A DNA stretch of 64,000 nt from Betaproteobacteria bacterium. Its GTDB lineage: Bacteria; Pseudomonadota; Gammaproteobacteria; Burkholderiales; Ga0077523. The stretch spans positions 45,082 to 109,081 of the forward strand of contig JANXYG010000004.1 of NCBI GenBank assembly GCA_025350245.1, written 5' to 3'. Under the pieces are notes generated by a model that saw nothing but the letters and a program-made list of their open reading frames with translations, searched no databases and was not told the origin of the DNA. The position numbers were made by a program, and so were the translations under genes. Shown in pieces: positions 1 to 64,000 of this stretch; positions within the stretch are counted from its first letter, which is position 1; each line of letters begins with the position of its first letter.

Positions 1-1
1 C

Positions 2-241
2 GAACTCAACGAAGCATTCGCGGCGCAATCGCTGGCCGTGATCCGCGAACTGGGACTCGATCCGTCGCGGATCAATCCGCTGGGTGGCGCGATTGCGCTG
101 GGGCATCCATTGGGTGCCACCGGCGCCATCCGTACCGCGACCATCGTCCATGGCCTGCGCCGCGCAGGGCAACGCTATGGCATGGTCACGATGTGTGTCG
201 GCACCGGCATGGGTGCGGCGGGGTTGTTCGAGGCGGTATAG
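2..241 (+). CDS. Acetyl-CoA acetyltransferase (thiolase), C-terminal part; 5' end outside window
   Basis: [19 protein letters not shown]...[13 protein letters not shown] matches the thiolase C-terminal signature; frame is open to the window start. Confidence 0.93.
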
Positions 242-331
242 GTAGCAACATGAGGTCGACCACCATGGCCGACCCCGTTCTGGTGCGCCTGGGAACATCG
301 GGCGCACCTGACCACTGCGAAACGCTCCGCG

Positions 332-904
332 TCAGGTGGCGCCGGCGACCGTGCGGTTACGCCGTCCAAGCGTCAGCGCCAGCAGGGCGAACCCGGCGAG
401 CATCATCGCCACCGTGCTCGGTTCCGGCACGCCCAGCACCTGCACCGAGGCCTTGCCGAACAATGGCGTGATCTCATTTCCCGCGACATCGCTGAACACG
501 AACAACGTCGACGCGGCCAGTGCGATTTCCGAGAGGCCGAGCGCGAGCGCCTTGAAACTCAGGGTGGCAATGTCGAAGTCGCCGCTGCGAGGGGTGGCGA
601 AACTGTTGAAGCTGGCGTCCGTCAGGGTGCCTGCAACGTTGTCGATGGCGCCGCCGGCCGGAACGAATTCCCAGATCGGGGCGATGCTCACCCCGGTGAG
701 TTGCAAGGCGGCGCCATTGAACGTGAAGTCGAACCCGCCACCCACGAGGGTTTCGAGAAAGCCCTGGCCCCTCACCTCGAGATCGAAACTGTCGCCGACA
801 TTCACCACCGTGTTCAGTGGCTGGATGATCAGGGATCCTGCGGTGGCGGTTGCCGCGGCGGACAGCAGGGCAATCGCTGCCAGAAATGCACGAAATCGTT
901 TCAT
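332..904 (-). CDS. PEP-CTERM sorting-domain protein with cohesin-like domain
   Basis: Signal peptide; VNVGDSFDLEVRG...FDFTFNGAALQLTGV...ATLSFKALALGLSEIAL resembles a cohesin fold; C-terminal VPEPSTVAMMLAGFALLALTLGRRNR is a PEP-CTERM motif. Confidence 0.85.
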   Translation of the reverse strand: MKRFRAFLAAIALLSAAATATAGSLIIQPLNTVVNVGDSFDLEVRGQGFLETLVGGGFDFTFNGAALQLTGVSIAPIWEFVPAGGAIDNVAGTLTDASFNSFATPRSGDFDIATLSFKALALGLSEIALAASTLFVFSDVAGNEITPLFGKASVQVLGVPEPSTVAMMLAGFALLALTLGRRNRTVAGAT

Positions 905-977
905 GTCACCCTCTCTTCGTTGAACGAAATACCGGACTTCCGATCGGTAACCAGTCGAGCATTTTCAATACGGATGC

Positions 978-3602
978 TCACCCGGCATCGGACGGCAGAT
1001 GCCAGGCGGAGCGTCCCGGCCGGCGGCCGAAAAGCTGCTTGAACTTCGCCAGATCGATCGCGTTCACCAGGCCGTCGCCGTTGATGTCGGCGGCGGTTTC
1101 GCCGCGCGTGCCGAACCGCGCCTTGAACAGCGCCAGATCGATGCTGTTGACGAAGCCGTCGTTGTTGAGGTCGCCATCGCAGGCGTTACCGTAGCCGTCG
1201 CGGTCGGTGTCGAGTTGGTCTTTGTTGGCGATGTCGATGCAGTTGTCGCGGCTGTCGGGAACGCCGTCGCGATCGGTGTCGGTCTCGTCCAGCGCCGCCT
1301 GGACGGAGAGGCCGTCCGGCGACCCGACCCGCACCCAGAAATTGCCCTTGAAGCCACCCAGATCGATGCGCCCGTCGCCCTCGCGATTGATCAGGCCTCG
1401 GCCCAGGATGCGACCCGACTCGGGATCGATGGCAACCGCGGTGATCAGTTCGGGGAACGGGCAGGAGAGGCAGGGCGGGTCTGGAATCGGAATCCGGATG
1501 ACCGCAAGCCCTTCCAGCAGCGCGATGTTGACCACCGAGAAGATCCACGGCGGGCTGACGCGAAGCTTGACCGTGGGGTCGCCGAGCAGGTTGTAGAGAT
1601 TCAGTTCCTGGCGCAAGCCCGATACCCCGGGGCGAACGCCGCCGACATCGAACGGATGCAGGTTCGGCGTGGCACCCGAGTCCACGGCGGCAATGAACGC
1701 CCTGGCGTGGTTGAGGACGTCCCCCAGGCGCTGGATCGGGGTGGCGGCACCATAGCCTGGAATGAAGTCGGGGAAGATGGCGTCGAACAGGCCGAGCGTC
1801 AGGTGATTGTTGTCGATCGTGCTGCTCGAGCGGGTATCGCCGATCACCGCCAGCGCCCCGTCGGCCTTGCGCAGGAAGGCCTCCGCCCAGTACACCGTGC
1901 CGGGCGCGGGTCCGTAGCCGGCACCGACGATATTCGCGGGCAGATCGACCGTTTCGTTGTCGAAGATGCCGCTCGCGCAGTTGATGCTGAACACCACCGG
2001 GAACCGGTTGTTGGTGACCGCGATTGCGCCGAGGTCGCCGGTGTCGAAAGCGGGGTCGCCCCATCCATCCCACCAGCCATGGTCGCGGTGATACAGCAGC
2101 GCGGTGCCGTTGTTGACCGCATTGACGATGTCGGCCGTCGTCCCGTTCCAGGCGAATCCGGGCTTGCGCAGATCGAGCGGAATGGCCCCGCCGCCGCGAT
2201 AGAACAGCGGATTCGCGGCAGCACTGGCGGTGTAAATGCGTTGCGGGGAGTATCCGAGTGTTTCGGTGTAGTCGCGCACCAGTTCGGTGGTTTCCGCAAA
2301 CCAGCGGTCATCAGTGGGGTCGTTACCCTGAAAGTAGGATGCGAAGGTCAGGCGGTTGTAGAAATCGCTGCCGAACAGAGCATTCGGCGGCGGCGAGGTT
2401 TCGAAGGCCATCGTCTTCGAGACGATCGTGTTCGCCTGGGCCAGGGTGTCGACCGGAAACCGGCCGATGCCGAATGGCGGAATGTCGGTCGGCCCGGCGC
2501 CGAACTGGCCATACCAGATGTCGCTCGCGTTCTTCGCCGAGTCGGAATTGTTGTTGAGGTCGTAGTGGGTGGGGATGTACTCGGCGTCGCCGACGAACAG
2601 CACCCACTTGGGTTTGATGAGATGGGTGGCGTAGTAGTTGGCAATCCAGTTGCGGATTTGTACCGCGCTTGCTACCGCCGGACCGCCGGAGATCGTCTGC
2701 GTATTCACGACCAGCGTCGAGATGCCCAGCGCCACCTTGTGCGCGCGCAGCGTGTTGGCCGCGGCCAGGAAATCAGGGTGCGTGATGATCAGGAATCGCA
2801 CTCCGGAGCGGTTCGGTATCAGGGCCGGCGGGCAGAACTGCTTGATCGCGAACGCCTTGTTCAGGGCCAGCGGCAGGGCCGGAAGCGGCAGGCGCTCGAA
2901 ATGCTGGTCGATGCCGTCGAACGCGGGCAGGGTCCTGGTATCGATCAGCCGATCGATCAGGAAGCAGTCGCCGGCGTCGTGGAATATCGTGACCAGATAG
3001 CTGGGATAGTAGGTGAGCAGACTTTTGGCGGGGTCGTAGCCGAAGGGCGAGAACTTGAAGGTGGCCACGTTGGCGTCGCCCTTGAAGATCGAGTTTCGTT
3101 CCAGTGCCTCGCCAGGTTGCCGCGAGCCCTTCAGATAGAGGTCGCGGTCGAACTGGAACTTGGGTAGCTCCCGATCCTGTTTGCGCGCGATCTCGCCCGG
3201 TTGCACCGGGAAGATCGTGGCCTGCAGAATCCTCGGGTCGCCTTCGGGCTTCACGTCGACGCTCAGCGTCGTCAGGTCGATCGGCAATGCCAGCGGGAAA
3301 CCGATCACCGGTAGTTCCGGGTGGCCGAGTGAGCCGACACCGATGCCGGCACCGCCCTGCCCACCCTCGCGCTGCGAGAAACGCTGGAACTTGCCGGCCG
3401 GCGTGTCGACATCCTCGAGTTTCGGCGAGCCGACGGTGATCCGCAGGAGAGTGATTCGAGGCCCTGCTTCCACCAACTGTACCGAGACCGCGGCATGCGC
3501 CACCGAGAACCAGGTCGACAGAAAAGCGAGGAAGGTCGCGAACGCAAAGGGTATGCAGGGTATGCAGGGTATGCAGAGTCTTGTAGTCATTGGATCCTCC
3601 AT
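978..3602 (-). CDS. C25 (gingipain-type) peptidase with thrombospondin type 3-like repeats and C-terminal dockerin type I domain
   Basis: LLYHRDHGWWDGWGDP...FPVVFSINCASGIFD fits the C25 His/Cys motifs; DTDRDGVPDSRDNC is TSP3-like; GDLNNDGFVNSIDLALFKARFG + ADINGDGLVNAIDLAKFKQLFG is a duplicated dockerin Ca-binding repeat. Alternative start at 3590. Confidence 0.85.
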   Translation of the reverse strand: MEDPMTTRLCIPCIPCIPFAFATFLAFLSTWFSVAHAAVSVQLVEAGPRITLLRITVGSPKLEDVDTPAGKFQRFSQREGGQGGAGIGVGSLGHPELPVIGFPLALPIDLTTLSVDVKPEGDPRILQATIFPVQPGEIARKQDRELPKFQFDRDLYLKGSRQPGEALERNSIFKGDANVATFKFSPFGYDPAKSLLTYYPSYLVTIFHDAGDCFLIDRLIDTRTLPAFDGIDQHFERLPLPALPLALNKAFAIKQFCPPALIPNRSGVRFLIITHPDFLAAANTLRAHKVALGISTLVVNTQTISGGPAVASAVQIRNWIANYYATHLIKPKWVLFVGDAEYIPTHYDLNNNSDSAKNASDIWYGQFGAGPTDIPPFGIGRFPVDTLAQANTIVSKTMAFETSPPPNALFGSDFYNRLTFASYFQGNDPTDDRWFAETTELVRDYTETLGYSPQRIYTASAAANPLFYRGGGAIPLDLRKPGFAWNGTTADIVNAVNNGTALLYHRDHGWWDGWGDPAFDTGDLGAIAVTNNRFPVVFSINCASGIFDNETVDLPANIVGAGYGPAPGTVYWAEAFLRKADGALAVIGDTRSSSTIDNNHLTLGLFDAIFPDFIPGYGAATPIQRLGDVLNHARAFIAAVDSGATPNLHPFDVGGVRPGVSGLRQELNLYNLLGDPTVKLRVSPPWIFSVVNIALLEGLAVIRIPIPDPPCLSCPFPELITAVAIDPESGRILGRGLINREGDGRIDLGGFKGNFWVRVGSPDGLSVQAALDETDTDRDGVPDSRDNCIDIANKDQLDTDRDGYGNACDGDLNNDGFVNSIDLALFKARFGTRGETAADINGDGLVNAIDLAKFKQLFGRRPGRSAWHLPSDAG
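3549..3575. repeat. Three tandem copies of the 9-bp unit GGGTATGCA
   Basis: gggtatgca x3, read directly; encodes CIPCIPCIP in the signal peptide of the C25 peptidase. Confidence 0.95.
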
Positions 3603-3699
3603 TTGTGTCGTGATGCAGCGACAGCCGAAAAGTCAATGACACGCAACTTGTTGTGGCAGCGATTTAACGTTAGGACGTGGCGTTTGAAATAGCAACAGG

Positions 3700-4266
3700 T
3701 TGGCTAGGGATTTTGTTTTTGCGATCGACCGGATTGCTATTGGAAGATCGCTAGGAATCCACTGTGGTAACGGTTGTCGCGGATCGGTGAAGATGAAACA
3801 TCGTTGTTTCAAAAGGAGAGACCGGCCGCGGGTCCGATCCGCGGTGGGCATCCGCGACGCGCACGGAATGTGGTCCGGAGCGTTTCCGCACCGACGCGAA
3901 AATCGACCTGTCGGTTCTGACGGATCCGCGCGTTCGTTCGTGCGAATCGTCCAGACGCCGGCCGGCTTCGAAGGCAAGGTGGTCGGGATCCTGCCGTTGC
4001 CGAGCGATGATCCCGACAACCCGGGCCGGCTGTGCAAGCTCTGCACCGACGAGCGCAAGGACAAGCCGATCCTGGGGATGATCAGTCTGCGAGGCCTGAG
4101 GCCCGACGGCGATGTGTTCGCCGGCGGCGAGACTCTCGACCCCGACAACAGCAAGACCTACCGCTGCAAGTTGATGGTCAGGGACGGCGGCAAGCGCCTG
4201 GATGTGCGAGGCTTCATCGGCATGGCGTTGATCGGCCGCACCCAGAGCTGGGTGCGCGAGGAGTAG
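3700..4266 (+). CDS. DUF2147-domain protein; N-terminus uncertain, possibly 5'-degraded
   Basis: GKVVGILPLPSDDPDNPGRLCKLCTDERKDKPILGMISLRGLRPDGDVFAGGETLDPDNSKTYRCKLMVRDGGKRLDVRGFIGMALIGRTQSWVR resembles DUF2147; no credible signal peptide upstream. Confidence 0.6.
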   Translation: MARDFVFAIDRIAIGRSLGIHCGNGCRGSVKMKHRCFKRRDRPRVRSAVGIRDAHGMWSGAFPHRRENRPVGSDGSARSFVRIVQTPAGFEGKVVGILPLPSDDPDNPGRLCKLCTDERKDKPILGMISLRGLRPDGDVFAGGETLDPDNSKTYRCKLMVRDGGKRLDVRGFIGMALIGRTQSWVREE

Positions 4267-4283
4267 TCAGTATCGAAAGCGGA

Positions 4284-4402
4284 GGGGCCCCGCCCACAGG
4301 GTCCCGCGCCCACACCCACAGGGGCCCCGCCCACAGGGTCCCCCGAGGACGGGGCGCCCCCTGGAGGGGGAAGGCGAAGCGCAGCGCAGCCTGGGGGTGG
4401 GC
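4284..4402. repeat. GC-rich intergenic repeat element containing a duplicated 22-mer
   Basis: ggggccccgcccacagggtccc at 4284-4305 and 4321-4342; cgccccctggagggggaaggcgaagcgcagcgcagcctggggg at 4355-4397 is related (reverse complement) to sequences near 32352 and 40708. Confidence 0.75.
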
Positions 4403-4409
4403 CAAACTT

Positions 4410-5174
4410 TTAGCGGTGTCCGCCCGACCAGCCGGGTTGGTCGCGATCGAGCAACCGCTTGAGCGCATCGAAGTGCAGCACCGATTGCTGCCGCTGACTC
4501 TCGATCTGGCTCGCGGCATGCTCGACCAGGTGCGTCGGGGCACGCTTCAGCCGGCCACCGGTACCTTGGGCGAGCACCTGCACCATGCACGAGCGCTCAA
4601 GGTAGTAGAGATCGTCGAACGCGTGGGCGACGTTGTCGCCGCAGACGATCACGCCGTGATGCGCGAGGAACACAACGTCGCGGTCGCCCAGGGCGTTGCA
4701 GATGCGGTCACCCTCGTTCTCGTCCAGCGCCACGCCGCCGTAGTCGCCGTCGTAGCCGATGCGGTTCCAGAACCGCATCGCGTTCTGGTTGGCGGCGCAG
4801 TCGAGCGCGCCGTTTTCCAGGAGGCATAGCGCGGTCGCGTGCGGCATGTGAGTGTGCAGCACGCACTTTTTGCGCTTGCCCAGATGGATGCGGCCATGGA
4901 TGAAGAACGCGGTCGGTTCCACCTTGTGTCTCCCCTCGACCACCTCGCCGTGCTCGTCGACGATCATCAGGTCGTCGGGTACCAGCTCGGACCAGTGGAA
5001 GCCCTGCGGATTGATGAGGAACTTGTCGGGTGCGCCCGGCAGTTCGAGGCTGAAGTGATTGCAGACGCCTTCGTTGAGGCCGATGCGAGCGGCGGAGCGC
5101 AGGGCAGCGATGAGGTCGATGCGCGCGGCGCGAATGTCGTGGCTCAGTGGCATGGCGATGCTCCTCTTGGGCAA
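4410..5174 (-). CDS. Class II aldolase/adducin family protein
   Basis: EGVCNHFSLELPG...FLINPQGFHWSEL...HLGKRKKCVLHTHMPHATALCLL...FLAHHGVIVCGDNV. Confidence 0.9.
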   Translation of the reverse strand: MPKRSIAMPLSHDIRAARIDLIAALRSAARIGLNEGVCNHFSLELPGAPDKFLINPQGFHWSELVPDDLMIVDEHGEVVEGRHKVEPTAFFIHGRIHLGKRKKCVLHTHMPHATALCLLENGALDCAANQNAMRFWNRIGYDGDYGGVALDENEGDRICNALGDRDVVFLAHHGVIVCGDNVAHAFDDLYYLERSCMVQVLAQGTGGRLKRAPTHLVEHAASQIESQRQQSVLHFDALKRLLDRDQPGWSGGHR

Positions 5175-5189
5175 GTAGCGGAAGATAGG

Positions 5190-7205
5190 TCAGGTTGGCG
5201 GGACGTCGGCCGTGGCTCGGGGCGGGCGCACGAAGTCCAGTGGCGATGTGATCATGCGCCGCCCCAGTGCCGCCAGCAGCGGCCGCGCATAGCGGAAGCG
5301 CACGTGCCGAGCCTTCAGCGCTACCAGCAGTGCGAGCCCGAAGCTCACCGTCAGGTTGACCCCCCCGACCAGCAGCACACCGAGGGTCGAGATCGCGAAC
5401 ACCTGCCATGGCACCTGTTGGTCGAGCGACACGACCGCCGTCGCCAGATTGGCGGCGGAGAACGTGATGTGACGGATGTCGAGCGGCAGGCCGAGGTTCA
5501 GACCCAGTGTCGCGGTGCTGCCGAGGAATACGCCGAACCAGAAATTGCCGGCCAGCCCGCCGAGATTGTTTTCGATGTAGCTGGCGAGCTGGTGCAGGCG
5601 ATGCGGCCCGATCAGGCGTTCGAGCCAACGCAATTGTTCGATCCGCTGCGGGATACGGTTGTAGATCGCGATATTGTCGTGATAGCCGGAAATCAGGCCG
5701 GACAGGAACAGATAGCAGCCGGCGATCGCCGCATGGAACAGCGCGAGGCTGGCGAACGGATGCAGGTCGTGCAGCACCTGCCGCGCGGCCGCGGGCGACA
5801 TCACATGGGCGCCGGTCGACAGGTGCAGGGCAGCGGCGATCACGAAGGCGAGCGGAAAGGCGAAACTGACGTTGCCGAGAATGGCGATCACCTGACTGCG
5901 CACGACCCGCGTGATCAGGTCGGCCATCGCGCCGGCGTCGGGTTTCGTGCCGGGTGGATGATCGAGTGCCGCCGCGATGCGAGACGCCGTCATCGCCGGC
6001 TGCTTGGTGGCAATGGTGAAGTGCAACACATGGATCAGCATGAAGCCGAGGGCGTAGTTCATGCTGTAGGCAAAGGCCTCGATCAGCGGCGCCGGGTGCA
6101 GGTCGTGCAGGCCGATCTTGATCAGCGCCATGAACGGGACGATCAGCCCGGCGCCAAGGGCCGAGGTGAACATCGCCTGGTATTCCGCCGGCGTGTTGGT
6201 GATGTAGTGCTCGCCGGTGCGGCCGGCGTGCTCGGTGACTTCACGCGCGATCAGCTCGGTGTTGCGCCCGAAATGGCGCCGCAGGTTGTTGCTCTCGTTC
6301 TCGGCCTCGACCAGCAGCTTGAACAGCCGCACCGCGGAAGCCACCCGGCGGTCCGCCGGTGTCCGGTCGAGCAGGTCGAGCAGTTGCTCCATGCGCGCGA
6401 TGGTCTCGGCCAGCCGCTGTAGCAGGTAGGTGAGGGCGACGCTGATGCCGGTGTTGCCGGTGTTGCGCCGTACCCGCGTGATCACGTCGCAGCACTGGTC
6501 GAGCAGGACCCGCAGGTGCTTGTCGTCCTCGGCCTGGGGCGCGTTGTTCTCGGTGGCTTCCCGGAACGCGGCGATCCAGCGCAGCGTTTCGGCTAACTGT
6601 TCCAGGAACGGCGATTCGTGCTCGCGCAGCGCCGGCCGGGTGGCCACCAGATCGGGGTGCACGCCCATCGCGGCGATACGGGCGGAAACGATGCGCACGG
6701 CGTCGAGCAATTGTGCGATGGTCGGGTCGGCATGCCGGCCCGACAGGAAATCGACGCCGATCGCGTTGAACACGTTCTGCCACTGTTCGTCGTCGATCGC
6801 CGTTACCCAGCGATGATCGGTGGTGCGGTGGAATACCTGCCCCAGCGCGTCCTTCAACGACGTCGGATCGACCGCCGCCGGCAGCAGCTTGTGCGCGACG
6901 CGGCGCCACAATTCGGTGAAGAATCCGGTATCGGGCAGCACGCCCAGATCGGCATAGAGCGCGGTCTGATGATGGGTCGTGAACAGGCGCAGCAGGTAGT
7001 CGCGCAGGCCCTCGCGTAGCCGTGGCGCCGAGGCCAGCACGAACTGGAGCGCTTGCAGGTTCTTCAGCGCCCGGGCGCCGTCGTCGGGATCGCGTGGGCG
7101 AATCTCGGCCGCCAGACGGCACAGCAGCGTGGCGCCCGGATCGTCGCCGGCGTCGGCGATGGCGGCCAGCACCGGTTGCAGGCCGGGCGCAATGTCCACT
7201 GTCAT
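5190..7205 (-). CDS. SpecificRecomb family membrane protein (commonly annotated 'site-specific recombinase')
   Basis: MTVDIAPGLQPVL...; long protein with several hydrophobic segments in the C-terminal half (FWFGVFLGSTATLGLNLGLPLDIRHITFSAANLATAVV). Start chosen inside the longer ORF 5190..8243. Confidence 0.75.
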   Translation of the reverse strand: MTVDIAPGLQPVLAAIADAGDDPGATLLCRLAAEIRPRDPDDGARALKNLQALQFVLASAPRLREGLRDYLLRLFTTHHQTALYADLGVLPDTGFFTELWRRVAHKLLPAAVDPTSLKDALGQVFHRTTDHRWVTAIDDEQWQNVFNAIGVDFLSGRHADPTIAQLLDAVRIVSARIAAMGVHPDLVATRPALREHESPFLEQLAETLRWIAAFREATENNAPQAEDDKHLRVLLDQCCDVITRVRRNTGNTGISVALTYLLQRLAETIARMEQLLDLLDRTPADRRVASAVRLFKLLVEAENESNNLRRHFGRNTELIAREVTEHAGRTGEHYITNTPAEYQAMFTSALGAGLIVPFMALIKIGLHDLHPAPLIEAFAYSMNYALGFMLIHVLHFTIATKQPAMTASRIAAALDHPPGTKPDAGAMADLITRVVRSQVIAILGNVSFAFPLAFVIAAALHLSTGAHVMSPAAARQVLHDLHPFASLALFHAAIAGCYLFLSGLISGYHDNIAIYNRIPQRIEQLRWLERLIGPHRLHQLASYIENNLGGLAGNFWFGVFLGSTATLGLNLGLPLDIRHITFSAANLATAVVSLDQQVPWQVFAISTLGVLLVGGVNLTVSFGLALLVALKARHVRFRYARPLLAALGRRMITSPLDFVRPPRATADVPPT

Positions 7206-7252
7206 CTGCACGCGGGGGGCCCCGGTGCGGGTCGTCCTTCGGTGCAGCCGCA

Positions 7253-8890
7253 TCACATGTTGGGATAGTTCGGCCCGCCGCCGCCTTCGGGCACGACCCA
7301 GCGGATGTTCTGGGTCGGATCCTTGATGTCGCAGGTCTTGCAGTGGACGCAGTTCTGCGCGTTGATCTGCAGCCGCGGTTCGGCGTTGGCGCCATCGCGG
7401 ACGATCTCGTACACGCCGGCCGGACAGTAACGCTGTTCCGGCGCGTCGTAGCGGGCGAGATTGAACGCGATCGGCACCGACGCATCCTTCAAGGTGAGGT
7501 GGATGCGCTGGTCTTCTTCGTGATTGGTGTTGGACACGAACACCGATGAGAGCTTGTCGAAGCTGACCTTGCCATCGGGTTTGGGGTAGTCGATGCGCGG
7601 GCTCTGCGCCGCAAGCCTGAGTTGCTCGTGGTCGGCGTGGTGGTGCAGGGTCCAGGGAGCCTTGCCACGCAGGACGTAGGTGTCGAGGGCGGAATAGGCG
7701 ATGCCGCCATACAGGCCCCAGCGAAACGCTGGGCGGATGTTGCGCACCGACGCGAGTTCGCTCCACAGCCAGGTGCGGCGCAGCCGCTCGGGATAGTCCG
7801 TGGCTTCGGCGGTGGCATCGGCGGCAACGAGGTGATCGACGCAGGCTTCGGCCGCGGTCATGCCGGATTTCATCGCGGTGTGCGTGCCCTTGATCTTGGG
7901 CACGTTGAGAAAGCCGGCCGTGTCGCCGATCAGCATGCCGCCCGGGAAGGTCAGTTTCGGAATCGATTGCAGTCCGCCCTCGGACAGGGCGCGCGCGCCA
8001 TAGGAGATGCGACGTCCGCCTTCGAAGATCGGCCGCACCGAAGGGTGGGTCTTGAAGCGCTGCATCTCGTCGAACGGCGACAAGTGCGGGTTGGAATAGT
8101 CGAGCCCGATCACGAACCCGACCGATAGCTGGTTGTTCTCGAAGTGATACATCCACGACCCGCCGTAGGTGTCGGTGCTCATCGGCCAGCCGACGCTGTG
8201 GACCACCAGGCCGGCCTGGTGGCGTGCCGGGTCGATCTCCCACAGCTCCTTGATGCCGATGCCGTAAGTCTGCGGGTCGGCGCCCGCGCGCAAGTTGAAG
8301 CGATCGAACAGATCACGCGTGAGCGACCCGCGGCAGCCTTCGGCGAAGATGGTCTGGCGCGCGCGCAGTTCCATGCCGGACTGGAAGCGATCGGTAGGCG
8401 ATCCGTCGCGACCGATGCCGAGATCGCCGGTGGCGACGCCGGTCACGGTGCTGGCGTCGTCGTAGAGCACTTCAGCGGCGGCGAATCCGGGATAGATCTC
8501 GACGCCCAGTGCCTCGGCTTGCGTGGCGAGCCAGCGGCAGAGATTGCCCAGGCTGATGATGTAGTTGCCGTGGTTGTGCATCTGCGGCGGCGTCGGCAGG
8601 CGCAGCGCGCGATTCCGGGTGAGAAACAGGAACCGGTCTTCGGTGACCGCGGTGATCAGCGGCGCGCCGCGTTCCTTCCAGTCCGGCAGCAATTCGTCGA
8701 GCGCGCGTGGCTCGATCACGGCCCCTGACAGGATGTGCGCCCCGACCTCGGAGCCCTTCTCGATCACGCACACCGACAGATCGAGCCCGCGTTCGGCACA
8801 CAACTGCCGGACGCGGATGGCACAGGCCAGACCGGACGGGCCGGCACCGACGATCACGATGTCGTACTCCATGAACTCACGCTCGGCCAC
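7253..8890 (-). CDS. Electron transfer flavoprotein-ubiquinone oxidoreductase
   Basis: DIVIVGAGPSGLACAIR...; C-terminal INAQNCVHCKTCDIKDPTQNIRWVVPEGGGGPNYPNM is a typical ETF-QO ending. Confidence 0.96.
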   Translation of the reverse strand: MAEREFMEYDIVIVGAGPSGLACAIRVRQLCAERGLDLSVCVIEKGSEVGAHILSGAVIEPRALDELLPDWKERGAPLITAVTEDRFLFLTRNRALRLPTPPQMHNHGNYIISLGNLCRWLATQAEALGVEIYPGFAAAEVLYDDASTVTGVATGDLGIGRDGSPTDRFQSGMELRARQTIFAEGCRGSLTRDLFDRFNLRAGADPQTYGIGIKELWEIDPARHQAGLVVHSVGWPMSTDTYGGSWMYHFENNQLSVGFVIGLDYSNPHLSPFDEMQRFKTHPSVRPIFEGGRRISYGARALSEGGLQSIPKLTFPGGMLIGDTAGFLNVPKIKGTHTAMKSGMTAAEACVDHLVAADATAEATDYPERLRRTWLWSELASVRNIRPAFRWGLYGGIAYSALDTYVLRGKAPWTLHHHADHEQLRLAAQSPRIDYPKPDGKVSFDKLSSVFVSNTNHEEDQRIHLTLKDASVPIAFNLARYDAPEQRYCPAGVYEIVRDGANAEPRLQINAQNCVHCKTCDIKDPTQNIRWVVPEGGGGPNYPNM

Positions 8891-9025
8891 TGCTCATCTC
8901 CTGGATCGGGGTGACGGGACGACGGTTCCGCGGCGGCACCGCCCGTTGCATGGTGCAATATCGCCATTGACCGATGATAAACGACACTCTCCCTCAACCT
9001 CCAACCGGCGATGCCGGAACCGACC

Positions 9026-9430
9026 ATGACCGCACGACTGCTTCACACCGAACACATGCGCCTGCGCTGGGGCGAGATCGACGTCCTGCGCCATCTCAAC
9101 AACGTCGCCTACTTCCGCTATTTCGAGGAGGCGCGCATCGCCTGGTTCGCGACGCTGGGCGCGCACTACGAGACCGATGCCGAAGGCGCCCTGCTGGGCA
9201 CCATCGGCTGCCGGTTCATCAAGCCGGTGCTCTATCCCGCCGAGGTCACGGTGCAGTTGCACGCCGGGCGGATCGGCAATTCCAGTTTCACCGTCACGCA
9301 CCGGCTGCTGATGCGCGACGATCCGGCCACGGTCTACGCCGAGGGCGAAGCGGTGCTGGTGTGGGTCGATCTGGCGAGCGGCAGGTCGCTGGCGGTGCCC
9401 GACAGCATCCGCCGCGCCCTTCAGGGCTGA
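9026..9430 (+). CDS. Acyl-CoA thioesterase, hotdog fold (YbgC / 4-hydroxybenzoyl-CoA thioesterase type)
   Basis: LRWGEIDVLRHLNNVAYFRYFEEARIAWF. Confidence 0.88.
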   Translation: MTARLLHTEHMRLRWGEIDVLRHLNNVAYFRYFEEARIAWFATLGAHYETDAEGALLGTIGCRFIKPVLYPAEVTVQLHAGRIGNSSFTVTHRLLMRDDPATVYAEGEAVLVWVDLASGRSLAVPDSIRRALQG

Positions 9431-10173
9431 CAGTCGAGCACGGTCCCGCTGATGCCGCGGCTGTCCGGCCCGATGAGGAAGCAATAGCCCGGCAGGATTG
9501 CTGCTGGTGCCGGTAGTGCCTTCGGTGACTGGCCGGGGTGGGTGAAGGCGCGCGCCGGCGAACCCACGGGCCCGGGCACGATCGTGTTCACCCGGAGCCC
9601 GGGCCACTGCGTCCATTCCTCGGCCTGCGATCGCATCGCGGCGATCAGGGCCGCCTTCGGCGCGACCAGCCCCGACCAATAGGCGCCGGGCACGGCGCAG
9701 TGCGAGTCCCCGGTGTAGATCACCGAGGCATCGGGCGCCGCCTTGAGCAGGCCTGCAGCGGCGCGAGTGAGCAAGAGCGGCGCGAGAAAGTTCACCTTGA
9801 GCAGGCGCTGCCACGCGCCTTCGGACAGAGCGTCGGCAGCCATCAGTTTCTCGAGATGGATCGCGCTGTGCAGGATACCGTCGAGGCGGCCGAAACTCTC
9901 GGCAATGCTGGCGGCGAAAGCGCCGTAGTCGGTTTCGGTGGCGGTGGCGAAATCCAGGTGCACGCGCGCCGGCTCGGGGGCGCCGGCAGCGACGATGGCA
10001 TCGTAGGTTTCGGCGGTGCGGGTCTCGTCTCTGCCGTGCACGATCACGGTCGCGCCGAGACCGGCGAATGCCAGCGCGGCGGCCCGGCCGATGCCGCGGC
10101 TCGCGCCGGTCACCAGGATTACCCGCTCGCGCAGCAGGCCGGGGGCCGGGCGGTAGTCGGTCGGGATGGTCAA
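9421..10173 (-). CDS. SDR family oxidoreductase (putative TTG start)
   Basis: RVILVTGASRGIGRAAALAFAGLGATVIVHGRD...; TTG at 10173 overlaps the stop of the upstream hpnE-like gene. Confidence 0.82.
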   Translation of the reverse strand: MTIPTDYRPAPGLLRERVILVTGASRGIGRAAALAFAGLGATVIVHGRDETRTAETYDAIVAAGAPEPARVHLDFATATETDYGAFAASIAESFGRLDGILHSAIHLEKLMAADALSEGAWQRLLKVNFLAPLLLTRAAAGLLKAAPDASVIYTGDSHCAVPGAYWSGLVAPKAALIAAMRSQAEEWTQWPGLRVNTIVPGPVGSPARAFTHPGQSPKALPAPAAILPGYCFLIGPDSRGISGTVLDCQP

Positions 10174-11465
10174 TGGCTCTCCAGGATCGAGCGCGCGCAC
10201 GCGAGGCCGCTGCGAACCGCGGCTTCGAGTGTCGCCGGGTAGTCGCTCTCGACATAGTCGCCGGCCAGGAGCAGCCCGGCAACCGGTGTGCGTGATGCCG
10301 GACGGCGCAGGCCGGGTGCGCACACGAACGTGGCCCGCTTCTCGGTGATCAGCCGGTGCCAGCCGAAGCGTGGCAGCGGGCCGAGCAGCGATCCGAGCTG
10401 GGTGTGGATGGCCTCGGCGAGTGCGAGCGGTGAGGTCCGGTCCACGTCGGTGGCGCTGCTGGTCACCGCGCCGAGCAATCCCGGTTGGTGGCACAACGCA
10501 CCGCGATCGAACACCCATTGCCCGGGGCCGTCGGTGAGGCCGAGCATCGGAAACGGCAGTCGTACCTGCGGCGGATACTGAAGATAGACCGAGGCGATCG
10601 GCGCGAAGCGCAGTGCCCGAACCATTTCGATCGCCGGCCGCAGCGCGGGCAGACCGCTGACCAGGGGCTCCAGGCGGGGCGCATCGACGGCACACACCAC
10701 GGCGTCGAATGCCGCGCTGTCGTCCGTATCCACAATGCGCAGGCCTTCCGCGCCGGCGTCGATGCGCAGCGCGGTGCGGCCGGTATGGATCGTGCCGCCC
10801 CGGGCGATCACATGGCGTGCGGCCGGCTCGGGAAAGAGCGCGGAGAGGTCGACGCGAGGCAGCACCAGGTCGCTGGCGCCGGCAGGGCCGTCGAGACCGT
10901 CGCGCAGGACGTTGAGAAACACCTGCGCGTCTGCCTCGGCGGCCGGCGTGTTGAGGGCCGCTACGCACAGCGGATGCCACAGGAACTCGCGGTTGACGGC
11001 GGTCTGGGAAGCTTGCTCGAGCAGTGTGGCGACGCTGCAAGGGGTGCGGGTGCGATAGCGGGCGCGACGCATCTTCGCCATGAAGAGGGCGGCGTTGAGG
11101 CGGTCATGCCACGACAGTCCGCGCGCCGATGCGAGCCCCGCGAGCAGATGCAAGGGCGCCGGCCAGGGGGGGCAGCGTAGCCTGAACCGGTTGCCGATCT
11201 CGAGGGTGAGCGGCAGGCGCCGATACGAGGCCGGCCCTGCGCCGAAGCGGTCGATCAGCCGCAGCGTCTCGCTGTAGGCGCCGAGCAGGATGTGCAGGCC
11301 GTTGTCGACGGTGCCGGTGTCCGTGTCGACGCGGCGGGCACGTCCGCCCAGCACCTTGCCGGCCTCATACATGGTCACCGCGACCCCGGCTTCGGCGAGC
11401 GTGACCGCCGTCGCCATCCCGGCCCAGCCGCCCCCCACGATGCCGACGCGGATGCCGTGTTTCAT
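10170..11465 (-). CDS. hpnE: Hydroxysqualene dehydroxylase HpnE (FAD-dependent)
   Basis: VGIVGGGWAGMATAVTLAEAGVAVTMYEAGKVLGGRARR; adjacent to hpnD and hpnC. Confidence 0.9.
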   Translation of the reverse strand: MKHGIRVGIVGGGWAGMATAVTLAEAGVAVTMYEAGKVLGGRARRVDTDTGTVDNGLHILLGAYSETLRLIDRFGAGPASYRRLPLTLEIGNRFRLRCPPWPAPLHLLAGLASARGLSWHDRLNAALFMAKMRRARYRTRTPCSVATLLEQASQTAVNREFLWHPLCVAALNTPAAEADAQVFLNVLRDGLDGPAGASDLVLPRVDLSALFPEPAARHVIARGGTIHTGRTALRIDAGAEGLRIVDTDDSAAFDAVVCAVDAPRLEPLVSGLPALRPAIEMVRALRFAPIASVYLQYPPQVRLPFPMLGLTDGPGQWVFDRGALCHQPGLLGAVTSSATDVDRTSPLALAEAIHTQLGSLLGPLPRFGWHRLITEKRATFVCAPGLRRPASRTPVAGLLLAGDYVESDYPATLEAAVRSGLACARSILESH

Positions 11466-11553
11466 CGGTTGTGCGCCGAGTAAGCGGATGGTGCCGATGC
11501 AATCGGTCGTTCAGTCAGCATCGGCTTGCAAGCGGAGGCGCGGGGTCGCGAGC

Positions 11554-12408
11554 TCAATTGGCGACCCAGCAATTGGCGACCCAGGTTTTCCAGGCGATCC
11601 AGAGCTTGCGCAGCGGCGTGAGGGCCACGCGGCGGTTCATCACCGCGGTGCCTTCGGCTTCGACTTCGTCGAGCAGTTGCCGGTAGATCGCGCCCATGAT
11701 CAGCCCCGCTCGTTGCGCCTTGCGATCGCCTGCGGGCAGAGCGGCGAAGGCCGCGGTGTAATAGCTGCGGGCGCGCTGTGCCTGGGATCGCAGCAGGCGG
11801 GATACCGCATCGGTTTCACGATACCGGATGATGTCGTCGACCGATACGTCGTGGCTGGCGAGTTCGTCGAGCGGCAGGTAAATGCGATTGCGCCTGGCGT
11901 CTTCGCCGACATCGCGCAGGATGTTGGTCAGCTGCAATGCGAGCCCGAGGTTGCGCGCGTATTCGCGGGTCGCGCCGTCGCGATAGCCGAAGATTTCCGC
12001 CGACAGCAGGCCGACCACGCCCGCGACGCGATGGCAGTAGGTTTCGAGCGTCGCGAAATCGGGATACCGGTTCCAGTCGAGGTCCATCTGCATGCCGTCG
12101 ATGATCGCGTCGAAGTGTTCACGCGGCAGGTTGAACGTCGCGATGACCGGTTGCAGGGCTCGCGCCACCGGGTGCCCGGGATGCCCGGCGAAGGTGGCCG
12201 CGATCTCTCCCCGCCACCAGGCGAGTTTCTGTCGTGCGATCGCGGGGTCGGCGATCTCGTCCACGACGTCGTCCACCTCGCGGCAGAAGGCATACAGCGC
12301 CATGATCGCGCGGCGGCGCGGCGGCGGCAGGAACAGGAAGCTGTAGTAGAAGCTCGACCCGCTCTTCGCGACCCGCTCCTGGCAATACTGGTCCGGATTC
12401 ATCGGCAC
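11554..12408 (-). CDS. hpnD: Presqualene diphosphate synthase HpnD
   Basis: SSFYYSFLFLPPPRRRAIMALYAFCREVDDVVDE; squalene/phytoene synthase family, locus context. Confidence 0.92.
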   Translation of the reverse strand: MPMNPDQYCQERVAKSGSSFYYSFLFLPPPRRRAIMALYAFCREVDDVVDEIADPAIARQKLAWWRGEIAATFAGHPGHPVARALQPVIATFNLPREHFDAIIDGMQMDLDWNRYPDFATLETYCHRVAGVVGLLSAEIFGYRDGATREYARNLGLALQLTNILRDVGEDARRNRIYLPLDELASHDVSVDDIIRYRETDAVSRLLRSQAQRARSYYTAAFAALPAGDRKAQRAGLIMGAIYRQLLDEVEAEGTAVMNRRVALTPLRKLWIAWKTWVANCWVAN

Positions 12409-12427
12409 TTGGTGACCGGTGCCCCGC

Positions 12428-13240
12428 TCAAAGCCGCGCGACGGCGCGCACGATCACGCGCGCCCAGTCGCTCTTGCCCAGCACCGGCCGGTGGCGAAAC
12501 ACGTCGCCCTCGACCGCAGCCAGCTTGTCGAGGATGCGGCGCCCGCCGGCGATGACCATGCGCAGTTCCATGCCGATGCGGCCACGCAGGTCGGCGGCCA
12601 GCGGCGCGCCGGCACTCATGCGGGCTCGCGCGCGATCGATCTGAAACTGCATGAAGGCCCGCCATTGCGGGTTGGCGTCGCCGGTGGCGATCGTGGTTTC
12701 CGAGACCGCATGCTGCCGCATTTCGTCGAGCGGAAGATAGATCCGGCCTTTTCGATAGTCGATCGCGACGTCCTGCAGGAAGTTGATGATCTGGAGACTG
12801 GAACAGATCAGATCGGAACGGACCAGGCTGCGCTCGTCGGTGCGGCCGTACAGGTGCAGCAACAGGCGGCCGATCGGGTGCGCGGAGCGCCGACAATAGT
12901 CGAGCAACTCGTCGTAGTTCGCGTAGCGGGTGCGGGTGACGTCCTGACGGAAGGCGTCCAGCAGGTCGCGCAGCAGCGGAACGGGCAGGGCATGGTCACG
13001 CACGGCTGTAGCCAGGGGCAGGCAGTGCGGCAGCGTCGGTGCCAGGCCCTGTTCAATGCGATCGAGTTCGCCGAAGCGGCGGTCGAGATCGGCCAGTCGC
13101 TGCCGGGCCGACGCATCGCCTTCATCGGCGATATCGTCCGCTTCCCGGGCGAAAGCGTAGATCGCGAGTACCGGGCGCCGCAGGCGGCGCGGCAGCAGGA
13201 TCGATGCGACTGGAAAATTCTCGTAGTGTGCGACGCCCAT
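12428..13240 (-). CDS. hpnC: Squalene synthase HpnC (hydroxysqualene-forming)
   Basis: ENFPVASILLPRRLRRPVLAIYAFAREADDIADEGD; hpnCDE order. Confidence 0.92.
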   Translation of the reverse strand: MGVAHYENFPVASILLPRRLRRPVLAIYAFAREADDIADEGDASARQRLADLDRRFGELDRIEQGLAPTLPHCLPLATAVRDHALPVPLLRDLLDAFRQDVTRTRYANYDELLDYCRRSAHPIGRLLLHLYGRTDERSLVRSDLICSSLQIINFLQDVAIDYRKGRIYLPLDEMRQHAVSETTIATGDANPQWRAFMQFQIDRARARMSAGAPLAADLRGRIGMELRMVIAGGRRILDKLAAVEGDVFRHRPVLGKSDWARVIVRAVARL

Positions 13241-13346
13241 GCGCGTGAGCCAGAGTCCGGAAAGTCTCGTTGGATCAATCTGTTGCGTTGACCGCGACGG
13301 CGTTGCGGATGCGGTGCGGCGGCGATTGTACTAAACTCGGCAGTTC

Positions 13347-13431
13347 GCGAGAGTGGCGGAATTGGCAGACGCACTGGATTTAGGTTCCAGCGCCGCAAGG
13401 TTTGGGGGTTCGAGTCCCCCCTCTCGCACCA
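13347..13431 (+). tRNA. tRNA-Leu(TAG)
   Basis: GCGAGAG...CTCTCGC-ACCA acceptor stem, CTGGA-TTTAGGT-TCCAG anticodon arm, GGTTCGAGTCC T-arm. Confidence 0.96.
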
Positions 13432-13526
13432 GCGACCCTGGCCAGCCGTCTCGCGGGGCAACCCGACGCGGCGTGCCGGGGTCCTGGCAGCCTGTTTTCG
13501 CGAATCGACCTGGAAGGCCTTCCCTG

Positions 13527-14834
13527 ATGCAAGCTAGTCTTGAAACTCTCAGCAGTCTCGAACGCCGCCTCAAGGTGGCCGTGCCGATGGACCAGATCGA
13601 CACCGAAGTCGGCAACCGCCTCAAGCGCTTGCAGCGCACGGCCAAGCTGCACGGCTTTCGCCCGGGCAAGGTGCCGCTCAAAGTGGTCGAGCAGCAATAC
13701 GGCCCGCAGGTGCGCCAGGAAGTGCTGGGCGACACGGTGGAACGCACCTTCACCGAAGCGGTGCGCGAAAAGAATCTGCGCGTGGCCGGTTCGCCCCGGA
13801 TCGAGGCGACGCCGCTCGCCGATGCGGCTGGCGAATTCGCCTTCACCGCCACGTTCGAGATCTTTCCCGATATCGTCCTCGGTGATATCGCCGGAGTCAC
13901 GATCGAACGCGCGCAGGTCGATGTTGCCGACGCCGAAGTCGACAAGACACTCGAGGTGCTGCGCAAGCAGCGCACCGAATACATCGGCGTGACGCGCGCA
14001 GTGATGGCCGGCGACGCGGCCGACATCGACTACCGTGGCACCGTCGACGGCGTTGTTTTCGAGGGTGGCGAAGCCAAGGGGCAGGCCGTGGTGCTGGGCG
14101 AAGGCAAGCTGCTGCGCGACTTCGAGGCCGGTATCATCGGGCTGTCCGTCGGCGAGACGAAATCCTTTGAAGTGACTTTTCCCGCGGACTATCATGGGGC
14201 GGAGGTGGCGGGCAAGGTCGCTGTTTTCGTGGTCACCATGAACAGCGTCCGGGAGGCTCGACTGCCACCGCTCGATGCCGCTTTCGCGCGGAGTCTCGGC
14301 ATCGTCGATGGTGATCTGGACAAGATGCGCGAAGATATCCGGTCGAATCTCGGCCGCGAAGTGAAACGTCGGGTGCAGGCCCGCACCAAGGATCTCGTGC
14401 TCAAGGCGCTGCTCGAGGTGTCGCGGCTGGATGTGCCCAGGGCCTTGATCGACATGGAAGCGGAACGTCTGATGGCGGGAATGGCCGAAAGCCTGAAGCA
14501 ACGGGGCATGAGTGGACCAGCCGCGAACATGCCGCGCGAGGCGTTCGACGAGGAGGCGACGCGCAGGGTCACCATCGGCCTGATTCTCGCCGAGTTGGTG
14601 AAGACGCAAGGCATCAAGGCGCAGCCGGAGCAGGTGAAGGCGATGATCGAAGACTATGCGCAGAGCTACGAGCGGCCCGAGGAAGTGATTCGGTGGTATT
14701 ACCAGTCGGCCGACCGTGTGCGTGAAGTCGAAAGCGTGGTGATCGAGAACAATGTCGTCGAGTGGGTGCTGGGCAACGCCAGGGTGGTCGACACGCCGAT
14801 GCCGTTCGACGACCTGATGGGAGGTGCGAAATGA
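13527..14834 (+). CDS. tig: Trigger factor
   Basis: [25 protein letters not shown]...[26 protein letters not shown]; upstream of clpP-clpX-lon. Confidence 0.97.
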
Positions 14835-15475
14835 ACCGGCGCAGCATGACCGACGAATGGGTCGGCGATCTGGAGCCGCGCGGTCTCGGGCTCATCCCGA
14901 TGGTGATCGAGCAAAGCGGCCGGGGCGAGCGCGCCTACGATATCTACTCCCGCCTGCTCAAGGAGCGCGTCGTGTTTCTGGTCGGGCCGGTCACGGAAAT
15001 TACTGCGAACCTGATCGTGGCTCAACTTTTGTTCCTCGAGTCCGAAAACCCGGACAAGGACATTTCCTTCTACATCAACTCGCCGGGCGGCTCGGTTTCG
15101 GCGGGCATGGCCATCTACGACACCATGCAGTTCGTCAAGCCCGACGTATCGACCTTATGCGTAGGCCAGGCTGCCAGCATGGGCGCCTTCCTGCTCACGG
15201 CGGGCGCCAAGGGCAAGCGCTTCATCCTGCCGAATTCCCGGGTGATGATTCACCAGCCGCTGGGCGGCTATCAGGGGCAGGCATCGGACATCGAGATCCA
15301 TGCCCGCGAAATCCTGTACCTGCGCAGTCGCCTCAACGAACTCATGGCAAAGCACACCGGCCGCGACGTCGCACTGATCGAAAAGGAAACCGATCGCGAC
15401 AACTTCATGAGCGCCGACGAATCCGTGGTCTACGGATTGGTCGACAAGGTACTCACGAGTCGCGCCGATACCTGA
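14831..15475 (+). CDS. clpP: ATP-dependent Clp protease proteolytic subunit
   Basis: [39 protein letters not shown]...[15 protein letters not shown] overlap with tig. Confidence 0.98.
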
Positions 15476-15537
15476 TGTCGCAACCGGCCGCGATGTCGCT
15501 GGTCGGCACAACCCCCTAGCGCGGGAGACTGCATCAC

Positions 15538-16803
<1,266 letters not shown>

Positions 16804-16939
16804 AGAATCCCGCAATCGCGACGACGGGTCTCGCAGGGTGGCCCTGCGACGGGTCGTAAACGGCGTTTTTCTTGAAAACGCCCGTAACCACCCCACCTCC
16901 TCAATTACTGTCTTCCGAATAACTTCCCAGGTGACCCCA

Positions 16940-19369
16940 ATGGAACTTTCCCAAGATCCCTCGGAAAACCGCATAGCGCTTCCGCTGCTGCCGCTGCGGG
17001 ACGTGGTCGTGTTTCCGCACATGGTGATCCCGTTGTTCGTCGGTCGCCCCAAGTCGATCAAGGCGCTCGAAACGGCCATGGAGGCCGGCAAGAGCATCCT
17101 TCTCGTAGCCCAGAAATCCGCTGCGAAGGACGAACCCGCTGCCGAAGACCTTTACCGGATCGGCAGCGTCGCCAATATCCTGCAGATGCTGAAACTCCCC
17201 GACGGTACCGTGAAGGTGCTGGTCGAGGGCGTGCAGCGCGCCACGATCGTCGAGATCGCCGACCTCAAGACGCATTACGGCGCCGAAGCGGTGCCGTTCG
17301 TCTCGGACGAACTGTCACCCGAGGAAACGCACGAGATCGAGGCCATGCGGCGCGCGATGATCGGGCAGTTCGATCAGTACGTGAAGCTCAACAAGAAAAT
17401 CCCGCCGGAGATCCTCACGTCGCTCGCCGGCATCGATGAAGCCGGTCGCCTCGCCGACACGATCGCGGCCCACCTGCCGCTCAAGCTCGAGCAGAAGCAG
17501 GCCGTGCTCGAGATGTACGATGTGCGCAAGCGGCTCGAGCATCTGCTCGGTCTGCTCGAAGCCGAACTCGACATCCTTCAGGTCGAGAAGCGCATCCGCG
17601 GGCGCGTCAAGCGCCAGATGGAGAAGAGCCAGCGCGAGTACTACCTCAACGAACAGGTCAAGGCGATCCAGAAGGAGCTCGGCGACCTCGACGAAGGCGC
17701 CGATCTGGACGAGATGGATAAGCGCATCAAGGGCGCTCATCTGCCCAAGGAGGCGCGCACCAAAGCCGATGCCGAGCTCAAGAAGCTGCGGCTGATGTCG
17801 CCGATGTCGGCCGAGGCGACCGTCGTGCGCAATTATATCGATGCGCTCGTGTCGTTGCCCTGGAAGAAGAAGAGCAAGATCAGCAAGGATCTGACCGCTG
17901 CCGAAGCCGTGCTCGATCAGGAACACTACGGCCTGGAAAAGGTGAAGGAGCGAATCCTCGAGTATCTCGCGGTGCAGCAGCGAGTCGAAAAGGTCAAGGC
18001 GCCGATCCTGTGCCTGGTGGGCCCGCCCGGTGTCGGCAAGACGTCGCTGGGACAATCGATCGCCCGCGCAACCAACCGCAAGTTCATCCGCATGTCGCTC
18101 GGTGGAGTCCGTGACGAGGCCGAGATCCGCGGGCACCGTCGCACCTACATCGGCTCGATGCCCGGCAAGATCCTCCAGAACATGACCAAGGTGGGGGTGC
18201 GCAACCCGCTGTTCCTGCTCGACGAAGTCGACAAGATGGGCATGGACTTCCGCGGCGATCCAGCTTCGGCTCTGCTGGAAGTGCTCGATCCGGAACAGAA
18301 CCACACCTTCGTCGATCACTATATCGAGGTCGACTACGACCTGTCGGATGTCATGTTCGTTGCGACCGCAAACAACATGAACATTCCGGCGCCGCTGCTC
18401 GACCGGATGGAAGTCATCCGGCTGTCCGGCTACACCGAAGACGAGAAGATCAACATCGCGATGCGCTATCTGCTGCCGAAGCAGCTGAAGAACCACGGCC
18501 TGCTCGAGAACGAATGCGCGGTGTCCGAGAGCGCGGTGCGTGACATCGTCCGCTACTACACCCGAGAAGCCGGTGTGCGTGCCCTCGAACGCGAGATCTC
18601 GAAGATCTCGCGCAAGGTGGTCAAGGCGCTGCTGCTCAAGAAGCGCGAGGGTGTGGTGCAGGTGACGGCGCGCAATCTCGACAAGTATCTCGGTGTGCGT
18701 CGATTCACCTTCGGCATGGCGGAAAAGCAGAACCAGGTAGGCCAGGTCACCGGTCTCGCCTGGACCGAGGTCGGCGGCGAACTGCTCACCATCGAAAGTG
18801 CCGTGATGTCGGGCAAGGGCAAGATGGTCACGACCGGCAAGCTCGGCGAAGTGATGCAGGAGTCGATACAGGCCGCCCTGACCGTGGTACGCAGCCGTTC
18901 GCAGAAGCTCGGCATCAGGCCCGACTTCTACCAGAACAGCGACATCCATATCCACTTGCCGGAAGGCGCGACACCGAAAGACGGCCCCAGCGCCGGCATC
19001 GGCATCTGCACCGCGATGGTGTCGTTGCTTACCGGCATTCCGGTGCGGGCCGATGTCGCCATGACCGGCGAGATCACGCTGCGCGGCGAAGTTCTGCCGA
19101 TCGGTGGCCTCAAGGAGAAGCTGCTGGCGGCGCATCGCGGTGGCATCAAGACCGTGCTCATTCCGGAAGAGAACGTGAAGGACCTGGTAGAGATTCCCGA
19201 CAACGTCAAGAACCGACTCGATATCCATCCGGTGAGGTGGATCGACCAGGTGCTCGAGCATGCGCTCGAACGTGTGCCGCAACCGCTGCCCGACCCTGTG
19301 GCGGCGGCGCCGGTCGCGATAGCGACATCGGTGGATGCGGGCGCTCAGACGGTGGCGGTGAAGCACTGA
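16940..19369 (+). CDS. lon: ATP-dependent protease Lon
   Basis: [23 protein letters not shown]...[22 protein letters not shown]...PKDGPSAGI. Confidence 0.98.
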
Positions 19370-19406
19370 GCGCAATCGGTTCGTCGCCTCCTACGGCGAA
19401 CATCAG

Positions 19407-19445
19407 CGCGCCGCGACACGAGTGATGGTGTTGCGGCGCGTTTTT
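19407..19445 (+). terminator. Rho-independent terminator after lon
   Basis: CGCGCCGCGACAC-gagtgatg-GTGTTGCGGCGCG-TTTTT, long stem plus T-run. Confidence 0.88.
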
Positions 19446-19629
19446 CTTGACACTGGGTTTTTCGCCTTGCTATAACGTTTGCACGAAGTGTCAATGCCTG
19501 CCAAGCCGCGCCAATGCTTGCTGGCAGAGCGATCGCCGAGTTCAGCATGCGCGTTTCCCGGATATCCCGCTGCCGTTGTTCGTCAACCCGCCGAGCACTT
19601 CTGCCATCGAAAAATCAAAGGGGACCCAC

Positions 19630-19902
19630 ATGAACAAATCGGAACTCATCGACGCCATCGCCACATCCGCCGACATCTCGAAGGCGGCTGCGGGGCGCGC
19701 ACTCGACGCAACGGTTGCCTCCATCAAGGCGTCACTGCGCAAGGGCGGCATGGTGACCCTGGTCGGATTCGGCACCTTCTATGTGGGCAAGCGCGCGGCA
19801 CGCAGCGGCCGCAATCCGCGCACCGGCGTCGCGATCAAGATCAAGAGTGCGAAGGTGCCCAAGTTTCGCCCTGGTAAGGCGCTCAAGGACGCGCTAAACT
19901 AG
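19630..19902 (+). CDS. hup: DNA-binding protein HU
   Basis: [66 protein letters not shown]. Confidence 0.97.
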
Positions 19903-20000
19903 CAGGCTGTGCGGTATCCTTATCAGGCTCGGTGGGGGGGTGATGCTGGATGGCGTCGGGTGTTGTCCGCCTGCATCATCGACCGACGTGGCTACCGGAA

Positions 20001-20076
20001 GGGTGCTTAGCTCAGTTGGTAGAGCGTCGCCTTTACACGGCGAATGTCGGGAGTTCGAGCCTCTCAGCACCCACCA
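20001..20076 (+). tRNA. tRNA-Val(TAC)
   Basis: GGGTGCT...AGCACCC-ACCA; TCGCC-TTTACAC-GGCGA anticodon arm. Confidence 0.95.
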
Positions 20077-20119
20077 GATTTCGGGGCAGTTTTTGCAACG
20101 ACTTAGCGAGCAGTAACAC

Positions 20120-20196
20120 GGAGTGGTAGTTCAGTTGGTTAGAATACCGGCCTGTCACGCCGGGGGTCGCGGGTTCGAGTCCCGTCCACTCCGCCA
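20120..20196 (+). tRNA. tRNA-Asp(GTC)
   Basis: GGAGTGG...CCACTCC-GCCA; CCGGC-CTGTCAC-GCCGG anticodon arm. Confidence 0.96.
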
Positions 20197-20202
20197 ATTT
20201 GC

Positions 20203-20233
20203 AAACACGGGCCCTCTGGGCCCGTGTTTTTTT
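20203..20233 (+). terminator. Rho-independent terminator after tRNA-Asp
   Basis: AAACACGGGCC-ctct-GGGCCCGTGTTTTTTT. Confidence 0.92.
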
Positions 20234-20400
20234 CTCTTGGTGTTTCCACGGTTGGCGGCAGGAGACGCCCGGGGAGTCCGCCTTGGTGAGCTTCAAGAAA
20301 CGATCGCGTACGACATCGTCGCCGGCTGCCGCCTCAAGCCGAATGTCTTGAGGTGGATCCACGTGAATTCGGCACCCATCCAGAAAATCTGCGCGGAGTA

Positions 20401-20456
20401 CAGGCTCATTCCTCATTGGAATCACGAGCCTGCTCCCAGGCTCATACCTCGTTGGA
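20401..20456. repeat. Imperfect direct repeat of 20 bp, 36-bp period
   Basis: caggctcattcctcattgga (20401-20420) vs caggctcatacctcgttgga (20437-20456), 18/20 matches. Confidence 0.8.
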
Positions 20457-20605
20457 CAAGACTCCGCGTTGCTAGCGCGGGGCGCGATGAGGTACGATCG
20501 GAGATTGTCACTTGCTCGTGCAGGTGGCGGGGGTGGTGATCGGTGATATTGGCGTTTCAGCGTTTGTGGTGGTGGGGCTTCTGGTTACGCCGCAACGAAA
20601 ACACG

Positions 20606-20631
20606 AAGGCGAACACCGGTTCGCCTTTTTG
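20606..20631 (+). terminator. Rho-independent terminator-like hairpin upstream of ppiD
   Basis: AAGGCGAA-caccg-GTTCGCCTTTTTG stem-loop with T-run. Confidence 0.8.
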
Positions 20632-20757
20632 TTGTTCCGATAGCCGCCGCGCAGTCGGCGGTACTCCCCGGCCACCGGCCGCGTCGGCCGCCGCACTGCG
20701 GGCACGGCGGTGGGGCTCGCCCTGGGCCATGATCAACTTATCCGAAACGGGTGCCAT

Positions 20758-22665
20758 ATGTTCGACTGGATAGACAAGCACAAACGCGTGATTCAGATCG
20801 TGCTGCTGATCCTGATCGTGCCGCCGTTTGCGTTCTTCGGCATCAACTACTACTTCCAGGACCGCGGCGCCGGCGGTGCCGTGGCAAAGGTGGCCGGCAC
20901 CAGCATTTCCCCGCTGGAATTCGATCAGGCATTGCGCGAAAGGCAGGAGCAGTTGCGCAAGATGATGCAGGGCAAGGCCGACCAGGCCATGCTCGACAGC
21001 AACGAAGTGCGCAATGCCGTCGTTAACGGCCTCGTCGACAAACGAGCCTTGCTCGCGCATGCATTGCAGGCGGGGATCGCGGTTCCGGACGACCAGTTGC
21101 GCAAGATTCTGGCCGAGACGCCTTCCTTCAAGGACGAGACCACCGGCAAGTTCTCCGACACGAAGTATCGGCAACTGCTCGAGGCAAACGGCAAGACCCC
21201 GGCCGGTTTCGAAGACGGCATGCGGCAGGATTTGCGCCTGTCGCAGGTGCGCGACACCGTCATCGGCTCGGTGGTGCTGCCCGCGGGCGTGATCGACCGC
21301 CTGGGTCGCATCCGCGAGCAGCAGCGCGAGCTCAGCCAATGGTTGATCGGCCCCGACGACGTCAAGGCGAAGGTCGCTCTCACCGACGAGGCGGTGAAGG
21401 CGTTCTACGAGGAGCGCAAGGCGGATTTCAAAGTACCCGAACGGGCCCGGGTCGAATACCTCACCCTGACGCTCGACGGCGTCGCTAAGAAATTGATCAT
21501 TCCGGCAGCCGAGATCGCTCAGGAGTTCGAGAAGCGCAAGCAGCAGTTGGCGAGCCCGGAAGAGCGTAAGGCGAGCCACATCCTGATCGCCGTCGCCAAG
21601 GATGCCAAGCCCGACGTGAAGGCGGCCGCACGCAAGCGGGCCGAAGAACTCGTTGCCGAGATCCGGGCCACGCCGAAGTTATTTGCCGACCTCGCCCGCA
21701 AGTATTCGCAAGATCCGGGCTCCGCTAAAAACGGCGGCGATCTCGGCTACTTTGCACCCGGCACCATGGTGAAGGCGTTCGATACGGCGGTGCAGGCTCT
21801 TAAGGTGGGCGAGATCGCCGGACCGGTTGAAACCCTCTATGGCTTTCACGTGATCCGCCTCGATGCCATCAAGGCTGGTGCGGTGGCGAACCTCGACAAG
21901 GTCGGTCCGGAGATCGAGCAGGAGCTGCGCAAGATCAAGGCGGGCCGCGCGTTCGCCGAGGCTGCCGAGCAGCTCCAGGATCTGGTCAACAAGCAGGCCG
22001 ACAGCCTGAAGCTCGCTTCGGCTACCCTTGGGCTGCCGATCCAGACCAGCGACTGGGTGACCCGCAACGGTGGCGGTGATCCGCTGCTGGTGAAACCCGA
22101 ACTGCTGTCGAAGATTTTTTCCGACGACGGCGTGCGCGGCAAGCTCAACACCAATCCGGTCGAAGTCGCCCAGAACACCGTCATCTCCGCACGCGTCATC
22201 GAACATCGTGCCGCCGATGTGCTGCCTTTCGACGATGTGAAGCGCGACGTCCGCGACCAGCTTCTGATCGAGCGCGCCGGCAAGATCGTCGAAGACGACG
22301 GCAAGGCCATGCTCACGCGGCTGCGTGGCGGTGATGACAAGGGCGTCAAGTGGACCGCGCCCGCGATGGTGTCGTTGCAGAACCCCGGCAGTCTGCCGCC
22401 GGCAGCGGCACGCGATGTATTCGGCGCCTCCCCCGACAAGTTGCCGGCGTATGTCGGCATGGCACTCGGCAAGGGCCATTACACGATTTACCGGATATCG
22501 CGCGTGGCCGACGGTAAGTCAATGGACGTGGCTCAGCGCAAGGCGCTGAGCCAGCAACTTTCCCAACTTGCCGCACAGCAGCAATTCGACGCCTATCTTC
22601 AGGCGGTCAAGGCGCAGGCCGGCGTCGAGATCGACGCGTCGAAGATCGAGCGCAAGGCGCAGTAG
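20758..22665 (+). CDS. ppiD: Peptidylprolyl isomerase PpiD (SurA_N / rotamase)
   Basis: MFDWIDKHKRVIQIVLLILIVPPFAFFGINYY; ASHILIAVAKDAKPD...LARKYSQDPGSAKNGGDLGYFAPGTMVKAFD. Confidence 0.95.
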   Translation: MFDWIDKHKRVIQIVLLILIVPPFAFFGINYYFQDRGAGGAVAKVAGTSISPLEFDQALRERQEQLRKMMQGKADQAMLDSNEVRNAVVNGLVDKRALLAHALQAGIAVPDDQLRKILAETPSFKDETTGKFSDTKYRQLLEANGKTPAGFEDGMRQDLRLSQVRDTVIGSVVLPAGVIDRLGRIREQQRELSQWLIGPDDVKAKVALTDEAVKAFYEERKADFKVPERARVEYLTLTLDGVAKKLIIPAAEIAQEFEKRKQQLASPEERKASHILIAVAKDAKPDVKAAARKRAEELVAEIRATPKLFADLARKYSQDPGSAKNGGDLGYFAPGTMVKAFDTAVQALKVGEIAGPVETLYGFHVIRLDAIKAGAVANLDKVGPEIEQELRKIKAGRAFAEAAEQLQDLVNKQADSLKLASATLGLPIQTSDWVTRNGGGDPLLVKPELLSKIFSDDGVRGKLNTNPVEVAQNTVISARVIEHRAADVLPFDDVKRDVRDQLLIERAGKIVEDDGKAMLTRLRGGDDKGVKWTAPAMVSLQNPGSLPPAAARDVFGASPDKLPAYVGMALGKGHYTIYRISRVADGKSMDVAQRKALSQQLSQLAAQQQFDAYLQAVKAQAGVEIDASKIERKAQ

Positions 22666-22677
22666 CGCACCGCCGGT

Positions 22678-23463
22678 TTACTCCATCGACGCGACGGTGG
22701 TCGTGTTGAACCCGGCGTCGACGTACATCACCTCCGCGGTGATGCCGCTCGCGAGCGGACTGAGTAGAAACGCCGCGGCGTTGCCAACCTCGGCAATGGT
22801 CACGTTGCGGCGCAGCGGCGCGTTCTTCTCGTTGAAGGCGAGGATCTTGCCGAACCCGCCGATGCCGGCTGCCGCGAGGGTCTTGATCGGCCCGGCCGAA
22901 ATCGCGTTCACCCGGATGCCTTGCGGACCCAGGCTCTGTGCCATGTAGCGCACGTTGGCTTCGAGGCTCGCCTTGGCCAGCCCCATGATGTTGTAGTTGA
23001 GCATCGAGCGTTCGGCGCCCAGGTACGACAGTGTGAGCAGGGCGGCATCGCGGCCGATGAGCAGGGGGCGGGCGGCTTTCGCCAGCGCGGCAAAGCTGTA
23101 TGAGCTCACGTCGTGCGCGATCCGGAAGGCTTCGCGATCGACCGTGTCGAGGTAGTCGCCGGCCAGCGCCTCGCGCGGGGCGAACGCGATCGAGTGAACC
23201 AGGCCATCGAGGCCGCCCCAGGCGGCACCGAGCGCCGTGAACAGTGCATCGATCTGGGCATCGACCGCCACGTCGCAACCGAACACGAGGCTGCTGTCGA
23301 ACTCCCGGGCGAGTTGGTTGACGCGGTCTTCGACGCGCTCACCCTGGTAGGTGAACGCGAGAACGGCACCCTCACGGTGGCATGCCTTCGCGATGCCGTA
23401 GGCGATCGAGCGGTTGCTCAACATGCCGGTGACGAGAATCTTCCGGTTCTGCAGAAAGCCCAT
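22678..23463 (-). CDS. fabI: Enoyl-[acyl-carrier-protein] reductase FabI
   Basis: [76 protein letters not shown]. Confidence 0.97.
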
Positions 23464-23558
23464 TCTTAGTTTTCCTTCGTCTATGGGCGTTATTATAGCC
23501 GCCGATCTTCGGTATTCCCGCCCAGCGGCATACGCTCCCCGAACGACTCCTCCACCGC

Positions 23559-25745
23559 ATGCGTGTTCTCGTTTTCGTCACGGCATCGCTCCTGCTCGCC
23601 GCCAGTGGCGGTTGCAGCAGTCCGTGGAACGATCCCTATCCGGCCGCCGATCGCGCCGGCAACACGCTTTATTCCGCCTTCGTCGAGCGCCCCAAGCACC
23701 TCGATCCGGTGCAGTCGTACAGCTCCAACGAGATCACCTTCACGGCCCAGATCTACACCCCGCCGCTCCAGTATCACTATCTGAAGCGACCCTACACGCT
23801 CATTCCCCAGGCGGCGGTCGACGTACCGGTCCCGTGGTTCGAAGACGCCCAGGGGCGCCGGCTTCCCGAAGACACCCCGCAGGCCGACGTTGCTTTCAGC
23901 GTCTACGAGATCCATCTGCGCCCGGGCATGCGCTACCAGCCGCATCCGGCGTTCGCCATCGCCGCCGACGGCAAACCCCGCTACCTCGAGCTGACCGCGG
24001 CCGGGTTGTCCGGCGTCTACCAATTGCGCGACTTTCGCGAAACCGGTACGCGAACCGTCACCGCGGCGGACTTCGCCTACCAGATCAAGCGGCTTGCGCA
24101 CCCGCGGTTGCACTCGCCCATTTTCGGCCTGATGAGCGAGTACATCGTCGGACTCAAGGAGTACTCGGGCACCCTCAAGAAGGCCAACGCGGCGCTGGCG
24201 GCACAGGGGCGGGGCGACGCATGGCTCGATCTGCGCCGGTACCCGCTCACGGGCGTCGAGGTGGTGGACGATGCCACCTATCGGATCCGGCTCAAGGGCA
24301 AGTATCCGCAATTCGTGTATTGGCTGGCGATGCCGTTCTTCGCGCCGCTGCCGGTGGAAGCCGATCGCTTCTACGCCGAACCCGGTCTGGTGAGCCGCAA
24401 CATCACGCTCGACTGGTACCCGGTCGGCGCCGGCCCCTACATGCTCACCGTCAACGATCCCAACCGGCAGATGGTGCTCGAGCGCAATCCCAATTTCGCC
24501 GGTGAAACCTATCCCGGTGAGGGCGAAGCCGAAGATGCCGCCGACGGACTTCTCGAAGATGCCGGCAAACCCATCCCGTTCATCGATCGCGCGGTCTACA
24601 GTCTCGAGAAGGAAAGTATTCCCTACTGGAACAAATTCCTGCAGGGGTACTACGACGCTTCCGGCATCAGCTCCGATGCCTTCGATCAGGCGATCCAGTT
24701 CGGCAGTGGCGGCCAGGTGATGCTGACCGACGACATGCGCGAGAAAGGCATATCGCTCAAGACCGCGGTGTCGCCGTCCACCTTCTACATGGGGTTCAAT
24801 ATGCTCGATGGTGTGGTCGGCGGCGACACCGAGCGAGCACGCAAGCTGCGCCGGGCGATCTCGATTGCCGTTGACTACGAGGAGTTCATCTCCATCTTCT
24901 CCAATGGGCGTGGCATCGCCGCGCAGGGGCCGTTGCCGCCTGGAATCTTCGGGTATCGCGACGGTGAAGCGGGCATCAATCGCTATGTCTACGACTGGAT
25001 CGATGGCGCGCCGCAACGCAAGCCGATCGAGACCGCGAAGCTGCTGCTCGACGAAGCCGGCTATGCGGGCGGCACCGATCGCGGCACCGGCGCGCCGCTC
25101 CTGCTGTATCTCGACGCGACCGCGCGCGGACCCGACGACAAGTCGCGTCTCGACTGGCTGCGCAAGCAGTTCAACAAGCTCAACATCAACCTGGTGGTCC
25201 GGGCAACCGACTACAACCGTTTCCAGGAAAAGGTGATCAAGGGCAATGCACAAATCTTCTACTCGGGCTGGAACGCCGACTACCCCGATCCGGAAAATTT
25301 CCTGTTCCTGTTGCACGGGCCGCAGAGCAAGGTGAAGTCCCAGGGTGAGAATGCCTCCAACTGGGAGAATGCCGAATTCGATCGCCTGTTCGACCGCATG
25401 AAGAACATGCCCAACGGCGATGAGCGGCAGGAGATCATCGATCGGATGACCGAGATCACCCGCCGTGAGGCGCCATGGTTATGGGGTCTGAATCCGAAGG
25501 AATACGGGCTGTCGCATGTGTGGATGAAGAACCGCAAGCCTAACCAGATCGCCAACAATGTCCTCAAATACCAGCGCATCGACGCGGCCCAGCGAGCGGC
25601 GCTGCGTGACCAGTGGAATGGTCCGGTGCTGTGGCCGCTCGTGGTTGCCCTGATGGTGCTCGCGGTGTTCGGCCTGGTGGCGCGCGGCGCCTGGCGCCGG
25701 CGCGAACGCGGCAAGGGTCGCCTCGACGTCGACGGCACTCACTGA
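23559..25745 (+). CDS. yejA: Extracellular solute-binding protein, peptide ABC transporter (YejA-like)
   Basis: SBP family 5 features ([42 protein letters not shown]); followed by matching permeases and ATPase. Confidence 0.85.
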
Positions 25746-26725
25746 TGCTGCGCTATCTGATCCGCCGCGTGCTGTATGCGATTCCGATCCTGATCGGAGT
25801 CAACGTACTCACATTCACCTTGTTCTTCATCGTCAATTCGCCCGATGACATGGCGCGCATGCAGCTCGGGGTGAAGCGCGTCACGCCGGAAGCCATCGAC
25901 AACTGGAAGCGCGAGCGCGGCTACGATCGGCCACTGCTCTGGAACGGATCGGCGCAGGGCATCGACCGGGTGCGCGACACGATCTTCTTCACGCATTCGC
26001 TGCGGCTGTTCAAGTTCGATTTCGGCACCGCTGAATCCGATGGTCGCGACATCGGTCACGAGATTCGCACGCGGATGTGGCCGAGCCTGTCGATCGCGTT
26101 GCCTGTGTTCATCGTCGGGCTCGCCACGTATGTCACGTTCGCGCTGCTGATGGCGCTGTTTCGCGCCACCTTTCTCGACTTCGCGGGGGTGCTCGTCTGC
26201 GTGACCGCGATGGCGATTTCCACCATGTTCTACATCATCGGCGGGCAGTTCCTGGTGTGCAAACTGTGGAACCTCGCCCCGATCTCCGGCTTCGCGCCGG
26301 GGATCGGGGCGTGGCGATTCATCCTGCTGCCGGTCGGGGTCGGGCTGGTCGCCGGCTTCGGCGAAAGCAGCCGCTGGTATCGCACCATCTTCCTCGAGGA
26401 GATCAACAAGGACTACGTTCGCACCGCCCGCGCAAAGGGCTTGTCGGAGGGGCGGGTGTTGGTGCATCACGTGCTGCGCAACGCGCTCATCCCGATCCTG
26501 ACCGGCGTGGTGGTGGTGATTCCCGGGCTGTTCCTGGGCAGCCTGGTCACAGAATCGTTCTTCGGCATTCCCGGTCTGGGAAGTTACACGATCGACGCGA
26601 TCGGTTCGCAGGACTTCGCGGTCGTGCGTTCGATGGTGTTTCTCGGGTCGCTCCTCTACATCGTCGGGCTCATCCTCACCGACATCTCCTACACGCTGGT
26701 CGACCCGAGGATACGGTTCGAATGA
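25745..26725 (+). CDS. yejB: Peptide ABC transporter permease (YejB-like)
   Basis: [73 protein letters not shown]. Confidence 0.92.
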   Translation: MLRYLIRRVLYAIPILIGVNVLTFTLFFIVNSPDDMARMQLGVKRVTPEAIDNWKRERGYDRPLLWNGSAQGIDRVRDTIFFTHSLRLFKFDFGTAESDGRDIGHEIRTRMWPSLSIALPVFIVGLATYVTFALLMALFRATFLDFAGVLVCVTAMAISTMFYIIGGQFLVCKLWNLAPISGFAPGIGAWRFILLPVGVGLVAGFGESSRWYRTIFLEEINKDYVRTARAKGLSEGRVLVHHVLRNALIPILTGVVVVIPGLFLGSLVTESFFGIPGLGSYTIDAIGSQDFAVVRSMVFLGSLLYIVGLILTDISYTLVDPRIRFE

Positions 26726-28212
26726 TGGCGGGTTTCCGACCGGTGATCCTGTGGACCGACGCGCTGGTGCTCGGGCTGGTGGCGAGCGTGTTCCTGTTCG
26801 CGTTGTACACATCGCGTCACGAGCACCTGCGGGCGCCATGGCGCAAGGTTGCGCGCTCGACCAGCGGCATGGTCGCCGCGACCGTGCTGCTCGGGTTCTT
26901 CGTGGTCGGATTTCTCGATTCGATGCATTGGCAGAGGGCGCTGCCGGGCGACAACAAGGCCGGCACCGCGACCCGCTACGCGCCCGAAGTGTTGTCGGTG
27001 CTCGATGTCGTGGCCGAGCCCCTGCGCACCCACCCCGAGCGCACGTTCTCGGCGCCGTTCGCGGTGCATGCCCACACCCGTGAGACCGTCACTCTCCCCG
27101 ACGGCGGCCAGGTGCGCGACTTTCCCCGGCTCAAGTTCGGCGGCCGGCATCTGGCCGATCCCGAGCGCGACCGTGACGCCGACATCTCGCTTGGCGTGCT
27201 GCAAGGTATCGCGCTTGCCGTGGTGGCCTGGATCGCCGCGGGCGCCCTGGTCACCGGGATCGCGGCCGCAAGGTCGCGACGCCGGTTTGGCGAGGTCTCC
27301 GGCGATCTTTGGCATGGTCGGCTCGACACGCCGCTTCGTGCCGTGCTGATCACGCTGGGCGTGCTGCTTTGCCTGATGGTGCCGCTTGCGCTGCTGTCGG
27401 GCCGCTACCACGTGTTCGGTACCGACAAGGTCGGTCAGGACGTTTTCTATCTCACCCTGAAGAGCATTCGTACCGGGCTCGTGATCGGTACCGTCACTAC
27501 CCTGGTGATGCTGCCCTTCGCGCTCGTCCTCGGACTCATGGCCGGTTATTTCCGCGGCTGGGTCGACGACGTGATCCAGTATCTTTACACGACGCTCAGT
27601 TCGATCCCCGGGGTGCTGCTGATCGCCGCGTCGGTGCTGATGATGCAGGTCTACATGGACACGCACGCCGATATCTTCGATTCGGTCACGCGCCGCGCCG
27701 ATTTCCGTCTGCTGTTCCTGTGCCTGATCCTGGGCGTGACCAGCTGGACCGGCCTGTGCCGGCTGCTGCGCGGCGAGACGCTGAAGCTGCGCGAGCTCGA
27801 TTTCGTGCATGCCGCCGAGGCGTTCGGCGTGGGGCCATGGCGGATCATGTTGCGCCATGTCCTGCCCAATGTGATCCACATCGTGATCATCACCACGGTG
27901 CTGGGTTTCAGCGGCCTGGTGCTGGCCGAGGCGGTGCTCTCCTACGTCGGTGTCGGGGTCGACCCGGCCATGAACAGTTTCGGCACGATGATCAACGCCG
28001 CGCGTCTCGAGATGGCGAGGGAGCCGATCGTCTGGTGGTCGCTGGCAGCGGCGTTCGTGTTCATGTTCGTGCTGGTGCTATCGGCCAATCTCTTTGCCGA
28101 TGCCGTGCGCGACGCGCTCGACCCGCGCATCCGGGCGCAATTCGTGCGCCCCGGTGTCTGGCAGCATCTTGCGCGCGAGGCAAATTCGCGTCTGCGGGTT
28201 GGTGCCCGATGA
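26722..28212 (+). CDS. yejE: Peptide ABC transporter permease (YejE-like)
   Basis: FGTDKVGQDVFYLTLKSIRTGLVIG; LRELDFVHAAEAFGVGPWRIMLRHVLPNVIHIVII. Confidence 0.92.
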   Translation: MMAGFRPVILWTDALVLGLVASVFLFALYTSRHEHLRAPWRKVARSTSGMVAATVLLGFFVVGFLDSMHWQRALPGDNKAGTATRYAPEVLSVLDVVAEPLRTHPERTFSAPFAVHAHTRETVTLPDGGQVRDFPRLKFGGRHLADPERDRDADISLGVLQGIALAVVAWIAAGALVTGIAAARSRRRFGEVSGDLWHGRLDTPLRAVLITLGVLLCLMVPLALLSGRYHVFGTDKVGQDVFYLTLKSIRTGLVIGTVTTLVMLPFALVLGLMAGYFRGWVDDVIQYLYTTLSSIPGVLLIAASVLMMQVYMDTHADIFDSVTRRADFRLLFLCLILGVTSWTGLCRLLRGETLKLRELDFVHAAEAFGVGPWRIMLRHVLPNVIHIVIITTVLGFSGLVLAEAVLSYVGVGVDPAMNSFGTMINAARLEMAREPIVWWSLAAAFVFMFVLVLSANLFADAVRDALDPRIRAQFVRPGVWQHLAREANSRLRVGAR

Positions 28213-30218
28213 CGACCCCGTTGCTGCAGGTCGAGGACCTTCGCACCTGGGTCGCCAGCGGCGATCGCATTGCCCGCGCGGTGGACGGCGTTTCGTTCTC
28301 GATCGAGCGCGGCGAGACTTTCGCGTTGCTCGGCGAATCGGGCTGCGGCAAGTCGCTCACCGCATTGTCGATCATGCGTCTGCTGCCCGATGCGGGTGCG
28401 ATCGTCTCCGGCCGGGTGCGCCTCGATGGCACCGATCTCGTCGCGCTGCCGGAACGCCGCATGCGCGATTTCCGCGGGCGCAAGATCGCGATGATTTTTC
28501 AGGAGCCGGGCGCCAGCCTGAACCCGGTGATGAGCGTCGGTGACCAGGTTCGCGAAACCCTCGCGCGACACCTCGGGCTGGTCGGTGACGCGGCTGACCG
28601 TCGCGTGCTCGAACTGTTCGATGCCGTCGGAATTCCCGATCCCGAACGCCGGCTCGGCGAATTTCCGTTCCAGCTCTCCGGTGGTCTGAAACAGCGGGTG
28701 ATGATCGCCGCTGCGCTTGCCTGCGAACCGCAACTGCTGATCGCCGACGAACCCACCACGGCGCTCGATGTCACCATCCAGGCGCAGGTGCTCGAACTGC
28801 TGCGGGACATCCAGCGGCGGTCTGGCATGTCGATGCTGCTGATCACCCATGATCTCGGCGTCGTCGCGGAAACCGCGCACCGGGTCGCAGTCATGTATGC
28901 CGGCGAGATCGTCGAGACCGCGCCGCGCGAGATCTTCTTCTCGCGCCCTGCGCATCCCTACACGCGCAAGCTGTTCGCGTCGGTGCCCGGCGAGAGTGCC
29001 CGCGATGCTCCGCTCGCGGTCATTCGCGGGGCGGTCCCGCCGTTGTGGCAAACATTCGAGGGTTGCCGTTTCGCCGATCGCTGCGACCGCGCTGGTGAGG
29101 TCTGTGTCCAGGTCGTGCCGACGTTCCGGCCGGTGGCTCCCGGACAGAGTGCGCGATGCCATCTTTACAACGATGACGGGCCCGGTGTGGTGACCGAAAC
29201 CGCACCTGCCGCGGTTGCGCCACCGCGAAGCGTGGGGTCGGTCGCGCCCGACACCCTGCTGGAAGTGGAGGGGCTCAAGATCCACTTCCCGATCCGCAAA
29301 GGTCTGTTCAAACGCGTGGTGGGTCATGTTCGCGCCGTCGACGGCATCTCGCTCACGATCCCGCGCGGGCGCACGCTGGCGCTGGTGGGCGAATCCGGCT
29401 GCGGCAAGACGACGGCAGGCAAGGGTATCGTGCGGCTGCTCCCCGCAACGGCTGGCGCGATCCGGTTCGAAGGCGTCGACCTCCTGCAACTCGATCAGGC
29501 CCGGTTGCGGCGTCGGCGCCGCGACTTCCAGATCATCTTCCAGGACCCGTTCGCGTCGCTCAATCCGCGCATGCGGGTGCTCGAGATCGTCGGTGAAGGC
29601 ATCGCCGCGCTCGGCATCGCCACCACGGCGGGCGAACGCGAAGCCAGGGTCGACATGCTGCTCGCGCAGGTCGGGCTTGCGTACGACATGAAGTATCGCT
29701 ACCCGCACGAATTCTCCGGCGGTCAGCGGCAGCGGATCGCCATTGCACGGGCGCTGGCCGTCAATCCCAAGCTCATCGTCTGCGATGAGCCCACGTCGGC
29801 GCTGGATGTCTCGGTGCAGGCCCAGATTCTCAACCTGCTGCGCGAGTTGCAGGAGCGGCTCGGGCTGTCGTACCTGTTCATCACCCACAACATCTCGGTG
29901 GTCGAGTTCCTCGCCCATGAGGTCGCCGTGATGTATCTGGGGCGCATCGTCGAGCATGGCAACGTCCATGACGTGCTGCATTCGCCGGCGCATCCCTACA
30001 CGCAGGCGCTGCTGTCGGCGGTGCCGCGCATCGATGCCGCCGACCGTCGCAGCGTCGTGAGGCTGCAAGGCGATATGCCGTCACCGGCGGCACCGCCACC
30101 GGGTTGCCACTTCGAGCCGCGATGTCCAAAGGCCAAAGTGGCCTGCGCACAGGCCTATCCAACGGAAGTCACGCTATCGGCCGGGCACCGGGTGCGCTGC
30201 ATTCTTTATCCGGAATGA
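28209..30218 (+). CDS. yejF: Dual-domain peptide ABC transporter ATP-binding protein (YejF-like)
   Basis: Two Walker A motifs (GESGCGKSLTA; GESGCGKTTAG) and two ABC signatures (LSGGLKQR; FSGGQRQR). Confidence 0.94.
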   Translation: MTTPLLQVEDLRTWVASGDRIARAVDGVSFSIERGETFALLGESGCGKSLTALSIMRLLPDAGAIVSGRVRLDGTDLVALPERRMRDFRGRKIAMIFQEPGASLNPVMSVGDQVRETLARHLGLVGDAADRRVLELFDAVGIPDPERRLGEFPFQLSGGLKQRVMIAAALACEPQLLIADEPTTALDVTIQAQVLELLRDIQRRSGMSMLLITHDLGVVAETAHRVAVMYAGEIVETAPREIFFSRPAHPYTRKLFASVPGESARDAPLAVIRGAVPPLWQTFEGCRFADRCDRAGEVCVQVVPTFRPVAPGQSARCHLYNDDGPGVVTETAPAAVAPPRSVGSVAPDTLLEVEGLKIHFPIRKGLFKRVVGHVRAVDGISLTIPRGRTLALVGESGCGKTTAGKGIVRLLPATAGAIRFEGVDLLQLDQARLRRRRRDFQIIFQDPFASLNPRMRVLEIVGEGIAALGIATTAGEREARVDMLLAQVGLAYDMKYRYPHEFSGGQRQRIAIARALAVNPKLIVCDEPTSALDVSVQAQILNLLRELQERLGLSYLFITHNISVVEFLAHEVAVMYLGRIVEHGNVHDVLHSPAHPYTQALLSAVPRIDAADRRSVVRLQGDMPSPAAPPPGCHFEPRCPKAKVACAQAYPTEVTLSAGHRVRCILYPE

Positions 30219-30221
30219 ACA

Positions 30222-30243
30222 ACGGCGTCCACCAGGACGCCGT
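30222..30243. terminator. Hairpin between convergent yejF and mltD (possible terminator)
   Basis: ACGGCGTCC-acca-GGACGCCGT, perfect 9-bp arms; no clear T-run. Confidence 0.5.
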
Positions 30244-30269
30244 CGGGTCGATGCGTTTTCTGCCTGGAT

Positions 30270-32207
30270 TCAGTTGCGGGCGAGGTGTTGGCGGCGATCA
30301 CCCACTCGCCGGACCTTGGGTGCCGCAGGCGTCTTGAGTGCTCGCATCTTGCGTTCGGCGTGCGCTCGCTTCGAGCCTGACGCCGCCGTCCGAACCTTCA
30401 CCAGACCGACATTGGTCTGGTGTGGCCGGCCTTTGACCATCTGCGTTGGTGGCACGCGCTTGGCGCCCGTATCCGGGTAGATGGCGAGTGCCTGTCCGAC
30501 GGCAAGACGGCCTTGCAGGTGGTTCCAGCGCTGCAACTGGGCCATCGTGACCCGGTGCCGCAGGGCGATGCTGCGCATGGTGTCGCCGCGCCGTACCCGG
30601 TATTCGATGGACTCCATCGCCGCCGGCGCGGGCTGGAAATCGAGAGTGCTGTAGGTGTTGTCGAAGTTACCGGCGTCGATGTTGCCCGGTAGCGGTACCA
30701 GCAGGGTATGTCCGCTGCGGACCTTGCGACGCTGGTCGAGTCCGTTGACCTGGCGCAGCGTTGCCGCGGTCATGTGGAAACGTGCGGCCACCTGCTCGAT
30801 GCCTTCCTTCTGGCGCAGCGTGTAGGTCTGCCAGGTTACCAGCGGATCATCGTTGGCTTCGAGGTTGGCGGTGAAGACGCCGGCCTTGTCCACGGGCAGC
30901 AGCAGGGTCCGGCCTGACGAGGTGATCACCGGGCGGTTGTGTGCGGGATTGAGGTAACGGAACTCCTCGAGCGGCACTTCGGCCAATTGGGCGGCACGCT
31001 TGAAGTCGATGTGCGCTGGTGCGGCGACCTTGATGAAATAGGGCTGATTGGGAATGTCTTCGAGCACGACGCCGTATCGGGCCGGATCGGCAATGATGTT
31101 CTTCACCGCCTGGAGCTTGGGAACATAGTTGGCGGTTTCGGCCGGCATGTGCAGGCTTTCGTAGTCGCCCGACTGGCCCTTGCGCGCGTTGCGTTCTACG
31201 GCTCTTGCCACGGAGCCTTCGCCCCAGTTGTAGGCGGCGAGCGCCAGTTGCCAGTCGCCGAAATCGCCGTAGAGCTTCTGCAGGTAGTCGAGCGCGGCAA
31301 AGGTAGCTGCGGTGACGTCCCGGCGACCGTCGTACCACCAGTTCTGTTCGAGCCCGTAGTGCTTGCCAGTGGCCGGGATGAATTGCCAGATGCCTGATGC
31401 CTTGGCGGTCGAGTAGGCAATCGGGTTGTAGGCGCTCTCGATCATGGGCAGCAGGGCGAGTTCGAGCGGCATCTGGCGTTTTTCGAGTTCCTCGACCACG
31501 AAATGCAGGTAGCGCCGGCTGCGTTCCATCATCCGCTGCATGTAGTCCGGGCGATTGAGGTACCAGGCCACGTGGCGTTGCACCAGCGGTGAATCGATGT
31601 CGCGCACGGAGAAACCGGACCGGATGCGGTCCCACAGGTTTGCCGACTTCGGCGGTACCGGGCTGTCGGAATAGGTCGGCGCGGGTAACGCGGTCGGTAT
31701 CGATGCCGGGGGGGCGATCACCAGTGGCAACGGCACGGTTGCGGGCTCGCGTACCACCGACGGGGAAGCCGGCGTGACGATTGCCTCCGGTACGCCGGAC
31801 GAGGCTGCGGGAGGCGCAGCAACGACATTCGGGAGATGGGGGGCGGCGACGCCCGGCCGTTGGGGTACGGCGTCGGGTGTCACGACAAGTGCGGTGGCGT
31901 AGGGCGGCAGCGTGCCGACGGAATTGGCGGCGACCTGGACCGCTTTGGATTGCCTGGGCCGAGACGAATTTCGCCAGGCGAGCAATTCGGCTCGCGAAGA
32001 CTCTGCGACCGATGGCGAAGGCGTCGGGACCGACAGCGGCATGGCGACTTCGACCGTTTGAGGCCACTGCGGCGCCGGCTGCGTATACGTCTTGGCCGTC
32101 GCGATTTCTCCGGCGGTTGCTCGCGGTCCGTTCGTGACGGCGCATGCCTGGTTGACCAGGCCGAGCACCACACACGCCAATGTGAGCCTGGTTGCGTTAC
32201 GTATCAT
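30270..32207 (-). CDS. mltD: Membrane-bound lytic murein transglycosylase D with LysM repeats
   Basis: ELALLPMIESAYNPIAYSTAKASGIWQFIPATGKHYGL; YRVRRGDTMRSIALRHRVTMAQLQRWN (LysM). Confidence 0.93.
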   Translation of the reverse strand: MIRNATRLTLACVVLGLVNQACAVTNGPRATAGEIATAKTYTQPAPQWPQTVEVAMPLSVPTPSPSVAESSRAELLAWRNSSRPRQSKAVQVAANSVGTLPPYATALVVTPDAVPQRPGVAAPHLPNVVAAPPAASSGVPEAIVTPASPSVVREPATVPLPLVIAPPASIPTALPAPTYSDSPVPPKSANLWDRIRSGFSVRDIDSPLVQRHVAWYLNRPDYMQRMMERSRRYLHFVVEELEKRQMPLELALLPMIESAYNPIAYSTAKASGIWQFIPATGKHYGLEQNWWYDGRRDVTAATFAALDYLQKLYGDFGDWQLALAAYNWGEGSVARAVERNARKGQSGDYESLHMPAETANYVPKLQAVKNIIADPARYGVVLEDIPNQPYFIKVAAPAHIDFKRAAQLAEVPLEEFRYLNPAHNRPVITSSGRTLLLPVDKAGVFTANLEANDDPLVTWQTYTLRQKEGIEQVAARFHMTAATLRQVNGLDQRRKVRSGHTLLVPLPGNIDAGNFDNTYSTLDFQPAPAAMESIEYRVRRGDTMRSIALRHRVTMAQLQRWNHLQGRLAVGQALAIYPDTGAKRVPPTQMVKGRPHQTNVGLVKVRTAASGSKRAHAERKMRALKTPAAPKVRRVGDRRQHLARN

Positions 32208-32351
32208 CTGCCAAATCTGTGCAATCGCATCAAGGATGCTATACAGGCCTTTGATTCTGGTCAACAATTTTTTCTCCTCAGGCCCCGAATAAAGATCTTT
32301 ACGGCACCTTTGGCCCGGTCTGAAGGGACGGAACTCGGGAAGGACGCCGCC

Positions 32352-32410
32352 GGGCTGCAGCTGCGCTGCGCCTTCCCCCTCCAGGGGGCGCAGCATCCTC
32401 GGGGGGGCCT
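32352..32410. repeat. GC-rich intergenic repeat element, copy 2
   Basis: gggctgcagctgcgctgcgccttccccctccagggggcg resembles the reverse complement of 4355-4397. Confidence 0.7.
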
Positions 32411-32419
32411 GTGGTGCCG

Positions 32420-33187
32420 CTAGAACCGGTTCTTCCATTCACGCAGGACAGTAAAGGCATCGACGGGAGTGGCGAGCAGCCGGTTGGCGTGTCGGGCCGC
32501 CGCAGCTGCGATCTCCGGGCGGTGGACGCGGAGAAATGGATTGGTGTCGAGTTCGGTCGTGATGGTCGACGGCAGCGACGGCGTGCCCGCGTCGCGCGCC
32601 GCCCGCACGTCGCGCTCGCGATCGGCGAGGTCGAGGTTGTCCGGGTCGACCGTCCGTGCAAAGCGGATATTCGCCGCCGTGTATTCATGTGTGCAATAGA
32701 CCCGGGTGGGCCCCGGCAGCGCCGCGAACTTGGCGAGCGACGCCATCATCTGCGCGGGGGTACCTTCGAAAAGCCTGCCGCATCCCGCCGAGAACAGCGT
32801 GTCGCCGCAGAACAGGATCCCGGGCGCGAAATAGGCGATATGGCCAGCCGTATGCCCAGGAACATCGAGTATCCGGAAAGTGACGTCGAGAGCGTCGACC
32901 ACCACCGTATCGCCCTCCCGCAGCGCCCTGGTGCGGCCCGGTATCGTCTCCGACGCGGGGCCGAAGACCGGTACGTTATACTCGGCCAACAGCGCTTCGA
33001 CACCACCGACATGGTCGGCGTGATGGTGCGTGACCAATATGGCGCGCAAGCGCAGTCGTTCTTGCTTGAGGTAGGCGAAGACCGGTTCGGCGTCCCCGGG
33101 GTCGACCACCAGCGCATCGGTGGCGTTGCGCAGACACCAGATGTAGTTGTCCAAGAACGCCGGTAGGGGGATGACTTGATTCAGCAT
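32420..33187 (-). CDS. gloB: Hydroxyacylglutathione hydrolase (glyoxalase II)
   Basis: DNYIWCLRNATDALVVDPGDAEPV...LVTHHHADHVGGVEAL...FCGDTLFSAGCGRLFEGTPAQM. Confidence 0.96.
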   Translation of the reverse strand: MLNQVIPLPAFLDNYIWCLRNATDALVVDPGDAEPVFAYLKQERLRLRAILVTHHHADHVGGVEALLAEYNVPVFGPASETIPGRTRALREGDTVVVDALDVTFRILDVPGHTAGHIAYFAPGILFCGDTLFSAGCGRLFEGTPAQMMASLAKFAALPGPTRVYCTHEYTAANIRFARTVDPDNLDLADRERDVRAARDAGTPSLPSTITTELDTNPFLRVHRPEIAAAAARHANRLLATPVDAFTVLREWKNRF

Positions 33188-33226
33188 GATGCACCGGAGT
33201 GTCGGTCGGCGGAGGATGGCGTGTCA

Positions 33227-34000
33227 ATGCAGCCGGATGGCGACAGTCTCGCCCGCTGGTTCCAGACCCCGCTGGGCGAACGGCTGCTCGAACGGGAGCA
33301 GGCGTGGTACGACGCCGAACTCGCCGATGTATTCGGCTTCAATGCGTTGCAGCTCGGCTTGGCCAAATTTGATTTCCTGCGCGCCAACCGGATTCCCATG
33401 CGGGCACGGGTGGCTCTCGATGGCCCGATGCAATTGCGTGCCGATGTCGCCGAACTCCCGATCGCCTCCGGGGAGGTCGACCTTGTGGTCCTGCCGCACA
33501 CCCTCGAATTCAGTCCCAATCCGCACCAGGTGTTGCGCGAAACCCAGCGCATCCTGCGCCCGGAGGGACATGTCCTGATCTCCTGTTTCAACCCCTGGAG
33601 CCTCTGGGGGCTGGCGCGCCTGTTCCGCGGGCGCAGCGGTGACTACCCCTGGTGCGGACAGTTCATCGGCCTGCCGCGCATCAAGGATTGGCTGGCGCTG
33701 CTGGGGTTCGACTCCGTGGCCGGCCGCATGACGGCCTACACGCCGCCGCTGCGCGGTGATCAGTGGCAGCAGCGGTTGCGCTTCATGGAGCCGGCAGGCG
33801 ATCGCTGGTGGCCGTTCGCCGGCGGCGTGTATTTTCTGCACGGGATCAAGCGCGTCAGCGGCATCCGCCTGATCACCCCGCGCTGGAAGATGGCCACCGC
33901 GCGCAAGAAGATACTCGCGCCTGTTCCCCATCGCTTGTCCGACAGCCGATGCGAACCGCGGCGCGGCGCACCACACCATCGTGTTTCAGAGGATCGATGA
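33227..34000 (+). CDS. SAM-dependent methyltransferase domain protein
   Basis: [46 protein letters not shown]. Confidence 0.88.
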
Positions 34001-34449
34001 GCGACCACGTTGAGATTTACACCGACGGCGCATGCAAGGGAAACCCCGGTGTCGGCGGATGGGGCGCCTGGTTGCGCAATGGCGGCAACGAGACCGAGCT
34101 GTTCGGCGGTGAACGACACACCACCAACAACCGCATGGAACTGCTGGCCGTCATCGAGGCGCTGTCGACCCTGTCGCCGCCTGCCAACGTGCGCCTTCAT
34201 ACCGATTCGCAGTACGTCCAGAAGGGCATCAGCGAGTGGATTCACTCGTGGAAGCGGCGCGGCTGGCGAACTTCCGACGGCAAGCCGGTCAAGAACGTCG
34301 ATCTGTGGCAGCGGCTGGATGCCGTCTCGGCACGGCACAAGATCGAGTGGGTATGGGTTCGAGGCCATGCTGGCGATCCCGGCAACGAACGCGCCGACCA
34401 GCTCGCCAATCGCGGTGTGGCGTCGATCGGCAACGGTCCCGGTTCATGA
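33997..34449 (+). CDS. rnhA: Ribonuclease HI
   Basis: [52 protein letters not shown]. Confidence 0.97.
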
Positions 34450-35147
34450 GACAGATCGTTCTCGATACCGAGACCACCGGCCTGGATCCGGCGCTGGGGC
34501 ACCGCATCGTCGAGGTTGCCGGCGTCGAGCTGCGCAACCGGCAGGTGAGTTCGCGCGATTTTCATCGCTACCTCAATCCCGGCCGCGCCAGTGACCCGGG
34601 TGCGCTCGAGGTGCACGGACTGACCGAGGATTTCCTGCGGGAGCAGCCGACATTTCGCGACATCGTTGCCGACTTCCTCGACTTCGTCGCCGATGCCGAG
34701 CTGATCATTCACAACGCGCCGTTCGATGTGGCGTTTCTCGACCGTGAGCTGGCGCTGCTCGACCTTCCGCCCTTGTCCACCCACGTCGCCGGGGTCACCG
34801 ACACGCTGCGTCTGGCGAAGCAGCTTCACCCCGGCAAGCGCAACAGCCTCGATGCGCTGTGCGAGCGCTATGGCGTCGACAACACTGCGCGCACGCTGCA
34901 CGGCGCGTTGCTGGATGCGCGCTTGCTGGCCGATGTGTATCTGGCGATGACCCGCGGGCAGGACAGCCTGATCATCGACCTCGGCGACACCCGCTCGACG
35001 GTTGGCCAGGTGCCGTTGCAAATGGGCACCCTCGATCTGGTGGTGCTGCCGGCCAGCGATGTGGAGCTGGTTGCGCATGCCCTATACCTCAACGATCTCG
35101 ACCAGGCTTCCGGCAACAAGTGCGTCTGGAAGCACCTCACCGTGTAG
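34446..35147 (+). CDS. dnaQ: DNA polymerase III epsilon subunit
   Basis: [32 protein letters not shown]...[21 protein letters not shown] overlap with rnhA. Confidence 0.96.
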
Positions 35148-35186
35148 GGTCGTGACGCCGGTCCCGGATCGCGGGCCCGCACCGGC

Positions 35187-36182
35187 TCACGGCAGGACGC
35201 GGATGCCCTTGAGCAGGTCGAGGGTGTACGCCTTCCGGTAGTCGACATCGGTACGCACCAGCCCGGCCCCGACCATGAAATGGTAGGTCTGTTTCCAGCG
35301 GGCGTCGGTCATCGACAGGATGCCCTGGGTGCCCGCTTCGCCGCCGGTCACCAGCGAGTAGCTCTTCATGCGGTCGACGCTGAAGGCGAGCAGCGCATCC
35401 TCGACCTCGGGGTTGGCCTTGCGCACCAGTGTATTGCCCGGCGCAGGGTTGGCGAGGTAGCTCTTCCAGCCCTCTGCCGTTGCTCGCAGGAAGCGGGTGA
35501 GGGCATCGCGTCGCTCGTGCAATACCTTGTCCGTGGTCACCAGGGTCTGCGCATAGGGCGGATAACCCTGATCGGCCAGCAGGAACACATTGGGCTTGAT
35601 GCCCGCCTTCTCGATGGAGTATGGCTCCGAAGTGGCATAGCCTTGCTGAGCGACATTGCCGTCGACCAGGAACTGCTGGACGCTGAAGGCATAGGGGCGC
35701 TTCTGGGCGTCGGTGAATCCGTACTTGTTCTTGAGCCAGGGCCAGAACGTGGTCTCGCTCGCCTGACCGATGAGCAGCGTGCGCGATTTCAGGTCCGCCA
35801 TCGTCTTGACGTCGGGATGCGCGATCAGAGCTGCCGGGTCTTTCTGGAAGGTGGCGCCGATGGTGACCACCGGCAGGCCCTGTTCGACCGCCTTGATCGT
35901 CTGCAGGTCGTAGCCCATGACCACGTCGGCGCGGCCCGCGAGCAGCAACTGCATCACGTTCACCTGGGGCCCGCCCATGCGCACCTCCACGTCCAGGCCG
36001 TTGCGCCGGTAGATGCCCTCGGCCAGCGCCTGATAGAAGCCGCCGTGCTCGGCCTGGGCATACCAGTTGGTGATGAAAACGAATTTTTCGGAAGTCTGGG
36101 CGCGGGCCGGCATCGCAGCGACGATGCCCAGCACCAACGCGGCGAAAAAACCCTTCCAGCGCGACGCGAACGAGGGATTCAT
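35187..36182 (-). CDS. ABC transporter substrate-binding protein (NitT/TauT, THI5-like)
   Basis: KFVFITNWYAQAEHGGFYQALAEGIYRRNGLDVEVRMGGPQVNVMQLLLAGRADVVMGYD. Confidence 0.87.
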   Translation of the reverse strand: MNPSFASRWKGFFAALVLGIVAAMPARAQTSEKFVFITNWYAQAEHGGFYQALAEGIYRRNGLDVEVRMGGPQVNVMQLLLAGRADVVMGYDLQTIKAVEQGLPVVTIGATFQKDPAALIAHPDVKTMADLKSRTLLIGQASETTFWPWLKNKYGFTDAQKRPYAFSVQQFLVDGNVAQQGYATSEPYSIEKAGIKPNVFLLADQGYPPYAQTLVTTDKVLHERRDALTRFLRATAEGWKSYLANPAPGNTLVRKANPEVEDALLAFSVDRMKSYSLVTGGEAGTQGILSMTDARWKQTYHFMVGAGLVRTDVDYRKAYTLDLLKGIRVLP

Positions 36183-36235
36183 GATGGTCCTTTCAGCGTG
36201 ATCGACCGCCATGATGCTGACATGGCGGGCGCGAC

Positions 36236-37024
36236 TCAAGCAGCGATGGTGCTCTCGTGCCAACGACGCAGCGTCAGCCACGCGAGCAGGCTCGCCGCGG
36301 CGAACAGCGCCACGCCCGTGGCGGTGATGAGTACGAGCGCGGCGAACAGGCGCGGGATGTTGAGCTGAAGCCCGGCTTGCAGGATCTGATAGGCCAGACC
36401 GGAGGCGGTGCCGCCGGTCCCGGCGACGAACTCGGCCACCACCGCGCCGATCAGCGACAGACCACTCGAGACCTTGAGGCCGGCAAAGAAATACGGCAGC
36501 GCCGACGGTACCCGCAGCCTGAACAGCGTCTGCCAGCGGCTGGCGCGATTCATCCGGAACAGGTCGAGCAGCCCGCGGTCGACGCTGCGCAGGCCGAGCG
36601 TGGTGTTGGCGATCATCGGAAACAGCGCCACGATGGTGGCGCAGATCACCAGCGCCGGCAGCGGATCGCGCACCCAGATGATGATCAGCGGGGCGATCGC
36701 CACGATCGGCGTCACCTGCAGCAGCACCGCGTAAGGCAGGAGGCTCATCTCCACCGCACGGCTTTGCACGAACACGAAGGCCGTTGCCACGCCCAGAACC
36801 ACCGCGGCCAGCAACGCCAGCAGCGCGATACTCAGGGTGACCAGCAGCGACGCTGACAGCAGCGACCAGTCGGCCACCAGCGTTTTCGCCACCAGCCACG
36901 GGCCGGGAACCAGATACGACGGCACGTCGAACACGGTGACAAGACCTTGCCAAAACAGGATCACGACGACGCCGACCCCGAGAGGCGCGAGCACCAGCGA
37001 CCAGCGGTTGGTACCGGCGCTCAT
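36236..37024 (-). CDS. ABC transporter permease (NitT/TauT type)
   Basis: Hydrophobic permease; FPMIANTTLGLRSVDRGLLDLFRMNRASRWQTLFRLRVPSALPYFFAGLKVSSGLSLIGAVVAEF. Confidence 0.9.
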   Translation of the reverse strand: MSAGTNRWSLVLAPLGVGVVVILFWQGLVTVFDVPSYLVPGPWLVAKTLVADWSLLSASLLVTLSIALLALLAAVVLGVATAFVFVQSRAVEMSLLPYAVLLQVTPIVAIAPLIIIWVRDPLPALVICATIVALFPMIANTTLGLRSVDRGLLDLFRMNRASRWQTLFRLRVPSALPYFFAGLKVSSGLSLIGAVVAEFVAGTGGTASGLAYQILQAGLQLNIPRLFAALVLITATGVALFAAASLLAWLTLRRWHESTIAA

Positions 37025-37785
37025 GCCGCCCCCGCCCGCAGCATCAAGCTCTGCAACTGGCCGCACAACGCGGCAAAACGAGCACTCAGGCGAAAGCCGT
37101 CGTCGCGTGGATGCGGCTCATCGATCACCAGTTCGGCGGCGATGCGTCCCGGCCGTGGCGACATCACCAGCACCCGGGACGACACGAACACCGCTTCGAC
37201 CAGGCTGTGGGTGACGAACAGAGTGGTGAACCGGCGTTCCTGCCAAAGGTCGAGCAATTCCCGGTCGAGCCGTCCGCGGGTGATCTCGTCGAGTGCGCCG
37301 AAGGGCTCGTCCATCAACAGCAGGCGTGGCGCTATCACCAGCGCCCGCGCGATCGACGCCCGCATCTGCATGCCGCCCGACAGTTCACGCGGCAACGCCT
37401 GCGCAAAGTCCGACAGCCCGACTCTCGCCAGTGCTTCCGCGACGCGCGCCTCCCGGTCGGTTGCGGGCGCGCCGGCGAGTTCGAGCGGCAACGCCACATT
37501 TTTTGCCACCCTGGCCCAGGGCATGAGCGTCGCGGACTGGAATACGAACGCCGTGGCGTCTTCGTCGGCGCGCCGCACGGCGCCCTGGCTGGGCGCGACC
37601 AGCCCGGCCGCGATGCGTAGCAGGGTGCTCTTCCCGCAGCCCGACGGCCCGATGAAGGTCAGGAACTCGGCGCGCCGGACCAGAAGGTCGACGGTGTCGA
37701 GGGCGCGAACGCCGTTGGCGTGAACATGCGATACCTGAGACAACTCGAGGGCGGTGGCAGGACCGTCGTCCGTCACTTTGTGCAT
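37021..37785 (-). CDS. ABC transporter ATP-binding protein (NitT/TauT type)
   Basis: GPSGCGKSTLLRIAAGL...LSGGMQMRASIARAL...LLMDEPFGALDEITR. Confidence 0.93.
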   Translation of the reverse strand: MHKVTDDGPATALELSQVSHVHANGVRALDTVDLLVRRAEFLTFIGPSGCGKSTLLRIAAGLVAPSQGAVRRADEDATAFVFQSATLMPWARVAKNVALPLELAGAPATDREARVAEALARVGLSDFAQALPRELSGGMQMRASIARALVIAPRLLLMDEPFGALDEITRGRLDRELLDLWQERRFTTLFVTHSLVEAVFVSSRVLVMSPRPGRIAAELVIDEPHPRDDGFRLSARFAALCGQLQSLMLRAGAA

Positions 37786-37806
37786 GCTGCTCCAGGCTTG
37801 CGATAG

Positions 37807-38214
37807 ATGGACGGCCGCAACTTTGGCATATTCAGGCGCATTCGATCGAAAATAACCGGCAAGAAAACCAGGCGAGTCGACATCACCCGCGCCGAGAACG
37901 GCATCACCATCGTCAGTCTTGCCGGACGCCTCGACCTCGAGGGCGCCCGTGATCTCGAAAGCACGTACACGTTGGAGACCACCACCCGGCGCGCTCTCAT
38001 CGTCGTGAACCTCGCCGCGGTCAGATTTCTCGCGTCGATCGGTATCCGCACATTGCTGGTCAGTGCCCGCGCGCAGGGCCAGTGCGGCGGCAAGCTGGTG
38101 TTGGCGGGGGCCGATCCGCTGGTGCGCACGGTGATCGAGACCGCCGGCGTGGATCAACTCATTCCCACCTTCGCGACCGTCGGCCTGGCGGAAGCAGCGC
38201 TGCTGAACGGCTGA
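37807..38214 (+). CDS. STAS-domain protein (anti-sigma factor antagonist)
   Basis: GITIVSLAGRLDLEGARDLE...ALIVVNLAAVRFLASIGIRTLLVSARAQGQCGGKLVLAGADPLVRTVIETAGVDQLIPTF. Confidence 0.88.
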   Translation: MDGRNFGIFRRIRSKITGKKTRRVDITRAENGITIVSLAGRLDLEGARDLESTYTLETTTRRALIVVNLAAVRFLASIGIRTLLVSARAQGQCGGKLVLAGADPLVRTVIETAGVDQLIPTFATVGLAEAALLNG

Positions 38215-38226
38215 CGGCGCCGCGCC

Positions 38227-39690
38227 GTGCGCCGTCTGGTCCTTGCGAGCGACGCCGACGCCGTGCTTGCGGCGAGTGCGTGGCTGCGCGCCCTCGCCCA
38301 AGACGAACGACTGTCCCACGACACCGAGTTTCGGCTCGACCTGTGCCTGACCGAGCTCGTCAGCAATACCGTGGCCCATGCCCATGCCGGCGGCGCATCG
38401 CATCGAAGTCGACATCGTGCTCGATCCCGAAGCCGTGTCGGTACGTCTTGCGGACGACGGCGCGCCATTCGAACCGTTCGCGGCCGAGACGGCCGCATTG
38501 CCCCGGTGCCTGGCCGAGGCTGAACCGGGCGGTGCCGGTCTGCGTCTGGTGCGCGAATTCTGCGATAGCGTGAGCTACCGCCGCGATGGACCGCACAACA
38601 TCGTCGAGTTCGCGGTCCTGCGCGCCCGGCCGCGCGCCCCCGCCACGAGCCCGCCCGGCGAGGTCGGGGCAGATGCGGCAACATCCCTGATCCGCGCCAT
38701 GTCGCGCTGCGATCTGTTTCGCGATCTCCCCATGGACCAGCTCGAAGCGATCGCGGCGCAGGGCAGCGTGCGCACGGCGCACGAGATGGCGAAGTCCTGC
38801 TGCGTCCCGGCGACACCAACCGGCACGTGGCGGTGGTGCTCGAAGGCGCATTGTCGATCCACCTCGACACCGACAGCGCCGACGAGGCGCTCGTCATCGG
38901 CACCGGCGAATGCGTCGGCGAGATGTCCGTGGTCGATGCGAGCCCGGTGTCGGCCCTTGGTGACCGCTCGCGGGGACTGCCGCATCCCTGTTGATCGAGG
39001 CCGAGGCGTTCCTGAACCATGTACTGCCGCTGCCGTCGGTGGCGACCTGTTCGATGCGTTCTTCGTCGATCCCGATCACCTGTTCCTGGTGATCGGCGAT
39101 GTCTGCGGCAAGGGAATGCCGGCCGCGCTGTTCATGGTCAGGACGCTCACGCTGCTGCGAACCGAGGTGCAGGCGATCGCCAACGCCGCCACCGGTTCGG
39201 TCGCGACCTCGCTCGGGTCGATCATCGCCAGCGTGAACCGCACCCTGTTCGACGATCTGCAGGGTGAGTTGTTCGTGAGCCTGTGGTGCGGCGTGCTGGA
39301 AGTATCGTCCGGGCGCTTGTCGTGCCTCAATGCCGGCCATCTGCCGCCCCTGCTGCTGCGGTCGGGCCACATGCCGTCGCTCCTCGACGCCCGGCGCAAT
39401 CCGATCGTGGGTGTGGTGCCCGATCACGCCTTCGAAGCCTTCGACATCCGATTCGAAGCAGGCGATTCGCTGCTGCTCTACACGGACGGGGTGACCGAGG
39501 CGACAGCCTTGTCGGGCGACCTGTTCGGCGACGATCGACTATATGGGTTGGCCGTCGACAGCGACCGGGGTGCGGCGGAACGATTGCTCGATGTCGTGTT
39601 CGATGCCGTGATCCGGTTCACCGCCGATCAGGCCATGGCCGATGACCTGACGGCGATGTGTCTGCGGCTCGGACTATCGCCGTCGCTCGG
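38227..39690 (+). pseudogene. Disrupted multidomain regulator: HATPase (anti-sigma type) - cyclic-nucleotide-binding-like - PP2C/SpoIIE phosphatase
   Basis: HATPase part switches frame near 38380-38400; cNMP part (EVLLRPGDTNRHVAVVLEGALSIHLDTDSADEALVIGTGECVGEMSVVDASPVSA) lies in another frame; PP2C part (GGDLFDAFFVDPDHLFLVIGDVCGKGMPAALFMVRTL) resumes at about 39040. Confidence 0.75.
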
Positions 39691-39908
39691 CCTCTCAGTC
39701 GAGAGTGACCGCGATGTTTCGCTCGATGGCGGGAGGCGGTGGCGACGATCGTTCATGGTCGACAACATTGGCGACCAGGGGGCCGAGGCCTCTTCGCCGG
39801 GCAGGCGGTATGCTCCGTTCCTGCCCGGCGATGCGCATGCGTGGCGTCGCGGTGACGCCAGCGCCGTGCATCGGGTTGTCGACGGCCTCATTCTTCGGAG
39901 AACCCCCT

Positions 39909-40700
39909 ATGGATCTCAAGCTTGCGGACAAACTCGCCCTCGTTTCCGGCTCCAGCAAAGGCATCGGCCTGGCCATCGCCAGGACCCTGGCGGTGGAAGG
40001 CTGCCGGGTCATCATCAACGGGCGTTCACCCGATGCGGTCGCGGAGGGTGTGGCGAATATTCTCGGGGCCGCACCCGGCGCGGAGGTGCAGGCGTTCGTG
40101 GGCGACCTTTCCGTGGCCAGCGTCACGGCGGAAATGGTCGATCGATTTCCCACGGTCGATGTGCTGGTGAACAACCTGGGCATCTTCGAGCGCAAGGTAT
40201 TCGAGCAGATCGGCGACGACGACTGGCAGCGCTACTTCGATGTCAACGTGATGAGCGGTGTGCGGCTGTCGCGCGCCTACCTGGCCGGGATGAAGCAGCG
40301 CAACTGGGGCCGCATCGTGTTCATCAGCAGCGAGAGCGGTATCCAGATCCCGCCCGACATGATTCACTACGGCATGACCAAGACGGCGCAGCTCGCCGTA
40401 TCGCGCGGACTCGCCGAAACCTGTGCTGGCACGGGTGTCACGGTGAACGCGGTGCTGCCCGGCCCCACCTATTCCGACGGCAACAAGGCGGCAATCGCAA
40501 AGCGCGCGCCGGGCAAGCCACTGGCCGAAGTGGAGAAGGAATTCTTCGAGAAAGTGCGCCCGAGTTCGTTGTTGAAGCGCTACGCAACCGTCGACGAGGT
40601 CGCCAGCATGGTGGCCTATGTATGTAGTCCGCTGGCTTCGGCCACCAACGGCGCCGCCCTGCGCGTCGAGGGTGGCGTAGTCAGAGCCTGCTTCGGCTAG
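39909..40700 (+). CDS. SDR family oxidoreductase
   Basis: KLALVSGSSKGIGLAIARTLAVEGCRVIINGRS...NNLGIFERK...YGMTKTAQLAVSRGLAE. Confidence 0.93.
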   Translation: MDLKLADKLALVSGSSKGIGLAIARTLAVEGCRVIINGRSPDAVAEGVANILGAAPGAEVQAFVGDLSVASVTAEMVDRFPTVDVLVNNLGIFERKVFEQIGDDDWQRYFDVNVMSGVRLSRAYLAGMKQRNWGRIVFISSESGIQIPPDMIHYGMTKTAQLAVSRGLAETCAGTGVTVNAVLPGPTYSDGNKAAIAKRAPGKPLAEVEKEFFEKVRPSSLLKRYATVDEVASMVAYVCSPLASATNGAALRVEGGVVRACFG

Positions 40701-40707
40701 AGAGTTA

Positions 40708-40752
40708 CCCCCCCGGGCTGCGCTGCGTCTTTCCCCCTGTGGGCGCTGCCCC
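40708..40752. repeat. GC-rich intergenic repeat element, copy 3
   Basis: cccccccgggctgcgctgcgtctttccccctgtgggcgctgcccc, similar to copies at 4355 and 32352. Confidence 0.6.
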
Positions 40753-40787
40753 TTCACTCACAAAGCACTCTTCGCTCCGCTCCAAAG

Positions 40788-40815
40788 AAAACGGACCCTC
40801 GTGAGGCCCGTTTTT
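40788..40815. terminator. Bidirectional terminator-like hairpin
   Basis: AAAACGGaCC-ctcgtga-GGcCCGTTTTT. Confidence 0.75.
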
Positions 40816-40836
40816 GGTTTACTGCTGTCCGCAGCG

Positions 40837-40920
40837 TCAGGCTTTGCGGCGCCGCGCCAGCGCGCCGATGCCGATCAGGCCGGCAGCGAACAGCGCGTAG
40901 GTCGACGGTTCCGGCATCGG
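40837..40920 (-). pseudogene. Orphan PEP-CTERM C-terminal tail ([26 protein letters not shown])
   Basis: Reverse-strand reading CCG ATG CCG GAA CCG TCG ACC TAC ... CGG CGC CGC AAA GCC TGA; no PEP-CTERM gene body upstream, catalase sequence abuts it. Confidence 0.8.
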
Positions 40921-41715
40921 TCGCGATCTGGATCAATACGTTCCAGCGCGGAAAGTCGCCGCGGGCGATGGCGCCGAACAGGTCGCGCTGCGCATGGTCG
41001 GGGTCGGCGCCCGCGAGGCGAACGGCTTCGGCGGCGGGGAGATTCCTGATGCCCTGCTGTGTCTTCAGGTGCCACTTCACCCATGCGCGTTCGCCACCGG
41101 CGTCGATGAGGCTGAAGGTGTGGCTGCCGAAGCCGTCCATGTGGCGATAGCCGTCGGGTGTGCCGCGGTCTGAGAACAGCATCGTCACCTGATGCAGGCT
41201 TTCCGGCGCTCGGCTCCAGAAGTCCCACATCATCGCCGGCGATTTTAGGTTGGTTTGCGGATCGCGCTTCTGCGTGTGCACGAAGTCCGGAAACTTGATC
41301 GGATCCTTGATGAAGAACATCGGTGTGTTGTTGCCGACGAGGTCCCAGTTGCCTTCCTCGGTGTAGAAGCGGATGGCGAAGCCGCGCGGATCGCGCTCGG
41401 TATCGGCGCTGCCGCGTTCGCCGCCTACCGTAGAGAAGCGCACGAAGGTCTCGGTGGTCTTGCCGATGGCCGCGAACAGCTTGGCCTTGGTGTACTTCTG
41501 ATGTCGTGCGTGACGGTGAAGGTGCCGTGAGCGCCCGACCCCTTGGCGTGTACCACGCGCTCGGGAATGCGCTCGCGGTTGAAGTGCTGCAGCTTCTCGA
41601 TGAGGTGGAAATCCTGCAGCAAGACCGGCCCGCGCGCGCCGGCGGTGATCGAGTTCTGGTTGTCGGGGACGGGGATGCCGGAAGCGGTGGTAAGCGTGGA
41701 CAAGATGACGTTCCT
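40915..41715 (-). pseudogene. Truncated, frameshifted catalase
   Basis: [65 protein letters not shown] in one frame, then [69 protein letters not shown] in another; ends at [14 protein letters not shown], missing the C-terminal part. Confidence 0.85.
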
Positions 41716-41835
41716 TTTCGAAAGGTTCTCCGGCGGGCTACCGAGGCGCCCGCGTTGCCGCAACACTCGTATGAACAATCAATCCGGCCAGCATCGTCCC
41801 GAGAACCAGCGATGCCCCGACGGTGCCGAAGCCGA

Positions 41836-41858
41836 GACCACCGAAACTTTCGGTGGTC
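41836..41858. repeat. 23-bp perfect palindrome (11-bp arms, 1-nt centre)
   Basis: GACCACCGAAA-C-TTTCGGTGGTC. Confidence 0.95.
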
Positions 41859-42473
41859 GGCAAGTCCCCATCGCGTATTCGCTGAAGGTGCCGGGCACTG
41901 CCATTGACCCGAATGGCCGCTATGCGTTGCGGGCGACCATCACCGTGGGCGGAGAGCTGCGCTTCACCACCACGCGCCGCTATCCGGTGCTTACCCCCCC
42001 CGGGGGGCGTACCAGGCCGACTTGCGTCTGGATGCCGTGAGAGCGGGCACGGCGGCGGCTAGCCCTGAATCGAACCCGGATGCAATGGTCGGGGCGACGG
42101 CGGATCAAGAGACCCGTTCTACCGCCAACCCAAAAGATACCTACTGGAAGCTGATCGAGATCGACGGCGAAAAGGTGACCATGGTGGAGGGCCAGCGCCG
42201 GAAGTGCGTATGACGCTGGCGAGCCAGGACACCTGGGTGATCGGTTTCAGTGGGTGCCATCAATGGATGGGGAGCTTCCAGCAGGAGGGCGCCGAGCTGC
42301 GGTTCTCGCAGATGGCCGGCACCATGATGGCCTGCATGCCACCGCTGATGGACCTCGAACGCAAGGTGCTGAAGGTGATCGGCGCAACCACCGGCTATCG
42401 CATCGATGGCGAGCAGTTGACCGTTCTGGCGGACGGTCAGGCGCTGGCGCGGTTCGAGTCGGTGTACCTGAGA
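41850..42473 (+). pseudogene. YbaY-like plus META-domain (HslJ-like) protein, frameshifted
   Basis: FGGRQVPIAYSLKVPGTAIDPNGRYALRATITVGGELRFTTTRRYPVLT / TYWKLIEIDGEKVTMVEGQR / MTLASQDTWVIGFSGCHQWMGSFQQEGAELRFSQMAGTMMACMPPLMDLERK lie in different frames. Confidence 0.7.
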
Positions 42474-42561
42474 TGAGCCCGGCGCCCCCGGGGTCGATCG
42501 ACAGAAGAGAGATACCGACCACCCGGGGACGATGCCCGCCCGGGTGGTCGGGCCCGAGCCG

Positions 42562-42912
42562 TCAGACCAGATAGCTTTCGATGCTCGTGCCGCCGTCGAT
42601 CGCATCGCGCAGCCACCGGGGACGCGAGCCGCGGCCCGTCCAGGTGTTGCCGGCGTTGTCGCGATACTTGATCTTTACCTTGCGGGTCTTTTTCGCTGTC
42701 GCTGTCGCTGTCGGGGCGGGTGCCGCAGCCTTCACTTTCGGCGGACGGCCGCGTGTGCCAGCCAGGCCGAGATCCTGGGCCGTGAGCCCGTAGACGGCGA
42801 TCGCCTCCTTGATGCGGGCGACGACGTCGGCGATCTCTTTCTTCCGAAGATTGTGGGCTTCGCGGGTTAGTGCTTCGATCTGCTTCTGGATTTGCTGAAA
42901 GGTCTTGGCCAT
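42562..42912 (-). CDS. H-NS family nucleoid-associated protein
   Basis: MAKTFQQIQKQIEALTREAHNLRKKEIADVVARIKEAIAVYGLTAQDLGL...KYRDNAGNTWTGRGSRPRWLRDAIDGG. Confidence 0.93.
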   Translation of the reverse strand: MAKTFQQIQKQIEALTREAHNLRKKEIADVVARIKEAIAVYGLTAQDLGLAGTRGRPPKVKAAAPAPTATATAKKTRKVKIKYRDNAGNTWTGRGSRPRWLRDAIDGGTSIESYLV

Positions 42913-43131
42913 TAGAGGTGTCGTGTGATTGTGGAAGATAAGGGCAATGAAGCATAAGGGCAATGAAGCACCCGCTATTATGGTAGCCGAAAGGAGCGGG
43001 ATTGGCTCGATAAATCCGCGTGGTGGAATGCGGCTCCTCGTCGTCCCGTGTGGAATTTGACGTTAGGTTGATAATTGTGGTCATGATGTCCGGTGGAGCT
43101 TGTGGGCAGGCCGGTTCAGAAGGTGGGTCTC

Positions 43132-43350
43132 AATGTCGGCCAAGCACCGGACCGGCTTCAAGGTGGCCAGCCAAGCCAAGCGCCTGAGTTGCCCGGGCTG
43201 CGGGGCCAGCGATCAAGCGATCCACGACCGGGTGCGGCGTTTGCCAAGGGCGTCACCGAATCTCTGCCCAACGCCCTGATCAGCTATGACCGCTAGCACG
43301 TCGTGGCCCTGGTCAACCAGGCGATGGACCCGGTGCGCAGCGCCGAGTGG
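43132..43350 (+). pseudogene. Degenerate ISL3-like transposase remnant
   Basis: CPGCGASDQAIHDRVRRLPRAS zinc-finger-like segment, then ISYDR*HVVALVNQAMDPVRSAE with an in-frame stop. Confidence 0.5.
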
Positions 43351-43693
43351 GGGACCGGCGGTTGATCAAGGTGGCGCAGCAGTTGGCGGGCAAGCCCACG
43401 GCGAGCATTCCCGGGGCGTGCTCGATGCGTGGATGTGGGCGCGCGAGCCGCGCGATGCGCCAACCAGCATCGGGATATTCGGTCGCACCCCCGGCGAAAT
43501 CGTGATCGGCGGCGGCATCGCGTCGGTCAAGGACATGCTGCATCGGGCGCATCTTTACCGCTGGGGCAACTGCACATGCCACTTGGCGCGCCAGTCGTAG
43601 TCAGGTTCAGAGACCGTAAACCGAGAGGCGGACGGTCGAGATTACCGACGTCCTGTGTACCGTATGGCAACCGAACCGACGGAGCGTCGAAGA

Positions 43694-46600
43694 TTAGCGT
43701 GTGTCCGACGGGGTACGCCAGTAGATCCGGGAGCGCTTGCTCGAGATGGGAGGGCGCACCTCCTGTCCCGACAGGGGAGAGCTTGCCGTGTTGGCGCCGC
43801 GCTGTATGGCGCCCACCAGCACCGTCTTGGGTTTTCCATTGACGGTGACGGTCCCGGCCACTGGCGTCGGCGGCAGGCCTCCGCCGACGAATATGCCTGA
43901 CCTTGCCCCTCCACATGTGGCCGCCACACCGATCGATCCCGATCCGTTGAGCAGATTGACGAAATAGCCCCTCGCCTCGCCCAATGCGGTCGAGCATGCC
44001 GCGGAATTGGGGAGCGGTCGATTCGTGCTGAACGTGGTCATTCCGCCGATGATCAACGCGGAGGTCACGGTCTGTTCGCCGGTTCCGTTGGCTGTCAGGT
44101 CCATGTACCAACCGTAGTTGCCAGCACCAGGAAGAACGCCTGCGGTCTGGCAGTTCACCTGGGTCGCGTCCGAGTAGTTGAGCATCCTGTCGCCGTCGAG
44201 ATCCACGTCATCGTTCCGCGACGGACTGTCGAGGTACACATAGAATCGATTCACGACCGGCGTGGTGTAGGGATAGCTCGCCGCCAGTGGATGTTCGCGA
44301 TCGCCGGATCCGATTGCCACGTAAACCGAGCCCCGGTACGGCAAGACCGCCGGTGCGAAGAGGAACTTCCGCACCTGTCCGTGCGTATGGGCAACCTTCG
44401 TGATGCTCCAGTACAGCGGCCCGCGAGCGGTGAAGTTGTTCGCCGGGTCCGCGAAATCGATGCGGTACAGATTCCCGCCGGTGTCCGCCACATATGCCGC
44501 ATCTACAGTGCCGTCGAGGTTGATGTCGACCAACGCCACATCCGAGGCGACACTCCGATCCGTCGAGAATGACTTCACGACGGTGCCGCTGCCCGCGTCG
44601 AGGACATACACCACGGCTCCCTTGGGGCTCGAGCAGGTCGATGTCGCGCTGTCGGTATCCTCACAGGTGTCGTATCCACCACCCACGATCACCACCGGGG
44701 CTGAACTGGAGTAACCCGTGAGGAATGCCGGGCTCGGGGTCGACCAGGTTTGTCCGATGCCGGACATGTTGCTGGTGCACCCGGCGTCGCTGCGTTGGCT
44801 GGGGCAACCAACCTTCCACTTGAAGCGCGGGCTCGCCGGCGTGCTCACGTCGAACGCATACAACATCCGTCCGCCTCGCCGCATTGCCGGATAGATCCAG
44901 ATGCTGGAGTTGTCGGCATTCTGGTACAGGCCGGTCGACCCGTCGAAAAAGAAATCCTTCGGTGTCGTTCCGGCGACCGATATTCCGCCGGGCGGGGTCG
45001 GTGATGGCGTCTGGATCAAAGGCGTATTGTCGAGAAGACGCTGGAAAGCACCATAGCTCTCCGGCGCCACGAACGCCCATTTTTCTTGGCCGGTGTTCGC
45101 ATCGACAGCGCGGTATGCACCGTCTCCTGCGCCGTAGAAGATCACGACGCCATTGGTGCCACCGTAGTCGACCGGCAACGGGCGGGAGTGAACGACGTCC
45201 CCGTGAATCGAGGGTCGTGCGCTGGCGGAGGGTGTACCGGCCACTTCGCCGGTCACATCCAGGCCGCGAATGAAGTTCAGGATGTTGTTGTTGACGGTGG
45301 AATTGACGGACAGGCCCGTGACGTTGGCTGCCGTGAAATCGACCAGCGCATTGCTGCTCGACAAGGTCTTGACCGTGCGACTGGTCTGCTGCCGCAGCAT
45401 TTCAGCGGCCCCGCCTTTTTCCACCGTGGGGCCGTCCGGCAGGTCGGAATAGGTGCCGGTCGTGCCGCACAAGCCTTTAGCGAATTTGGTGTCGTCTCCG
45501 GCCGTCTGCCAGGCGGTACCTGCCGTCGTGGCCTGCGTGATGAAGATGCGGCTTTGACTATTGGCGGTGTCATACCAGTAGCTTCCGGAATCGGTGGTCC
45601 ACCAGCTGGTCGCGCACGGCGTGATGAAGCCCGTGGTCGAGCTCACTGCCTGGTTGCCATTGACGTCGGCAAGATCCGTATAGCCGTTGAATACACCGAA
45701 CTGGTAACGCTTGAGATTCCCGAACCATCTCGGGTGATCGGTGGCGTCCGGCCGGAACATCCCGATGTAGACCTGATTATCGTTTTGCGCGCGGTTGGTT
45801 GCGGAGATTGGCAGCGAAGCCGAGGCAAAGGTCGAATTGACCGCCAGGATTTCCCCGAAAATGGACTGGAGTGCAGTGATGATCGCCTGCTCGTTGGTTG
45901 CCGTGAAATACTTGCCGCCACCGGCGCGGGCCATGCTGGCCAGCAGCCCGCTTTGCAGGGCGTTGGGTTGATCGTGGTAGACATCGATCGTGTAGGTGGC
46001 GACGGTCTGCGAGCTTGGGCCGAGAACCCCCGAAACCGGGATGCCGTTCTGATAGAGAAAGCGTGCCCATTCGTCGGCGTTCAGGCGCTGCGTATCCGTG
46101 GCAAAAGTGCCGGTCGGTGTTGTTACCGTCGCCAGGCTGTTGCCGATGACCTGGTAGCGCGCACCGGAGGGGCAGCTCACCGTGGTGGTATCGGTGGCGC
46201 TGAAGCTGCAACTGTCGTAGGTCGAGCTCGCATTCGGACACTGCGACGCATAGTCCGTCGGCGTTCCGGACGGGGCGGTCCTGTAGCAGGCCGTCGAGTA
46301 GCCCAGGTTGGTGGAATTCGTCTGGGTGCCCTGGATGTACTGGGGGAGCTTCAATTCGCTGGTGGCGCCCCCTAGACTGGCCAATGCCGTGGTGTTGGCG
46401 TTGTCATCCGAGGCCGGGCCGCTCGCATTCGGATTGCCGATGAAGATGATGTAGTTGTTCGCGCAACCCGTGTCGACGGAGAGCGGCGACTTGAATTGTG
46501 AGAACGTTGTCGTGTAGCCACGCGTATCCGCCAGGCTTGCGACCACGTCAGCGCCGTTGGCGAATGGCCTCGCCCCCGCAAAATAGTTGTACGCGTCATA

Positions 46601-47095
46601 CATCAGGTTGCCGTACGCCGCGTTGGAATTCCGCTTCTCGTTCGGCGAATTGACGTTGTTGAAGATCGTCGTCAGCGTGCTCGAGAAGTTTGCACGGTTG
46701 GTTGCTGCCGCCGTCCCTTGCGTTTGGCCGACCGGCGAGATTGCATACCGTACATAGCCCCCGTTGTCGGTGGCGGGTCCGCCGGTCACGAACTCGAGCA
46801 GGCCGATATTGATGCTCCCGGGGAGGCTCTGGATCACGGTCTTGATGGCGTCGGCCTCCGCCTGGCCTTGCTGGATCCCGCCCGGCCAATGTTGATTCTG
46901 GCGCGCCCAGTTGGAGGTGTTGTCGAGCACGATCAGGACATTGGGCGCGGCGCCCGCCGTGTTCTGGGCATTGAAGATGTCGATGTCCATCGACCTCGCC
47001 GGCATACCGGAAAGCGCCACGATCGCGCCCGCCAGGAGCGCCAGGTGGTGCATGGATCGTCCAAGGCTGCGTCGTTCGATGCAAGGTAGGCTCAT
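43694..47095 (-). CDS. pilY1: PilC/PilY1-type pilus assembly/adhesion protein
   Basis: PNVLIVLDNTSNWARQNQ (vWA-like start); VVFYGAGDGAYRAVDANTGQEKWAFVAPESY; DVALVDINLDGTVDAAYVADTGGNLYRIDF. Confidence 0.93.
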   Translation of the reverse strand: MSLPCIERRSLGRSMHHLALLAGAIVALSGMPARSMDIDIFNAQNTAGAAPNVLIVLDNTSNWARQNQHWPGGIQQGQAEADAIKTVIQSLPGSINIGLLEFVTGGPATDNGGYVRYAISPVGQTQGTAAATNRANFSSTLTTIFNNVNSPNEKRNSNAAYGNLMYDAYNYFAGARPFANGADVVASLADTRGYTTTFSQFKSPLSVDTGCANNYIIFIGNPNASGPASDDNANTTALASLGGATSELKLPQYIQGTQTNSTNLGYSTACYRTAPSGTPTDYASQCPNASSTYDSCSFSATDTTTVSCPSGARYQVIGNSLATVTTPTGTFATDTQRLNADEWARFLYQNGIPVSGVLGPSSQTVATYTIDVYHDQPNALQSGLLASMARAGGGKYFTATNEQAIITALQSIFGEILAVNSTFASASLPISATNRAQNDNQVYIGMFRPDATDHPRWFGNLKRYQFGVFNGYTDLADVNGNQAVSSTTGFITPCATSWWTTDSGSYWYDTANSQSRIFITQATTAGTAWQTAGDDTKFAKGLCGTTGTYSDLPDGPTVEKGGAAEMLRQQTSRTVKTLSSSNALVDFTAANVTGLSVNSTVNNNILNFIRGLDVTGEVAGTPSASARPSIHGDVVHSRPLPVDYGGTNGVVIFYGAGDGAYRAVDANTGQEKWAFVAPESYGAFQRLLDNTPLIQTPSPTPPGGISVAGTTPKDFFFDGSTGLYQNADNSSIWIYPAMRRGGRMLYAFDVSTPASPRFKWKVGCPSQRSDAGCTSNMSGIGQTWSTPSPAFLTGYSSSAPVVIVGGGYDTCEDTDSATSTCSSPKGAVVYVLDAGSGTVVKSFSTDRSVASDVALVDINLDGTVDAAYVADTGGNLYRIDFADPANNFTARGPLYWSITKVAHTHGQVRKFLFAPAVLPYRGSVYVAIGSGDREHPLAASYPYTTPVVNRFYVYLDSPSRNDDVDLDGDRMLNYSDATQVNCQTAGVLPGAGNYGWYMDLTANGTGEQTVTSALIIGGMTTFSTNRPLPNSAACSTALGEARGYFVNLLNGSGSIGVAATCGGARSGIFVGGGLPPTPVAGTVTVNGKPKTVLVGAIQRGANTASSPLSGQEVRPPISSKRSRIYWRTPSDTR

Positions 47096-47131
47096 CGTGT
47101 TCTCCTGGATGTCAGATCGTGGTCGGCGAGG

Positions 47132-47728
47132 TCACGGACAGTTCGACGCCATATCGGTGGCGGCGATTTTTACAGACGCGCCCTGGGCCACCGATACCGT
47201 GGTATTCGTGGCGGTGTCCACCGCCTGTGCGTTGATTTCCCAGGTGGAGTTTGCGCAGAGGGAGTTGGCGTTCGTGTTCGCATTAACGACACCGAACGTC
47301 TGTTGCGTCTGCACGGAGCAGGCGAGATCTTCCGCATTGGTGAAGTTGAGCTGGCTCACCAGAATCGGTACTGCTACGACGCAGGTGGGTTGCGGCGTCA
47401 ATGACACCGTGAAGTCGTTCTGCCCGTCGCCGTTGCTGTCGACACAAAGCTTGTTCGAACCGCCTGTGCTGCAATTGCCGGCGGGAATGGCGGCTGCGGG
47501 ATTGATCGTGAAGTTGGCGGAATGGACGACGGTCTCGATGGCCAACTGCGCGGCGTCGATGCCTTCGTTCTTGTGCTGACTGTTGGCCACGATGACCGTC
47601 TGGTCGGTGCCAAGATGCAATGCCGTGATGGCCAGCAAGGTCATCAGCATCAGGATGACCAGGCTGAACATGAGGACAAACCCGGCCTGGGCGGAAGGGG
47701 GCCTCAAAAGCTGTTCTGTGCTTTTCAT
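47132..47728 (-). CDS. pilX: Type IV pilus assembly protein PilX
   Basis: QAGFVLMFSLVILMLMTLLAITALHLGTDQTVIVANSQHKNEGIDAAQLAIE; position in minor pilin operon. Confidence 0.88.
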   Translation of the reverse strand: MKSTEQLLRPPSAQAGFVLMFSLVILMLMTLLAITALHLGTDQTVIVANSQHKNEGIDAAQLAIETVVHSANFTINPAAAIPAGNCSTGGSNKLCVDSNGDGQNDFTVSLTPQPTCVVAVPILVSQLNFTNAEDLACSVQTQQTFGVVNANTNANSLCANSTWEINAQAVDTATNTTVSVAQGASVKIAATDMASNCP

Positions 47729-48804
47729 TCGAGTCTTCCGGCGACGTTGTTCAAGCGGGTCACCGTGGTGTACGCATGGCGCTTGTAGGCGTCAGCGTAT
47801 GGACCGAACGAGTTGTCGGTGCCATCGGCCTTGAGGCCGAGAACGTAGGTTCTGGTGTCCGTGAAGCCACCGGATGTCGCGCTGTTGCGCGCCAGTGCGT
47901 GAACCTTGACAGCCGTCACCTGCCGCCAGGCCGCCGCCGTGGCGGGATTTGCCACATATGAATCCGGCGCGCCGTCGCCATTGGTGTCGAGGCCGTATTC
48001 GATCTGCAATTGATCGATCCCCGCCACGAGGGGGGCGATCGTGAATTGCCCGGATCGAAGCTCTGCGACCTTCAAGGTCGGGATGGCGTCTCCCGATTGA
48101 TTGTTGTTCGCGACGAAATAGATGCGCGCGATGAAGGTCCTCTGGACCGCAGGTGTCACACAGTCTTTCTTCGCCAGGAAGGTCGGCGGCGCGGCCGATC
48201 CAGTGACAGCCGGATTGCTCGAAATGAACTGGTTGCTGTCGGTGCCGATCAGGAATCGCGTGGCGGCTGTGAGTGAACTCAGCTGGGTTCGACAAAGCGT
48301 CGTCTGGAAATAGGTATTTGCACCAGTGTCGAACGCATCACATCCGGTGCCGCCCGCGACGCACGTGCTGGCACGGCGCAGGACAAGGACATCGGACCCG
48401 GTGCGACGATCCGTCAGCAATGCGGAGACGCCGGAGGGCAGGCTGGTGCCGTTGTCGTAGCCCTGGATCGGCAATGGCATTGCGGCAGCCAGGCTGACCG
48501 CATCGGTGGCTGACGGATCGGGGACCGTGGCTGGGGTGGGTAGCGAACCCGGATTGAATTCGCCGTAGTAGCCGGCCAGGCGAAGGTCCTCGAGCAGCAA
48601 CTGGGTCGCGTAGCGCCCGTTCTCGATCTGTTCGCTGGTCTTCTCGGTTTCTCGCCGCACGCGATTGTTGTTGACGAACAGCACCGTGACGGTCGCGATC
48701 ACCATCAGCCCCAGGGTCATGCCGATCATCATTTCGACGAGGGAAAGGCCTGCCACCTGCGACGGTAGCGGCCGATCGTGCCTGGCCAGGTTTCGCGTGT
48801 TCAT
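47725..48804 (-). CDS. pilW: Type IV pilus assembly protein PilW
   Basis: QVAGLSLVEMMIGMTLGLMVIATVTVLFVNNNRVRRETEKTSEQIENGRYATQLLLEDLRLAGYYGE. Confidence 0.93.
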   Translation of the reverse strand: MNTRNLARHDRPLPSQVAGLSLVEMMIGMTLGLMVIATVTVLFVNNNRVRRETEKTSEQIENGRYATQLLLEDLRLAGYYGEFNPGSLPTPATVPDPSATDAVSLAAAMPLPIQGYDNGTSLPSGVSALLTDRRTGSDVLVLRRASTCVAGGTGCDAFDTGANTYFQTTLCRTQLSSLTAATRFLIGTDSNQFISSNPAVTGSAAPPTFLAKKDCVTPAVQRTFIARIYFVANNNQSGDAIPTLKVAELRSGQFTIAPLVAGIDQLQIEYGLDTNGDGAPDSYVANPATAAAWRQVTAVKVHALARNSATSGGFTDTRTYVLGLKADGTDNSFGPYADAYKRHAYTTVTRLNNVAGRLE

Positions 48805-48807
48805 GTC

Positions 48808-49371
48808 TCAATTGGCCAGGTTCGCGACCGCGACGATGCTCGCGATGGTCCGGCGAAAGCCATCCCGGCCGTACAGGTTCTGGCCGCAGGCCAGACTCGG
48901 TGGCTGGAATTCGGCCATTCCTTGCCAGGCGACGGAGATACGGATCACCGTCGGATTGGTCGCCAGTTGCTCAATGCAACCGCGGGCGCCGAGCATGGCG
49001 CCCATCGAGGCGCCGGACCCGGCTTGCTGCTCGGAAGTGCCCTTCAGTTCAAGACTCCATTCGCAGAGGTCCTGGGGCACACCGTTCAACCCTGCGCACG
49101 AGGTTCCTTGCGAGTCACCGGTGCCCAAGGGGGCGGTCGTCACGTAGTTGGCGGCGTTGGCGCGATTGGCGCTGACGCGGTTTGCCATCTCCTGGATCAG
49201 CAGGATCCCCTGCGCTCGCTGGAAGGACTCGGTGGTGTAACTCTGCGTCTTGGCCTGGAGGCCGGCAAGCCCGAGCAGGCCGAAAGCCAGGATGACGATG
49301 GTGATCAGCACTTCGAGCAGGCTGAACCCGGCCTGGTTCGCCATCGATGCTGGGGTGAGAAAGTGCTTCAT
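48808..49371 (-). CDS. pilV: Type IV pilus modification protein PilV
   Basis: QAGFSLLEVLITIVILAFGLLGLAGLQAKTQSYTTESFQRAQGILLIQEMANRV. Confidence 0.92.
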   Translation of the reverse strand: MKHFLTPASMANQAGFSLLEVLITIVILAFGLLGLAGLQAKTQSYTTESFQRAQGILLIQEMANRVSANRANAANYVTTAPLGTGDSQGTSCAGLNGVPQDLCEWSLELKGTSEQQAGSGASMGAMLGARGCIEQLATNPTVIRISVAWQGMAEFQPPSLACGQNLYGRDGFRRTIASIVAVANLAN

Positions 49372-49384
49372 GCGAAACCCGAAT

Positions 49385-49846
49385 TCAACAACCGGAGCTT
49401 GTGATCGTGGGCACGCCCGAGAGCGTGATCTGGACGCAACGCATTTCGGTCGAGTCGACAGAAGTGAGCCTGAACATGGCGTCGGCCGTGTCGCTGACTC
49501 GTCCGCTACCGCGGAAGACGACGGATCCCGGGCCGGTGATGGTGACCGAGGACAACGCACCGTAGGTGGAAACATTGTTGCCGTTGTCCGGATTCACGAC
49601 CTTCCAGCCGGCATTCCACTGGCCTGTGAGGACGGGGGACACCGAGACGTTCGCGTTTCGCTTGAGTGCTTCGGCGCGGGTCAGCATTAACGACGACTGC
49701 AGCCGCGCCGCCGCCGCTCGCACATTCTGGCTCGCGGAGAGGTGCCGCAGTGAAGGTACCCCGACCGCCGCGAGTGTCGATGCCACGACGACGACGATCA
49801 TCGTCTCGATCATCGTGAATCCTGCCTGTGCCTCGAGTTTTTTCAT
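49385..49846 (-). CDS. fimT: GspH/FimT family pseudopilin
   Basis: QAGFTMIETMIVVVVASTLAAVGVPSLRHL...RLQSSLMLTRAEALKRNANVSVSP. Confidence 0.9.
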   Translation of the reverse strand: MKKLEAQAGFTMIETMIVVVVASTLAAVGVPSLRHLSASQNVRAAAARLQSSLMLTRAEALKRNANVSVSPVLTGQWNAGWKVVNPDNGNNVSTYGALSSVTITGPGSVVFRGSGRVSDTADAMFRLTSVDSTEMRCVQITLSGVPTITSSGC

Positions 49847-49850
49847 GATG

Positions 49851-50240
49851 TCACCACCGATTGGAGGGGGTCTTGGCGCCCGAGCTGTCTATGGTCAGAT
49901 CGCCATCGGACACCTGCGCCCCGACGGCGGTCGCCGTGATCGTGAATGTTGGAGGTGTTGCCGCCGTGGCAACTTGAACGGTGTAGAAGCTGGACAGACT
50001 GGCGGGCAACGGGTCGTTGAGGGTCGCCACGTCGGTCGCGTAGGCGCGGCTGTCGGTGAAGTACTGCTGCTGCCTCTGGACCAGATCCATGAGAAACGCC
50101 TGGGCATCGGCCCGACGGCCCTTGCGGATGTGGCTCTGGTAGGAACCGAAGGCGACAGCGGCCAGAACGCCGATCACCACGATGGTGACCAACAGTTCGA
50201 CGAGAGAAAATCCGGTGCTGCGATGATTTGTGATGCGCAT
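49851..50240 (-). CDS. pilE: Type IV pilin protein PilE-like
   Basis: STGFSLVELLVTIVVIGVLAAVAFGSYQSHIRKGRRADAQAFLMDLVQRQQQYFTDSRAYA. Confidence 0.9.
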   Translation of the reverse strand: MRITNHRSTGFSLVELLVTIVVIGVLAAVAFGSYQSHIRKGRRADAQAFLMDLVQRQQQYFTDSRAYATDVATLNDPLPASLSSFYTVQVATAATPPTFTITATAVGAQVSDGDLTIDSSGAKTPSNRW

Positions 50241-50654
50241 GGGTATGCCCTCCATTACGCTTTGGTTGACGGCGGCTGACCGGGCATCTTTAGGGTTCGC
50301 GTAGTCGATCGGCGACGAGCGGCAGGGCGGCGGTGACCTCGGTGCTCGCCTGGACATTCTGTTCCGGTGCAGTCGCTGGCAACATCAACGGCAACTTTGG
50401 CAATGAACTTGCCGAGGTGGCTGCTTTGGCCGGCCCCGGTTTCTGGCCTTGTTGGTGTCGGCTTCATGGCGCGTCGTCGCAAGAGCTGATCGTTTCAGTC
50501 TCGAAAATGCAAACGGCCCGGAGATTTCCGGGCCATTTGTTTTTCTGGTCTTCAACCAGAGCGATCCTGCGAAATCGAGCAAAGCAACCGGACAGCGCCT
50601 CCGCGTACGGGTGTCCGCACACGAGATGAAAGCTCGCTCCAGTTCCTTGCCTGG

Positions 50655-50729
50655 TGGTGGGCGGTACTGGGATCGAACCAGTGACCCCTGCCGTGTGAAG
50701 GCAGTGCTCTACCGCTGAGCTAACCGCCC
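50655..50729 (-). tRNA. tRNA-Val(CAC)
   Basis: Reverse strand GGGCGGTTAGCTCAGCGGTAGAGCACTGCCTTCACACGGCAGGGGTCACTGGTTCGATCCCAGTACCGCCCACCA. Confidence 0.95.
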
Positions 50730-50836
50730 GAGAAAAGCAACCCGAATTAGATCACGAGGCCGACGACAGGGTCAAACTGGTCGGGTGGGCGGCTACAATC
50801 CTGCTCTTGCCCCCAGCCGTGTTGCCGCCCCGAACA

Positions 50837-52243
50837 ATGTCCGTCATCCGCACCCGTTTTGCCCCCAGCCCCACCGGTTATCTGCATGTCGGCGGCGCCC
50901 GTACCGCCTTGTTCTCCTGGGCCTTCGCGCGGCGGCATGGCGGCACCTTCGTGCTGCGGATCGAGGACACCGACACCGAGCGGTCGACCGTGGCATCGAC
51001 CCAGGCCATCCTCGATGCCATGACGTGGCTCGGGCTCGACTATGACGAAGGGCCGTTCTATCAGATGCAGCGGCTGGATCGATATCGCGAGGTCTGCGAC
51101 CAGCTGGTGCGTGATGGCAAGGCCTATCGTTGCTATTCCTCGAAGGAAGAGTTGGACGAGATGCGCGAGCAGCAGCGCGCTCGCGGTGAGAAGCCGCGCT
51201 ACGACGGGCGCTGGCGGCCGGAGAACGCCGTGGGCAAGGTGCCGCCGGCCGGTGTGCAGCCGATCGTGCGCTTCCGCAACCCGGACGATGGCGTGGTGGT
51301 GTGGGACGATCTGGTGAAGGGCGAGATCAGCTTCGCCAACGCCGAACTCGACGATCTCGTGATCATGCGGGCCGACGGCGTGCCCACCTACAACTTCGGC
51401 GTCGTGGTCGACGACTGGGATATGGCCATGACCCACGTGATCCGCGGCGACGACCACGTCAACAACACGCCGCGGCAGATCAACATCTACCGCGCACTGG
51501 GGGCCGAGGTCCCGCGTTTCGGCCACGTGCCGATGATCCTCGGGCAGGACGGCGAACGGCTGTCGAAGCGTCACGGGGCGGTGAGCGTGATGCAGTATCT
51601 GGAAGAGGGCTATCTGCCCGAGGCCTTCTGCAACTACTTCGCGCGCCTGGGCTGGTCGCATGGCGACGAAGAAGTATTCTCGATCGCACAATTTGTCGAG
51701 TGGTTCGACCTCGCCCACATCAGTCGCAGCCCGGCCCGCTTCGACCCCGAGAAGCTGAGGTGGATCAACTCGCAGTACCTCAAGGTGGCGGATGATTCGC
51801 GACTCGCCGCGCTGGCCGAGCCATTCCTGCGGCAGGACGGCTGCGATCCCTCCACCGGGCCACCCCTGGAGCGCGTGGTGCGCCTGCTCAAGGAGCGCGC
51901 GGGAACCGTGGTCGAACTCGCGGATGCCGCCGTGTATTTCTATCGCCCGCTCGTGCCCTCGGAGGCGCTGCGGGAACAGCACTACGGCCCCGGCCTGGGT
52001 GTGATGATCGATGCATTGATGGATCGGTTCGGCAGTATCGACTGGAACCGTACCGCCATCGCCGACGCCATGAAGCAGGTGGTGGTCGCCCACGGCTCCA
52101 AGATGCCCCGGCTGGCCATGCCGCTGCGGGTGATCACCACCGGCGAGGCGCATACCCCGGCGATTGACGCAGTGCTCGAATTGCTCGGTCGCGAGGAAAC
52201 CCGCATCCGCGTCGGGCGCGAGCGTGCGCGGCTTCCGACCTGA
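50837..52243 (+). CDS. gltX: Glutamyl-tRNA synthetase
   Basis: [57 protein letters not shown]. Confidence 0.98.
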
Positions 52244-52293
52244 TCGGGGTTTACACCAGGGGGCGCGCTACCTATAATTCGCGCCTCGTTCGG

Positions 52294-52369
<76 letters not shown>

Positions 52370-52407
52370 ACCTGATCCGGACGTGTCAGTTCATCAGCAG
52401 TGACGAA

Positions 52408-52483
52408 GTCCCCATCGTCTAGAGGCCTAGGACATCGCCCTTTCACGGCGGTAACCGGGGTTCGAATCCCCGTGGGGACGCCA
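52408..52483 (+). tRNA. tRNA-Glu(TTC)
   Basis: GTCCCCA...TGGGGAC-GCCA; anticodon loop CTTTCAC. Confidence 0.95.
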
Positions 52484-52617
52484 TATGAATCAACGGTTTG
52501 CGCCAATCATCAGGCGGCGCGCCGTTGGTTTACCAAACGGTTACCAAGCGGCGCGGGTTGTACCACCCGCATCGCCGTTTCGACCGCAAAATCGTCGAGT
52601 CCCTGATTTGTACGTGC

Positions 52618-52645
52618 GGGCTGCCTGTGGGCTGCCTGTGGGCTG
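52618..52645. repeat. Short tandem repeat, unit GGGCTGCCTGT x2 plus partial third copy
   Basis: gggctgcctgtgggctgcctgtgggctg. Confidence 0.9.
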
Positions 52646-53258
52646 AGCGTGCGATAACGGCGTCGAGTGTGCTCGACTCCCACTCAGTCAGGGAGAACTT
52701 GAGCGATACCACGCGCGCGGTCGCTTAATTCTGGCTTGGTGGATCGAGGGTGTCCGATGTGCCCGGTGAGGTTCGCACTCAATCCGGACTACACAGCGCA
52801 TCCCTACGTTTGGTCGTGATGCGCTGGGAGCGGACAACGAAACAGCGAACCGCCGGGCGGCCGGACAATCAACTTCCACGATGTGGGACGGCACCGCAGC
52901 CTGGGCCGATGCGCCACGCCCCAAATTTGCGCCGCGAACCTGGACGGCGACAGCGACTGGTGCGTCCAGGACCGCAGAGCGACCATGATGGGCCAGAGGA
53001 GGGTAGTCAGTGGAACCCCGCCGGTTCCCGCCACGGATCAGACCTTGAGGAGGCTAGCCATGACCTCGCCGTCCATCGCCGGTTGATCGCCCCAGCCCCG
53101 GGGCGATCCATTGACGCCGCCCGACTGGAATGAGGAGAAGGAGCGCCAGTTGCGCGCAAGGGTCAAGCGGGTAAACGCACGCTACGCGAAGCTGTACTCA
53201 TCCAGTTCCTTGCATCAAGCCAGAGCAGCGAAAGACCCGGACTACTGGAAGACGCTCC

Positions 53259-53294
53259 CATGAACACATTTTCCCCAGGTGATGCCGTTGTCGC
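53259..53294. repeat. Left imperfect direct repeat flanking the TA module
   Basis: CATGAACACATTTTCCCCAGGTGATGCCGTTGTCGC; shares CATGAACACATTTTCCC and TGATGCCGT with 53984-54019. Confidence 0.85.
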
Positions 53295-53300
53295 ATCGAT

Positions 53301-53316
53301 GTAGCCTCTGGGCTAC
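53301..53316. promoter_or_regulatory. Putative TA operator/promoter: inverted repeat GTAGCC-tctg-GGCTAC overlapping a TACAAT -10-like element
   Basis: gtagcctctgggctacaat directly upstream of the toxin frame. Confidence 0.6.
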
Positions 53317-53325
53317 AATCGGCAA

Positions 53326-53619
53326 ATGTGAGTCGAGGAGACCGAGGAGTACCGCGACTGGATCGACGGTCTGAAGGACCAGGCCGGACGAGCGCGAGTG
53401 CTGATGCGAGTTGATCGCCTGATCCACGGCAATCCTGGCGTGCATCGCAATCTGACGGAGGGCGTATTTGAACTCGAGGTCGATGTGGGCCCCGGCTACA
53501 GGGTGCACTACTCGCAACGTGGGGACAGACTCCTCCTCCTGATTGTCGGCGGTGACAAGTCAACGCAGGCCGAGGACATCGCCAAGGCACTGGAACTCAA
53601 CCGAAACTTCGTGGAGTAG
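53326..53619 (+). pseudogene. HI1419-type addiction module toxin (HigB/RelE superfamily); possibly inactive because ATG is followed by in-frame TGA
   Basis: VEETEEYRDWIDGLKDQAGRARVLMRVDRLIHGNPGVHRNLTEGVFELEVDVGPGYRVHYSQRGDRLLLLIVGGDKSTQAEDIAKALEL; only internal starts are GTG 53398 and ATG 53404. Confidence 0.7.
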
Positions 53620-53624
53620 TCCTC

Positions 53625-53954
53625 ATGACCAAGGTTGCCACCAAGAAATCTACGAAAACGAAGACCACGGTCTACGACATGTCGGCGCATCTGCGCACGC
53701 CGGCGGAGATGGCAGCCTACTTGGACGCATGGCTAGAAGAAGCACCCGAGGACGCGGCCGGCATTGCCCGCGCCTTGGGCGACATTGCCCGAGCCAAAGG
53801 AATGTCGCAGGTAGCCAAAGACGCTGGTCTCAGCCGCGAGAGCCTCTACCGCGCGCTCAGCGCCGAAGGCAATCCAAGCTTCGCTACTGTCCTCAAGGTC
53901 GCCAAGGCACTTGGCGTTAGGCTTCACGCCCAGGCCGCGCCCAGTGGCGGCTAA
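53625..53954 (+). CDS. HI1420-type addiction module antidote (HigA-like)
   Basis: MAAYLDAWLEEAPEDAAGIARALGDIARAKGMSQVAKDAGLSRESLYRALSAEGNPSFATVLKVAKALGVRL. Confidence 0.9.
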   Translation: MTKVATKKSTKTKTTVYDMSAHLRTPAEMAAYLDAWLEEAPEDAAGIARALGDIARAKGMSQVAKDAGLSRESLYRALSAEGNPSFATVLKVAKALGVRLHAQAAPSGG

Positions 53955-53983
53955 CCTTCGCGGCGAGCCGCGGCGAAGTCTTG

Positions 53984-54019
53984 CATGAACACATTTTCCC
54001 GGAGTGATGCCGTGGTCCC
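53984..54019. repeat. Right imperfect direct repeat flanking the TA module
   Basis: CATGAACACATTTTCCCGGAGTGATGCCGTGGTCCC; compare 53259-53294. Confidence 0.85.
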
Positions 54020-54079
54020 CATGCCGCGGTCACGGCCGCGATGGCATCATCCGGTTCCCGACCGATCTGGCTGTTGCCG

Positions 54080-54826
54080 ATGCAGACCTTCTCCGATTCG
54101 AGTTTCACCGCAGATCCCGTTCAGGCCTTGCGCCAACGTGGCTTCGCGTTGCTGGCGCCGGCTGCGCTGGCGACGGTTGCCGATGTTTCCCGGTCCGATC
54201 TCGATGTGCTGCGTCCGAGCTGGAACGATCTGCCGCCCGACTCGCACCTGCGGGATGGCGGCGCCTACCGCTTCCGGCGCCATGCCTGCTTCATTCAGGA
54301 TCTCGACGCGCGCGACCCGGCCGTGAGCCTGCAGCCGGTGCCGCACCGGGCGCACTGGCAGCCCACGTCGTACAACGCGCTGCACGGCGGGATCAAGCGC
54401 TGGTTCGAGCCGGTGATGCCGACTGTGACGGCGGCTGCCGGCTGGCAGGCGCTGATCGTACGGCTCGGCGAGCTGTTCGCGCAGGTGTCCTCTCAGCCGC
54501 GCTGGTTCATCGAGGCGCATCAGTTCCGGATCGACACCGCATCCGGTGTGGGGCGCCCGACGCCTGAAGGCGCGCATCGCGACGGCGTGGATTTCGTGGC
54601 GGTGATCCTGGTCGACCGGCACGCGGTGCGCGGCGGCGAGACCCGGGTGTTCGACGCCGATGGCCCGCATGGCATCCGGTTCGTGATGGAGCAACCTTGG
54701 ACTGCCGTTCTGCTCGCCGATGCGCGCGTGATCCACGAGACCACGCCGATCCAGCCGGATGCGCCGGGCGGTTATCGCGACACGCTGGTGCTGACCTACC
54801 GCGCCGGGGGCTTCCAGGCGCCTTGA
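54080..54826 (+). CDS. 2OG-Fe dioxygenase family protein
   Basis: QFRIDTASGVGRPTPEGAHRDGVDFVAVILVDRHAVRGGETRVFD...LLADARVIHETTPI. Confidence 0.85.
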   Translation: MQTFSDSSFTADPVQALRQRGFALLAPAALATVADVSRSDLDVLRPSWNDLPPDSHLRDGGAYRFRRHACFIQDLDARDPAVSLQPVPHRAHWQPTSYNALHGGIKRWFEPVMPTVTAAAGWQALIVRLGELFAQVSSQPRWFIEAHQFRIDTASGVGRPTPEGAHRDGVDFVAVILVDRHAVRGGETRVFDADGPHGIRFVMEQPWTAVLLADARVIHETTPIQPDAPGGYRDTLVLTYRAGGFQAP

Positions 54827-54884
54827 TTTGTGGAGTTGCCTGGCGGCAAGGCACGAAGGCGGCGACACTGTTTGGCGACAGTGC

Positions 54885-56165
54885 TCAGTTTCCCTCACCC
54901 TCGGTCCCTCTCCCGGGGGGAGAGGGATGTCTAAGTACCTCGTCGATCAGCTCGATCCAGTGCTTGACCGGCATGGCGGTGCCGCCTTGCAGGTGCGTGA
55001 GGCAACCGATGTTGGCGGTGGCGATGACCACGGGGTCGCCCGAGTGCAGCGCCTCGAGCTTGTTGGTCAGCAGCCGTTGCGACAGTTCCGGCTGCAACAG
55101 CGAATAGGTGCCGGCCGAGCCGCAGCACAGATGTGAATCGGGCACATAGGTCAGGTCGAAGCCTGCGGCCTTGAGCAGCGTCTCGGCATGCCCGCGCAAT
55201 TGCTGCCCGTGCTGGAGCGTGCAGGGCGAGTGGTAGGCGAGAGGGCGCCGCGGCTTGCCGCTGGCAGCGCGTTCGAGCAGGGGCACGAGACTGTCGGTCT
55301 CGGCGGCGAGCAGTTCCGAGAGATCCCTGGTGGCGCGGGACACCTGCTTTGCCTTTGCGGCCCAGGCCGCATCGTTCTCGAGGTGGTGCCCGTATTCCTT
55401 CACGGTCACGCCACAGCCGCTCGCGGTCATCACGATCGCTTCGGCGCCGCCGTCGAGCAGCGGTAGCCATGCAGTGACGTTGCGCCGCATGTAATCGCGG
55501 CCTTCCTCCTGGAAGTTGAGATGGAACGACACGGCGCCACAGCAGCCAGCCCGCTCGGCCTTGACCAGCGAGATGCCGATGCGGTCGAGCACGCGCGCCG
55601 CCGCCGGATTGATGTTCGGCGCCAGCGTGGGTTGCACGCAGCCGTCGAGCACCACCATGCGTCGAGTGTGGCGCGCCGCCGGCCATGGCGTGACCGACGA
55701 TTGCACGGCGGGTATCTTTTTCTTCAGGGTGGCGGGCAGGAGCCCACCCACGGCACGACCGATCGCGAGGCCGGTGCCGAACAGCGATGGCCGCGGCAGG
55801 CCTGCATTGAGCACCTTGCGCTTGAGACCGTCGATGGTGCCGCGACCCACCTGGTCTTCGACCACCTTGCGGCCGATGTCGATGAGCTTGCCGTATTCGA
55901 CCCCCGACGGACACGTGGTCTCGCACGAGCGGCAGGTGAGGCAGCGGTCGAGATGCAACTGGGTCTTGGCGGTGGCCGGCGTGCCCTCGACCACCTGCTT
56001 GATGAGATAGATGCGCCCGCGCGGGCTGTCGAGCTCGTCGCCCAGCAACTGGTAGGTGGGGCAGGTGGCGAGACAGAAGCCGCAGTGCACGCAGGTGCGC
56101 AGGATGCGCTCGGCCTCGCGGCCTTCGGGCGTGTCCTTGATGAAATCGGCGAGATTGGTCTGCAT
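54885..56165 (-). CDS. glcF: Glycolate oxidase iron-sulfur subunit
   Basis: RILRTCVHCGFCLATCPTYQLLGDELDSPRGRIYLIKQVVEG...DRCLTCRSCETTCPSGVEYGKLIDIGR. Confidence 0.95.
   Translation of the reverse strand: MQTNLADFIKDTPEGREAERILRTCVHCGFCLATCPTYQLLGDELDSPRGRIYLIKQVVEGTPATAKTQLHLDRCLTCRSCETTCPSGVEYGKLIDIGRKVVEDQVGRGTIDGLKRKVLNAGLPRPSLFGTGLAIGRAVGGLLPATLKKKIPAVQSSVTPWPAARHTRRMVVLDGCVQPTLAPNINPAAARVLDRIGISLVKAERAGCCGAVSFHLNFQEEGRDYMRRNVTAWLPLLDGGAEAIVMTASGCGVTVKEYGHHLENDAAWAAKAKQVSRATRDLSELLAAETDSLVPLLERAASGKPRRPLAYHSPCTLQHGQQLRGHAETLLKAAGFDLTYVPDSHLCCGSAGTYSLLQPELSQRLLTNKLEALHSGDPVVIATANIGCLTHLQGGTAMPVKHWIELIDEVLRHPSPPGRGTEGEGN
54906..54928. terminator. GC-rich inverted repeat between convergent dioxygenase gene and glcF
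   Basis: CCCTCTCCCGGGGGGAGAGGG. Confidence 0.5.
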
Positions 56166-56190
56166 CGAATCGGTGACGGGGGGCGAAGGG

Positions 56191-57234
56191 TCAGAACGTC
56201 GGATGCAGGCGCCGCGCGCCGAACACGCCGTGGGGATCGAGCGCCTGCTTGAGACGCTGCTGCAACGCCAGCATACCGGGCGCCAGGCGCTGGATGCCGC
56301 AAGTCTTGTTGCCGCCGCGGTAGAGCGTGGCGTGGCCGCCGGCGGCCGTTGCAGCCTCATGGATTTTTTCGGGGTCGGCGTTGCCGGCGATCCAGCGCAA
56401 TGCGCCGCCCCATTCGATCAGGGTCGGCCCCAGGTCGATCGGCAGCACGGTGCTGCGCACCGACAGCCGCCACAGCGTGGTATGCCGGACGAAATGACTG
56501 TGCCGCTGGTTGCGTACCGATTCCCAGAAGGCGGCACCGTCGGCCACGATCTCGCCGCCGATCGAGGCACGCGCGGCGGCGACCGCCGGTTCGGCACCGG
56601 ACAACCGCACGCTCAGCACATCGTCGTGGTGACAGGTGGCCGAGATCGGCAGCGGGGTGCCGGCCAACCGGTTCATGGTGGCGATGGCGTCGGCCTCGGG
56701 CAATTCCAGGCGCACGGTGAGTTCGGTGCGCGGCACCGGCAGCACCTTGAGCGACACCTCGGTCAGCAGCCCGAGCGTGCCGCAGGCGCCGGCCATCAGG
56801 CGCGACATGTCGTAGCCGGCCACGTTCTTCATCACCTGCCCGCCGAAGCGCAGTTCGGCGCCGTCGCCGTTCATGACCTTCACGCCGAGCACGTAGTCGC
56901 GCGCCGAGCCGGAGGTCGCGCGGCGGGGGCCTGAGAACCCCGCGCTGATCACGCCGCCGATGGTGCTGTCAGGGCCCAGGCGCGGCGGCTCGAAGGCCAG
57001 CATCTGACCCTTGTCCGCGAGAACCGTTTCAAGATCGGCGAGGCTGGTGCCCGCCCGCGCGGTGACCACCAGTTCGGACGGTTCGTAGTCGATCACGCCG
57101 GCGTGCGCGCGCGTATCGATCACGTCGCCGTCGAGGGCGACACCGTAGAAATCCTTGGTGCCGCCGCCGCGGATGCGCAGGGTGCGCCGGTCGGAGACCG
57201 CGCGGCGGATGGTGTCAGCGAACTGTTCGATCAT
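56191..57234 (-). CDS. glcE: Glycolate oxidase FAD-binding subunit GlcE
   Basis: LRIRGGGTKDFYG...YEPSELVVTARAGTSLADLETVLADKGQMLAFEPPRLG. Confidence 0.94.
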   Translation of the reverse strand: MIEQFADTIRRAVSDRRTLRIRGGGTKDFYGVALDGDVIDTRAHAGVIDYEPSELVVTARAGTSLADLETVLADKGQMLAFEPPRLGPDSTIGGVISAGFSGPRRATSGSARDYVLGVKVMNGDGAELRFGGQVMKNVAGYDMSRLMAGACGTLGLLTEVSLKVLPVPRTELTVRLELPEADAIATMNRLAGTPLPISATCHHDDVLSVRLSGAEPAVAAARASIGGEIVADGAAFWESVRNQRHSHFVRHTTLWRLSVRSTVLPIDLGPTLIEWGGALRWIAGNADPEKIHEAATAAGGHATLYRGGNKTCGIQRLAPGMLALQQRLKQALDPHGVFGARRLHPTF

Positions 57235-57335
57235 GGATGTTGCGGAATGTGCCGGCGCCGATGCATCGAGTCGGTAGCAGAGGAGGGATGTGGTGCGGGC
57301 GCGGTGGGTGAGAAGTGCGGTGCGACGCGAGCCCG

Positions 57336-58832
57336 CTAGAACCGCGGCAGATCGGAAAACGCCTCCTTGCCGCGACTGACATGCATTGCACCGTACTCCG
57401 CGCAACGCTGCAGCGTCGGGATGGCTTTGCCCGGATTGAGCAGGCCCACCGGATCGAACGCGTGCTTCACCGCGTGGAAGGTTTCGATCTCGGCGGTGCC
57501 GAACTGCACGCACATCTGGTTGATCTTTTCGATGCCCACGCCGTGCTCGCCGGTGATGGTGCCGCCGACCTCCACGCACAGCTCGAGGATGCGGGCGCCG
57601 AATTCCTCGGCGCGTTCCTGCTGGCCGGGCACGTTGGCGTCGAACATGATGAGCGGATGCAGGTTGCCGTCACCGGCGTGGAACACGTTGGGGCACTTGA
57701 GATCGAACTGCTGCGACAGCGCGGCGATGCCCTTGAGCACCTCGCCCAGGCGGCGCTTCGGGATGGTGCCGTCCATGCAGTAGTAGTCGGGCATCAGCCG
57801 GCCCACCGCGGGGAAGGCGGCCTTGCGGCCCGACCAGAACAGCAATCGCTCGGCATCGTCGCGTGACAGGCGGCATTCGGTGGCGCCGCTGTCGCGCAGC
57901 ACCTGCGACATGTGCTCGATCTCGGCCGCCACTTCTTCCGGCGTGCCGTCGGATTCGCACAGGATCACGGCGGCGGCATCGAGCGGATAGCCGGCATGGA
58001 CGAACTGCTCGACTGCGCCGGTCGCGAGCTGGTCCATCATTTCGAGACCAGCCGGAATGATGCCGGCCGCGATGATGTTTGCCACCGCTTCGCCAGCTCT
58101 TTCGAGCGAGTCGAACGCCGCCATCACCACGCGGGCGAGCTGCGGCTTGGGCAGCAGCTTGACGGTGATCTCGGTGACGATGCCGAGCAGGCCTTCGGAT
58201 CCGGTGATCAGCGCCATCAGGTCGTAACCGGCGGCATCGAGGCCTTCGCCACCGAGTTCGAGAATCTCGCCTTCGATGGTGACCAGACGCAGGGCGAGCA
58301 GGTTGTGGACGGTGAGGCCGTACTTGAGGCAATGCACCCCGCCGGAATTCTCGGCGACGTTGCCGCCGATGGAGCAGGCGATCTGCGACGACGGATCGGG
58401 CGCGTAGTAGAGGCCGTGGCGGGCCGCGGCTTCGGAGATGGCGAGATTGCGCACGCCGGGCTGCACCCGCGCCGTGCGCGCCACCGGATCGAGCGCGAGG
58501 ATGGATTTCATCTTGGACAGGCCCAGTGTCACGCCGCCCGAATGCGGTTGCGCGCCGCCGGACAAGCCGGTGCCCGCGCCGCGCGGCACGATCGGCACCC
58601 GAACCTCGTTGCAGATCTTCATCACGGCGGCGACCTGCGCCTCGTTCTGTGGGAGCGCCACCACCAGGGGTACCGTGCGCCACGCCGACAGGCCGTCGCA
58701 CTCGTAGGGCGTCATGTCTTCGGTGGCATCGAACAGGCATTCGGGCGGCAGCACGGCCGCGAGGCGGCGCACCAGTTCGGCCTTGCCGGCCAGCGGCGGC
58801 AGCAATGCGTCGATCGATTCAGGCTTGCCCAA
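57336..58832 (-). CDS. glcD: Glycolate oxidase subunit GlcD (FAD-linked oxidase)
   Basis: VPIVPRGAGTGLSGGAQPHSGGVTLGLSKMKSILALDPVARTARVQPGVRNLAIS...GGTITGEHGVGIEKINQMCVQF. Confidence 0.96.
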   Translation of the reverse strand: MGKPESIDALLPPLAGKAELVRRLAAVLPPECLFDATEDMTPYECDGLSAWRTVPLVVALPQNEAQVAAVMKICNEVRVPIVPRGAGTGLSGGAQPHSGGVTLGLSKMKSILALDPVARTARVQPGVRNLAISEAAARHGLYYAPDPSSQIACSIGGNVAENSGGVHCLKYGLTVHNLLALRLVTIEGEILELGGEGLDAAGYDLMALITGSEGLLGIVTEITVKLLPKPQLARVVMAAFDSLERAGEAVANIIAAGIIPAGLEMMDQLATGAVEQFVHAGYPLDAAAVILCESDGTPEEVAAEIEHMSQVLRDSGATECRLSRDDAERLLFWSGRKAAFPAVGRLMPDYYCMDGTIPKRRLGEVLKGIAALSQQFDLKCPNVFHAGDGNLHPLIMFDANVPGQQERAEEFGARILELCVEVGGTITGEHGVGIEKINQMCVQFGTAEIETFHAVKHAFDPVGLLNPGKAIPTLQRCAEYGAMHVSRGKEAFSDLPRF

Positions 58833-58837
58833 AGCGG

Positions 58838-60112
58838 TTACTCCTGAGCGGTGATCAGCACCGCCCGAAAATCGTTCACGTTGGTGAGTGTCGGGCCGGT
58901 GATCACCAGGCTGCCCAACGCGGAGAAGAAGCTGTAACCGTCATTATCGGCGAGGTGCTTTTTGGCGTCCACACCGAGGGCGGCGGCTCTTGCGAGCGAA
59001 TCCGGCGCCAGCAGCGCGCCGGCGTTGTCTTCGGTGCCGTCGATGCCGTCGGTGTCGCCGGCCAGCGCATACACCCGCGGCAGGCCGTTGAGGGCCACGC
59101 CCAGCGCGATCAGGAACTCGGCGTTGCGTCCGCCGCGACCCTTGCCGCGCACCGTGACCGTGGTTTCGCCGCCGCTCAGGATCACGCAGGGCGCAGGCGC
59201 GGGTTGCCCGTGGAGGATCACCTGCCGGGCGATGCCGGCGTGGACCAGGGCGACCTCGCGCGACTCGCCTTCGATGGCGTTGCCCAGGATCACCGGTGTG
59301 ACGCCGGCCTCGCGTGCAACCTGCGCGGCGGCTTCGAGCGCCATCTGCGGCGCGGCCACGAGGTGGGTTTCGCAGCCGGCCAGGCGCGGGTCGCCCGGTT
59401 TCGGGGTCTCGTCGGCGGCGGCGCGCAGATGCTGCAAGACGCTGACGGGTTCGGTGATGCCGTACTTGGCGAGGATGGCCAGCGCGTCGGCGAAGGTTGT
59501 GACGTCCGGCACCGTGGGCCCGGAGGCGATCACGGCCGGGTCGTCACCGGGTACGTCGGAAATGGTGAGTGTTACGACCTTCGCCGGTGCAGCGGCGGCC
59601 GCGAGGCGGCCCCCTTTGATGGCCGAGAGGTGCTTGCGCACGCAGTTCATCTCGGCGATGGTCGCGCCGCAGCGCAGCAGCGCCTTGCTCACGGCCTGCT
59701 TGTCCTCGAGTGTGACGCCTGGGGCCGGCAGGGCGAGGAGCGCCGAGCCCCCGCCGGAGATCAGGCAGATCAGCAGGTCGTCGGCGGAGAGGCCGTGTGC
59801 CAGCTCGAGGATGCGGCCGGCCGCGGCATGGCCGGCCGCATCCGGCACGGGGTGCGCGGCCTCCACGACCTCGATGTGCTGGCAGGGCAGGCCGTGGCCG
59901 TAGCGCGTGACCACCAGGCCCTCAAGCGGGCCGCGCCACTCACGCTCGATGGCCGCGGCCATGCTGGCCGCGGCCTTGCCGGCCCCGACGACGACCGTGC
60001 GGCCGGAGGGCGGCGGCAGGCGGCCCGGGAGGTGCCGGGCCGGGTCCGCCGCCGCTATCGCCGCGGCGAACAGCGCGCGCAGGAAAGCCGGTGCGTCAGC
60101 CGCGAGAGGCAC
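58838..60112 (-). CDS. Glycerate 2-kinase / DUF4147 (GckA/TtuD family); GTG start proposed
   Basis: VVVGAGKAAASMAAAIEREW...ISGGGSALLALPAPGVTLEDKQAVSKALLRCGATIAEMNCVRKHLSAIKGGRLA; start inferred from overlap with the upstream gene. Confidence 0.88.
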   Translation of the reverse strand: MPLAADAPAFLRALFAAAIAAADPARHLPGRLPPPSGRTVVVGAGKAAASMAAAIEREWRGPLEGLVVTRYGHGLPCQHIEVVEAAHPVPDAAGHAAAGRILELAHGLSADDLLICLISGGGSALLALPAPGVTLEDKQAVSKALLRCGATIAEMNCVRKHLSAIKGGRLAAAAAPAKVVTLTISDVPGDDPAVIASGPTVPDVTTFADALAILAKYGITEPVSVLQHLRAAADETPKPGDPRLAGCETHLVAAPQMALEAAAQVAREAGVTPVILGNAIEGESREVALVHAGIARQVILHGQPAPAPCVILSGGETTVTVRGKGRGGRNAEFLIALGVALNGLPRVYALAGDTDGIDGTEDNAGALLAPDSLARAAALGVDAKKHLADNDGYSFFSALGSLVITGPTLTNVNDFRAVLITAQE

Positions 60113-62462
60113 GAGCGCGGGCCGCAACGTAGTTCTTGATCGCCGCGCATTGGCCGGCGCCGTCGAGCCCGGCCTCGCGCAGGACCACGTCGCCCTGTCC
60201 GCTGCCCAGGAAGTGTCCGTTGCGGAAGGGATGGAGCGATGCGGCCAGACCCTGCTCGGAGCGCACCCAACGGTACATGGTGGGCAACGTGAAGCCGGTG
60301 ATGCCGATCGCCACATGAGCGTGTTCGTCGCCGAAGAGACGGTGCTGCTCGGCCTCGGGCAGGAGATCGAAGAGCTCGGCGCTGGCGACGTAGTAGACCA
60401 GCGCGTCGATCCCCTCTCGGGCCAGCAGCGGCAGCGCCTCCTGGACGAAGGCGTAGGCGACGGCGCTCTCTTGGACGACGACGACGACATCTGGCTCTCC
60501 CTGCGGCTGCCGCAAGACGTACAGTCCGGTGGCGGCGGCCTCCGGTGGCGTCAGCCCCAGGGCCTCGCGGTCGAGCACGGGCTCGGTGGGACGCGTGACG
60601 AAGGCTGAGAGGACGGCCGGCCGCTGCGCCAGCGCCGTCGCGGTCAGCGTCCAGATCTCCTGGGGATCCCAAGGCGTCAGAGAGATCGCCGTGCCCTTGG
60701 GGAAGCTCTCCTGCAGGATCTGCAGGGCCTGCGGGTCGGCGTGCGTCGGGCCGTCCTCGCCGGTCTTCAGACCAGTATGCCCGCACACGAGGACCATCGG
60801 CCTGTAGGCATCGCCCGACACGGACTCGCGCGCCTGGGCGCCGATGGCGTGCAGGCGCGCAGCGATCTGCCCCAGCGGCGCCAAGAAGGCGCCGTACGAG
60901 GAACCCACACCGACGTGATGACCGAAGGCGGTCAGCCCCGAAAGGATGCCCGACATGCCGTCTTCGCAGATGCCGCCCGTCGAGAGCAGACGGGCGCCGG
61001 GGTTGGACGCCGCGTTCCAGAAGCCGGTCGGGAAGCCTTCGGCGATCGTGTTCACGCTGGTGGAGCCATACAGGTCGGCGGACGCGGTCAGGAAGGCGCC
61101 GCCGGAGGCGCGGTTGAGGTAGTGCAGCGACCGCGCCAGCTGTTGGCGGAGCGTGGTCGACGAGCCGCCTACGAGGCGCAGTTCGTCGGGAGTGCGCGCG
61201 GCCTCCCGTCCGGCCGACTCGTAGGCTGCGGCAACGTCAGGTGCGCCCTCTCTTGGCTTGCGGGCGCGTCCGTCGAGGCGCTCACGCGCCGCCCGCCAGC
61301 GGGCGGCCAGCGCCGTGGCCATGGCGGCACGTCGCTCCACATGACCACGCACGGTCTGGAGCGCCGCCCAGAAGCACTCTTCGCGGATCTCGTCGCCGCC
61401 TTGGCCCTGGCAGCGCTGGTCACCGGGCTCGCAGGTGGGCAGATCAGGGGCGTCGCCAGTGAGCTCTGCCAGGGCTTCGTAGAAACCGTCCGCGCAAAGC
61501 TTGTGGCCGGCGCCGTGCGAGGCCTTCCCCTCCACGCCGTAGCGCCAGCCCTTCTGGGTGTGGTAGACGATCGCCGTGGGCTGCCCGGTCTCGAGCCCGA
61601 GCGCGTGGCGCTGCGCCGCCACGACTTGCTGGAGGTCGTGGCCGTCGGGCACGTCGATGACGTTCCAGTCGTGCAGATAGAACAGCTCCCGCGGGTCCCA
61701 CTGCACATAGTCGCCGGGCCCCTCAGAGTCTCGACACACGTGGTCGCTGTCGATCGATGCCTGGTTCCAGTCGATGTGCATGACCAGGTTGCTGAGGGAC
61801 GCAGTGCCGGCCGCGGCGAGGACTTCAGCCACGCGGCCCGGCGTCAGGCCGCCCTCGCCCTCGAGGACGTGCACCCGCGGCGCGTCGGCACCGAAGTAGT
61901 CGCGCGCGCCCAGGGCGAGGCCGATAGAGCTGGCCACGCCGACGCCCGAGGCGCCCGTGGACAGGCGCACGAACGGTGTCGCCGGCGTGGGGTGCCCATC
62001 GAGCGCCCTGGCGCCGAATCGCCGGAAGAGGGGGGTGCGCGTGATGGGGTTCCGGCGGAAGCCGAGCAGGTCTTCGAGGCGGAGGCGCTGCTTGTCGCTT
62101 GCGGGCAGCAGCGCCGGGTCGCCCACCCGTGCCACCTCGTCGCGGAGCGCCCACATCGCGTACAGGCCCATCGCCTTGTGGCCCGCCGCGTACGAGACGA
62201 GGTCGGCGTCCTGCCGGTCGGGGTCGCTCAGGTCATAGTCCATCGCGTCGAGCAGGAGCCCCGCGACGATGCGTCCCGAAGAGACGGACCCGCCGGGATG
62301 ACCGGACGTCGGCACGTAGTTGTACATCAAGGCGCAGAGCGAGCGATAGAGCATGTCGAAGGTCTCGAGGTTCCCGACCTCGTCTGCCGACAAAGGCGCA
62401 GTCTCCGGTGTCGTGGTGATGTCGAGATACGTAGCGCGGCGGGGGCCGAAGGCGACGGTCAT
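60096..62462 (-). CDS. Transketolase-like thiamine-diphosphate enzyme
   Basis: YNYVPTSGHPGGSVSSGRIVAGLLLDAMDYD; VHVLEGEGGLTPGRVAEVLAAAGTASLSNLVMHIDWNQASID; VLVCGHTGLKTGEDGPTHADPQALQIL. MTVAFGP start chosen within the ORF reaching 62498. Confidence 0.88.
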   Translation of the reverse strand: MTVAFGPRRATYLDITTTPETAPLSADEVGNLETFDMLYRSLCALMYNYVPTSGHPGGSVSSGRIVAGLLLDAMDYDLSDPDRQDADLVSYAAGHKAMGLYAMWALRDEVARVGDPALLPASDKQRLRLEDLLGFRRNPITRTPLFRRFGARALDGHPTPATPFVRLSTGASGVGVASSIGLALGARDYFGADAPRVHVLEGEGGLTPGRVAEVLAAAGTASLSNLVMHIDWNQASIDSDHVCRDSEGPGDYVQWDPRELFYLHDWNVIDVPDGHDLQQVVAAQRHALGLETGQPTAIVYHTQKGWRYGVEGKASHGAGHKLCADGFYEALAELTGDAPDLPTCEPGDQRCQGQGGDEIREECFWAALQTVRGHVERRAAMATALAARWRAARERLDGRARKPREGAPDVAAAYESAGREAARTPDELRLVGGSSTTLRQQLARSLHYLNRASGGAFLTASADLYGSTSVNTIAEGFPTGFWNAASNPGARLLSTGGICEDGMSGILSGLTAFGHHVGVGSSYGAFLAPLGQIAARLHAIGAQARESVSGDAYRPMVLVCGHTGLKTGEDGPTHADPQALQILQESFPKGTAISLTPWDPQEIWTLTATALAQRPAVLSAFVTRPTEPVLDREALGLTPPEAAATGLYVLRQPQGEPDVVVVVQESAVAYAFVQEALPLLAREGIDALVYYVASAELFDLLPEAEQHRLFGDEHAHVAIGITGFTLPTMYRWVRSEQGLAASLHPFRNGHFLGSGQGDVVLREAGLDGAGQCAAIKNYVAARARASRG

Positions 62463-62499
62463 GGTGCCGCTCCTTTCGTGGTGTACGCTGGCCGGCACG

Positions 62500-64000
62500 T
62501 CAGATCAGCTCGTGCAGCCGCTGCACGAGCGGGTCGAAGTCGAGGCCCTCGAAGCAGTACTTGAGCTCCGTGAATCGCGAGCGCAGCCTGCTTACGTCGG
62601 CCGACACGGTGGCGTCGTCATTGACGACCGCCGCCAGCAGCACGGCCACCTCGGCGAAGTCCGCAGGCTCCATGCCGAAGCGTGTCATCTCGCCGACTCC
62701 GAGGCGAAGGGCGCCGGACGCGGTGAAACCCTCTTCGTCCGGCGCCGCCTGGTAGTTGCAGATGATGTTGCTGTCCTCCAGACGACCCGCGAGCTCCGCG
62801 CCGCGGCCGTAGCCGACGTTGACGATGACCTGATGAGTCTCGGTGTAGTCAACGGCCGGGTCGCCGGCCACGTGCAGCCCAGCCTCCTTGAGCGCGACTG
62901 CGAAGGCCTTAGCATTGCGGATCACGGCCTGCTGGTAAGCATCCTTGAAGTGATTCATCTCGAAAGCCGCCATGAGGAGGCCCATCAGGGTGCCGAGATG
63001 GTGGTTGCTCACCGAGCCGGGGAAAGCGCGCCGTTCGATGGCCTCCCAGAGGTCCCACTTCTCCTCCGGTTCCTGCCAGCGCCCGCCGATCAGGCCGCGC
63101 TGGGTGCCGAAGAACGTCTTGTGGGTCGAGCCCGTGACGATGTCGGCGCCTTCACTGAACGGCTGCTGAAAGTACGGGCCGATGAGGCCGAGAACGTGCG
63201 CCATGTCGTACATGAGGACGGCGTCGATGCCGGAGGCATCGAGGAAGGTGCGGATCTCGTAGACCGGCTCCGGGTGCAGCACCATGCTCTTGCCGAGGAT
63301 GATGAGCTCCGGGCGCTCCTGCTCAATAAGATCGAGGAGCGCCGGCACGTCCGCCTTGTACGGGTTCTCGGCCAGCACCGGGATGTCCACCACAGCCGGC
63401 ATCTCGGTGCGCGGGTCGCGGGCCACGTAGTCGCGCAGGGCGCCCATGGGTTGGGCGCTCAGGTGGCCGCCCTTGGCGATGTGGTTGTTCATGACCTTGC
63501 CGATGCGGCGCGGCTCCGCCCTGCGGTCGGCGCGGTTGAGGTAGTCGACCAGGGCGCTGAACACGGCCGTGTTGGCCATCTGGCCGCTGATCACGCGGGT
63601 CTCGACCTCGGGGCAGCCCAGGTAGGCGCGCAACTCGTTGGCGAGCAGACGCTCGACCTCGTGGATGAAGCCCGTGCCCTGGTAGTAGAAGACCTCGAGG
63701 TCGTAGAAAGCCTCGGTCTTCTTGTGCTCGGCGTAGCGGAACGACGGGTCCATGATCGAGAGCAGCCGCGTCATCGGCGAGGCCGTCATCTCCGAGGGTA
63801 TGAGGTCGATACACTGGTCCTGCCGCCAGACGTGGTTGCCGATGGCGCCGGCCAGGAGCCGCAACGCCTTCTCGCCGGCCTCTCCGCCCTTCAGTTCGCC
63901 GAGCTGCGGCGAGTGATCCCACACGATGGCGCGGGCGCAGGGCGGCGCGTCGCTGCGCAGGTGGAACGGGACGACGAGCCCGGGGACATGCTTGCCGCGG
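62500..64000 (-). CDS. Serine hydroxymethyltransferase-like PLP enzyme; 5' end outside window
   Basis: CIDLIPSEMTASPMTRLLS...VLMYDMAHVLGLIGPYF...ADIVTGSTHKTFFGTQRGLIGG; frame remains open from 63924 to the window edge (RGKHVPGLVVPFHLRSDAPPCARAIVWDHSPQ). Confidence 0.85.
   Translation of the reverse strand, partial: RGKHVPGLVVPFHLRSDAPPCARAIVWDHSPQLGELKGGEAGEKALRLLAGAIGNHVWRQDQCIDLIPSEMTASPMTRLLSIMDPSFRYAEHKKTEAFYDLEVFYYQGTGFIHEVERLLANELRAYLGCPEVETRVISGQMANTAVFSALVDYLNRADRRAEPRRIGKVMNNHIAKGGHLSAQPMGALRDYVARDPRTEMPAVVDIPVLAENPYKADVPALLDLIEQERPELIILGKSMVLHPEPVYEIRTFLDASGIDAVLMYDMAHVLGLIGPYFQQPFSEGADIVTGSTHKTFFGTQRGLIGGRWQEPEEKWDLWEAIERRAFPGSVSNHHLGTLMGLLMAAFEMNHFKDAYQQAVIRNAKAFAVALKEAGLHVAGDPAVDYTETHQVIVNVGYGRGAELAGRLEDSNIICNYQAAPDEEGFTASGALRLGVGEMTRFGMEPADFAEVAVLLAAVVNDDATVSADVSRLRSRFTELKYCFEGLDFDPLVQRLHELI

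Follow-up and report, generated by a model that had tools for sequence, protein, structure and literature searches.

A single-cohesin PEP-CTERM protein encoded beside a dockerin-bearing C25 protease: a likely surface-display pair

The gene pair and its protease

The window (the whole 64,000-nucleotide stretch of DNA analysed here) contains two neighbouring genes for secreted proteins, the upstream one encoding a C25 protease that ends in a dockerin and the downstream one a short protein with a cohesin module and a PEP-CTERM sorting tail (Table 1). A sequence-only reading had described two same-strand genes about 73 bp apart, and their coordinates, strand and spacing were all confirmed. It had also described the upstream product as a secreted C25 peptidase with TSP3-like repeats and a duplicated dockerin motif, which held in Pfam and phmmer searches.

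Table 1. Features of the gene pair, in window positions
Feature	Position	Strand	Basis
C25 (gingipain-type) cysteine protease gene, dockerin at C-terminus	978..3602	-	874 aa ORF; nine orthologs, 57–62% identity
Protease N-terminal secretion signal (approximate), residues 1–38	3489..3602	-	Sequence inspection; Met5 at 3590 is a possible true start
C25 propeptide, residues 56–207	2982..3437	-	Pfam PF08126 (Propeptide_C25) 3.6e-8
C25 catalytic domain, residues 270–680	1563..2795	-	Pfam PF01364 (Peptidase_C25) 5e-49
Catalytic His508, pairs with gingipain R His211	2079..2081	-	phmmer alignment; invariant in 10 aligned orthologs
Catalytic Cys542, pairs with gingipain R Cys244	1977..1979	-	phmmer alignment; invariant in 10 aligned orthologs
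TSP3-like Ca-binding repeats, residues 774–824	1131..1283	-	Pfam PF02412 (TSP_3) 2.9e-6; thrombospondin/COMP matches
Type I dockerin, residues 809–862, followed by PGRSAWHL	1017..1178	-	Pfam PF00404 (Dockerin_1) 2e-10; solved dockerin matches; alignment
Intergenic gap, protease to cohesin gene	905..977	-	73 bp exactly
Single-cohesin PEP-CTERM protein gene	332..904	-	190 aa ORF
Cohesin-protein signal peptide (approximate), residues 1–22	839..904	-	Sequence inspection
Cohesin module, residues 23–158 (136 residues)	431..838	-	AlphaFold2 model; Foldseek; Pfam Cohesin in relatives
PEP-CTERM sorting tail VPEPSTVAMMLAGFALLALTLGRRNR, residues 159–184	353..430	-	Pfam PF07589 9.3e-6 and TIGR02595, both exceeding cut-off

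The product of 978-3602 satisfies the criterion for a C25 peptidase, namely the domain together with its catalytic His and Cys, and its C-terminus satisfies that for a type I dockerin (two F-hand Ca loops, PF00404), the duplicated loops DLNNDGFVNSID and DINGDGLVNAID both having D/N/D/D at the ligand positions. The C25 domain, propeptide and His/Cys dyad are shared with the Porphyromonas gingipains; unlike these, the window protease carries a C-terminal dockerin, and neither Pfam nor NCBIfam showed a type IX sorting domain at its C-terminus. An NCBIfam match to the type IX secretion system protein PorU fell under the cut-off and is explained by common C25 homology.

Third-position GC is 0.80 and 0.83 for the two genes, and overlapping ORFs on the opposite strand (e.g. 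999-3167 on the plus strand, 722 aa) look like shadow ORFs of GC-rich sequence. Judging from the surrounding ORFs the pair seems to be free-standing, with a convergent gene on the cohesin side and a divergent nearest ORF (3700-4266, plus strand) on the protease side. Promoter and terminator scans gave nothing exceeding shuffles.

The cohesin module and its sorting tail

The downstream product had been read as a short secreted protein with cohesin-like sequence and a PEP-CTERM tail, and this too held, the cohesin call requiring AlphaFold2 and Foldseek beyond a sub-threshold Pfam match. The window protein scores E 0.015 with Pfam Cohesin (16–17 bits, cut-off 24.1 bits), the same profile picks up 21 of the 30 family members in the alignment at E<=0.1, the best of them at 2.9e-7, and searching PDB sequences with a profile returned weak cohesin matches only (best E 0.018). 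Since Pfam and phmmer were insufficient for a cohesin call, fold prediction was applied, the AlphaFold2 input for the mature domain being an alignment of 30 natural relatives. With the resulting model (pLDDT 95.6, pTM 0.88) the top 39 Foldseek matches in the PDB were all cohesins (best E 8e-11), and the TM-score by query length was 0.81 to 6kgc_A. The cohesin jelly-roll fold of this domain is settled as far as prediction allows, and the check that a cohesin fold be found in 332..904, failure of which would have refuted the display proposal of the sequence-only reading, was passed.

The same product satisfies the criterion for a PEP-CTERM substrate, having a signal peptide and a C-terminal PEP motif, transmembrane helix and basic end. 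Its matches to named NCBIfam PEP-CTERM families are driven by the tail and lie under cut-off.

The draft genome to which the window belongs, a metagenome-assembled genome (MAG) that is 95.8% complete, gave no match to exosortase (PF09721). Given that this genome contains 53 PEP-CTERM matches and that both of the sister species tested carry two exosortases (the enzyme was found in 16 of 22 genomes), the absence is likely to be an assembly gap. The criterion of an exosortase in the same genome is nonetheless unmet, and exosortase processing of the cohesin protein in this organism can only be inferred.

Adjacency of cohesin and dockerin genes

Scanning 84,980 species genomes with the protease recovered nine ortholog loci, in MAGs of Burkholderiales/Aquabacterium, two of the loci sharing one MAG. 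A cohesin-like PEP-CTERM gene lies directly downstream on the same strand in all nine, at spacings of roughly 20–110 bp. A remote tenth match, a C25 protein of Hydrothermota (26% identity), has neither a dockerin nor a cohesin or PEP-CTERM neighbour. Plasmid searches returned no relatives.

Wider surveys used a profile built from the cohesin domain, with the sorting tail left out, and covered 399 genomes of the order and 369 of the class. A dockerin gene is the next gene on the same strand in 12 of the 22 further cohesin loci (L047, L057, L077, L099, L100, L101, L103, L107, L109, L111, L112 and L115). Most of these dockerins are recognised by Pfam Dockerin_1; the calls at L047, L057, L103, L109 and L112 combine weak Pfam scores with the duplicated Ca-loop motif, and those at L107 and L111 rest on the motif only. 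The ten loci with no directly adjacent dockerin (L048, L053, L102, L104, L105, L106, L108, L110, L113 and L114) stay in the denominators; some of them lie at contig ends or have a cohesin that lacks the PEP-CTERM tail, and at L108 the dockerin is one gene away. Survey matches at E-values of about 1e-4 to 1e-3 may include some that are not true family members.

An independent test applied a new cohesin profile to a phylum sample at a stricter E-value than the survey. All eight new loci, from six new genomes, have an adjacent dockerin gene on the same strand, with gaps of -12 to 117 bp and Pfam Dockerin_1 matches at 3.8e-4 or better; in the survey the adjacent fraction had been 12/22, against 8/8 here.

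As a control within the same 22 genomes, 12 of 23 cohesin loci, but not one of 149 other PEP-CTERM genes, had a Dockerin_1 match no more than 4 kb away (Fisher p 1.4e-12 with the window, 1.1e-11 without it). The PEP-CTERM set comprised the best entries of a longer list, one listed cohesin gene being excluded. The 12 loci include L108, and the adjacent pairs at L107 and L111 are uncounted because Pfam misses their dockerins. Cohesin-dockerin adjacency far exceeds chance. The check for conservation of the gene pair, on which the sequence-only reading had staked its proposal, was passed both by the nine orthologs and by the general neighbour pattern in distant families, and what had been described as one pair is, on this evidence, a recurrent arrangement.

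The dockerin proteins encoded beside cohesin genes include proteases (subtilases, a reprolysin-type metalloprotease and an M9 collagenase), LTD/endonuclease-type nucleases, a glucuronyl-esterase-like protein, a calcineurin-like phosphoesterase, an Rhs/RTX protein and PKD/Ig proteins. Two types of dockerin were seen. Type A mostly comes after TSP3 repeats and ends in PGPSG/A; type B mostly has cysteines and a second loop resembling ITVLDAR. In the tree, the five survey cohesins with type B dockerin neighbours fall into a single group (support 92/76), and 0 of 500 shuffles were as low; the tool's highest support level is not reached for this group, and resolution is poor across most of the tree. 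Cohesin subtypes go with dockerin subtypes, as expected of matched binding pairs, for which there are no binding data.

Some loci differ in architecture. At L101 (G534:C14) one dockerin gene is followed by two tandem cohesin genes, the first without a recognisable sorting tail. The cohesin relative at L102:5962-6921 (minus strand) lacks a PEP-CTERM tail and has instead a long linker rich in Thr and Gln, with a transmembrane helix at the C-terminus, an arrangement that from sequence alone we infer to be a different anchor for the same cohesin module. One VPLPA-tailed cohesin gene at L116 (G610:C42:16001-36000) lies beside several dockerin genes (four dockerin ORFs called), possibly a locus for the display of multiple cargoes. 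Rhs-repeat proteins that closely resemble one another and end in dockerins are present in several copies at L047 and L055 (G002:C6, C3), one copy preceding a cohesin gene; the second cohesin copy of that genome, at L048, is without a dockerin neighbour.

The display hypothesis and its alternatives

In the ortholog at L062 both genes lie in one frame, 30 bp apart, and reading through the single stop gave a natural dockerin-linker-cohesin chain for AlphaFold2. Dockerin and cohesin were well predicted and the linker (58-96) was disordered, with a pTM of 0.76. For a chain of this length the ceiling is about 0.60 if the dockerin is unplaced relative to the cohesin, and the higher value therefore implies a confident relative placement of the two. 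Docking of this cohesin on this dockerin is a model prediction, in which proximity was forced by the read-through, there was no non-cognate control and the interface was not inspected. The sequence-only reading had also made its proposal depend on predicted or measured Ca-dependent binding; that check was passed in silico only, and there are no Ca-dependent binding data.

We consider it likely (probability about 0.78) that 332-904 and 978-3602 encode a secreted surface-display pair, made up of an exosortase-type single-cohesin anchor and a dockerin-bearing protease, with binding, processing and location inferred. In this view both proteins would cross the inner membrane via their signal peptides, and the exosortase pathway, acting on the PEP-CTERM tail, would deliver the small protein to the envelope or to the exopolysaccharide matrix. 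The sorted protein would present one cohesin, and the C25 protease, itself without a recognised sorting tail, would be captured non-covalently via its C-terminal Ca-binding dockerin. The pair would be one case of a recurrent proteobacterial arrangement, in which varied dockerin exoenzymes have their anchor supplied by a neighbouring gene. The domains, the predicted cohesin fold, the conserved and specific adjacency and the matched cohesin and dockerin subtypes are shown; binding in vivo and final location (outer membrane, surface or matrix) are inferences. The original suggestion of a single-cohesin anchor capturing the protease is thus supported, the choice between surface and matrix and the processing by exosortase being still inferred.

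The cohesin fold is that of cellulosomal type I systems in Clostridium and Acetivibrio (6kgf, 1g1k, 2vn6, 1ohz), which also share the canonical duplicated Ca-loop dockerin. However, the window anchor has one cohesin, without a scaffoldin or cellulose-binding module, its cargo is a protease, and a PEP-CTERM tail stands in place of SLH or sortase anchoring. The criterion for a cellulosome (multi-cohesin scaffoldin, cellulose-binding module and glycosidase cargo) is unmet by the window pair; by analogy the display pair resembles a one-socket cellulosome anchor, yet it is not a cellulosome, and its kind of cargo is mostly non-cellulolytic.

Non-cellulosomal cohesins of Archaeoglobus (2xdh) and C. 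perfringens (2vo8/2jh2) are among the Foldseek structural matches of the window cohesin. The function of cohesin and dockerin outside the cellulosome has been stated as not known (PMC5244752), and non-cellulosomal modules have been discussed in methanotrophic archaea (PMC9012536). Such modules, including those of ANME archaea (PMC5244752, PMC9012536), have in common with the window pair the use of cohesin and dockerin outside cellulose degradation, whereas the window-type cohesin is a stand-alone exosortase-type substrate with a presumed dockerin partner next door and varied cargo. A signal peptide and a PEP-CTERM (or VPxPA) tail are common to the cohesin anchors and to PEP-CTERM/exosortase substrates in general, but we infer that the sorted cohesin protein is a socket for another protein and not an effector. 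No paper was found that treats PEP-CTERM together with dockerin in the literature searched, which left subscription journals mostly outside. Non-cellulosomal cohesin-dockerin is already known; what is probably new is an exosortase-type single-cohesin anchor beside its dockerin cargo.

The alternative that survives best, itself unlikely, is that the protease dockerin docks on the cohesins of giant (>12,000 aa) surface-type proteins, the small cohesin belonging to another partner or being a secondary site. The window's genome does encode two large proteins with a Pfam cohesin and dockerin near the C-terminus, competition is possible and cross-binding is not excluded. Against this, the giants' cohesins have adjacent dockerins of their own, and the protease orthologs always accompany the small cohesin gene; in genomes from other families, dockerin cargoes unrelated to the protease do likewise.

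It is very unlikely that the cohesin module does not bind dockerin and that adjacency merely reflects co-expression of secreted surface proteins. The absence of binding data and the sub-threshold Pfam score of the window cohesin leave room for this, but no dockerin lies near any of the 149 other PEP-CTERM genes, the predicted fold is clearly that of a cohesin, and cohesin subtype follows dockerin subtype. Also very unlikely is a role for the cohesin protein as chaperone, inhibitor or substrate of the protease and not as anchor, which could be entertained for a zymogen-type protease with a propeptide, but partners elsewhere are nuclease, esterase, phosphoesterase, Rhs and PKD proteins, so that dockerin and not proteolysis is the common factor, and most cohesin members retain their sorting tails.

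The two large proteins of the window's genome are of interest in themselves. One is a ~12,971-aa ORF (G000:C64; L050:15186-20000, minus strand, and L154) with an N-terminal LEPR-XLL-like motif, FKRKVMFEALESRLLMSA; it and the second (G000:C1, L049) each have a Pfam dockerin and then a cohesin near the C-terminus, and relatives include ORFs of this kind of up to 14,056 aa. The presence of dockerin and cohesin on one giant chain could conceivably permit head-to-tail assembly.

Returning to the display pair, a bolder reading, which we also regard as likely, is that it belongs to a general and undescribed enzyme-display system of Gammaproteobacteria, including Burkholderiales, in which exosortase-sorted single-cohesin anchors would hold adjacent-encoded, dockerin-tagged exoenzymes in at least two specificity classes, the dockerin replacing a covalent sorting tail. 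If this is true, proteins processed by exosortase can serve as adaptors, a single sorted protein could put several secreted enzymes on display, and the new cohesin-dockerin pairs would serve protein display. Since neighbouring genes give both halves and the sorting signal, the function is directly testable. L148, L149, L152 and L153 encode secreted nucleases that belong to the endonuclease/exonuclease/phosphatase family and end in a dockerin, a lamin-tail domain being present in most; each nuclease gene adjoins a cohesin sorting-tail gene, and these loci would be tractable for testing the system.
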